Source: Bacteroidota bacterium
Lineage (GTDB): Bacteria > Bacteroidota > Bacteroidia > Chitinophagales > Chitinophagaceae
DNA: 35,287 nucleotides
Direction: 5' to 3'
Assembly (NCBI GenBank): GCA_013288745.1
Contig: JABDBG010000022.1
Span: forward strand, 1-35,287
Shown here: in pieces, positions 1 to 35,287 of the stretch
Position numbering within the stretch: position 1 is the first letter of the stretch
How the letters are laid out: each line of letters opens with the position of its first letter
Made by a program: the position numbers and the translations under genes
Notes under the pieces: generated by a model
The model's input: only the letters and a program-made list of their open reading frames with translations
Told to the model about the DNA's origin: nothing
Database searches by the model: none

Positions 1-73
1 AAAAAGCCTGCTGATCTCTTTGCTGGAGCGATAAGATCAGTTCTTCTTCACTATATTTTTTTAGTAACTCCAC
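1..73 (-). CDS. RNA polymerase sigma-70 family (ECF) factor, N-terminal fragment
   Basis: Only the first 24 codons lie in the window; the gene runs off the left edge. The reverse strand from a GTG at 73 reads MELLKKYSEEELILSLQQRD followed by QQAF. This matches the usual start of Bacteroidota ECF sigma factors (a short acidic stretch, then a leucine-rich helix and a QAF motif at the start of region 2). An in-frame TAA lies five codons upstream of the GTG and there is no ATG between, so GTG is the only conventional start. The gene reads in the same direction as the SprT-like gene upstream of it, about 80 bases away. Family assignment rests on a short stretch. Confidence 0.55.
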   Translation of the reverse strand, partial: MELLKKYSEEELILSLQQRDQQAF

Positions 74-151
74 TAATTGTTTGTTTTATGGCTTCTTCCG
101 GGGTTTGGACAACCGAAAATAATGGTTTTTGATATAAGTATCAATTTAATA

Positions 152-769
152 TTATACGATCTCTACTTCGTACACCGGACTGAATAAATATACTTTGCCC
201 GTTTTGACTTCCACACATCTGTAACGTTTACGTACTTTTTCTTCTTTTCTAAATACTCTTTCACCTTTTATTTTAAACAGCGTTCCTTGCGGTAAAGATT
301 CTACCAGAAGAGAGTTTTCTTTTTTTGAGTCATATTTTCTAAGTACCCTAAGTAAACCATCATCAGCACAACTACTCGCTGCAGGATTTTTTAGTGTTTG
401 CAGCAATACCTTTTCTATATCTGCAGGAAATATTTTTTTTAATAAGAATTGCGCCAGTATTTTACCGTATTCAGTTTTCCATTCAGTACCATGTGCCGAT
501 ACTCTATGACCAAAACGTTCGTAAGTAAATAAATGAGCAAGCTCATGCAACAATGTTATTAAAAAAGAATAGGAGTTTAAGTTTCCATTAACGCTAATAC
601 GGTGATTTTTATCTGCGAAAGAATGGCGGTAATCGCCTAAAATACTTTTTCGTTCCCGGGTAATCGTTAGTTGTACTTTATAGTGGTGGAGATAATAGGC
701 CACTTCTTCATAAGATCCGGCTGGTAAATAAGATTGTAATTGGTTTAGCGGGGCTTCCTGCTTAGGCAT
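152..769 (-). CDS. SprT-like zinc metallopeptidase-fold protein
   Basis: A 205-residue cytoplasmic protein with a SprT-like domain. The zinc-binding motif HELAH is at residues 75-79, and a third likely ligand is the His in SAHGTEW near residue 93, the usual SprT/SPRTN arrangement. The C-terminal part (residues 125-205) is rich in Lys/Arg and ends in a YRCVEVKTGKVYLFSPVYEVE stretch, which resembles the basic or zinc-ribbon-like tail of the family but shows no clear CxxC pair. SprT-like proteins of bacteria are poorly understood; the eukaryotic relative SPRTN is a DNA-protein crosslink protease, but that role is not established here. The start overlaps the end of the upstream membrane-protein gene by 8 bases, so the two are probably co-transcribed with the bactofilin gene. 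Confidence 0.8.
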   Translation of the reverse strand: MPKQEAPLNQLQSYLPAGSYEEVAYYLHHYKVQLTITRERKSILGDYRHSFADKNHRISVNGNLNSYSFLITLLHELAHLFTYERFGHRVSAHGTEWKTEYGKILAQFLLKKIFPADIEKVLLQTLKNPAASSCADDGLLRVLRKYDSKKENSLLVESLPQGTLFKIKGERVFRKEEKVRKRYRCVEVKTGKVYLFSPVYEVEIV

Positions 770-1163
770 TTTTCTGATTATTCAGTTTTAGCATCACATT
801 CACTTCTACCGTTAAATATACAAAATATAAAATTACGCCGGCAAAGATGGAAGGTTTGCTATAACTGTCTCTGAAAGAAAGAACATAAATAAGTACGGCA
901 ATGATGCAGACAAACATTTTTATCATCATCACGCTCATCACGCTTCTTATAAAAACATTGGGATTGCTGTTCTGTAAAGCCTTGTATTGAATAAAGAAGG
1001 TTATAATGCCGAGAATAAAGAATAAACTGTTGGCTATCAGTAACACATTTTTATCAAGTCCGAATTTTGTTAGCATGGATTGCGATAACAAAAACAGGAT
1101 CGAGAACAATATAAAAACTATAAAAAGGGGTACTGTTTTTCGAAGAGCCATGCTATTGTTCAA
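762..1163 (-). CDS. Small four-helix membrane protein, AtpI-like
   Basis: A 133-residue protein with four predicted membrane helices at about residues 12-30, 38-58, 74-97 and 104-122. In many Bacteroidota a protein of this shape, with an NPNVFIRSVM-type loop, follows the bactofilin gene and precedes atpB of the F1Fo ATP synthase. It is loosely AtpI-like, and AtpI helps assemble the c-ring or couples ions. Here the gene follows a bactofilin gene by 32 bases but is followed by a SprT-like gene, and no ATP synthase gene is in view. The function is therefore only suggested by shape and partial synteny. Confidence 0.6.
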   Translation of the reverse strand: MNNSMALRKTVPLFIVFILFSILFLLSQSMLTKFGLDKNVLLIANSLFFILGIITFFIQYKALQNSNPNVFIRSVMSVMMIKMFVCIIAVLIYVLSFRDSYSKPSIFAGVILYFVYLTVEVNVMLKLNNQKNA

Positions 1164-1195
1164 CTGCTATTTAAAATTTAATTATGGGGTATCCA

Positions 1196-1612
1196 TTAGC
1201 CCGTTGCTATCATTCCCTCTTTTACTTCTTCTTTTAACCCAATAATCCTTGTGGTACCCGTACCCCCCATATGGCATTGCCCGTTAAATATCACAAATGG
1301 TTCTACATGTAATTTTCCTGCATAAATATCACCCGCAATAACAGCTTCTCCGCGAAGTTGTACCAGGTCATTCACTTTTATAGTGCCAATTACTTTGCCT
1401 AATATATCTGCCTGCTCACATTGTATACTGCCTTGTACAACGCCATCAGGGCCAATTAACAGTTTTGCCTTTACAGTGATATCGCCAACTAGCATGCCAT
1501 CAATCCTTATGTCTCCCAGGCTTTCGATATTGCCGGTAATAATAGTGCCATTACCAATAATGGTAGTGTTTGTGCCTTCATTTAGAGAAGCTTTAAGTTT
1601 TGTGTTAAACAT
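1196..1612 (-). CDS. Bactofilin (polymer-forming cytoskeletal protein)
   Basis: A 138-residue bactofilin. A short N-terminal tail (residues 1-15) precedes the repeating Gly/Ile pattern of a right-handed beta-helix at about residues 18-115, with GTIITGNIESLGDIRIDG near the start, as in the DUF583/bactofilin family. Bactofilins polymerise without nucleotides into filaments that attach to the inner membrane and position cell-wall enzymes. In many Bacteroidota the gene sits directly after an M23 peptidase gene. Here the gene before it (1702-2100) carries only the N-terminal part of such a peptidase. The gene probably belongs to a minus-strand operon running from 2100 to at least 152. Confidence 0.9.
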   Translation of the reverse strand: MFNTKLKASLNEGTNTTIIGNGTIITGNIESLGDIRIDGMLVGDITVKAKLLIGPDGVVQGSIQCEQADILGKVIGTIKVNDLVQLRGEAVIAGDIYAGKLHVEPFVIFNGQCHMGGTGTTRIIGLKEEVKEGMIATG

Positions 1613-1701
1613 ACAAGTTAGTTTTAGCGGTGTTATGTATATAGTTAAAGTTAGGTTGTTAAAGTTAGGGATTTGTGTGCAAATTCGATTACTCCTTGCT
1701 G

Positions 1702-2100
1702 TTAGTCATCACTATTATCTGTTTTTGGTAAATTAAGTTGGGTAGTATCTTTACTTGTAACCTTCCCACTTAAAACTTTGGTAATAGCGTCCAGGTATTG
1801 TTGTTTGTTTTTTAATTGATTTTCAATTGAATCTGTCCTGATCTTTAACTTTCTATATTCTGCTACTTGCTTTACATCTCCGTAACCCACACCCGGTAAA
1901 TAATATTTTATAGGGGTAAAAATAATTAATGCTACGGTTATAATAGTAAGAAAAACGAATGTACTGCTCAAAAAAATGTAAACCGTTAGTCTGCTTAGTC
2001 GGAATTTGATCACTTCCTCATAAGTATCTTCATTCATCACTACCAACCTATAACGGTTTCGGAGGCGTTTTAGTGTGCTATTCGCATCAAGTTTTACCAT
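1702..2100 (-). CDS. Single-pass membrane protein resembling the N-terminus of bactofilin-linked M23 peptidases, catalytic domain absent
   Basis: A 132-residue protein with a basic cytoplasmic N-terminus, one membrane helix at about residues 37-62 and a short periplasmic coiled-coil-like segment (RTDSIENQLKNKQQYLDAI). The segments RNRYRLVVMNEDTYEE and FTPIKYYLPGVGYGD match the conserved N-terminal region of the LytM/M23 peptidases that sit beside bactofilin genes in Bacteroidota. The M23 catalytic motifs (HxxxD, HxH) are missing, and the 90 bases between this stop and the bactofilin start cannot hold them. It may be a membrane anchor or scaffold for the bactofilin, or a truncated peptidase. 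The gene starts the minus-strand operon. Confidence 0.65.
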   Translation of the reverse strand: MVKLDANSTLKRLRNRYRLVVMNEDTYEEVIKFRLSRLTVYIFLSSTFVFLTIITVALIIFTPIKYYLPGVGYGDVKQVAEYRKLKIRTDSIENQLKNKQQYLDAITKVLSGKVTSKDTTQLNLPKTDNSDD

Positions 2101-2201
2101 ATTTTTTTGATTGGATGTTAAAATTAATAAACACAGGCCATTATACCCTTTAATTGCTAAAAATAACCGACATTTAACTGTGCTATATTAACCTTTTGTT
2201 C

Positions 2202-5200
2202 ATGTTTACGAGGATATTCCCCAAAATCTTATCGGTATTTATTCTAAGCAGCTGTTTTAATATTGCTTATAGCCAACCAAATTGGGCGCAACATCTTGTA
2301 GATAGCCTTAAAAAACCTGCCAAATTTCAAGATCACCAGCTGGTTTCGGAGAAAATGCTACCCAAAAAACCAACCATTGTACGTGAATTTATCGAAAATA
2401 CTTTTACCCATTATAATTACTATTTTGATGCTAATCTCAAAATGAATTTAGTGGTTGAAAAAGCCAAGGCTTACCAAAAAGACGATTATACAAAATTGCT
2501 GGCTTTTTACCCCTATACTTTTGAGAATACGATGGCTCAAAAAAAAAGACCTGGATTCTGTTATTTTAAAAGCGACCGCCGGAATATTATTACATGATCT
2601 TAGAAATGATTGGATCGACAACATGTATTTATTATTAGGCAAAGCATATTTCTACCGAAAGCAATTTGATTCGGCCGCGATCACTTTTCAATTTATCAAT
2701 TTTAATCTTTTCCCCCGTCATCCCCGAAACAGTGATGAAGACCAGGTGGTGGGAACGGTGGATAATTCTATCAGCGGAAATTTATCGATCGCTACTAAAG
2801 AAAAACCAAATGTTTTACAAAGGGCAACAGCACTGCCACCAAGTAGAAACGATGCATTGATATGGCTGGTTAGAACATTCATTGAACAAGGAAGGTATTT
2901 AGAAGCGGGCGGTGTTATCAATACGTTGCAATATGATCCTAACCTTCCGGACAGGTTGCGTCCTGCACTGGAAGAAGTGGATGCGTTTTTATTTTTTCAG
3001 CAGGGAAATTATGATAGCTCGGCGGTGCATTTAGAGAAAGGGTTAGATAATGCAGATGATCTTCAGGATAAAGCGAGATGGCAGTTTCTGTTAGCACAGA
3101 TGTATGAGATGACGCATCAATATGATAAAGCTTCTACTTATTATAACAGGGCAGCAACAAATACTACAAATCCTTTGCTGGATATTTTTGCTGATCTGAA
3201 TAATGCGAAAATGTTAAAGAACCAGGATTCTGCGCAATTGGATAGAGGTATCGATAATCTCTTGCATATGTCAAAAAAGTATAAGTATGAAAATTATCAG
3301 GATATAATTTATTATTCTGCGGGGCAATTGTCAATGGAAAAACCGGATACTTCTGCTGCTATAGGTTATTACACAAAAAGTTTATCGCTTAATAAAGGCA
3401 ATGCACTGTATAAAAACAAAGCACTAATTGACCTGGGAGATATTGCGTTCACCCGTAAACAATATCCTCAGGCATATAATTTTTATGATAGTCTGCAAAC
3501 TGGCGACAGCATGAGTATGTTGGATGAAAAATTTGCACGGGCACAAGAACGTGCAAAAAACCTGGCTAAGATCGCAGTATCAACAAATATTATTGCCAGG
3601 GAAGATAGCCTGCAGCAATTGGCTGCAATGTCTCCCAAAGATAGAGATGCTGCTGTAAAAAAAGAAGTGAGAGAATTACGAAAAGAAAAAGGGATAAAAA
3701 ATAAAAAAGAAGCGTATTACGATGATGTAAGCGGAAGTGCGGATATTAATTTTAATAACAATACCAATCAATCAGCAGATCTCTTCGGAAGCAATGATAA
3801 AGGCGATTGGTATTTTTATAACGCCACACTTAAAGCTGGCGGGTATAAAGATTTTAAAAGTAAATGGGGCGATAGAACGAACACTGATAACTGGAACAGA
3901 AAAAGTGCGGCAGCCAACAATAGCGTGATCTCAGGATCGCTTAATCCTGATGATACCTCGGCAGTTGTGGTAGGCGTTGTTGATACTACACAAAAAGCAG
4001 TAGCACCCCAGGATATAAGTTATAAGGGCCTGATGTCAAATATTCCATTAACAAGCGATAAGATGGATGCCAGCAATAGCCTGTTGGCAAAGAATTTATT
4101 TAGACTGGGTAAATTGTACCAGAATAACCTGGAAGATTACAGTAATGCTGTGATAACATATGAAAGGTCTTTACGGTTATTTCCGGACAGTTTGTATATG
4201 GGTGAACTCTATTTCGATCTTTATTATTGCTATCATAAATTAGGAGACACTGCAAAAATGGCCTTCTATAAAAATTTACTGGTAACGGTTTTGCCGGATA
4301 GCCGTTCGGCTGAATTATTAACAGATCCAAATCATGCAAGGCCATTAACGAATAACTCGGTAGTATCGGACAGGTATAAACGCATTTATGATCTTTTCAT
4401 TGAAGGGCAATTTGATTCTGCCATAGCAGAAAAAAACAATGCGGATACTTTGTATGGAGAAAATTATTGGAGTCCGCAATTGCTCTATATCGAAGCCATT
4501 TATTATATTCAATATAAATGCGATGATAGCGCGGCTATAAAAGACCTGCAGTATATTACCAGGTTCTATAGAAGAAACCAGCTTGCTCCCAAGGCTCAAA
4601 ATTTAATAAATGTATTGAGGCGAAGAAGAGCAATAGAGGATTACCTTACTAATTTACAAGTGACACGTGCTACAGAAGATGAAACAGTATCGATCCCCGA
4701 TGATACTGTTGCAACTGTGCAGCCGCAGGTAAAAAATCTAAAAGATAGCAGTATTAAAAAGATAGCGCCTCAGGTTGCCATAAAAGATAGTGTGAAAAAA
4801 GCACTCGTTGTGCCCATTCCTTCCAATCAATTCTCATTTAATGAGTCGTCGCCACAGCATGTAATAATGGTGATGACAAAAGTTGACAATACCTATACAA
4901 CCGAAGCAAAAAATGCATTTTCACGGTATAACGATGAAATGTTTTATGAAAGACAATATACTATTGATAAGGTCAGTCTTGATGCTGATCATACCATCCT
5001 GGTATTCTCTAAATTTACAGATGCAGATGCGGCGTTACAATATTTTGGTAAAATAAATGCCGCGGCGCCAAATGAAATATCTTGGTTAGAACCAAATAAA
5101 TATTACTTTGAAATTATATCAGATGAGAGTCTGCAATTATTAGAAAAGAATAAGGATCTTTCAGGGTATAAAAAACTATTGCAGCTAAAATATCCCGGCA

Positions 5201-5211
5201 GGTTTAATTAA
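2202..5211 (+). CDS. porW: PorW/SprE, TPR lipoprotein of type IX secretion and gliding; frame broken at an A9 run
   Basis: A large periplasmic TPR protein of the type IX secretion system, needed for T9SS and gliding in Flavobacterium (SprE) and Porphyromonas (PorW). The ATG at 2202 begins a lipoprotein-type signal with lipobox LSSC (Cys near residue 18). The frame runs to a stop near 2597, while the family-typical continuation ([20 protein letters not shown]) is in another frame ending at 5211. The switch is at nine As, 2529-2537. Removing one A joins both parts as MAQKKDLDSV and gives 1002 residues, a normal family length. The C-terminal part has repeated TPR-like helices, a Lys-rich segment near residue 500 and a final MVMTKVDNTYTTEAKNAFSR domain typical of the family. 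PBP1A follows after 26 bases. The break may be a base-calling error, phase variation or transcriptional slippage. Confidence 0.82.
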
Positions 5212-5237
5212 ATATAGAGTCTATAAAAATATATCGT

Positions 5238-7563
5238 ATGACACGTCCAGTAAAAATTCTGTGGATCATTTTTCTTAGCGGCTTGCTATTCGTAGTGCTT
5301 CTTTTTGTTGCTGCGGATGTAGGTGTATTTGGCAAAATGCCTTCTTTAACAGAATTGGAAAATCCTGATGCGGATCTTGCCAGTGAGATCTATTCAAATG
5401 ATGGCTTGCTGATGGGTAAATATTTTGCAGAGAACCGCACTGAAATAAAATATGATCAGATATCACCAAACATTATTCATGCACTGGTAGCGACCGAAGA
5501 TGAACGTTTTTACGATCACTCAGGTATCGATGCCAAAGCGGTAGCAAGGGTCTTTCTTAAGTTGGGCAGAGACGGAGGCGGTAGTCCGATAACGCAGCAA
5601 TTAGCAAAGATGATGTTGAAACAAGGTCATGGCGGCTTTTTAAAAAGAAGTGTAGATAAAATTAAAGAATGGATAATCGCCGTAAAGCTTGAGCGCAATT
5701 TCACAAAAGAAGAAATTTTAACCTTATACCTTAACCGCGCACCATGGGGTTATAATTATGGAATAAGAAATGCATCACGTACGTATTTTCAAAAAGAGCC
5801 GGCGGATCTTAGTGTTGAGGAAGCGGCAGTGTTGGTAGGCATGCTGAAAGGATTTGTGTATGATCCTATCCGCCATCCCAAAGCATCATTGAATCGCCGC
5901 AATACCGTTATCCAAAGAATGGTCGATTGTAAAGAACAATATTTAACGCAGGATGAAGCGGACAAATTGAAAGCAATGCCCCTTGTTACCAACTTTAAAA
6001 AATCTGATGATGATGTTGGCATAGCGCCTTATTTCCGCCAGGTATTGGCAGATAGACTAAAAGACTGGTGTAAAGATCACCGCAACCCAAAAACAGGAGA
6101 AAGCTACGACCTGTACAGAGACGGATTGAAAATATACACAACGATCGATTCAAAAAATGCAGGATTATGCAGAGCAATCTGTGATCGAACATATGCCCAT
6201 CATCCAACAAAAATTAAATGCGCTTTTAAAAACCAATGGTTCTAAAATGTGGAAGGGACACGATAATGTGATCGATGCCGCTATGAAAGAAAGTGACCGT
6301 TGGAAAAATATGGAAGAGGATAGCATTAGTGAAGATGAGATAGCAGCATCATTTACGGTACCGGTAAAAATGAAGGTGTTTGCCTGGAACGCGGCAAGAG
6401 AATTAGATACCGTGATGACGCCAAGAGATTCTATCAAATACCACAAGCAATTAATGCAAACATCTTTTGTTTGTATGGATCCTAGAACGGGTGAGGTAAA
6501 ATGTTGGGTAGGTGGTATCGATTTTAAATGGTTCAAATTTGATCACGTTACAGCACTCAGACAAGTAGGTTCAACTTTCAAACCATTACTCTATACATTG
6601 GCAGTACAAGATGCGGGCTACACGCCACAAACATTGGTGCCGGGCGGTACTATTTGCTTAAGCGGTAAATGTATAACGGGTGGTGGCGGTACACTGGCGT
6701 ATGGTTTAGCACATTCAAAAAATCCTGTGGCTTACAGATTGATGTCTGTCATTGGTCCGGATCGCCTGGTAGAGTTTGCGCACACTTGTGGTATTAAAAG
6801 TTTTATCCCTGATGTGCCATCCATCGCATTAGGTACTGCTGAAGTACCGATGCTTGAAATGTTACGTGCTTATACCATGTTTCCAAACAAAGGATATAAT
6901 ACAGAACCAATTTTGGTTACACGCATCGAAGATAAAGACGGTAATATTTTACAGGAATTTGTGCCCGAAACAAAACAGGTTATCAGTGAAGTGAATGCCT
7001 ACACAATGGTTAAACTCATGGAAGGTGTTGTAGATTTTGGAACGGGCCATTCGTTAAAAAATTATAATATCCCCGTAAAGAAAGCGGGTAAAACAGGTAC
7101 AACAAATGATAATACCGATGGATGGTTCATTGGTTATACGCCGGAATTATTAGCCGGTACGTGGGTTGGTTGTGATGATCAGTTCTTGAAAATATATTCT
7201 GGTACATCCGGTGGTAATGAAATGGCTCTACCTAAATGGGGTAATTTTATGACCAAAGTATATGGGGATAAAAAATTGCCGTACGGAAAAATATTAGACT
7301 TTCCTGAACCTCCTCAGGCGTTGAATAATCCTGAATATGCCGATCTGAATGCTGCCTTATTTAATCAGACAGATAGCACCAGTTATCCCGAAGATCAGGG
7401 TAATGGCGATGCAGGCGATTATGCTGATCCTTCATCTAACGATTATGGAACAAGCGATGATGCAACAAAAACAGATGCTAAGTCTAAAGCTGTAAAGGAT
7501 ACAGGCAAAGTAAAAATAAAAAAACCGGTAAGCAATGCACCAAAAAGTAATAATGACTTTTAA
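5238..7563 (+). CDS. Class A penicillin-binding protein 1A (GT51 plus transpeptidase); frame broken at an A6 run
   Basis: A bifunctional peptidoglycan synthase in the inner membrane. It has one N-terminal membrane helix (about residues 8-29). A GT51 glycosyltransferase domain follows, with catalytic Glu in ATEDERFYDHSG, then GGSPITQQLAK and ERNFTKEEILTLYLN. The transpeptidase domain has the active-site serine in GSTFKP, then SKN and KTGTT. The C-terminus is a low-complexity Asp/Ser/Lys tail. The reading frame breaks at six As (6152-6157): the first frame ends at 6245 and the second ends at 7563. Removing one A gives YTTIDSKMQDYAEQSV, the expected TTIDsxMQ motif joining the two domains, and a 774-residue protein of normal length. 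It lies 26 bases after porW, probably in the same operon, and a hairpin terminator follows the stop. As a true mutant it would keep only the glycosyltransferase half. Confidence 0.88.
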
Positions 7564-7595
7564 AGGCTTCATTTTCTACTGAAATTTATAGATGC

Positions 7596-7623
7596 AAAAA
7601 CCCCGGATACGTCGGGGTTTTTT
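7596..7623 (+). terminator. Intrinsic terminator after the PBP1A gene
   Basis: The arms AAACCCCG and CGGGGTTT flank a 7-base loop and lead into a T run. The hairpin starts 33 bases after the PBP1A stop, so it most likely ends the porW-PBP1A transcript. Confidence 0.8.
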
Positions 7624-7789
7624 ATTGCCTTTTGGTAGTATTTCAGTTTACTTGTGCTTATATTTTAGATGTGTTTAGCGTTAATATTCGAGTCTTTTAA
7701 TTCAGCTCCTAATCATTTATTGGGCATTGTATTTGATGTTTTATCAGTAGTTAGTTAAATTCCTAGAGAATTATAATTTTAGACATATC

Positions 7790-7815
7790 GAGGACTGTTT
7801 CTACAGCCCTCTTTT
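7790..7815 (+). terminator. Terminator-like hairpin, first of two related copies
   Basis: GAGGACTGT and ACAGCCCTC pair around a TTCT loop with one A-C mismatch, followed by TTTT. It is close in sequence to the hairpin at 7910. It lies too far (about 230 bases) from the PBP1A stop to be that gene's main terminator. Confidence 0.5.
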
Positions 7816-7909
7816 ATAATAAAATGGTATCAATTTTTTTGTATGGTATGAATATTGTGATCGTAATATAGTAAACTCGATCTTCGTATCGTAGTTTTGG
7901 TAAATACTC

Positions 7910-7938
7910 AAAGGGCTGTTTTCACAGTCCTTTCTTTT
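7910..7938 (+). terminator. Terminator-like hairpin, second of two related copies
   Basis: AAAGGGCTGT and ACAGTCCTTT pair over 10 bases (one G-T wobble) around a TTTC loop and are followed by CTTTT. Stem, loop and tail are a variant of the hairpin 120 bases upstream. Confidence 0.6.
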
Positions 7939-8021
7939 AATACAGGATTATCTCGCCAATGCAGAACGTTAGCGCTTATTGTAGGACGACACACGAGCAT
8001 AGTTGACATAAACTTAAAAGT

Positions 8022-8573
8022 ATGAGAAAAGTAATTGCAGCAATCAATATGACACTTGACGGGTTTTGCGACCACACAGCAGGAATTCCGGACGAAGAAT
8101 TACATCAACATTACTCTGAACTATTAGACAATGCTGGGGTAACTCTATATGGAAGGAAGACCTACCAACTTATGCAATTCTGGCAAACACTATTAAAAAA
8201 TCCATCAGGAGAAAAATCAATGGACGAATTTGCAGTAGCAATAGATAAAATACCCAAAATTGTTTTTTCGCATACGCTGAAAAATACGGAATGGGACAGT
8301 GCTAAATTGTCAAATCAACCTATTGAAGAAGAAGTTTCAGAACTCAAACAACAATCGGGCAAAGACATTTTAGTAGGAAGCCGTAGTTTAATTATTCAGC
8401 TAATGAACCTTAATTTGATTGATGAGTTTCAGCTTTGTGTTCATCCTGTCGTACTAGGAAAAGGCCTGCCATTGTTTGACAAAATAAAAGACAGTACAAT
8501 TTTTAAACTTTTAAGGACAAAAATATTTGGTTCAGGTGTAATCGTGCTTTATTACGAGCCTACACGACAATAA
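8022..8573 (+). CDS. Dihydrofolate reductase family protein (RibD C-terminal domain)
   Basis: A 183-residue protein of the RibD C-terminal/DHFR-like fold, similar to the YyaP/YwjB group. It has the start MRKVIAAINMTLDGF, the GRKTYQLM motif near residue 45, KDILVGSRSLIIQLMNLNL and a VHPVVLGKGLPLF motif near residue 145. Members bind NADPH, but most are not proven to reduce dihydrofolate or flavin precursors, so the substrate is unknown. The gene stands alone between gene-poor flanks that contain CGTTA-type motifs on both sides (near 7965, and near 8584 and 8614), which suggests arrival as a single-gene cassette. That mobility is inferred from the flanks only; no integrase is present. Confidence 0.85.
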   Translation: MRKVIAAINMTLDGFCDHTAGIPDEELHQHYSELLDNAGVTLYGRKTYQLMQFWQTLLKNPSGEKSMDEFAVAIDKIPKIVFSHTLKNTEWDSAKLSNQPIEEEVSELKQQSGKDILVGSRSLIIQLMNLNLIDEFQLCVHPVVLGKGLPLFDKIKDSTIFKLLRTKIFGSGVIVLYYEPTRQ

Positions 8574-8640
8574 ACAACGAACCGTTACAACATTTTTTGC
8601 AAGAGCAGGAGGCGTTATGTCGGCAGACGATTAATAAAAT
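8574..8640 (+). other. Possible 3' recombination flank of the RibD-like cassette
   Basis: Right after the RibD-like stop comes GAACCGTTACAACA, then TTTTTTGCAAGAG and GGCGTTATGTCGGC. Such GTTA-containing, partly palindromic segments often follow isolated accessory genes in Bacteroidota. It does not fit the strict integron attC consensus. Confidence 0.3.
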
Positions 8641-8699
8641 CTCAAAATGCGCCACTACCTACCTTTTTATAATGTAAAGAAAGTCGTATAATTGTAATC

Positions 8700-9317
8700 A
8701 TGAGAATTATACTTTGTTGTTGCATTCTATTTTTATTGAATGGCTGTTGTCGCACTCATTGCAATCCAAACTGCATTGTTACCATGGATGAATTGCTGAA
8801 TAAGAACCGCGATAAGGCATTTGTTGTTGATAGTTTTGCAGATGAAAAAATAGTGATCTTAAAAGATAAAGGAGCCGATACTGTAAATGCCGGATGCTAT
8901 TCTTTTTATGAAAGCGGCAAATTAAAATCTTATCAATTTATTATTGATGAGGATACAGCAGATTATACTGAAGAATACGATACATTAGGCAATATAACCA
9001 ATACAGAATGGAAGCCTTTAACGCAGACGGTCATTAAAAGAGTAAATGCAGATTCTGTTTATTTAACGATGTACTTTTTTGCATTAAATAAAGAGTATCA
9101 AGATTTGCATCTAAAAACAAATAATAACAACGAGTTTATGATAGCATTGGCAGATGATTCATTGCGCTATACAAATACCAAATATGCCTCCATGGGAATT
9201 AGTACTAAAGGGCGCACTGAAATAACTGCTTATTGGGATATTGAGTATAAAAATACCTGCACTGACTCATTGATAATGTTAAGAGATTCGATCCCGGTTT
9301 TTCCTGCTGAGGATTAA
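8700..9317 (+). CDS. Hypothetical lipoprotein
   Basis: A 205-residue protein that I do not recognise. The N-terminus is a lipoprotein signal with lipobox LLNGC (Cys at residue 16). The mature part starts with a Cys-rich stretch (CCRTHCNPNC) and then has the YSFYESGKLKSYQF and EEYDTLGNITNTEW strands seen in MORN-like or toxin-antitoxin-type antigenic repeats of Bacteroidota lipoproteins. It probably sits in the outer membrane facing the periplasm. A weak promoter-like TATAATTG lies at 8687-8694, just before the ATG. The stop overlaps the stop of the convergent AraC-type gene by 4 bases (TTAA shared by both). Confidence 0.6.
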   Translation: MRIILCCCILFLLNGCCRTHCNPNCIVTMDELLNKNRDKAFVVDSFADEKIVILKDKGADTVNAGCYSFYESGKLKSYQFIIDEDTADYTEEYDTLGNITNTEWKPLTQTVIKRVNADSVYLTMYFFALNKEYQDLHLKTNNNNEFMIALADDSLRYTNTKYASMGISTKGRTEITAYWDIEYKNTCTDSLIMLRDSIPVFPAED

Positions 9318-9898
9318 AGCGATTTGTGTTTTTTCTTTAAGAAGGCTGGTGATACTAATCCTCTCTCTCTTCTTAAATTTTTAAAATGGCTCGGTGTTAA
9401 TCCCGTGATCTTTTTAAACTGGGCCGATAGATGGGCAACACTGCTGTAATGCAGTTTGTCTGCAATTTCAGTCAATGTATATTCATTAAACACAAGTAAT
9501 TCTTTAACCTTATCGATTTTATAAGAGATAAGGTATTGTTCAATGGTCCTGGCTTCCATTGCAGAGAAAAACCTTGTCAGGTAAGCATAATCGTGATGAA
9601 GTTGCTTGCTTAAATAGCTCGATAAGTTAACGCCCGGCTTTTCTTTTGATTTACTTACATAATCCGAAATTGCTTTTTTTATCTTGTCTAATAGCAACCC
9701 TTCTTTATTCTCTATTACTTCGAGGCCGGCCCGTTTAATGGCTGTATTTAATTGAGCTCTCTGTTCTTTGGAAATATCTTCCTGTAAAGTAGCTTCACCG
9801 ATATCAATTGTTTGCACACTGATATCCAGCTTTTCAAGCTCATCCTGTACAAATGCAATGCAGCATTCGCATGCCATATTCTTGATATATACTTTCAT
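9314..9898 (-). CDS. AraC-family regulator with an N-terminal HMA-like domain
   Basis: A 194-residue protein in two parts. Residues 1-65 resemble a heavy-metal-associated (HMA/CopZ-like) ferredoxin fold with MACECC (a CxxC-type site at residues 10-13) and a GLEVIE segment. Residues about 85-180 form the AraC DNA-binding domain: YLSKQLHHDYAYLTRFF, then the second helix-turn-helix with LTEIADKLHYSSVAHLSAQF and the signature KKITGLTPSHFKNLR. The pairing suggests that binding of a metal or thiol reagent controls DNA binding. This type of fusion is seen in Bacteroidota, but its ligand and targets are not known to me. No metal-efflux gene is adjacent; the next genes are a convergent lipoprotein and a small hypothetical protein. 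Confidence 0.8.
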   Translation of the reverse strand: MKVYIKNMACECCIAFVQDELEKLDISVQTIDIGEATLQEDISKEQRAQLNTAIKRAGLEVIENKEGLLLDKIKKAISDYVSKSKEKPGVNLSSYLSKQLHHDYAYLTRFFSAMEARTIEQYLISYKIDKVKELLVFNEYTLTEIADKLHYSSVAHLSAQFKKITGLTPSHFKNLRRERGLVSPAFLKKKHKSL

Positions 9899-9929
9899 GA
9901 TGCTACAAATTGGTGCTACAAATTAGGAA

Positions 9930-10235
9930 TTATTTCTTAGGAAAAATCAGGACGATAGCTTCGCCATCCTTTTTATCTATACGTAAGCATAAATTAGGCA
10001 CGTAACTTATTGTATCCTGCTCAACGTCGAACTGATCAGGCATATCGTTATTATTTACATTTAAAAGATTAACAAATTGCCTGTCGAATAAGGTTACAAC
10101 CTCAACCTGGCAATGTTTTTCTGTAGTGATGCCGTTGTAGTAAGCAACAACAGTAGATTCAAAAATAATGGACCGGTCAGTTTTTTGCAGGGCAAAATGC
10201 CGGACAAACTCTTGTAGTGGGATATTAATTGGCAA
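9930..10235 (-). CDS. Hypothetical protein
   Basis: A 101-residue soluble-looking protein with no signal peptide and no membrane segment. It is rich in beta-strand-like segments (SIIFESTVVAYYNG, CQVEVVTLFDRQFVN, EAIVLIFPKK). I do not recognise the family. It lies 31 bases upstream of the AraC-type gene on the same strand, so the two may be co-transcribed. Confidence 0.5.
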   Translation of the reverse strand: MPINIPLQEFVRHFALQKTDRSIIFESTVVAYYNGITTEKHCQVEVVTLFDRQFVNLLNVNNNDMPDQFDVEQDTISYVPNLCLRIDKKDGEAIVLIFPKK

Positions 10236-10338
10236 TGGATACTCCTTGTTTTAATTATTACGATTAAGGCGTAACAAAGGAAGTATAACTATTGAATAGC
10301 ATCGTTACACAATAAGAATAAAATGTTATATAATTATG

Positions 10339-11241
10339 TTATTCGGTTTCTGAATGAATGATCGTTGATAGATTAAAGCTTTCTCCCGGGCCGAGTTTAA
10401 TTATATTATTAAAAGCGTTGGCTGCTTCTACACAAACAAAAGTTTTATAACCGTCGGGCAACATATCATTCATGGTTTTGGTAACGTCTGCACCCGGGTT
10501 CCATACTACGGTTGTTTTACTTCCGGCCTTGCCAACACGGATCTTTCTTTTGTATCCATTATCATTGATGATGCAGGTTGCTGTATGATCAAGATAACGG
10601 CGGTTCTCTTCTTTAGTTATCGCTAATAATCTCTCTTTTTGTTGTATACCCGTATCGATCCCTGCAGGAAAATAAGTAGCATCTACTAATCCATCGATCG
10701 TGATATTGCTGATATCACTAACATTAAAATAACTGTGTAAGGCATCTGAATAATCAAAAGCTTTATCGTCATTATTAATGCAGCGCAATGTTAGTTCAAG
10801 CCGGGTATCAAGCGTTATAATTATTTCTGCGGTAAAAGAGAAGGGCCACAATGTTTTTGTTACGGGTGAATCTTTTAATACCAAAGTAATTGACAAGTAA
10901 CCTTGCGGTGATGTATTTGTAGTTTTTACTGTCCAGGTCGAAAGTCTTGCAAAGCCATGCTGCGGTTTTTTACTGTCTTCAGGATTTGGTCCGAACCAGG
11001 GAAAGCAGATGGGAATACCGCCTCTGATGGCTTTGCCTTCCTGAAACAGGCTTTTTTCACTCATCCAGAGAACATCAGCTTCTCCTGTAGGAATATAGCT
11101 TAAAACCTGGGCACCGTATAAAGATATTTTTACTGTTGCATATTGATTCGTTAAAGTAACGATCGGCAAGTCGCCTTTGATAGTAGAAAATTCAATTTGT
11201 TTTGAATGGCCAAACTGTTCGTTCAATGCGGTAATTGTCAT
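10339..11241 (-). CDS. D-hexose-6-phosphate mutarotase (aldose 1-epimerase-like, YeaD type)
   Basis: A 300-residue cytoplasmic protein of the galactose mutarotase-like beta-sandwich. Typical motifs are IRGGIPICFPWFGPN (residues 72-86) followed by KKPQHGFARLSTW with the catalytic-type His, then SDALHSYFNVSD with a second conserved His, and a C-terminal FVCVEAAN with the conserved Glu. These match the YeaD/glucose-6-phosphate 1-epimerase group, which interconverts anomers of hexose 6-phosphates. Length is normal. It stands divergent from truB with about 105 bases between. No sugar pathway gene is adjacent. Confidence 0.9.
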   Translation of the reverse strand: MTITALNEQFGHSKQIEFSTIKGDLPIVTLTNQYATVKISLYGAQVLSYIPTGEADVLWMSEKSLFQEGKAIRGGIPICFPWFGPNPEDSKKPQHGFARLSTWTVKTTNTSPQGYLSITLVLKDSPVTKTLWPFSFTAEIIITLDTRLELTLRCINNDDKAFDYSDALHSYFNVSDISNITIDGLVDATYFPAGIDTGIQQKERLLAITKEENRRYLDHTATCIINDNGYKRKIRVGKAGSKTTVVWNPGADVTKTMNDMLPDGYKTFVCVEAANAFNNIIKLGPGESFNLSTIIHSETE

Positions 11242-11325
11242 GTTATTTTATTTTAAAAAGAGCTGTAAATTATAACAATTATGGTTACCAATTAAACTGC
11301 TTTCACTTATTAATTTTAGCAGCAG

Positions 11326-11333
11326 TACATTTG
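11326..11333 (+). promoter_or_regulatory. Promoter -7 box before truB
   Basis: TACATTTG is a perfect match to the Bacteroidota -7 box TAnnTTTG. It ends 13 bases before the TTG start of truB, which implies a very short or absent leader. The -33 element is not convincing. Confidence 0.55.
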
Positions 11334-11346
11334 CAAAAAATATCAT

Positions 11347-12114
11347 TTGGCAAGAAGAGTAACATACAGAAGTAAATATGCTGAAGCAACGGGTGAAAAA
11401 CTGCCTAAGCGCGAACGCAGGGATATTATTCCGCTTGATCCGGCGATACAATTACCCTTTGCTGAGGGGAAAGTATTATTGATAGATAAACCAATACACT
11501 GGACATCTTTCGACATGGTACGTAAATTGCGCGGCATGCTACAGATAAAAAAGATCGGCCATGCAGGCACATTAGATCCTTTGGCAACCGGGCTTTTAAT
11601 TATCTGCACAGGAAAATTCACAAAAAGCATCAATGATTATGCGGCCCAGGAAAAAGAATATACCGGTCAAATTACATTAGGGCAAGTAACAGCTACGTAC
11701 GATCTTGAAAGTACACCTGAACAGCCAAAGGAATATGAACATCTTACTGAAAAAGAAATCTTAGCAGCAGCAGAAAAATTTGTTGGAGAGATAGAACAAA
11801 TGCCACCAATGTATTCTGCTATAAAAAAAGATGGGGTTGCTATGTATGAGTTAGCAAGAAAAGGTGTAGAGGTAGAATTGAAGACAAGAAAAGTAACGAT
11901 CTATCAATTTGATATTACACGAATTGAATTACCGGTAGTTGAATTCAAAATACTCTGCTCAACAGGAACGTATATACGTAGCTTAGCGAATGATTTTGGC
12001 GCGGCTTTAGGTTGCGGAGCTTATTTAAGCATTTTGCGCAGAACAAGAATAGGAGCATTCTCCGTAGAAGATGCTGTCCCGGTTGAAGATGTATTGACTA
12101 AAAAGGATAACTGA
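11347..12114 (+). CDS. truB: tRNA pseudouridine(55) synthase TruB
   Basis: A protein of about 255 residues that makes pseudouridine 55 in the T-loop of tRNA. The catalytic motif is GHAGTLDPLATGLL (Asp near residue 77); VLLIDKPIHWTSFD, the KEYTGQITLG region and CSTGTYIRSLANDFG are also typical. The N-terminal extension (ARRVTYRSKYAEATGEKLPK) is seen in some Bacteroidota copies. The start is uncertain: TTG at 11347 is the only plausible initiator between the upstream stop at 11317 and the conserved core, and it sits just 13 bases after a promoter box. The 3' end overlaps the convergent tamL 3' end by 17 bases. Confidence 0.93.
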   Translation: MARRVTYRSKYAEATGEKLPKRERRDIIPLDPAIQLPFAEGKVLLIDKPIHWTSFDMVRKLRGMLQIKKIGHAGTLDPLATGLLIICTGKFTKSINDYAAQEKEYTGQITLGQVTATYDLESTPEQPKEYEHLTEKEILAAAEKFVGEIEQMPPMYSAIKKDGVAMYELARKGVEVELKTRKVTIYQFDITRIELPVVEFKILCSTGTYIRSLANDFGAALGCGAYLSILRRTRIGAFSVEDAVPVEDVLTKKDN

Positions 12115-14551
12115 GCCCGATAGAGAAGTTGAAATTCTCGTAGCGCCATTCCCTGTCTTCATCATTTTGGCCTCTTGTGAATATTTTCTGGAACGCATCA
12201 TCAAAACCTATTGACGGCGCTTTCCATCCATTGTTAATATAGGAAGTTTCGGGTCGTTTGAATCTAAAGCCAAAATCAAAACGGATCAGAAAGTAATTGA
12301 AATCAAACCTAAATCCTGTTCCAAGATCAACCCCTAATTCTTTGTAAAGTGTACTTAATCTAAATTGCAAACTATCTGCACCACCCACATTGTTGAAATT
12401 CCAAATATTACCAACATCACAAAATAATGCACCTTTTAACATCAATGTATTAGGTATGATCGAAAGTATATTATACCTGTATTCGGCATTAAATTCAAGT
12501 TTGATATCACCGGTCCTATCATTAAACCTTATGGTATCTCTAGAATAAGGTAACAAAGGCTGAGCTCCGGTTCCTACACCACGTATAGGCCAGCCACGCA
12601 TACTGTTTGAGCCCCCGCTAAAGTATTGTTTAAAAAATGGCAAGGTAGAATCTTTACCTATAGGTACGCCAACGCCGCCAAAAACATGGAATGCCATTGA
12701 AGATTTTCTATAGGAGATAAGATGCGTATAATCAACATCGTATTTTACATACCTGCGTAAATAATTTTGAACAAAACCTACCTGCCCTAGTAGTAATCCT
12801 GATTCTTCAAGGTTAGTTTTAAAAATATGTTGCCTGTTAATATGATGCGCATTCACAACAGTTGAAACATAACCAATGCTGCTTCCTAATACCATTGCAG
12901 TGTTGTATGCATATTTCAAATAAGGAATATTTTTTAGATCATTAGTGAAACTATCCGATTGATTATAGAGATAAGAAAATTCAAAATCCAACGGCTTAAA
13001 TGTCCACCTATGATTAGGCTTATTACTCCATTGATAGCCCATTGCGATGCTTAAATTTTCCTGGTTAAAAAGATCAAGGCGTTTTACATACGAAACACCG
13101 GTATTGATAAATGATTGTTCAGAAATCAATCTCTTTCTGTTCAGGTATCTAAATGGTGTTATAAATTTCGGGAATAAAAAACTATTATTAAAACCATATT
13201 CATTGGAGTTAATAACGTTACCGCCATTTTGTTGTTGTTCCAGATCAAATTCTGCGCCTGCATGTATTGCATTCGTCATTTTTACACCTCGCTTGCCTAA
13301 GTTCCTATCCTGAAGAGACACGTTTCCTGATAAGCCGAATAAGTTGGCTCCGGTTGTATTTGTATTATTTGTAGAATAACTGCTTTCAATACTCGCTTCA
13401 AAACCATATTTTTTTGCGGGCGTTAATTGTACGATCATATCGAGCTTACCCACGCTATCGGGCTTGCCGGTAGTATCTTTCAAATCAACGATCGTGATAT
13501 TACTACTTTGCCAAACATTTGTTTGCTCAAAATTATTCATCGTTTTAGAATAAATATCCTGACTGTAAACGTTCCCCGGCTTTATAAGCATTTGCCTGGT
13601 AATAAGAGAGGTGCGAAATAATTGTTTATGGTACCGGATAATATAATGATTCTTCGTTTTTACTTCCGTATAACTACTATCATTAGTGGCATCAGCGCTC
13701 GTATAATCCGGATAGATATAAATATTTCGGATATAATATTTTCTCAAACGCAAACTATCCGTGGTAGGGTTTAAGCCTATATCTAATTTAATAGTTGGTT
13801 TATTTCTTTCTTCATTTGATTCGGCCAGCAAGCGAAGATTTTCGAACGGATCTGTAGTGACCGTTGTTAATGCAGCGATCGTTGTGTCACCTTTCACTTT
13901 TATATCGTCTGAAGTAAATTTGTAAAATCCGTAATTGCGGTACAACTCAACCAGGCGGCTACTTTCACCCAAAACATTTCCTTTAGTAATAGGGTCACCT
14001 TTTTTTAAATAAGACCTGTTAGCAGATTTAAGCGCAAGATCTTCCAGCTCCGGTTTTTTAAAAGAATAGCTTACTGTATCTATTAATGTTGGCGGGCCTG
14101 TTACTACCGTATAATTAACAGACACTCTTTTTTGAATCTCTGTCCGCCAAGGCCAATGACGTGCGCTTAAAGTTATTTTTCGTCTGGTAAGTGTATCTGC
14201 AATATAAGATGCAGAAGAATTGTAATAACCGATATGCAGCATTGAGGCTTTCATATTTTTTGCAGAAACAACTGAATAGCCACTATCATATGCCGGTGGA
14301 TTATTAATAACATGTATAACAAAAAAGATATCGTTAGGGATCATTACCGAGCTGTCATCCAATTGTGCCAGCAATCGTTGTTTTAATACACCTTTTTCTG
14401 CGGGAGTAAATTTTCCTCCCTTAACTTCGATGGTATTTTTGTAAACAAAGGGCTTGCCTCTTTGGTGTTTTCTAACAACGGTACAGGAAGACAGCAATAC
14501 TGTAATAAAAAGCATATTTTTAAAATAGTATAAGAGTCTTTTTCCGGCCAT
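12098..14551 (-). CDS. tamL: TamL-type Omp85 (BamA/TamA family) outer-membrane lipoprotein
   Basis: An 817-residue outer-membrane protein. The N-terminus carries a lipoprotein signal (VLLSSC, Cys near residue 23), the mark that separates TamL of Bacteroidota from BamA. POTRA-like segments follow (residues about 35-400), then a 16-strand-type beta-barrel ending in FSIGLSYPF with the C-terminal Phe needed for BAM recognition. The segment FFKQYFSGGSNSMRGWPIRG contains the conserved RGW motif of the Omp85 loop 6 (VRGF/Y in others). TamL works with TamB in assembling or lipid-supplying the outer membrane; no tamB is in view. A start at residue 13 (MLFITV) is also possible. It is divergent from the SpoU methyltransferase gene (30 bases between). 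Confidence 0.9.
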   Translation of the reverse strand: MAGKRLLYYFKNMLFITVLLSSCTVVRKHQRGKPFVYKNTIEVKGGKFTPAEKGVLKQRLLAQLDDSSVMIPNDIFFVIHVINNPPAYDSGYSVVSAKNMKASMLHIGYYNSSASYIADTLTRRKITLSARHWPWRTEIQKRVSVNYTVVTGPPTLIDTVSYSFKKPELEDLALKSANRSYLKKGDPITKGNVLGESSRLVELYRNYGFYKFTSDDIKVKGDTTIAALTTVTTDPFENLRLLAESNEERNKPTIKLDIGLNPTTDSLRLRKYYIRNIYIYPDYTSADATNDSSYTEVKTKNHYIIRYHKQLFRTSLITRQMLIKPGNVYSQDIYSKTMNNFEQTNVWQSSNITIVDLKDTTGKPDSVGKLDMIVQLTPAKKYGFEASIESSYSTNNTNTTGANLFGLSGNVSLQDRNLGKRGVKMTNAIHAGAEFDLEQQQNGGNVINSNEYGFNNSFLFPKFITPFRYLNRKRLISEQSFINTGVSYVKRLDLFNQENLSIAMGYQWSNKPNHRWTFKPLDFEFSYLYNQSDSFTNDLKNIPYLKYAYNTAMVLGSSIGYVSTVVNAHHINRQHIFKTNLEESGLLLGQVGFVQNYLRRYVKYDVDYTHLISYRKSSMAFHVFGGVGVPIGKDSTLPFFKQYFSGGSNSMRGWPIRGVGTGAQPLLPYSRDTIRFNDRTGDIKLEFNAEYRYNILSIIPNTLMLKGALFCDVGNIWNFNNVGGADSLQFRLSTLYKELGVDLGTGFRFDFNYFLIRFDFGFRFKRPETSYINNGWKAPSIGFDDAFQKIFTRGQNDEDREWRYENFNFSIGLSYPF

Positions 14552-14581
14552 TATATTATAGAAAGTATAAATTTAAAGTAG

Positions 14582-15319
14582 ATGTTAAGTAAATCTCAGG
14601 TCAAATATATTCAAAGTTTACACCACAAAAAATTCAGGGATCTGGAAGGAGCTTTTATTGCCGAGGGAAACAAGCTGGTTTTGGAACTTTTACAGTCTGG
14701 CCGGTTTGTTTGCGAGCAACTACTAGGCGAGCAAGAGTGGCTACACGACAATGAAATACTGATCAGAAAGCATTTTGCGGGCGACCTGCAGGAAGTAAAG
14801 GATTTTGAATTGCAGAAAGTATCGACACTGAGTACGGCATCTCAGGTATTGGCTGTTTTTAAGAAGATACAGCCAAAAGAAATTGTGGTTAAAGACCGAG
14901 TAACATTACTATTGGATACTATTCAGGACCCCGGAAATTTAGGAACCATCATCAGGATTGCAGATTGGTTCGGCATAGCCGCGATCATTTGTTCAGGCGA
15001 TACAGTTGATCAATATAATCCCAAAGTAGTACAAAGCACCATGGGCAGTTTGGCAAGAGTAAACATTATGTACACTGACCTGCAAAAGTTTATTCGATCT
15101 AACAATAAAATAAAAATATACGCAGATGCATTAAAAGGAAAAGACATCAGTACACTAAAAGGATTGAAAGAAGGTTTTATATTGATCGGCAATGAATCAA
15201 AAGGGATCAGTGCGGAATTAATGGAAGCGGCAACAGAAAAAATAACGATCCCAAAAATTGGCAGTGCAGAATCATTGAATGCTGCAGTAGCAACGGGAAT
15301 TATTTTATCACATTTATAA
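14582..15319 (+). CDS. TrmH/SpoU-family RNA 2'-O-methyltransferase
   Basis: A 245-residue SPOUT-fold methyltransferase that uses S-adenosylmethionine. The three SpoU motifs are present: LLDTIQDPGNLGTIIRIADW (residues 117-136), FILIGNESKGIS (near 200) and IPKIGSAESLNAAVATGIIL at the C-terminus. The N-terminal part (VKYIQSLHHKKFRDLEGAFI) is the substrate-binding domain of the RlmB/TsnR-like group, where the conserved EG precedes the linker. The exact RNA and nucleotide cannot be told from sequence. Its pairing with a divergent tamL gene is common in Bacteroidota. Confidence 0.9.
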   Translation: MLSKSQVKYIQSLHHKKFRDLEGAFIAEGNKLVLELLQSGRFVCEQLLGEQEWLHDNEILIRKHFAGDLQEVKDFELQKVSTLSTASQVLAVFKKIQPKEIVVKDRVTLLLDTIQDPGNLGTIIRIADWFGIAAIICSGDTVDQYNPKVVQSTMGSLARVNIMYTDLQKFIRSNNKIKIYADALKGKDISTLKGLKEGFILIGNESKGISAELMEAATEKITIPKIGSAESLNAAVATGIILSHL

Positions 15320-15322
15320 TAC

Positions 15323-15649
15323 TTACACGCTTGTGCAAATTTTATACGCAGTAAAAGAAAAGATGACAAGAACTACTAAAGCCAAAAGATCGGCATACAC
15401 TTTCCCCATTTCGCCTTTGTAATAATTTACAAACAGGTATATTAAATTGAATAGCATTGGCGGGATAATGATCACACACCAATAGATATAACCATTCTGC
15501 TTTGTGTACGCGAAGCTTTTATCACCTTCACCAAAAAACATGAATGAAAATAATGCGTATCCATAAAAAGCTGCGGTGCAATAAACAGTCTCAATCAATA
15601 AAATTTTTATTAAATGTACTATTGCAGGTTTGAGGTGTTGAATATCCAT
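15323..15649 (-). CDS. Hypothetical three-helix membrane protein
   Basis: A 108-residue protein with three predicted membrane helices at about residues 12-36, 54-76 and 84-103. The loop FFGEGDKSFAYTKQNGYIYW faces one side. I do not recognise the family. The start lies 9 bases after the stop of the FtsX-like permease gene on the same strand, so it is probably co-transcribed with that gene, and its stop lies 4 bases from the convergent methyltransferase stop. Confidence 0.6.
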   Translation of the reverse strand: MDIQHLKPAIVHLIKILLIETVYCTAAFYGYALFSFMFFGEGDKSFAYTKQNGYIYWCVIIIPPMLFNLIYLFVNYYKGEMGKVYADLLALVVLVIFSFTAYKICTSV

Positions 15650-15658
15650 AAATAAATT

Positions 15659-16888
15659 TTATCTGAACTGAATTGCTTTTACCGGCTTTATTTTTCTGAC
15701 TAATAATGTTGGGATGATCAATGTGGCAAAACAAATAGCTAATGTAACAACATCAACTACTACAACCTGCCACCACACTACCTGCGCATGTGCCGCACTC
15801 ATATAATAAGCTTCCTCATCTAATTTTATAAAGCCCGTTTTTTCTTGCAGCCAGCAAATGCCGATACCTAATATGGTGCCAATAATAATTCCTGCTATCG
15901 CGATAACAGAAGTATTGTATAAGAATATTTTTTGCACATCCCAATCACTGGCACCGATGGCTTTTAGTATGCCTGTCATCCTTGTTCTTTCTAAAACAAT
16001 GATCAGTAAACAAGTGATAAGATTTACAACTGCAACGATGATCATAATGCCTACTAAAATAAATTTGATCCTATCCTGCAAGGCCAGCCAATCAAAAATA
16101 TTCGGATAAATATCTTTGATCGTTCTGCTGTACCATCCCTGCGGCAGCTGGTCATAAATAACAGAGTTGACCGTGTCAATATCTTTGTAATCATTTAAAA
16201 ATATTTCATATCCACCTATCTGATCATTTTCCCAATTGTTCAGGCGCCTTATCATTTTGATATCACATAGTGCAAAATTTTTATCATACTCATCGATCGA
16301 CGTTTTGTAAATACCACTGATCCTTAGCCGTCGTGGAGAGGGCGTTCCGTCTTTTCGTAAAAAAAGTACATCTGTACTGTCATTTACATCCACGGCCAAT
16401 TGCCTGGCTGTGTAAGCCGAGATAACAATATCCTTGCTATAGGCACTGTCTTTAAATATTGGCCAGGTACCTTGCTGCAGAAAAGGTTGCAATCTTGAAA
16501 AATTAAAAGAACTGTCGATACCTTTTAACAAAACACTTTCAATTTCGGTATGGTATTTTATGATGGCAGATTTGGTGGCATACCGTTCAACACTTTTAAT
16601 TGGGGGCAAGCTGCGTAAGTAGGTTTCTATCGTATCATTTGCAGTAATGGGATATTCTTCCGCTATATTCGACCTGTCGTCCATGCTTTGTTGTACACGG
16701 ATATGTCCCCAAAAACTGAAGACTTTGTTGCTGATCACCTGCTGAAAGCCATTAACAAAACTTAGTGAAATGATCATAATAGCTACGCTGATAGCGGTTG
16801 CACCAACGGCTAATCGTATAATGAACCGTGAAAAGGTCCGTTCACTGTTTAATGCTATTCTTTTGGCTATAAAGGCTGAAATATTCAA
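15659..16888 (-). CDS. ABC transporter permease, FtsX/LolE (MacB-like) family
   Basis: A 409-residue inner-membrane permease. The layout is typical: one N-terminal helix (about residues 24-48), a large periplasmic domain (50-265) and three helices near the C-terminus (about 272-300, 322-346 and 372-398). The start [20 protein letters not shown] matches the LolC/LolE-like permeases of Bacteroidota, and [19 protein letters not shown] is the family coupling-helix motif that contacts the ATPase. No ABC ATPase gene is adjacent, so the partner must be encoded elsewhere. A role in lipoprotein release is possible but unproven. A TACTTTTG box on the same strand at 16918-16911 can serve as its promoter. 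Confidence 0.87.
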
Positions 16889-16894
16889 ACAACG

Positions 16895-16902
16895 TACATT
16901 TG
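16895..16902 (+). promoter_or_regulatory. Promoter -7 box for the plug gene
   Basis: TACATTTG fits TAnnTTTG exactly and ends 33 bases before the ATG at 16936. It overlaps the more upstream in-frame ATG at 16900, which argues for the later start. Confidence 0.6.
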
Positions 16903-16910
16903 TTATCTTT

Positions 16911-16918
16911 CAAAAGTA
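16911..16918 (-). promoter_or_regulatory. Promoter -7 box for the permease gene
   Basis: The reverse strand reads TACTTTTG, an exact TAnnTTTG match, 22 bases before the permease ATG at 16888. It faces away from the plug promoter, and the two boxes are only 8 bases apart. Confidence 0.55.
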
Positions 16919-16935
16919 AATATTTTAATAACTAT

Positions 16936-18223
16936 ATGAACCATTTTAAATATTTAGTCTTAATAGCTCTTTTATCTTTATCAATAACTACTGCTGTTAT
17001 TGCCCAGGATGATACTTATTATAATAATATTCGTACGGTAAGGTTTCATTCGGCAGGTAATCAATTGTCTATGCCGGTCATAAATCTTAATAGCGGAGAT
17101 AAGCTTAGTCTTAGTTTTGATGATATGGATGCTGATATAAAAAATTACTATTACACTTTTCAAATCTGTGATGTTAATTGGAAACCGGTTGATATGAGCC
17201 AGTTCGATTACCTCACAGGGTTTACGCAATCGCAAATAACCAACTATAGTTTTTCTTATTTAACAACGGTTAGCTATACTCATTATCAAATAGCACTTCC
17301 GGAAGAAAGCATGTTGCCAACAAGATCAGGCAATTATTTGTTGAAGGTTTTTTTAGATGGCGATACATCAAAGCTGGCATTTACAAGGCGTATGCTGGTG
17401 CTTAATTCAAAGGCAACGGTGTCAGCATTGATCACGCAGCCATTCGGTCCGCAATTTAAATCGAGTCAACGTTTACAATTCACAGTTAATATTGGTTCTA
17501 TCAATACATTTAATACAAGCCAGGAAATAAAAGTAGTTGTGCTCCAAAATTATCGTTGGGATGTTGCACAAGGCAATGGAATAGCGCCAACTTTTATACG
17601 AGGCAATAATTTAGAATATAATTCAGAAAATATTTTTGTATTTCCGGGAAGCAGAGAATGGCGCTGGCTTGATATGAGAAGCTTTAGCTTGCACAGTGAC
17701 CGCATGAAAGCCGTGAACTATAAAAAAGGTGAGATACCTGACATTATTCTTTTGAAAGATGCAGACAGATCAGGCCAGCCATATGTTTATTATACAGATT
17801 ATAACGGATTGTACCTGATCGGAACATTGGATAATATTAGTCCGGGTACGCAGGCGGATTATGCCACGGTTCATTTTAGTTATGTAACGCCTGACCAGCA
17901 ACCATATCCCGATAAGGATGTTTATTTATATGGCCAACTCACAAATTACAGGTTCACGGATTCTACAAAACTGAAATTCAATCCTGATAAAAATCAATAC
18001 GAGATCAATAAATTCATGAAGCAGGGTTATTATAATTATGATTATGTTTTGGTAGATAAAAAAAAATCCTTCGTTAATTACAGATACGAATGGTAATTTT
18101 TTCGAGACAGAAAATAATTATACCATATTGGTATATTATAAATCATTTACAGATCGCACTGATCAGCTGATCGGCATAACAAATTTCGATTCAAGGAACG
18201 CACAAAATTCGATCGGGAATTAG
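16936..18223 (+). CDS. Type IX secretion system Plug protein (former DUF5103); frame broken at an A9 run near the 3' end
   Basis: A periplasmic protein of the T9SS_plug family (DUF5103). In Flavobacterium the Plug protein closes the periplasmic side of the SprA channel. The ATG at 16936 gives a clear Sec signal peptide (MNHFKYLVLIALLSLSITTA, cut after IAQ). Body motifs include YYNNIRTVRFHSAGNQLSMP, GSREWRWLDMRSF and YGQLTNYRF. The frame ends at 18096 shortly after nine As (18058-18066). Removing one A continues in the next frame as VDKKNPSLITDTNGNFFETE and NNYTILVYYKSFTDRTDQLI to a stop at 18221-18223, giving 428 residues and the family-typical ETENxYTI C-terminus. As read, the protein lacks its last strands. 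It is divergent from the permease gene. Confidence 0.85.
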
Positions 18224-18246
18224 TTTTTTGAGGGAAGAATTAGTTT

Positions 18247-18268
18247 TTAGTTTTAAACTTAAAACTAA
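18247..18268. repeat. Perfect 10-bp inverted repeat upstream of the SRP RNA promoter
   Basis: TTAGTTTTAA and TTAAAACTAA are separated by two bases. It lies 24 bases after the repaired plug stop and directly before the SRP RNA promoter. It may be a weak terminator for plug (no T run follows) or a protein-binding site at the promoter. Confidence 0.6.
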
Positions 18269-18272
18269 TTCT

Positions 18273-18280
18273 TATCTTTG
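18273..18280 (+). promoter_or_regulatory. Promoter -7 box for SRP RNA
   Basis: TATCTTTG is an exact TAnnTTTG box. The predicted start a few bases later coincides with the first paired base of the SRP RNA (GGCAAG at 18285), which supports both calls. Confidence 0.8.
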
Positions 18281-18284
18281 CAAC

Positions 18285-18378
18285 GGCAAGTCTTATACGG
18301 CCAGCTCCTGTTGAACTCCCCCAGGACCGGAAGGTAGCAAGGGTAGATGGTTGAGCGGTGCGATGTAAGTAACTTGCC
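18285..18378 (+). ncRNA. ffs: Signal recognition particle RNA (4.5S type)
   Basis: About 94 bases. The ends pair (GGCAAGT with ACTTGCC), and the middle holds the conserved apical part of helix 8: CCCCCAGGACCGGAAGGTAG followed by CAAGGG. This includes the GGAA tetraloop-type apex and the asymmetric internal loop that binds Ffh. It is the small bacterial SRP RNA without an Alu domain, which guides membrane-protein ribosomes together with Ffh and FtsY. A TAnnTTTG promoter lies four bases upstream, and a T-rich stretch follows. Confidence 0.9.
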
Positions 18379-18414
18379 ATTTTTATTTAATATTTTCGAT
18401 CTACTATAGAATTG

Positions 18415-18441
18415 ATGCCCAGTCTATGATTGGGCATTTTT
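18415..18441 (+). terminator. Terminator-like hairpin after the SRP RNA
   Basis: ATGCCCA and TGGGCAT pair around a nine-base loop and are followed by a run of T. It lies 37 bases after the 3' end of the SRP RNA, so the RNA is either processed or ends here. Confidence 0.6.
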
Positions 18442-18584
18442 AATTTCAGAATTAGCTAGTATCTTAGCGGTCCAAAAGCATTTGAACGGTAATTAATATT
18501 GTTATGTTATATTGGCATAACAAATCAATTGAGCATGCTTTTTGCTTTTAAAAATATTAAATATTCAATCTTAAATATTACATA

Positions 18585-19241
18585 ATGAAGTTTTTTATAG
18601 ACACAGCCAACCTGGCTCAAATTAAAGAAGCCCAAGACCTTGGCATTTTGGATGGCGTAACAACCAATCCATCATTAATGGCGAAAGAAGGCATTAAAGG
18701 GAAAGCAGCAGTAGAGCAGCATTATAAAACTATTTGCGAGATAGTTCCTAACGGTGATATAAGTGCAGAAGTAGTTTCTACAGATTTTGATACTATAATC
18801 AAAGAAGGTAAGGTATTAGCTGCGTTGCATAAAAATATCATTGTAAAAGTACCGATGATCAAAGATGGCGTTAAAGCTATTAAATGGTTTACTGATAATG
18901 GTATTGCGACGAACTGTACATTGGTATTTTCTGCGGGTCAGGCAATTCTTGCAGCTAAAGCGGGTGCTAAATATGTATCTCCATTCATTGGTCGTATTGA
19001 TGACAGCGGTTGGGATGGGATGGAACTGATACATCAGATTCGTCAGATTTATGATATCCAGGGATATAAAACCGAAATATTAGCAGCATCTATCCGTTAT
19101 CCAAATCATATTATTAAATGTGCTGAGGCTGGAGCTAACGTTTGTACATGTCCGCTAGATTCGATTTTAGGATTATTAAAACATCCTTTAACCGATATCG
19201 GGTTAGCTAAATTTTTAGAAGACGCTAAGAAATTTGCATAA
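18585..19241 (+). CDS. fsa: Fructose-6-phosphate aldolase / transaldolase-like protein
   Basis: A 218-residue TIM-barrel protein of the short transaldolase group (TalC/FSA). MKFFIDTANLAQIKEA at the start, DGVTTNPSLMAKEG with the conserved Asn, NIIVKVPM with the Schiff-base Lys (near residue 86) and SPFIGRIDDSGWDG are all typical. The group contains both true transaldolases (pentose phosphate pathway) and fructose-6-phosphate aldolases. Sequence alone does not separate them with certainty, and most Bacteroidota copies are probably transaldolases. It has its own terminator downstream. The leader of about 120 bases contains a 7-bp hairpin (TGTTATG/CATAACA, 18500-18522) of unknown role. Confidence 0.92.
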   Translation: MKFFIDTANLAQIKEAQDLGILDGVTTNPSLMAKEGIKGKAAVEQHYKTICEIVPNGDISAEVVSTDFDTIIKEGKVLAALHKNIIVKVPMIKDGVKAIKWFTDNGIATNCTLVFSAGQAILAAKAGAKYVSPFIGRIDDSGWDGMELIHQIRQIYDIQGYKTEILAASIRYPNHIIKCAEAGANVCTCPLDSILGLLKHPLTDIGLAKFLEDAKKFA

Positions 19242-19263
19242 ACAATAAATCTTTTAATTCTGG

Positions 19264-19293
19264 AATCCAACTTTTATAGAGTTGGATTTTTTT
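19264..19293 (+). terminator. Intrinsic terminator after fsa
   Basis: AATCCAAC and GTTGGATT pair around a nine-base loop and lead into a T run. It starts 22 bases after the fsa stop. Confidence 0.8.
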
Positions 19294-19295
19294 GT

Positions 19296-19399
19296 CTGAA
19301 TTGGGATTCGTCAGATTTAAGGATTAACAGGATTAAAAATTAATTCGCTACTATCTTCGCAAATCCATCAATCCACAAATCCGACGAATCTCAATTCAG
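19296..19399. repeat. REP-like imperfect palindrome between convergent genes
   Basis: Two 23-base arms (19296-19318 and 19377-19399) match as inverted copies at 21 of 23 positions; the core is ATTCGTC(A/G)GATTT. The inner part contains TTTAAGGATTAACAGGATTA, a word common in dispersed palindromic repeats of Bacteroidota. It lies between the ends of fsa and the NAD(P)-binding protein gene. Confidence 0.7.
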
Positions 19400-19405
19400 G
19401 CAATC

Positions 19406-20035
19406 CTAATTCGAGATACCCACGCGTTCTTTATTATATCCGTTAGTCGTAAGCTCATTAATCATGAACAAAGCAACATCGCCAGAATATATTTTATTAT
19501 TATTTACAACAGGAGGATAAGTAGCATTTGTTGTGAAAAGGCCTGTGGCGCTTTTGTCAATGATCTCCGGGCAACAAACGAGTGTCCAGTTTACGGAAGA
19601 AGCTTTTAGTAATTCATAGGCCTTGAAATGTTCTTCACTCACAGGAAGCAAAGCCGGTGGAAAATTGGTATCGCCAAATAAATAAGTGTCATCCATCGCA
19701 TTCAAAATGCCAAAACCACTAACGGCAATAATACGTTTGATATTTGCCTTGTCCATTTGCCTGATAATATTTTTCATACCAAGCGAGCGAGATTTATCTG
19801 TACCATCTGTTCCGCCATCCAATGCAGATAATATAGCATCACTTCCTTTGATGGCTTTATATACTTCGCCTTCATCAAACACGGCTCCATGAATTAATTC
19901 AAGATTATCATCTTTAGGAAGATCCTGGGTAAAAACATTTCTACCAAAGGCTTTTACTTTATAGCCTTTAAATAAAGCTTGTTGTACTAATTGTTTTCCA
20001 ACTGATCCTGTAGGTCCGAATATTGTGACTTGCAT
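19406..20035 (-). CDS. NAD(P)-binding atypical SDR / NmrA-like protein
   Basis: A 209-residue Rossmann-fold protein. It begins MQVTIFGPTGSVGKQLVQQA, with the GxxGxxG dinucleotide-binding loop at residues 8-14, and continues with DAILSALDGGTDGTD and IKRIIAVSGFGIL in place of the classic SDR YxxxK site. Such proteins (SDR_a5/NAD(P)H-binding family) include flavin reductases and redox sensors; no specific reaction can be assigned. The next gene upstream on the same strand is a small GNAT, with repeated TTAATTGTTGAA motifs between them. Confidence 0.82.
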   Translation of the reverse strand: MQVTIFGPTGSVGKQLVQQALFKGYKVKAFGRNVFTQDLPKDDNLELIHGAVFDEGEVYKAIKGSDAILSALDGGTDGTDKSRSLGMKNIIRQMDKANIKRIIAVSGFGILNAMDDTYLFGDTNFPPALLPVSEEHFKAYELLKASSVNWTLVCCPEIIDKSATGLFTTNATYPPVVNNNKIYSGDVALFMINELTTNGYNKERVGISN

Positions 20036-20038
20036 ATT

Positions 20039-20115
20039 TTAATTGTTGAATGCTTTATTGTTTAATTGTTGAAAGATAATGTAAGTAAATAACAATATAA
20101 CAGTTCAACAATTAA
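20039..20115. repeat. Two direct copies and one inverted copy of a 12-base word
   Basis: TTAATTGTTGAA occurs at 20039-20050 and 20062-20073, and its inverse TTCAACAATTAA at 20104-20115. The first or second copy can form a 12-bp stem with the third. It lies between the stop of the GNAT gene and the start of the NAD(P)-binding protein gene, so it could end the GNAT transcript. Confidence 0.6.
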
Positions 20116-20119
20116 GCCA

Positions 20120-20410
20120 TTATTTGTTCCAAACATCTTTGTATTGCGCTTCATTTTTAGTAAAAACCGATTTTACAAAAGGACATAAAGGGAATATTTT
20201 TAACCCTTTTTCTCTGGCATAACTAACACCGGCATCTATCAATTGATGGCCTGCATGTTTCCCTTGCAACACGTCGGCTACTTCGGTATGTTGAATGATC
20301 ATTAGCTTGTTATTAGCTATTGTGTAGGTCATTTCTGCTAATGGTTTATCATCTCCCATTATATAAAAAGAACCTTTGCCATCGGCTTTTTCCTCATGTT
20401 GTATCTGCAT
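20120..20410 (-). CDS. Small GNAT-type N-acetyltransferase (YjdJ/Gtn-like)
   Basis: About 96 residues starting MQIQHEEKADGKGSFYI. It matches the small single-domain acetyltransferase-like family: AEMTYTIANNKLMIIQHTEV, then VLQGKHAGHQLIDAGVSYAR with the shortened acetyl-CoA loop (GKHAGHQL) and KIFPLCPFVKSVF. I chose the ATG at 20410. A GTG at 20467 would add 19 residues with no family match, and it overlaps a promoter-like box of the trp leader on the other strand. The substrate is unknown. Confidence 0.8.
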   Translation of the reverse strand: MQIQHEEKADGKGSFYIMGDDKPLAEMTYTIANNKLMIIQHTEVADVLQGKHAGHQLIDAGVSYAREKGLKIFPLCPFVKSVFTKNEAQYKDVWNK

Positions 20411-20483
20411 TTGAGCAATTTTAACTGAATTTACTAAAATAATTTTTTTATTAATTAAATCTACCACATCTTTGTGTTAACAA

Positions 20484-20537
20484 ATGAAAAATCAATATAC
20501 AAATAACAATAGTTGGTGGTGGCAAGCAATTTTTTAA
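20484..20537 (+). CDS. trpL: trp operon leader peptide with three consecutive Trp codons
   Basis: A 17-codon ORF, MKNQYTNNNSWWWQAIF, with TGG TGG TGG at 20514-20522 and stop TAA at 20535-20537. It lies 105 bases upstream of trpE and is followed by overlapping alternative hairpins and a strong T-run terminator. Position and codon content are as expected for a leader peptide that senses charged tRNA-Trp. A near-consensus promoter box CATCTTTG (20467-20474) lies just upstream, so the leader may be almost leaderless. No obvious Shine-Dalgarno site is present, as is normal in this phylum. Confidence 0.85.
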   Translation: MKNQYTNNNSWWWQAIF

Positions 20538-20617
20538 TTGTGTCGCTTAACTATTGGTATGTATTATAAATACTTTAATGAGCCCCGACACAATTGTGTC
20601 GGGGCTTTTTCTTTTTT
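20507..20617 (+). promoter_or_regulatory. trp attenuator: pause, antiterminator and terminator segments
   Basis: Segment 1 (CAATAGTT at 20507-20514, plus AAGC at 20524) pairs with GCTTAACTATTG at 20545-20556, forming a hairpin that overlaps the Trp codons. Segment 2 (AATTGTGTCG, 20536-20545) is complementary to segment 3 (CGACACAATT, 20586-20595), forming an antiterminator. Segments 3 and 4 form the terminator at 20581-20606. The leader stop codon sits at the start of segment 2. A ribosome stalled at the Trp codons would cover segment 1 and free segment 2 to block the terminator. A ribosome that reaches the stop would cover segment 2 and let the terminator form. Confidence 0.85.
20581..20617 (+). 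terminator. Attenuator terminator of the trp operon
   Basis: A perfect 26-base palindrome, AGCCCCGACACAA followed by its inverse TTGTGTCGGGGCT, leads into TTTTTCTTTTTT (with the last arm base included). It ends 25 bases before the trpE ATG. Confidence 0.92.
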
Positions 20618-20642
20618 GTCAGAATGAGAATATAAAATAGCA

Positions 20643-22064
20643 ATGAAAAAAATAGAAATAACAACCACATCAAAAAAGATCTTAGCAGATGTGTACACGC
20701 CGGTAGGTATCTACCTTCGTTTAAGAGACAGGTTCAGGGATACGATATTATTAGAAAGTACAGATTTTCATGCAGGTGAAAATAGCTATACCTATATAGC
20801 CATTAATGCAATTGCAGGTATTGAGATCAGCAATATGTCTGTAATGGAATTTAAATTGCCTAATGAAACACCTGAGAAAGTAAAGTTTGCCGATCCTTCA
20901 GAAGTGCCACAACAGCTTTGGAATTTTATGCAGCGTTTTGATATTAAAAAAGCGGCAACAAAGCCTGTCAATACCGCACAAGGTTTATTTGGTTACACAA
21001 CATATGATGCCGTTCAGTTTTTCGATACGGTGCAATTGGATAATCCGCATGGCGCAGATCAATCCTCGCAAATTCCATTGATGCGATACAGGTTGTACCA
21101 GTATGTTATCGCCATCAATCATTTTAAAGATGAATTATATATTTGCGAGAACAAGATAGAAGGAATTAAAAGTGATGTTGAATTAGTAGAAACACTGATC
21201 AAAAGTAAAGACGTTCCAACATTTCCTTTTAAAATCAAAGGGGAAGAAACATCTAATCTAACCAATGATGAATACGTTGATATCGTTAAAAAAGGAATAG
21301 CTAGCTGTTTAAGAGGCGATGTGTTTCAAATTGTTTTGAGCAGAAGGTTCCAGCAATCTTTTACCGGCGATGAATTCAATGTTTACAGAGCTTTGAGAAG
21401 TATCAATCCTAGTCCGTATTTATTTTATTTTGATTACGGCGATTATAAATTATTGGGTTCTTCACCCGAAAGCCAGGTGATTATACAAAATGGAAAAGCG
21501 ATCGTACATCCCATTGCAGGAACTTTTAGAAGAACGGGCGATGATGAACAGGATAAAGCGCTTGCCGTAAAATTGCAGCAAGATCCAAAAGAAAATGCGG
21601 AGCATGTGATGTTGGTCGACCTTGCGAGAAACGACCTGAGCAGGATGTGTACCGAAGTAGAAGTAACACAATATAAAAAGATCAATTTCTATTCTCATGT
21701 CATTCATATGGTAAGCGAAGTGATAGGTAAAGTACCTGCCGACACGAACCCATTTAAATTATTAGCGGTGAGTTTTCCTGCTGGTACATTAAGCGGAGCG
21801 CCTAAATTTAAAGCGATGCAGCTGATCGATAATTTTGAACCCACAGCAAGAAGTTATTATGGCGGAGCAATTGGCTTTATAGGCTTTGATGGCAGTTGCA
21901 ATCACGCGATCATGATCCGGACTTTCTTAAGCAAGGATAATACGTTAACATCACAGGCAGGAGCGGGTATCACAATAGCCAGCAAGCCTGAAAGTGAATT
22001 GCAGGAAGTAAATAATAAATTAAACGCATTGAAACAAGCTATTGAATTAGCACAAAATATTTAG
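20643..22064 (+). CDS. trpE: Anthranilate synthase component I
   Basis: A 473-residue enzyme that makes anthranilate from chorismate, the first step of tryptophan synthesis, using ammonia from TrpG. The N-terminal motif LLEST (near residue 38) is the LLES-type tryptophan feedback site. The C-terminal chorismate-binding domain has FQIVLSRRF, SPYLFYF, GSSPE, HPIAGTFRRTG, ENAEHVMLVDLARND and PAGTLSGAPK, all typical. It is the first structural gene after the attenuator and is separated from trpG by one base. It is both feedback-inhibited (inferred from LLES) and attenuated (inferred from the leader). Confidence 0.96.
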   Translation: MKKIEITTTSKKILADVYTPVGIYLRLRDRFRDTILLESTDFHAGENSYTYIAINAIAGIEISNMSVMEFKLPNETPEKVKFADPSEVPQQLWNFMQRFDIKKAATKPVNTAQGLFGYTTYDAVQFFDTVQLDNPHGADQSSQIPLMRYRLYQYVIAINHFKDELYICENKIEGIKSDVELVETLIKSKDVPTFPFKIKGEETSNLTNDEYVDIVKKGIASCLRGDVFQIVLSRRFQQSFTGDEFNVYRALRSINPSPYLFYFDYGDYKLLGSSPESQVIIQNGKAIVHPIAGTFRRTGDDEQDKALAVKLQQDPKENAEHVMLVDLARNDLSRMCTEVEVTQYKKINFYSHVIHMVSEVIGKVPADTNPFKLLAVSFPAGTLSGAPKFKAMQLIDNFEPTARSYYGGAIGFIGFDGSCNHAIMIRTFLSKDNTLTSQAGAGITIASKPESELQEVNNKLNALKQAIELAQNI

Positions 22065-22065
22065 G

Positions 22066-22635
22066 ATGAAAATATTAGTATTCGATAACTACGATTCTTT
22101 TACATACAATTTGGTTCACCTTGTAGAAAAGATTATGCACCAAAAAGTAGATGTATACCGCAATGATCAGATCGCTTTGGAAGATGTGAAAAAGTATGAT
22201 AAAATTATTTTATCTCCCGGTCCAGGTGTACCAAGTGAAGCGGGTTTGTTATTGCCTCTGATAAAAGAGTATGCACCTACGAAATCTATACTGGGTGTAT
22301 GTTTGGGTCATCAGGCGATAGGAGAGGCTTTTGGCGGTACACTAACAAACTTAAGTGCTGTGTATCATGGTGTAGCAACGCCGATCAAGATCATTAATCA
22401 AAAAGCACAGGTCTTACAAGGATTAGGAGATACTGTTGAGGTAGGAAGATACCATAGCTGGATCATTGCCAACGAAGGTTTTCCGGGAGAGCTTGAAATA
22501 ACAGCTACTGATGAAAATGGATATGTAATGGCGTTACAACATAAAAAATATGATGTGCAAGGAGTACAATTTCATCCTGAAAGCGTATTAACGCCTGCGG
22601 GTGAGCAAATGTTGAGGAATTGGCTGGGAAAATAA
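22066..22635 (+). CDS. trpG: Anthranilate synthase component II (glutamine amidotransferase)
   Basis: A 189-residue class I glutamine amidotransferase that supplies ammonia to TrpE. The start KILVFDNYDSFTYNLVHLVE, oxyanion-type LSPGPGVP, nucleophile Cys in GVCLGHQAIGE (near residue 78) and the His/Glu pair in VQFHPESVLTP form the complete catalytic triad. It could also serve p-aminobenzoate synthesis, but its place between trpE and trpD argues for tryptophan. It follows trpE after one base. Confidence 0.95.
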   Translation: MKILVFDNYDSFTYNLVHLVEKIMHQKVDVYRNDQIALEDVKKYDKIILSPGPGVPSEAGLLLPLIKEYAPTKSILGVCLGHQAIGEAFGGTLTNLSAVYHGVATPIKIINQKAQVLQGLGDTVEVGRYHSWIIANEGFPGELEITATDENGYVMALQHKKYDVQGVQFHPESVLTPAGEQMLRNWLGK

Positions 22636-22675
22636 TTCATAAAGAATTGTATTCTCATCACAACAAAAAAATAAA

Positions 22676-23668
22676 ATGAAAAAAATATTAAACTATTTAT
22701 TCGAACATAAAAGCCTTTCGAGAGAACAGGCTAAAGAAGTATTACTCGATATTTCTAAAAGCATGTATAGCGAAAGTGAAATAACTGCTTTCATAACGGT
22801 GTACCTTATGCGTAGTATTACCATCGAAGAGCTGCAAGGTTTCAGAGATGCACTAATGGAGCTTTGTGTGCCCGTAAATTTAAGTGCTTATAATGTAATG
22901 GATATTGTTGGAACAGGTGGCGATGGAAAAGATACATTCAATATTTCGACCCTTAGCTGCTTTATCGTAGCGGGTACCGGAAACAAAGTTGCCAAGCATG
23001 GTAATTACGGCGCGTCTTCTATCAGTGGGTCTTCAAATGTGATGGAACAGATCGGGTACAAATTCAAAAATGATGTATCGGTATTAGAAAAAGAGATTGA
23101 GGCATCGAATATTTGTTTTTTGCACGCACCTTTATTTCATCCTGCATTGAAAGTTGTTGGTCCGATAAGAAAGAGTTTAAAAATAAGGACATTCTTTAAT
23201 ATGTTAGGTCCCATGGTTAATCCGGCTTTGCCAAAATATCAATTGGTTGGTGTTTATAGTTTGGAAATGGCCCGGATATATAATTATTTATTGCAACAAA
23301 ATGCAGAAGCATTCACAATTATACATAGTCTGGATGGCTACGATGAAATATCTTTGACCGGCGATACAAAAGTCATTACCCAGGCAGGAGAAAAAGTAAT
23401 GACCGCAGAACAGTTAGGTAAAAGAACAGTGAATGCAATTGATATTCAGGGTGGCGATACGGTAGAAGCATCCGCAAAAATATTCATGGATATTTTGAAA
23501 GGGAAAGGTACCTGGTCGCAAAACGCAGTAGTGTTGGCTAACTCAGCAATGGCATTACAATGTACAGGCAAGTATACAACATACGAAGAGTGTTATCAGT
23601 TAGCAGTTGAAAGTTTAGAAGGTGGCAAGGCATATGAAGCACTGCAAAAATTAATTAAAGTAGCGTAA
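22676..23668 (+). CDS. trpD: Anthranilate phosphoribosyltransferase
   Basis: A 330-residue enzyme that joins anthranilate to PRPP. It has the Gly-rich PRPP site DIVGTGGDGKDTFNIST (residues about 79-95), KHGNYGASSISGSSNVME with the conserved Lys-His-Gly-Asn, and the RTFFNMLGPMVNP motif. The length is normal for a stand-alone TrpD (no TrpG fusion). The stop overlaps the trpC start by one base (TAATG), suggesting translational coupling. Confidence 0.96.
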   Translation: MKKILNYLFEHKSLSREQAKEVLLDISKSMYSESEITAFITVYLMRSITIEELQGFRDALMELCVPVNLSAYNVMDIVGTGGDGKDTFNISTLSCFIVAGTGNKVAKHGNYGASSISGSSNVMEQIGYKFKNDVSVLEKEIEASNICFLHAPLFHPALKVVGPIRKSLKIRTFFNMLGPMVNPALPKYQLVGVYSLEMARIYNYLLQQNAEAFTIIHSLDGYDEISLTGDTKVITQAGEKVMTAEQLGKRTVNAIDIQGGDTVEASAKIFMDILKGKGTWSQNAVVLANSAMALQCTGKYTTYEECYQLAVESLEGGKAYEALQKLIKVA

Positions 23669-24456
23669 TGAATATTTTAGATACAATAATAGAACAGAAA
23701 AAGATCGAAGTAGCTGAAAGAAAGCTGACATCTACCATTGAGCATTTAAAAGAAAGCTCTTTTTATACCCGCCCTGTTTTTTCGTTGAAACAATTTTTAT
23801 TGGATGAAACCAAGACGGGTATTATCGCTGAGTTCAAAAGAAGATCTCCTTCAAAAGGAATTATCAATGATAAAGTTGATGTAGAAGAAGTGACAAGAGC
23901 TTACACACAATTTGGCGCCAGCTGTTTATCTGTTTTAACAGACGAACATTTTTTTGGCGGCTCTACAAAAGATTTGAAGAGAGCTAGAGTAAATCATATT
24001 CCTATTTTAAGAAAAGATTTTATCATTGATGAATACCAGATTGTAGAAGCAAGGGCGATGGGTGCTGATGTTATCTTATTAATAGCAGCCTGTCTAACAC
24101 CGCAGCGTGTAAAAGAATTGGCGACCTTTGCAAAAAAAATACAACTCGAAGTTTTGCTGGAAATTCACAATGAAGAAGAGTTGCAGCATATTTGTGCCGA
24201 GACGGAAATAGTGGGCGTAAACAACAGGGATCTAAAAACATTTACCGTAGATATTAATCGTTCAATTGAATTGAGTAAAAAAATTCCGGCTGATAAAATT
24301 AAAATTGCAGAAAGTGGTATTCATGATATTGAAACAATTCTTATCTTCAAGAAAGCTGGGTTCAAAGGATTTCTTATAGGAGAGAACTTTATGAAGCAGC
24401 CGGATCCAATGATTGCATTTGCTGATTTTGCCAACCAATTAAAATTATCAGTTTAA
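23668..24456 (+). CDS. trpC: Indole-3-glycerol phosphate synthase
   Basis: A 262-residue TIM barrel that closes the indole ring. Characteristic motifs are GIIAEFKRRSPSKG with catalytic Glu and Lys (residues about 52-65), LSVLTDEHFFGGS, PILRKDFIIDEYQ with the catalytic Lys, and GVNNRDLKTF and AESGI near the phosphate site. It is not fused to TrpF, unlike in E. coli. It overlaps both neighbours by one base (TAATG junctions). Confidence 0.96.
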   Translation: MNILDTIIEQKKIEVAERKLTSTIEHLKESSFYTRPVFSLKQFLLDETKTGIIAEFKRRSPSKGIINDKVDVEEVTRAYTQFGASCLSVLTDEHFFGGSTKDLKRARVNHIPILRKDFIIDEYQIVEARAMGADVILLIAACLTPQRVKELATFAKKIQLEVLLEIHNEEELQHICAETEIVGVNNRDLKTFTVDINRSIELSKKIPADKIKIAESGIHDIETILIFKKAGFKGFLIGENFMKQPDPMIAFADFANQLKLSV

Positions 24457-25085
24457 TGAGATTAAAAGTTTGTGGTATTACGCAGGAAGATCAAATGGCA
24501 CAATTAGCCGATGCCGGCGCAACTTTTGGCGGGTTTATTTTCTACCCAAAATCTCCCCGCTATGTGCTACGTACCATGACGACCAGTCAAATTAAAAAGG
24601 AAAACAACATTAATAAAGTAGGTGTGTTTGTAAATGCAACCGTGGACGAAGTGTTACAAATGGTAGATGAGTGCCGTTTACATATTGTTCAGTTACATGG
24701 AGATGAAACACCGAAATATTGTGAGAAGATCGCAGATTATATCTCCGTAGTAAAAGCTTTTCGTTTAAGCGAGACAGATAATATTGGCTACCGGATACAG
24801 GAATATATGAACGTTTGCGATATGTTCATGTTCGATACGGAAGGTGTTGGGTACGGCGGCACAGGCAAAAAATTCAACTGGGATATGCTGAACGATGTAG
24901 TAGTGGGGAAACCTTATTTTTTAAGTGGCGGCATTGAACCCGGCGACGCCGAAAAATTAAAAGTTTTTGAACAGAAGCCCGAAGCAAAAGCATTGTTTGC
25001 TGTAGATATCAATAGCAAATTCGAAATTGCCCCGGGTATAAAGGATATGGAACTCATTAAAAAATTCGCACAAGAAATAAAATAA
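24456..25085 (+). CDS. trpF: Phosphoribosylanthranilate isomerase, first copy
   Basis: A 209-residue TIM barrel for the Amadori rearrangement of phosphoribosylanthranilate. The catalytic Cys is in KVCGIT (residue 6) and the catalytic Asp in MFDTEG (near residue 127). Phosphate-site motifs GGTGKKFNW and FLSGGIEP, and AVDINSKFE, are also present. All key residues are kept, so it should be active. It starts by overlapping trpC (TAATG) and is followed five bases later by a second, diverged copy. Confidence 0.94.
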   Translation: MRLKVCGITQEDQMAQLADAGATFGGFIFYPKSPRYVLRTMTTSQIKKENNINKVGVFVNATVDEVLQMVDECRLHIVQLHGDETPKYCEKIADYISVVKAFRLSETDNIGYRIQEYMNVCDMFMFDTEGVGYGGTGKKFNWDMLNDVVVGKPYFLSGGIEPGDAEKLKVFEQKPEAKALFAVDINSKFEIAPGIKDMELIKKFAQEIK

Positions 25086-25090
25086 CAAAT

Positions 25091-25726
25091 ATGAATATCA
25101 AAGTATGTGGCATTACACAAATGAAACAATTGCAACAGTTGGATGGATTGAACATTGATTTTGCAGGATTTATTTTTCACAAAGATTCTCCGCGTTATGT
25201 AGGCGATAAAATATCTAAAGATGAATTACAGTCTGCCGATTTTGATGTAAAAAAAGTAGGTGTGTTTGTCAATGCTACTTATGATGAGATAATTGATACG
25301 GTGGAAGATTATGGGTTAGATATCGTACAGCTGCACGGAGATGAAACACCGGAATTGTGCGAACAGTTATTGGAAGATGTTGAAGTGATAAAAGCGTTTA
25401 GCATTAGCGACGATGATGAAATGTCGATCGATGAAATGATCGCTGATTATGATGAAGTGTGCGACTATTATTTATTCGATACAAAAGCAGGTGACGCGAT
25501 CGGCGGTACCGGTGTAAAATTCGATTGGAAAAAGATCGCTAAAAGCAAAATAGAGAAACCTTTCTTTTTAAGTGGTGGCATCAGCGTTGATGACATTGCA
25601 AAAATAAAAGCATTCAAACATCCTGATTATTTTGGTATTGACGTCAACAGCAAATTTGAAAAAAGTCCGGGTGTAAAAGATATGGCCCTGCTATTGCAAT
25701 TGAAGCAGGGATTAAAATCAAAATAA
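25091..25726 (+). CDS. trpF: Phosphoribosylanthranilate isomerase, second tandem copy
   Basis: A 211-residue second TrpF directly after the first. It keeps the catalytic Cys (KVCGIT, residue 6), the catalytic Asp (LFDTKAGD), GGTGVKFDW, FLSGGIS and GIDVNSKFEKSPGVKDM. By eye, roughly 40-50% of positions match the first copy, so this is an old duplication or a gain from a relative rather than a recent repeat. It is richer in Asp/Glu (DDDEMSIDEMIADYDEVCDY). Both copies look catalytically complete. A shift in substrate (as in PriA-type dual TrpF/HisA isomerases) cannot be excluded but nothing in the sequence shows it. Confidence 0.9.
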   Translation: MNIKVCGITQMKQLQQLDGLNIDFAGFIFHKDSPRYVGDKISKDELQSADFDVKKVGVFVNATYDEIIDTVEDYGLDIVQLHGDETPELCEQLLEDVEVIKAFSISDDDEMSIDEMIADYDEVCDYYLFDTKAGDAIGGTGVKFDWKKIAKSKIEKPFFLSGGISVDDIAKIKAFKHPDYFGIDVNSKFEKSPGVKDMALLLQLKQGLKSK

Positions 25727-26218
25727 ATGATCCTCGTAAGAACAGCTACCATACATGATCTGCCGGCAATGACGGTTATTTATAATGACATTATAGCTAA
25801 CACAACAGCGGTATACGATTATGAGCCTCATACGATGGAGATGCGCGAAAAATGGTTCGCGACAAAACAAGAACAAGGCTTTCCTATATTCGTGGCAGAA
25901 GAAGATAAATTGATTGTGGGGTTCAGCTCTTTCGGAACATTCAGGGCCTGGGCGGGTTTTAAGAATACGGTAGAGAATTCAATTTATGTAGCGGCGGAAC
26001 ACAGAGGTAAAGGGATCGGGAAATTATTATTGCCACCATTGATTGAAGCAGCTAAAGAATTAAAATTGCACGCGATCGTTGCAGGTATCGATGCCACAAA
26101 TAATATCAGTATCGAATTACATAAAAAATTCGGGTTTATAGAAGTAGCACATTTTAAAGAAGTCGGTTACAAATTTGACCGATGGCTTGATCTGGTGTTT
26201 TTAGAATTGATTGTGTAA
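25727..26218 (+). CDS. GNAT acetyltransferase, phosphinothricin acetyltransferase-like, inside the trp operon
   Basis: A 163-residue GNAT. MILVRTATIHDLPAMTVIYN at the start, the PIFVAEEDKLIVGFSSFG strands, the acetyl-CoA loop HRGKGIGKLLL (near residue 95) and KLHAIVAGIDATNNISIELH followed by KFGF are typical of the Pat/YwnH-like group that acetylates amino groups of phosphinothricin or methionine sulfoximine-type compounds. The start is the base after the trpF2 stop, so it is surely co-transcribed. It has no known part in tryptophan synthesis; it may act on a pathway product or analogue. Confidence 0.87.
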   Translation: MILVRTATIHDLPAMTVIYNDIIANTTAVYDYEPHTMEMREKWFATKQEQGFPIFVAEEDKLIVGFSSFGTFRAWAGFKNTVENSIYVAAEHRGKGIGKLLLPPLIEAAKELKLHAIVAGIDATNNISIELHKKFGFIEVAHFKEVGYKFDRWLDLVFLELIV

Positions 26219-26233
26219 GTAAAATCAAAAGTG

Positions 26234-26286
26234 AAAAGTCAAAACCTAAAAGAATCAGACTTTTTTACTTTTAGGTTTTGACTTTT
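26234..26286. repeat. Perfect 19-bp inverted repeat inside the trp operon
   Basis: AAAAGTCAAAACCTAAAAG (26234-26252) and its exact inverse (26268-26286) flank a 15-base loop with six Ts. It lies in the only sizeable gap of the operon (90 bases between the GNAT gene and trpB). It could stabilise or process mRNA, or partly terminate upstream transcription. Confidence 0.85.
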
Positions 26287-26308
26287 AAATTTTTAATTAA
26301 TAAGTTAG

Positions 26309-27514
26309 ATGACAACAAAAGAAAATATATTCTCCGTCGATGCACATGGTTATTACGGAGATTTTGGCGGCGCCTTCATTCCAGAAATGTTATATCCCAA
26401 TGTGAAGCAGCTGCAGGATGAATATTTAAAGATAATGTATGATGATGCTTTTCAAAAAGAGTTTCAATATTTATTGCGAGATTATGTTGGCAGGCCATCA
26501 CCATTATTTCTAGCAGAAAGATTAAGCAAAAAATATGGCACATCTATTTATTTGAAAAGAGAAGATCTTAATCATACCGGTGCGCACAAGATCAATAATA
26601 CGATAGGACAAATATTATTAGCGATCCGCTTGGGTAAGACAAGAATTATTGCCGAAACAGGCGCCGGTCAGCATGGTGTAGCAACTGCAACGGTTTGTGC
26701 GTTAAAAGGTTTGGAATGCATTGTGTACATGGGTGAAAAAGATATTGAGCGCCAGGCGCCGAATGTAGCCAGGATGAAAATGTTAGGTGCAACAGTGATA
26801 CCGGCAAAGAGCGGCAGCAAGACTTTAAAAGATGCAACGAATGAAGCGATCAGAGACTGGATAAATAATCCTCTTGACACGCATTATATAATTGGTAGCG
26901 TTGTTGGCCCGCATCCTTATCCCGATATGGTAGCACGTTTTCAAAGCGTGATCAGCGAAGAGATAAAAAAACAATTATTAGAAAAAACAGGAAACGAATT
27001 ACCTACGCATGTGGTAGCTTGTGTTGGCGGTGGTAGTAATGCAGCGGGTTCTTTTTATCATTTCTTGGATGATCTTTCTGTAAAGCTGGTGGCAGTTGAA
27101 GCAGCCGGACATGGCGTACATAGCGGATCAAGCGCCGCAACAACACAATTGGGAACACCGGGTATTTTACATGGCAGCAAAAGTTATGTAATGCAAACAG
27201 AAGACGGACAGGTAATAGAACCACATAGCATTTCTGCAGGATTAGATTATCCCGGTATCGGCCCAATGCATGCACATTTATATAAAAGCGGCCGTGGTAT
27301 TTTTATGAGTGCAACTGATGATCAATCATTAGAAGCAGCATTTGAATTAGCTACTTTAGAAGGAATTATTCCTGCTTTGGAATCAGCACATGCATTGTAT
27401 GCGTTGAACGAGATCAAATTTAAAAAAGATGATGTAGTAGTAGTCTGCTTAAGCGGAAGAGGTGATAAGGATATGGCAACATATATGACAGCGATGGAAA
27501 AAACTAAATTGTAA
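26309..27514 (+). CDS. trpB: Tryptophan synthase beta chain
   Basis: A 401-residue PLP enzyme that joins indole and serine. It has the PLP lysine in [14 protein letters not shown] (near residue 90), [13 protein letters not shown], the Gly-rich phosphate loop [10 protein letters not shown], and [16 protein letters not shown]. It is the TrpB1-type length that partners with TrpA. A lipoprotein gene separates it from trpA by about 390 bases. Confidence 0.97.
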
Positions 27515-27524
27515 AATTTAATAA

Positions 27525-27896
27525 ATGAAAACTTTTAGAATAATATCGGTCATTGTAATAATTGTATTATTTGCTTCCTGCAAAGGAGGTAATTACATTA
27601 ATCATGATCTAAAAGCAGAAAGGATCGGAGATTGTTCTGCGACACTAACAGCTTGTACATTAACAGAGAATTCTTTTGGTGAACACTATGAATTTAATCG
27701 TTGTTTGGTCGAAGGTTTTAATACTGATGATTATTTAATAGAAAGAAAAGGGGATACACTGGTATTAACTTTTCCTAAAGAAAAAAATGATGAACCCAAA
27801 GCACTGTATAAACTAGATCTTGATATACACGCCAGCCCGAAATATAATTTTATACAATTAGGTACAGAGGTCTTACAGATCAGTCCGGTAAATTAA
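27525..27896 (+). CDS. Small lipoprotein of unknown function between trpB and trpA
   Basis: A 123-residue protein that I do not recognise. The N-terminal helix IISVIVIIVLFASC ends in a good lipobox (FASC, Cys near residue 19). The mature part has three further Cys (GDCSATLTACTL and NRCLVEG), which could form a disulfide pair in the periplasm, and beta-strand-like segments towards the C-terminus. Spacing is 10 bases after trpB and 4 bases before trpA, so it is an integral operon member. A surface or periplasmic lipoprotein has no obvious role in tryptophan synthesis. Confidence 0.7.
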   Translation: MKTFRIISVIVIIVLFASCKGGNYINHDLKAERIGDCSATLTACTLTENSFGEHYEFNRCLVEGFNTDDYLIERKGDTLVLTFPKEKNDEPKALYKLDLDIHASPKYNFIQLGTEVLQISPVN

Positions 27897-27900
27897 TACA

Positions 27901-28671
27901 ATGAGTAAAATACAAACGCTTTTTAAAAATAAGAATAGCAAGGTCTTAAATGTTTATTGCACTGCAGGTTATCCTGAATTAACAAGTACTGTTCCTGTGA
28001 TGAAAGCATTGCAACAAAATGGCGCAGACCTGATAGAAATCGGAATGCCTTACAGCGATCCCTTAGCTGATGGCGAAGTAATACAAGAAAGCGGCAGCAA
28101 GGCTTTAGCAAATGGCATGACGATCGCAGTTTTATTCGATCAACTAAAAAATTCAGCTAAAGACATTACGGTACCTGTTATATTAATGGGCTACATGAAT
28201 CCTGTAATGCAATATGGCTTCGAAAAATTTTGTTCCAAAGCCGCTGAAGTCGGCGTAAGCGGATTGATATTGCCCGACTTACCGATCTACGAATTTGAAA
28301 CGCAATACGGCGCGATCATTAAAAAATACGGATTGGATTTTGTGTTTTTAGTAACACCCGAAACAAGCGAAGAAAGGATAAGGAAAATTGATGCATTAAC
28401 AACAGGTTTCATTTATGCGGTCTCATCTTCCTCAACAACCGGTAACAATAAAGCGATCGCTGATCAGGAGCCTTATTTTAAAAAACTCCAATCAATGAAC
28501 CTGACCAACCCGATCCTGGTTGGGTTTGGCATAAAAGATAAAGCTACTTTTGGCGCAGCTTGCGGGTATACAAACGGTGCTATTATCGGCAGCGCCTATA
28601 TAAAGGCCCTTGCCAATACAAAAGATATCAACAGTACCACTAAAGAATTCTTAAATACCGTTTTGGGGTAA
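27901..28671 (+). CDS. trpA: Tryptophan synthase alpha chain
   Basis: A 256-residue TIM barrel that splits indole-3-glycerol phosphate and passes indole to TrpB. The catalytic Glu is in LIEIGMPYSDPLADGEVIQE (near residue 47) and the catalytic Asp is the second Asp-type residue of PYSDPLADG. YCTAGYPE, ILMGYMNPVMQYG, GLILPDLP and VGFGI are also typical. It is the last gene of the operon, four bases after the lipoprotein gene. Confidence 0.96.
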   Translation: MSKIQTLFKNKNSKVLNVYCTAGYPELTSTVPVMKALQQNGADLIEIGMPYSDPLADGEVIQESGSKALANGMTIAVLFDQLKNSAKDITVPVILMGYMNPVMQYGFEKFCSKAAEVGVSGLILPDLPIYEFETQYGAIIKKYGLDFVFLVTPETSEERIRKIDALTTGFIYAVSSSSTTGNNKAIADQEPYFKKLQSMNLTNPILVGFGIKDKATFGAACGYTNGAIIGSAYIKALANTKDINSTTKEFLNTVLG

Positions 28672-28717
28672 GGCTTCTCCTTAAAACCAGTTAAATTGCA
28701 GTCTCAATTATTTTGCT

Positions 28718-29764
28718 ATGAAACGGATCCTTCTATTATTGCTTTTAATACCTGCTGCAATATTTGCACAGGTTAAACCAAAAGCTGCACCCGGATTTAC
28801 GATCAACGGAACGGTAACAGGCTTTCCTGATACTACTACCGTAACTTTATTGAACGGACAAACAGGCGCTCAATTAGCCCAAACGACAATGATCAAAGGG
28901 AAATTTTCTTTCAAAGGAAATATGGACGAACCTGATTTTAGGATATTGTTATTTAACGGTCAACCGCCTTTTATTACCCTCTTTTTAGATAACAGTAATT
29001 TAAAAATTACTGGAAATAAGGCAACAATTGATCATGCTGTCGTTACAGGTTCTGTGGCTAATAGTAATTTCAACGAATACAATACAGCAATCGCTCCTTA
29101 TCAATATTTGTTTGCAGATGATGCACCTTATGATTCTGCTGCAATACAAAAGGCTGCGGACATCAGTAAAAACTTCGCAAAAAAATACCCTGCTTCTACT
29201 GTTTCGGCATTAGCCGTTATTCGTTTCAACCAGGTTACTGAAGACTATAAAACAGCAGAAGAATTGTATGATGGATTAGATGCTTCCGTTAAAGCTACGG
29301 CTATGGGTAAATACCTGGCATCACAGATCAATGAAGAAAAGAGTACGCCTATTGGCACGATCGTTCGGGATTTTACGCAGGCAGATACTGCGGGTAATCC
29401 TGTTTCCTTATCATCTTTTCGCGGTAAATATGTACTGGTCGATTTTTGGGCAAGCTGGTGCCGTCCCTGCAGGGCAGAAAATCCAAATGTAGTGGCAGCG
29501 TACAATAAATTCAAAGACAAAAACTTTACAGTACTAAGCGTATCTCTCGATCAGGCAAAACCAGCCTGGCTCGATGCGATAAAAATGGATGGCTTAACCT
29601 GGACCCATGTAAGCGACCTGCATGGCTGGGGCAATGCGGTAGCACAACAATTCGGTATTATAAATATTCCTCAAAATATTTTGGTAGCACCTGACGGAAC
29701 ATTAGCAGGTAAAAATTTACGCGGACCTAAATTGGATAGAACATTAAGTAGGTTGTTGAAATAA
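28718..29764 (+). CDS. TlpA-like thiol-disulfide oxidoreductase with DUF4369-type N-terminal domain
   Basis: A 348-residue exported protein. A signal peptide (MKRILLLLLLIPAAIFAQ) is followed by a beta-rich DUF4369-like domain (GFTINGTVTGFPDTTTVTLL, residues 25-115), a helical linker and a thioredoxin-fold domain with WASWCRPCRAE (CxxC near residue 248), SVSLDQAKPAWLDAI and a cis-Pro-type NIPQNILV. It probably keeps thiols reduced or handles disulfides in the periplasm. It lies 46 bases after trpA and may be co-transcribed, although no functional link to tryptophan is evident. Confidence 0.9.
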   Translation: MKRILLLLLLIPAAIFAQVKPKAAPGFTINGTVTGFPDTTTVTLLNGQTGAQLAQTTMIKGKFSFKGNMDEPDFRILLFNGQPPFITLFLDNSNLKITGNKATIDHAVVTGSVANSNFNEYNTAIAPYQYLFADDAPYDSAAIQKAADISKNFAKKYPASTVSALAVIRFNQVTEDYKTAEELYDGLDASVKATAMGKYLASQINEEKSTPIGTIVRDFTQADTAGNPVSLSSFRGKYVLVDFWASWCRPCRAENPNVVAAYNKFKDKNFTVLSVSLDQAKPAWLDAIKMDGLTWTHVSDLHGWGNAVAQQFGIINIPQNILVAPDGTLAGKNLRGPKLDRTLSRLLK

Positions 29765-29854
29765 TTTTTGTTACTAGCATTTGTATTTCAATTGAGCATC
29801 GTTGTGTCACTCACTTAAACGTTATACCTATATTAAGCTTTTATCTAAGCGGAG

Positions 29855-29903
29855 GTTGTTGGTCAGGCGAGGTAACTATATACCTGTTAGACCATGGAGG
29901 TTA
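29855..29903 (+). repeat. Left 49-bp inverted repeat
   Basis: Starts GTTGTTGGTCAGGCGAGG and ends CCATGGAGGTTA. Compared with the inverse of the right copy, only GGC versus CTT differs. It includes AGGT/ACCT and CCATGG palindromes. Confidence 0.92.
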
Positions 29904-29922
29904 TATATTTTCCCAGTAGGAT

Positions 29923-30405
29923 TTAATATATGAAAAAAATTACATCAGCAGATGTATTTAAGAAATTGCGGTTGAGATCTATATAAATTTTCTTACCACT
30001 AACTAACAGCAAGTTTAGAGAATTATTTTGCATTACTACAGTACTCGAACCTGCATAATTAGTATCACTCGTAATCCTAGCAATTTCTTTCCAAAAAGTT
30101 TTATTGTTATTATAGGTAATGCCTTCTTCATCAATAGTAATATAATTATCAGCATTTAAATATAGAGGGAGGATTTCCCATGTTTTTAAACCAGCAATAA
30201 CAAATCCTCCAATAACAACTGACCATACCTTGTGAATACCGCAAAAAATTACAAAAATTGATATAATACCCAAGAAAGAAATAAGACCAAATAATATATT
30301 GTTCTTTTTTAGAGTAACATACAATCTGCCTTTGGTTACAACATTTGCAGAATCAATATCTTTTATATCAATCGAAGTAGCACGAAGCCGTTTAAATCCT
30401 GACAT
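29923..30405 (-). CDS. Small membrane protein with a PH-like C-terminal domain
   Basis: A 160-residue protein. Two membrane helices lie at about residues 34-56 and 60-80. After them comes a compact beta-rich part: NYITIDEEGITYNNNKTFWK, then EIARITSD and a SGKKIYIDL strand. This resembles the bacterial PH-like (bPH/STM3941-type) membrane proteins; the match is by pattern only. The stop lies 20 bases inside the left inverted repeat. Its partner at 30526 has the same layout. Such PH-like membrane proteins have no settled function. Confidence 0.6.
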   Translation of the reverse strand: MSGFKRLRATSIDIKDIDSANVVTKGRLYVTLKKNNILFGLISFLGIISIFVIFCGIHKVWSVVIGGFVIAGLKTWEILPLYLNADNYITIDEEGITYNNNKTFWKEIARITSDTNYAGSSTVVMQNNSLNLLLVSGKKIYIDLNRNFLNTSADVIFFIY

Positions 30406-30442
30406 TTTATTTTAGGATAGGTAATTTATAATTGAAGATAAT

Positions 30443-30475
30443 AAAAAAGGCTGCTATTATTCAGCCCTTTTTATT
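30443..30475. terminator. Hairpin in the shared upstream region of the divergent pair
   Basis: AAAAAAGGCTG and CAGCCCTTTTT pair around an eight-base loop, with T- or A-rich ends on both strands like a bidirectional terminator. It lies between two divergent starts, where a terminator is not expected, and it directly precedes a promoter box. Confidence 0.5.
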
Positions 30476-30482
30476 ATATTTG
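30475..30482 (+). promoter_or_regulatory. Promoter -7 box for the plus-strand membrane protein
   Basis: TATATTTG fits TAnnTTTG. Transcription would start near 30489, so the GTG at 30487 is not usable and the ATG at 30526 is preferred. Confidence 0.55.
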
Positions 30483-30525
30483 ATATGTGTATATAGGGTT
30501 TAACAAAATACAAGTATTTGGTAAA

Positions 30526-30999
30526 ATGGCTTTCATTATTATCTTTAGTTTATTTGTTTCTTTAGTCATAGCTCACCCACCTTCTTTTCCAAAGCATTAT
30601 TATTTTTTTTCCTCGACAACCCTTTTAATAATAATATTAGTAGGAATAATTTATTTCATTATTTATATGATATTTCAATTATTTTTTTTTCCAAAAGGAA
30701 TTGAAATTAATAATGCAGACAAAACTTTAATCACTCATTACTTTTTGTTACGCCCTAATGTTATATATCTTGAGGACATAATAGATTACTCTACTACTAA
30801 AATAATTACAAGATCAAGGGATTATGAAGGTGTATTGATTAATTCAAAGAAGGGTAGAAAATATTTGTTTACCAATTATAACATTTCTGATTACAAACCA
30901 GTTAAAATATTTTTAGACGAATGTCGAATTAGTTTTAGTGGAGATCAGAAATTTAATAGCACATCTATTTATTGCATTTTTTTAACCTCCATGGTCTAA
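30526..30999 (+). CDS. Small membrane protein with a PH-like C-terminal domain
   Basis: A 157-residue protein from the ATG at 30526 (a GTG at 30487 would add 13 residues but lies at the predicted transcript start). Two membrane helices at about residues 3-18 and 32-54 precede a beta-rich domain: PKGIEINNADKTLITHYFLL, EDIIDYSTTKIITRSRDYEG and KKGRKYLFTNYN. The layout repeats that of the divergent protein at 29923, and both look like PH-like membrane proteins, but the family is not certain. The last four residues (TSMV) and the stop are encoded in the right inverted repeat. Base composition is very AT-rich. Confidence 0.55.
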   Translation: MAFIIIFSLFVSLVIAHPPSFPKHYYFFSSTTLLIIILVGIIYFIIYMIFQLFFFPKGIEINNADKTLITHYFLLRPNVIYLEDIIDYSTTKIITRSRDYEGVLINSKKGRKYLFTNYNISDYKPVKIFLDECRISFSGDQKFNSTSIYCIFLTSMV

Positions 31000-31031
31000 C
31001 AGGTATATAGTTACCTCAAGTGACCAACAAC
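30983..31031 (-). repeat. Right 49-bp inverted repeat
   Basis: Starts TAACCTCCATGG and ends GTGACCAACAAC. It is the inverse of the left copy with three adjacent differences and ends 29 bases before the pdxJ stop. Confidence 0.92.
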
Positions 31032-31059
31032 GGCAGAAAGCGGTATATCTTTATTAATC

Positions 31060-31782
31060 TTACGTGTTTGCCAATTGTCTTTTATATAATTGCACTGTAT
31101 TCTCTAATCCTAAATAAAGTGCATCGCTAATTAACGCATGTCCGATAGATACTTCTAATAATCCGGGAATATTCTCAGCGAAGTATTTTAAGTTCTGCAG
31201 ATCAAGATCATGTCCTGCATTTATACCTAAATTCAATTCGTTTGCTTTTTTAGCAGCAATAATATAAGGCCTGATAGCAGCTTCTTTATTAGCATGGTAT
31301 TGTTTCGCATATCCTTCAGTATATAATTCAATTCTATCAGTTCCGGTAGCAGCAGCGCCTTCTACCATTTCAACAACAGGATCAACAAATATCGATACAC
31401 GGATATTTGCTTTTTTAAATACTGCGATCATCTCTTTTAAATAAGCTGCGTGCTTAATTGTATTCCATCCATGATTCGATGTTATTTGTCCTAATACATC
31501 GGGTACCAAAGTCACTTGTGCTGGTTTGTTGGCTAATACTAAATCGACAAATTTTTGTTCTGTGCAATTGCCTTCAATATTTAATTCCGTACTAATTACT
31601 TTCTTCAGATCAAAAACGTCTGCGTAGCGAATATGCCTTTCATCCGGCCTTGGATGAACAGTAATTCCCTGCGATCCAAAACGTTCAATGTCCAAAGCTG
31701 TTTTAACGAGATCAGGATTATTGCCGCCTCTGCTATTACGCAGTGTAGCAATTTTATTTATGTTGACAGATAATTTGGTCAT
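31060..31782 (-). CDS. pdxJ: Pyridoxine 5'-phosphate synthase
   Basis: A 240-residue TIM barrel that condenses 1-deoxyxylulose 5-phosphate with amino-acetone phosphate in the DXP-dependent vitamin B6 pathway. KLSVNINKIATLRNSRGG at the start, HPRPDERHIRYADV with catalytic His and Arg, the NIEGN and TLVPD motifs, FVDPV, RIELYTEGYA and INAGHDLDL are typical. I chose the ATG at 31782, which matches the family N-terminus; an ATG at 31830 would add 16 unlikely residues. It lies just beyond the inverted-repeat unit. Confidence 0.96.
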   Translation of the reverse strand: MTKLSVNINKIATLRNSRGGNNPDLVKTALDIERFGSQGITVHPRPDERHIRYADVFDLKKVISTELNIEGNCTEQKFVDLVLANKPAQVTLVPDVLGQITSNHGWNTIKHAAYLKEMIAVFKKANIRVSIFVDPVVEMVEGAAATGTDRIELYTEGYAKQYHANKEAAIRPYIIAAKKANELNLGINAGHDLDLQNLKYFAENIPGLLEVSIGHALISDALYLGLENTVQLYKRQLANT

Positions 31783-31837
31783 CCAATTTTTATTTAAAAT
31801 TAGCATTTTTCCTGCTATTAATATAGGCACTCTAATT

Positions 31838-31865
31838 TGTCATTCTGAGCGTAAGCGAAGAATCT
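31838..31865. repeat. Dispersed REP-type repeat
   Basis: The 28-base segment contains CATTCTGAGCG and AGCGAAGAATCT, a word that recurs in intergenic regions of many Bacteroidota. It lies in the 204-base gap upstream of pdxJ. Only one half-site is seen here. Confidence 0.5.
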
Positions 31866-31986
31866 AATTCACAACCGATCAGCACGACAAAGGAGAAGAT
31901 GAATTCCTAATTATGAACTATATTAGTATAAAAATAATATCTCAAAACAGTACTCCATAATCATTCTGCGTGAAAGGCAATTATTA

Positions 31987-32406
31987 TTGCGTGTGTTAAC
32001 GCTTTGGGTAGTGGTGAACGATCATGACCTGTACGAATTAAAAGAGCAAAGCCCCTTAATTATTCCTGCCGATAAATTACCCGTAAAGATCATCGTAAAG
32101 AATGGGTTCCATTTATCAAAAGCATTCATTATTACGCAACCATTAACTGAAAATTTCTTTATAGATATTGGCTGTGAAGCAGATAACGAAAGGCTCTGGG
32201 GAAGCATTTTAACAAGCTTCCTACTTTTCGTAGTATTTAATGCTACGAAACTGCAAGTGTTTTTGATAATGGCAAATTTGCCGCTTTTATATTTGGTCTA
32301 TAAGTTCTTTCTACAACCAAAGCAGTTCATAACCATTGAAAAACTGATCAGGAAAAAGAAACCTGTACCCAATAAAAAAGGGAACCGACGGTATCAGTTC
32401 CCTTAA
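31987..32406 (+). CDS. Hypothetical two-helix membrane protein, start uncertain
   Basis: About 139 residues from a TTG at 31987. The N-terminal part (LWVVVNDHDLYELKEQSPLI, then PVKIIVKNGFHLSK) is a beta-rich domain like those of small Bacteroidota proteins that present a short loop before two helices at about residues 70-89 and 92-110. The basic tail IRKKKPVPNKKGNRR is cytoplasmic. The open frame extends upstream to 31927 without ATG or GTG, and the residues before the TTG (IIILRERQLLL) look like a natural continuation. The true start may thus be a rare codon further upstream, or a base may be missing. I do not recognise a named family. Confidence 0.5.
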   Translation: MRVLTLWVVVNDHDLYELKEQSPLIIPADKLPVKIIVKNGFHLSKAFIITQPLTENFFIDIGCEADNERLWGSILTSFLLFVVFNATKLQVFLIMANLPLLYLVYKFFLQPKQFITIEKLIRKKKPVPNKKGNRRYQFP

Positions 32407-32425
32407 GTAAATATTTTACCATCGA

Positions 32426-32569
32426 TTATTTTTTTGTGCTATCAGCAGCTGCTTTGTCGCTTTTATGGCAACAAGATTTATGGCAACATTTTTTCTTTTG
32501 TGTATTGCCTGCAAATGTTACACCTGTTACAAGCAATGCAGCTGTAGCTAATAAAAATACTTTTTTCAT
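32426..32569 (-). CDS. Short secreted Cys/His-rich peptide
   Basis: A 47-residue ORF. Residues 1-20 (MKKVFLLATAALLVTGVTFA) are a clear signal peptide, cut before GNTQ. The mature part is about 27 residues with the repeat CCHKSCCHKS (two CCHKS units) and a charged low-complexity tail (DKAAADSTKK). The CC-H arrangement could bind metal ions such as copper or zinc in the periplasm. On the coding strand, TAAATTTA about 40 bases upstream is one base from the promoter box. Neighbours are a membrane protein and queG, both apparently separate units. Confidence 0.7.
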   Translation of the reverse strand: MKKVFLLATAALLVTGVTFAGNTQKKKCCHKSCCHKSDKAAADSTKK

Positions 32570-32652
32570 GTTTATTTAATTTAAATGTTAGAATTATCTG
32601 ACCCTAAATTTAGTACAGAAAATGGAGTGATAAGTGATCGCAATTGTTAAAT

Positions 32653-33585
32653 TTATCCACCCCGTTTTATAAAATGGATATTGCGTTTAATACCTTTCCA
32701 CTTACTGCGCTTTAACGGAGATGATTTGAAAATATGTTTAAATGATTCTTCGGTCAGATCTTCCCAGTCGTTGGTAGAAAAATTTAATATCTCAGGTATC
32801 GGCTTAAAATTAATTTCATTGGTTGGTTTGGAAAACCTGTTCCACGGACAAACATCCTGACAAACATCACAACCAAACATCCAGTCATTGAATTTATCTT
32901 TCATCGCATCAGGTATCAACGCTTCTTTTAATTCGATCGTAAAGTAAGAAATGCACTTACTGCCATCGATCACTTTATCGGGTAAAATAGCATCAGTTGG
33001 ACAGGCATCAATACACCTGGTGCAAGAACCACAATAATCTTTCACATAAAGCTGATCATAGTCAAGCTCAAGATCAACGATCAGCGTAGCGATGAAAAAG
33101 AAAGAGCCTGCTTGTTTATGAATAAGGTTGCCGTTTTTTCCGATCCACCCTAATCCGCTCCGCTTGGCCCAGCTTCTTTCCAAAACGGGAGCGCTATCAA
33201 TAAACCCACGTCCTTCCACTTCGCCGATATTTACTTTTATATGCTGTAATAAAGCGCGTAGTTTCTCCCTGATCACTTCATGGTAATCATCGCCATAAGC
33301 ATATTTTGCAATTTTAGGAATGTCGGTATTTTGTTGTTCAGCCGGAAAGTAATTTAACAACAAAGTGATAACGGATTTTGCTCCGGGTACCAATTTTGTA
33401 GGATCGATACGCATGTCGAAATGATTCTCCATGTATTGCATGGTACCGTGCATGCCTTTATTTAGCCAGCTTTCTAATCGCCTGGCATCTTCTTCCAATT
33501 GCACAGCTTTGGCAATGCCACAAAAATTAAAGCCCAATGTTGTGGCGTAATTTTTAATGATATCGGTTCGCTGTGTGGTGTTCAT
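32653..33585 (-). CDS. queG: Epoxyqueuosine reductase QueG
   Basis: A 310-residue cytoplasmic iron-sulfur protein that uses cobalamin to reduce epoxyqueuosine to queuosine in tRNA, the last step of queuosine synthesis. Two [4Fe-4S] sites are visible: [16 protein letters not shown] (near residue 188) and [11 protein letters not shown] (near 240). The N-terminal half has [23 protein letters not shown] and [20 protein letters not shown], typical of the cobalamin and substrate-binding region. Length is normal for forms without the C-terminal HEAT repeats. No other que gene is in view. Confidence 0.95.
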
Positions 33586-33624
33586 CTGTTGTAAAAATAC
33601 TCATAATCCCCGTGTGATTTGATG

Positions 33625-33694
33625 GAATGCAGATTTTCATGATTATTATGAGTTTATCATGATCTGATCCTGAAAATCATGAAAATCTGCGTTC
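33625..33694. repeat. REP-like palindrome between queG and clpB
   Basis: GAATGCAGATTTTCATGATT (33625-33644) and its inverse (33675-33694) match at 19 of 20 positions around a 30-base loop that contains a further ATCATGAT palindrome. The sequence AATCATGAAAATCTGCGTTC is a common dispersed word in Bacteroidota genomes. It lies between divergent queG and clpB. Confidence 0.75.
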
Positions 33695-33846
33695 TATTAC
33701 GGCTGCAACAATAGCAGAAATGACCCAATTAGCCTGAATTTGCGGCAGAAGCGCCTATATTTATAAGACATAATTTCTGAATTACTTCTTTGGAGTATGA
33801 TTTGCAGCTAAGCTATTATCAATCAAACTAAAAGGAACTAAAACAT

Positions 33847-35287
33847 ATGAATTTAAACAATTTTACTATTAAAGCACAGGAAGCAGTGGCACAGTCACAG
33901 CAGCTTGCTTTTAATAACCAAAACCCAACTATCGAAACAGAACACTTACTAAAAGCGTTATTGAGCGAAGATGATTCTGCTATCGGATTCCTATTGAAAA
34001 AGAATAATGTGAACGTAGGCTTTGTAGAATCTAAGCTCGATGAAAGCATAAAAAAATTACCGAAAATCCAAAGTGGTGAACCGGCTCAAAATGTGAGTCG
34101 TGATATGAATAGTGTGATCCTGAAAGCAACTGCAAGCTTAAAATCTACGGGCGATGAATTCGTTAGTGTAGAAAACTTGTTGTTAGCCATCTTACAAGGA
34201 AATGATAACAGCGCTAAATTATTAAAAGACGCGGGTCTTACAGATAAAGGTTTGTTAGCTGCTATTAAAGACTTACGCAAAGGCTCAACCGTATCTTCTC
34301 AAACACAGGAAACACAATTCAATGCCTTAAATAAATATGCGAAAAATTTAAATGAAATGGCACGTGCAGGAAAATTAGATCCTGTTATCGGCCGTGATGA
34401 AGAGATCCGTAGAACATTGCATATCCTTTCCCGCAGAAGTAAAAACAACCCGATTTTAGTGGGTGAACCCGGTGTTGGTAAAACGGCCATCGCAGAAGGG
34501 TTGGCCATGCGTATCGTTAACGGCGATGTGCCCGATAATCTAAAATCAAAAGTTATTTATGCTTTGGATATGGGGCAGCTAATTGCCGGTGCTAAATACA
34601 AAGGTGAATTTGAAGAAAGATTAAAATCAGTTGTAAAAGAAGTATCTGAAAGTGATGGTGATATTATTTTATTCATAGATGAGATACATACATTGGTTGG
34701 TGCAGGCGGTGGCGATGGAGCCATGGATGCAGCCAATATTTTAAAACCTGCATTGGCAAGAGGAGAGTTGAGAGCCGTTGGCGCAACAACATTAAGCGAG
34801 TACCAGAAATTCTTTGAAAAAGATAAAGCATTAGAGCGCCGTTTTCAAAAAGTGATGATCGATGAGCCCAGTGTGGAAGATGCGGTTTCCATTTTACGTG
34901 GATTGAAAGATCGTTATGAAACATACCATCACGTACGTATCAAAGATGAAGCAATCATTGCTGCAGTAGAATTATCACACAGGTATATTACAGATCGTTT
35001 TTTACCGGATAAAGCGATTGACTTAATTGATGAAAGCGCTGCCAAGCTCCGCTTAGAAATGAATTCTATGCCCGAAGAGTTGGATAAGCTTGAAAGGCAG
35101 ATCCGTCAATTAGAAATTGAACGGGAAGCGATCAAAAGAGAAAATGATAAGGATAAATTGAAAGCATTGAACACAGAGATATCCAATCTTTCTGTAGACA
35201 GAGATACGTTTAAAGCAAAATGGCAACAAGAAAAAGAGATTGTAGAAAAAGTGCAGGTTGCCAAAGCGCAAATTGAACAATTAAAAT
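33847..35287 (+). CDS. clpB: ATP-dependent chaperone ClpB, 5' part (cut by window edge)
   Basis: The first 480 codons of the Hsp100 disaggregase, open to the right edge. Order: N domain ([20 protein letters not shown] to about residue 145, with two Clp repeats), first AAA+ module with Walker A GEPGVGKT (near residue 206) and Walker [15 protein letters not shown] (near 275), [15 protein letters not shown] pore-loop motif, arginine-finger region KDKALERRF, then the start of the coiled-coil middle domain ([20 protein letters not shown]). The middle domain marks ClpB rather than ClpA or ClpC. It works with DnaK to rescue aggregated proteins. No clear heat-shock operator was seen in the upstream 250 bases. 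Confidence 0.96.

Follow-up and report, generated by a model that had tools for sequence, protein, structure and literature searches.

The stretch immediately upstream of trpE almost certainly carries a ribosome-mediated transcription attenuator, through which the level of charged tRNA-Trp governs the trp operon. It was studied in a window of 35,287 nucleotides (the whole stretch of DNA that was analysed) from a Bacteroidota bacterium of the family Chitinophagaceae. An initial annotation had claimed such an attenuator from the letters of the sequence, and the claim is supported by the conservation of the parts in relatives, by covariation of the pairing strands and by thermodynamic consistency; from these we infer a response to tryptophan. 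The kind of element is already known, and the new aspects are modest: members missed by the Rfam threshold, a nearly leaderless start (predicted), and two positions of the stop codon.

Leader peptide and pairing elements upstream of trpE

The features of the leader and of the operon are listed in Table 1. The leader ORF of 17 codons, claimed at the outset together with its three consecutive Trp codons, was read directly on the sequence from the ATG at 20484-20486 to the TAA at 20535-20537. The stop codon lies at the start of the antiterminator, as had been stated, with strand 2 running from 20536. The 9-mer TGGTGGTGG has a single occurrence in the window, at 20514-20522, and was also present in 11 of 100 window shuffles; thus it is weak by itself and its location carries the weight. 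The remaining parts that had been described also stand on the sequence. AATTGTGTCG is the exact reverse complement of CGACACAATT, which gives a perfect antiterminator of 10 bp (20536-20545 with 20586-20595), and the 26-base palindromic terminator with its T run ends at 20617, 25 bases before the trpE start at 20643. A terminator scan of 20300-20700 returned one site, that of 20581-20606, where 0.2 were expected. The hairpin overlapping the Trp codons is present in the minimum-energy fold, in which CAAUAGUUG pairs with UAACUAUUG and GGUGGC with GUCGCU. The fold of 20484-20617 has an energy of -44.7 kcal/mol against a shuffle mean of -22.97 (z -6.49), and none of 200 dinucleotide shuffles was as good.

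Table 1. Positions in the window of the predicted promoter, the attenuator parts and the trp genes
Feature	Positions	Strand	Basis
T-tract at the place of the -33 element (TTTG in Bacteroidota sigma-A promoters; predicted)	20443..20449	+	sequence
Predicted -7 box CATCTTTG (consensus TAnnTTTG), 9 bases 5' of the ATG	20467..20474	+	sequence, leader survey
Leader peptide ORF, 17 codons and stop, MKNQYTNNNSWWWQAIF	20484..20537	+	sequence reading, relatives
Hairpin 1:2 (pause or anti-antiterminator), spanning the Trp codons and strand 2	20507..20556	+	minimum-energy fold
Three Trp codons (TGG TGG TGG), sensor	20514..20522	+	sequence; run conserved in leaders
Antiterminator strand 2, AATTGTGTCG	20536..20545	+	sequence, covariation
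Intrinsic terminator, 12 bp: palindrome AGCCCCGACACAATTGTGTCGGGGCT at 20581-20606, then T-rich tail	20581..20617	+	sequence, fold, terminator scan
Antiterminator strand 3, CGACACAATT, common to the terminator 5' arm	20586..20595	+	sequence, covariation
trpE, first structural gene	20643..22064	+	PF00425, PF04715
trpG, trpD, trpC, trpF, trpF copy 2, GNAT gene, trpB, 123-aa ORF, trpA	22066..28671	+	profile matches (123-aa ORF: none in NCBIfam)

Conservation of the leader in relatives

Relatives were fetched by TrpE from 39 genomes chosen by kinship (including the window genome, which is 72% complete) and from the best 80 of 271 related loci. The tblastn search (E <= 1e-60) gave 96 TrpE loci, which became 94 after two repeats of the window (L001 and L002) were removed; the 94 include the window and keep some near-duplicates, in which the same genome stands in two collections. 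A Trp-codon leader ORF is found at 92 of these 94 loci, so that the WWW ORF, whose retention in relatives had been proposed as a check, is indeed kept. At 90 of the 94, a short ORF with WW, WWW, WLW or WIW lies at most 500 bases upstream of trpE. The script used for this (ATG, GTG or TTG start; WW or WxW; within 500 bases) had returned 91 of 94, one of which, L016, was judged spurious and left uncounted. At two further loci (L039 and L054), the leader ORF is located about 600 bases upstream and another gene, presumably a reading frame similar to small GxxExxY proteins, stands between the terminator and trpE, with the attenuator parts kept. L016, from another family of the order, is without a leader at its TrpE locus, and for L098 no leader was seen in the 48 bases that its contig offers upstream.

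Parsing of 89 of the 94 loci gave 80 distinct regions, and a terminator was present in all of them except L083 (79/80). Of the 79 distinct leaders, 72 carry WWW as their Trp run, 5 carry WW, 1 carries WLW and 1 carries WIW; in 78 the first Trp codon sits 21-30 bases past the start ATG. For the structural comparison, L086 was dropped because its ATG is absent in the expected range, and the resulting set of 78 leaders was divided into alignment A1 (35 leaders, the window's group) and alignment A2 (43 leaders, the second group). In 63 of the 79 leaders, the window among them, the antiterminator duplex beats 95 or more of 100 shuffles; the other 16 fall short of this, the worst being L010 (57 of 100 shuffles as good). 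When the leader was folded alone, as before synthesis of the terminator, 62 of 78 leaders had at least half of strand 2 paired with upstream RNA; such sequestration would favour termination when no ribosome is present.

Covariation of the common strand and its partners

The compensatory changes looked for in relatives are present, as strands 2, 3 and 4 covary, the antiterminator less clearly so in the second group. In A1 (35 sequences), 89.0% of the antiterminator cells are paired, 20 cells show changes in both partners (6.9 in shuffles), and the covariation score is 0.198 (0.119 in shuffles). On these three of five measures the antiterminator tops all 500 shuffles; on the other two it is matched by 67 and 155 of them. 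Partners slid out of register reach at most 47.5% paired, and one column pair (63/114) is unpaired in 10 of the 35 sequences. The A1 terminator is paired in 96.8% of cells over the same 35 sequences with a score of 0.259 (0.138 in shuffles); three of its five measures lie above all 500 shuffles, and the other two are matched by 16 and 19. In A2 (43 sequences), the terminator is as clear as in A1, with 97.4% paired and a score of 0.352. The A2 antiterminator (83.4% paired, score 0.203) is weaker: 71 of 500 shuffles have at least as many pairs changed on both sides, and at a slide of -2 the partners outdo the true register on three count measures.

Judged from the alignments, the strongest single sign of covariation is a triple of A1 columns, 60/116/127 in strands 2/3/4, which reads T-A-T in 16, C-G-C in 14 and otherwise in 5 of the 35 sequences. 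On the TrpE tree, the C-G-C label requires five gains or losses, three of which well-supported branches make unavoidable, and nine changes are needed for all three labels; therefore, the joint change does not go back to a single inherited event. RNAalifold on A1 gives the terminator only because MAFFT displaces hairpin 1:2 among the sequences, and so this hairpin was assessed sequence by sequence. Taken at the level of aligned sequences, an antiterminator and an intrinsic terminator with a common strand, mutually exclusive, are kept by covariation, although the second group's antiterminator shows this more weakly.

Two positions of the stop codon relative to the antiterminator

The two groups differ in the position of the stop codon. 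In the window's group (35 leaders), the stop lies 15-24 bases past the first Trp codon and strand 2 begins in or after it in 34 of 35, whereas in the second group (44 leaders) the stop is found at 30-33 bases and strand 2 begins inside the ORF in all 44. The extended peptide of the second group often reads WWWHTNSxRGL, and the C-terminal HTNSxRGL is conserved in much of the group. The codons of this C-terminus overlap the pairing: hairpin 1:2 joins CAAACTC to GGGGCTTG, and the antiterminator joins GGGGCTT to AAGCCCC. By comparing the distance from the first Trp codon to the start of strand 2, the medians are close, 23 bases in the window's group versus 21 in the second group, and the spacing is 20-25 bases in all 35 leaders of the window's group. 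A ribosome positioned at the stop would cover strand 2 in both arrangements. As the stop crosses strand 2 while the distance from the Trp codons to strand 2 stays near 22 bases, the ribosome footprint would be the conserved quantity, and not the stop. We consider it fairly probable that this trp attenuator RNA is nearly leaderless and that its stop codon has crossed the antiterminator strand at a constant spacing of about 22 bases between the Trp codons and strand 2. The two layouts of stop and antiterminator offer a natural experiment on the geometry that matters for ribosome-controlled termination.

Proposed mechanism and ribosome-masked folding

We hypothesize that transcription starts a few bases 5' of the leader ATG and that a ribosome initiates the 17-codon leader at or very near the 5' end of the RNA. 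When charged tRNA-Trp is scarce, the ribosome would stall at 20514-20522 and open hairpin 1:2, so that strand 2 (20536-20545) would be free to pair with strand 3 (20586-20595); the terminator would be blocked and RNA polymerase would reach trpE. When it is plentiful, the ribosome would get to the stop at 20535 and cover strand 2, and the terminator (20581-20606) would form, with termination at the T run. Without a ribosome, strand 2 would be hidden by hairpin 1:2, which would lead to termination too.

This geometry was modelled by masked folding, in which the ribosome was assumed to cover 13 bases downstream of the A site and the nascent RNA ended in the terminator loop. In the window, the mean antiterminator pairing fell from 0.73 when the ribosome stood at the second Trp codon to 0.06 when it stood at the stop. 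All 44 leaders of the second group and 32 of the 35 in the window's group showed a difference of at least 0.3 between the stalled and the stop state (76/79 with this assumed footprint); the two states were separated by less than 0.3 in L007, L045 and L076, all of the window's group. Thus, in the model, strand 2 would be free with the ribosome at the Trp codons and covered with the ribosome at the stop. Residual antiterminator pairing above 0.1 with the ribosome at the stop was obtained in 25 of 35 leaders of the window's group and in 1 of 44 of the second group. The complete terminator wins at equilibrium in both ribosome states (medians 0.93 and 0.94), and therefore the choice between the two structures must be kinetic. 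The choice in the E. coli trp attenuator is likewise kinetic. In the state without a ribosome, whose model begins at the first Trp codon and omits the portion of strand 1 before the Trp codons, antiterminator pairing was still 0.69 in the window (group medians 0.31 and 0.62), which makes the ribosome-free termination step weaker than the others.

Predicted promoter and 5' end of the RNA

In Flavobacterium psychrophilum, the -7 box is placed at -12 to -5 (PMC9723704), and the same position of the box in the window would put the transcription start near 20479 and leave a 5' UTR of about 5 bases (predicted). The relation of box and ATG was surveyed in 75 of the 79 leaders, as the upstream sequence or the ATG is lacking in L059, L082, L086 and L088. 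In 62 of the 75, a strict -7 box ends 5-9 bases upstream of the leader ATG; none was found in 12, and one lies at 35 bases. The control gene starts are rough because the 229 control genes are mechanical ORFs taken from their first ATG; 5 of these 229 have a box that ends 4-10 bases upstream of the start, 15 have one farther away, and 209 have none within 60 bases. In the 14-26 bases before the strict box (63 leaders), TTTG is present in 43 and TTTTT in 18, so that either occurs in 61 of 63. A looser box was used for the class-wide sample described below: of its 35 leaders, 20 have the box 4-10 bases upstream of the ATG and 7 have it farther away, and none was found in 8.

From these promoter positions, a nearly leaderless attenuator RNA is predicted, with ribosome loading within about 1-5 bases of the transcription start. 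Such short mRNA 5' ends are rare in the two mapped species of the phylum: leaderless mRNAs are given as 5.5% in F. psychrophilum (PMC9723704), and 5' UTRs of fewer than 10 bases as about 3.7% in Bacteroides thetaiotaomicron (PMC7366714). Shine-Dalgarno sequences are reported absent in these bacteria (PMC9723704). In the literature, nothing was found on trp attenuators of Chitinophagaceae or on leaderless Bacteroid-trp RNA, which is a weak sign because subscription journals were mostly out of reach. Two modest additions to the published accounts found are the -7 box near the ATG and the shift of the stop position at constant spacing between the Trp codons and strand 2.

Alternative modes of control

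In favour of a constitutive leader followed by an ordinary terminator, with no sensing of tryptophan, terminators are common, and the ORF at 20120-20467 is on the opposite strand, so the stretch is intergenic between divergent genes. However, the terminator is oriented with trpE and stands between the predicted promoter and trpE, and the Trp codons, strand 2 and terminator are kept together in relatives, including L039 and L054, so that we regard a constitutive leader as very improbable. TRAP, TrpR and T-box elements are regulators of trp operons in other bacteria, and control of this kind, by a protein or directly by tRNA-Trp, is scarcely credible here. No T-box family was matched on the region at the Rfam gathering threshold or in a permissive scan, as the initial annotation had anticipated. 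The TRAP profile PF02081 was matched in 0 of 39 genomes (own included, which is 72% complete), and two of the 39, neither of them from the genus, matched the TrpR profile PF01371, one over and one under its cut-off; in the 24 genomes of the genus (own 72% complete, some of the other 23 incomplete), neither TrpR nor TRAP had a match. T-box, TRAP and TrpR control were rejected on these grounds, the lack of an Rfam T-box match and of a TRAP or TrpR match in the genus.

It is also conceivable that the leader peptide or the terminated RNA acts in trans, like peTrpL and rnTrpL of Sinorhizobium meliloti. Termination would release a short mRNA with almost no 5' leader, as in that species (PMC7298713), and the HTNSxRGL tail is conserved in much of the second group. 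The tail is, however, absent from the leader of the window, and the conserved codons of the second group coincide with RNA pairing, so that selection on the peptide is not required. An additional function in trans is unlikely, though less so than the two modes of control above.

Relation to known trp leaders

A 2004 survey of amino-acid attenuators reportedly mentions Bacteroidetes in its abstract. The initial annotation had left in doubt whether such attenuators have been described for Bacteroidota, and they have: RF01692 is the Bacteroidete tryptophan peptide leader RNA, a motif listed as a Bacteroidetes cis-regulator by Weinberg 2010 (PMC2864571). It was likened to the E. coli trp leader and located before the F. 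psychrophilum trp operon in PMC6414381, and strong clues for upstream leader peptide attenuation of amino-acid operons in F. psychrophilum are mentioned in PMC9723704. RF01692 and the window element share the phylum, the place before trp operons, a Trp-codon ORF, a hairpin over it and a terminator. At the gathering threshold, no Rfam family matched 20484-20617. In a permissive scan, RF01692 gave the top bit score on the window stretch, 36.7 bits, which is below its gathering score of 49, so that formal membership fails; all 131 positions of the model were aligned, to 20464-20589, and its hairpin fell on the Trp codons. VrrA and Spot_42 gave lower E-values than RF01692 on this stretch; the alignments of these two and of RF04312 (trpB motif) rest largely on the terminator. 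RF01692 gave one match only in the window genome at E <= 1 (E 0.0113), and its cut-off was reached in 0 of the 39 genomes searched, own included. In the related loci scanned permissively, RF01692 was absent at E <= 1 from the listing of 12 of 12 and RF00513 appeared below threshold in 6 of 12; in 18 loci of the class, scanned in the same manner, RF01692 was listed for 1 and RF00513 for 5, all below cut-off. Eight loci scanned with Rfam at the gathering threshold gave no match. These mixed listings single out no nearest known family by Rfam score alone.

Five members of RF01692 above the cut-off were found in the class sample (L162-L166). They have a short ORF with WW or WWW 24-30 bases past the ATG, in leaders such as MRTILVNTYWWWHSVQLTRS, with an inverted repeat and T run behind it, and stand before trpB-trpE (3) or trpE (2). 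In the leaders of two such members (L129, L132), the distance from the -7 box to the ATG is 18 bases, compared with 9 in the window. A model, R1, was built from the leaders of the second group alone. Its best match on the window is the element itself (20484-20611, 49.4 bits, E 4e-10), and it finds the leader in 36 of 37 further loci unused in building, a set from which near-duplicates and L083, L086, L096 and L098 were excluded; thus, the two leader groups belong together. R1 also matches four of the five RF01692 members (L162-L165, not L166) at the leader with 32.3-38.8 bits, a small margin over the noise level of about 30.1. This level was taken from an ordinary-looking terminator behind an ORF of the window (7535-7624), which R1 matches with 30.1 bits. 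The window element is likely a relative of RF01692.

The enterobacterial trp leader (RF00513, E. coli trpL) follows the same logic, with Trp codons in strand 1, a stop codon near strand 2, a 2:3 antiterminator and a 3:4 terminator. Unlike E. coli trpL, which has two Trp codons, the window leader has three and a predicted 5' UTR of about 5 bases, and belongs to a genus without a TrpR match in 24 genomes. RF00513 reached 22.4 bits on the window and stayed below its gathering score of 41 at every locus scanned. The trpL of S. meliloti is alike in being a Trp attenuator, and attenuation there operates without repression of transcription and the attenuator RNA begins at the trpL ATG (PMC7298713), so that a nearly leaderless attenuator in the window would have a precedent. 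It differs in that S. meliloti is an alphaproteobacterium, in that its 5' end is known and that of the window predicted, and in the function in trans reported there (PMC7298713).

Occurrence in the class Bacteroidia

The class-wide sample comprised 149 genomes, of which 51 had a strong TrpE match. These 51 places were covered by 29 existing loci and by 20 of the 22 others, which were fetched (two at contig ends were left), and after L160 and L161 were dropped for want of a TrpE match, 47 loci were obtained. The script found a Trp-codon ORF close upstream in 35 of the 47, with a terminator in 34 of these. The loci without an ORF by the script are of several kinds: three (L144, L147, L151) have an RF01692 match above cut-off farther upstream, before trpB; two (L116, L124) are cut by the contig end; two (L136, L141) have R1 matches of 27.2 and 30.4 bits, which is noise level; and in five (L119, L121, L140, L149, L150) no leader was found upstream of TrpE. 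RF01692 reached its cut-off in 5 of the 149 genomes, in a search with stricter filters and 20 candidates per genome that also missed the window itself. By comparing the 35 of 47 loci that have a Trp-codon ORF with the 5 of 149 genomes that have RF01692, it follows that annotation by Rfam only would miss many such leaders. The survey points to a wide distribution of the textbook trp attenuator within the class Bacteroidia. In three leaders (L142, L143, L148) from genomes of one family, WRW replaces WWW (e.g., MILNTNTWRWQVSLS).

The trp operon and a neighbouring RNA

The best NCBIfam match of trpE was trpE_most (TIGR00564) with 404.3 bits, under the curated cut-off of 517.7. The operon contains two adjacent trpF genes, at 24456-25085 and 25091-25726, which both match PF00697 and share 46.5% identity over 202 aligned positions; the pair looks like an old duplication within the operon. 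The 123-aa ORF within the operon (27525-27896) had no NCBIfam match, and a GNAT acetyltransferase gene is located at 25727-26218, also within the operon. Upstream of the leader, the Bacteroidales small SRP RNA (RF04183, 89 bits) was identified at 18277-18383.
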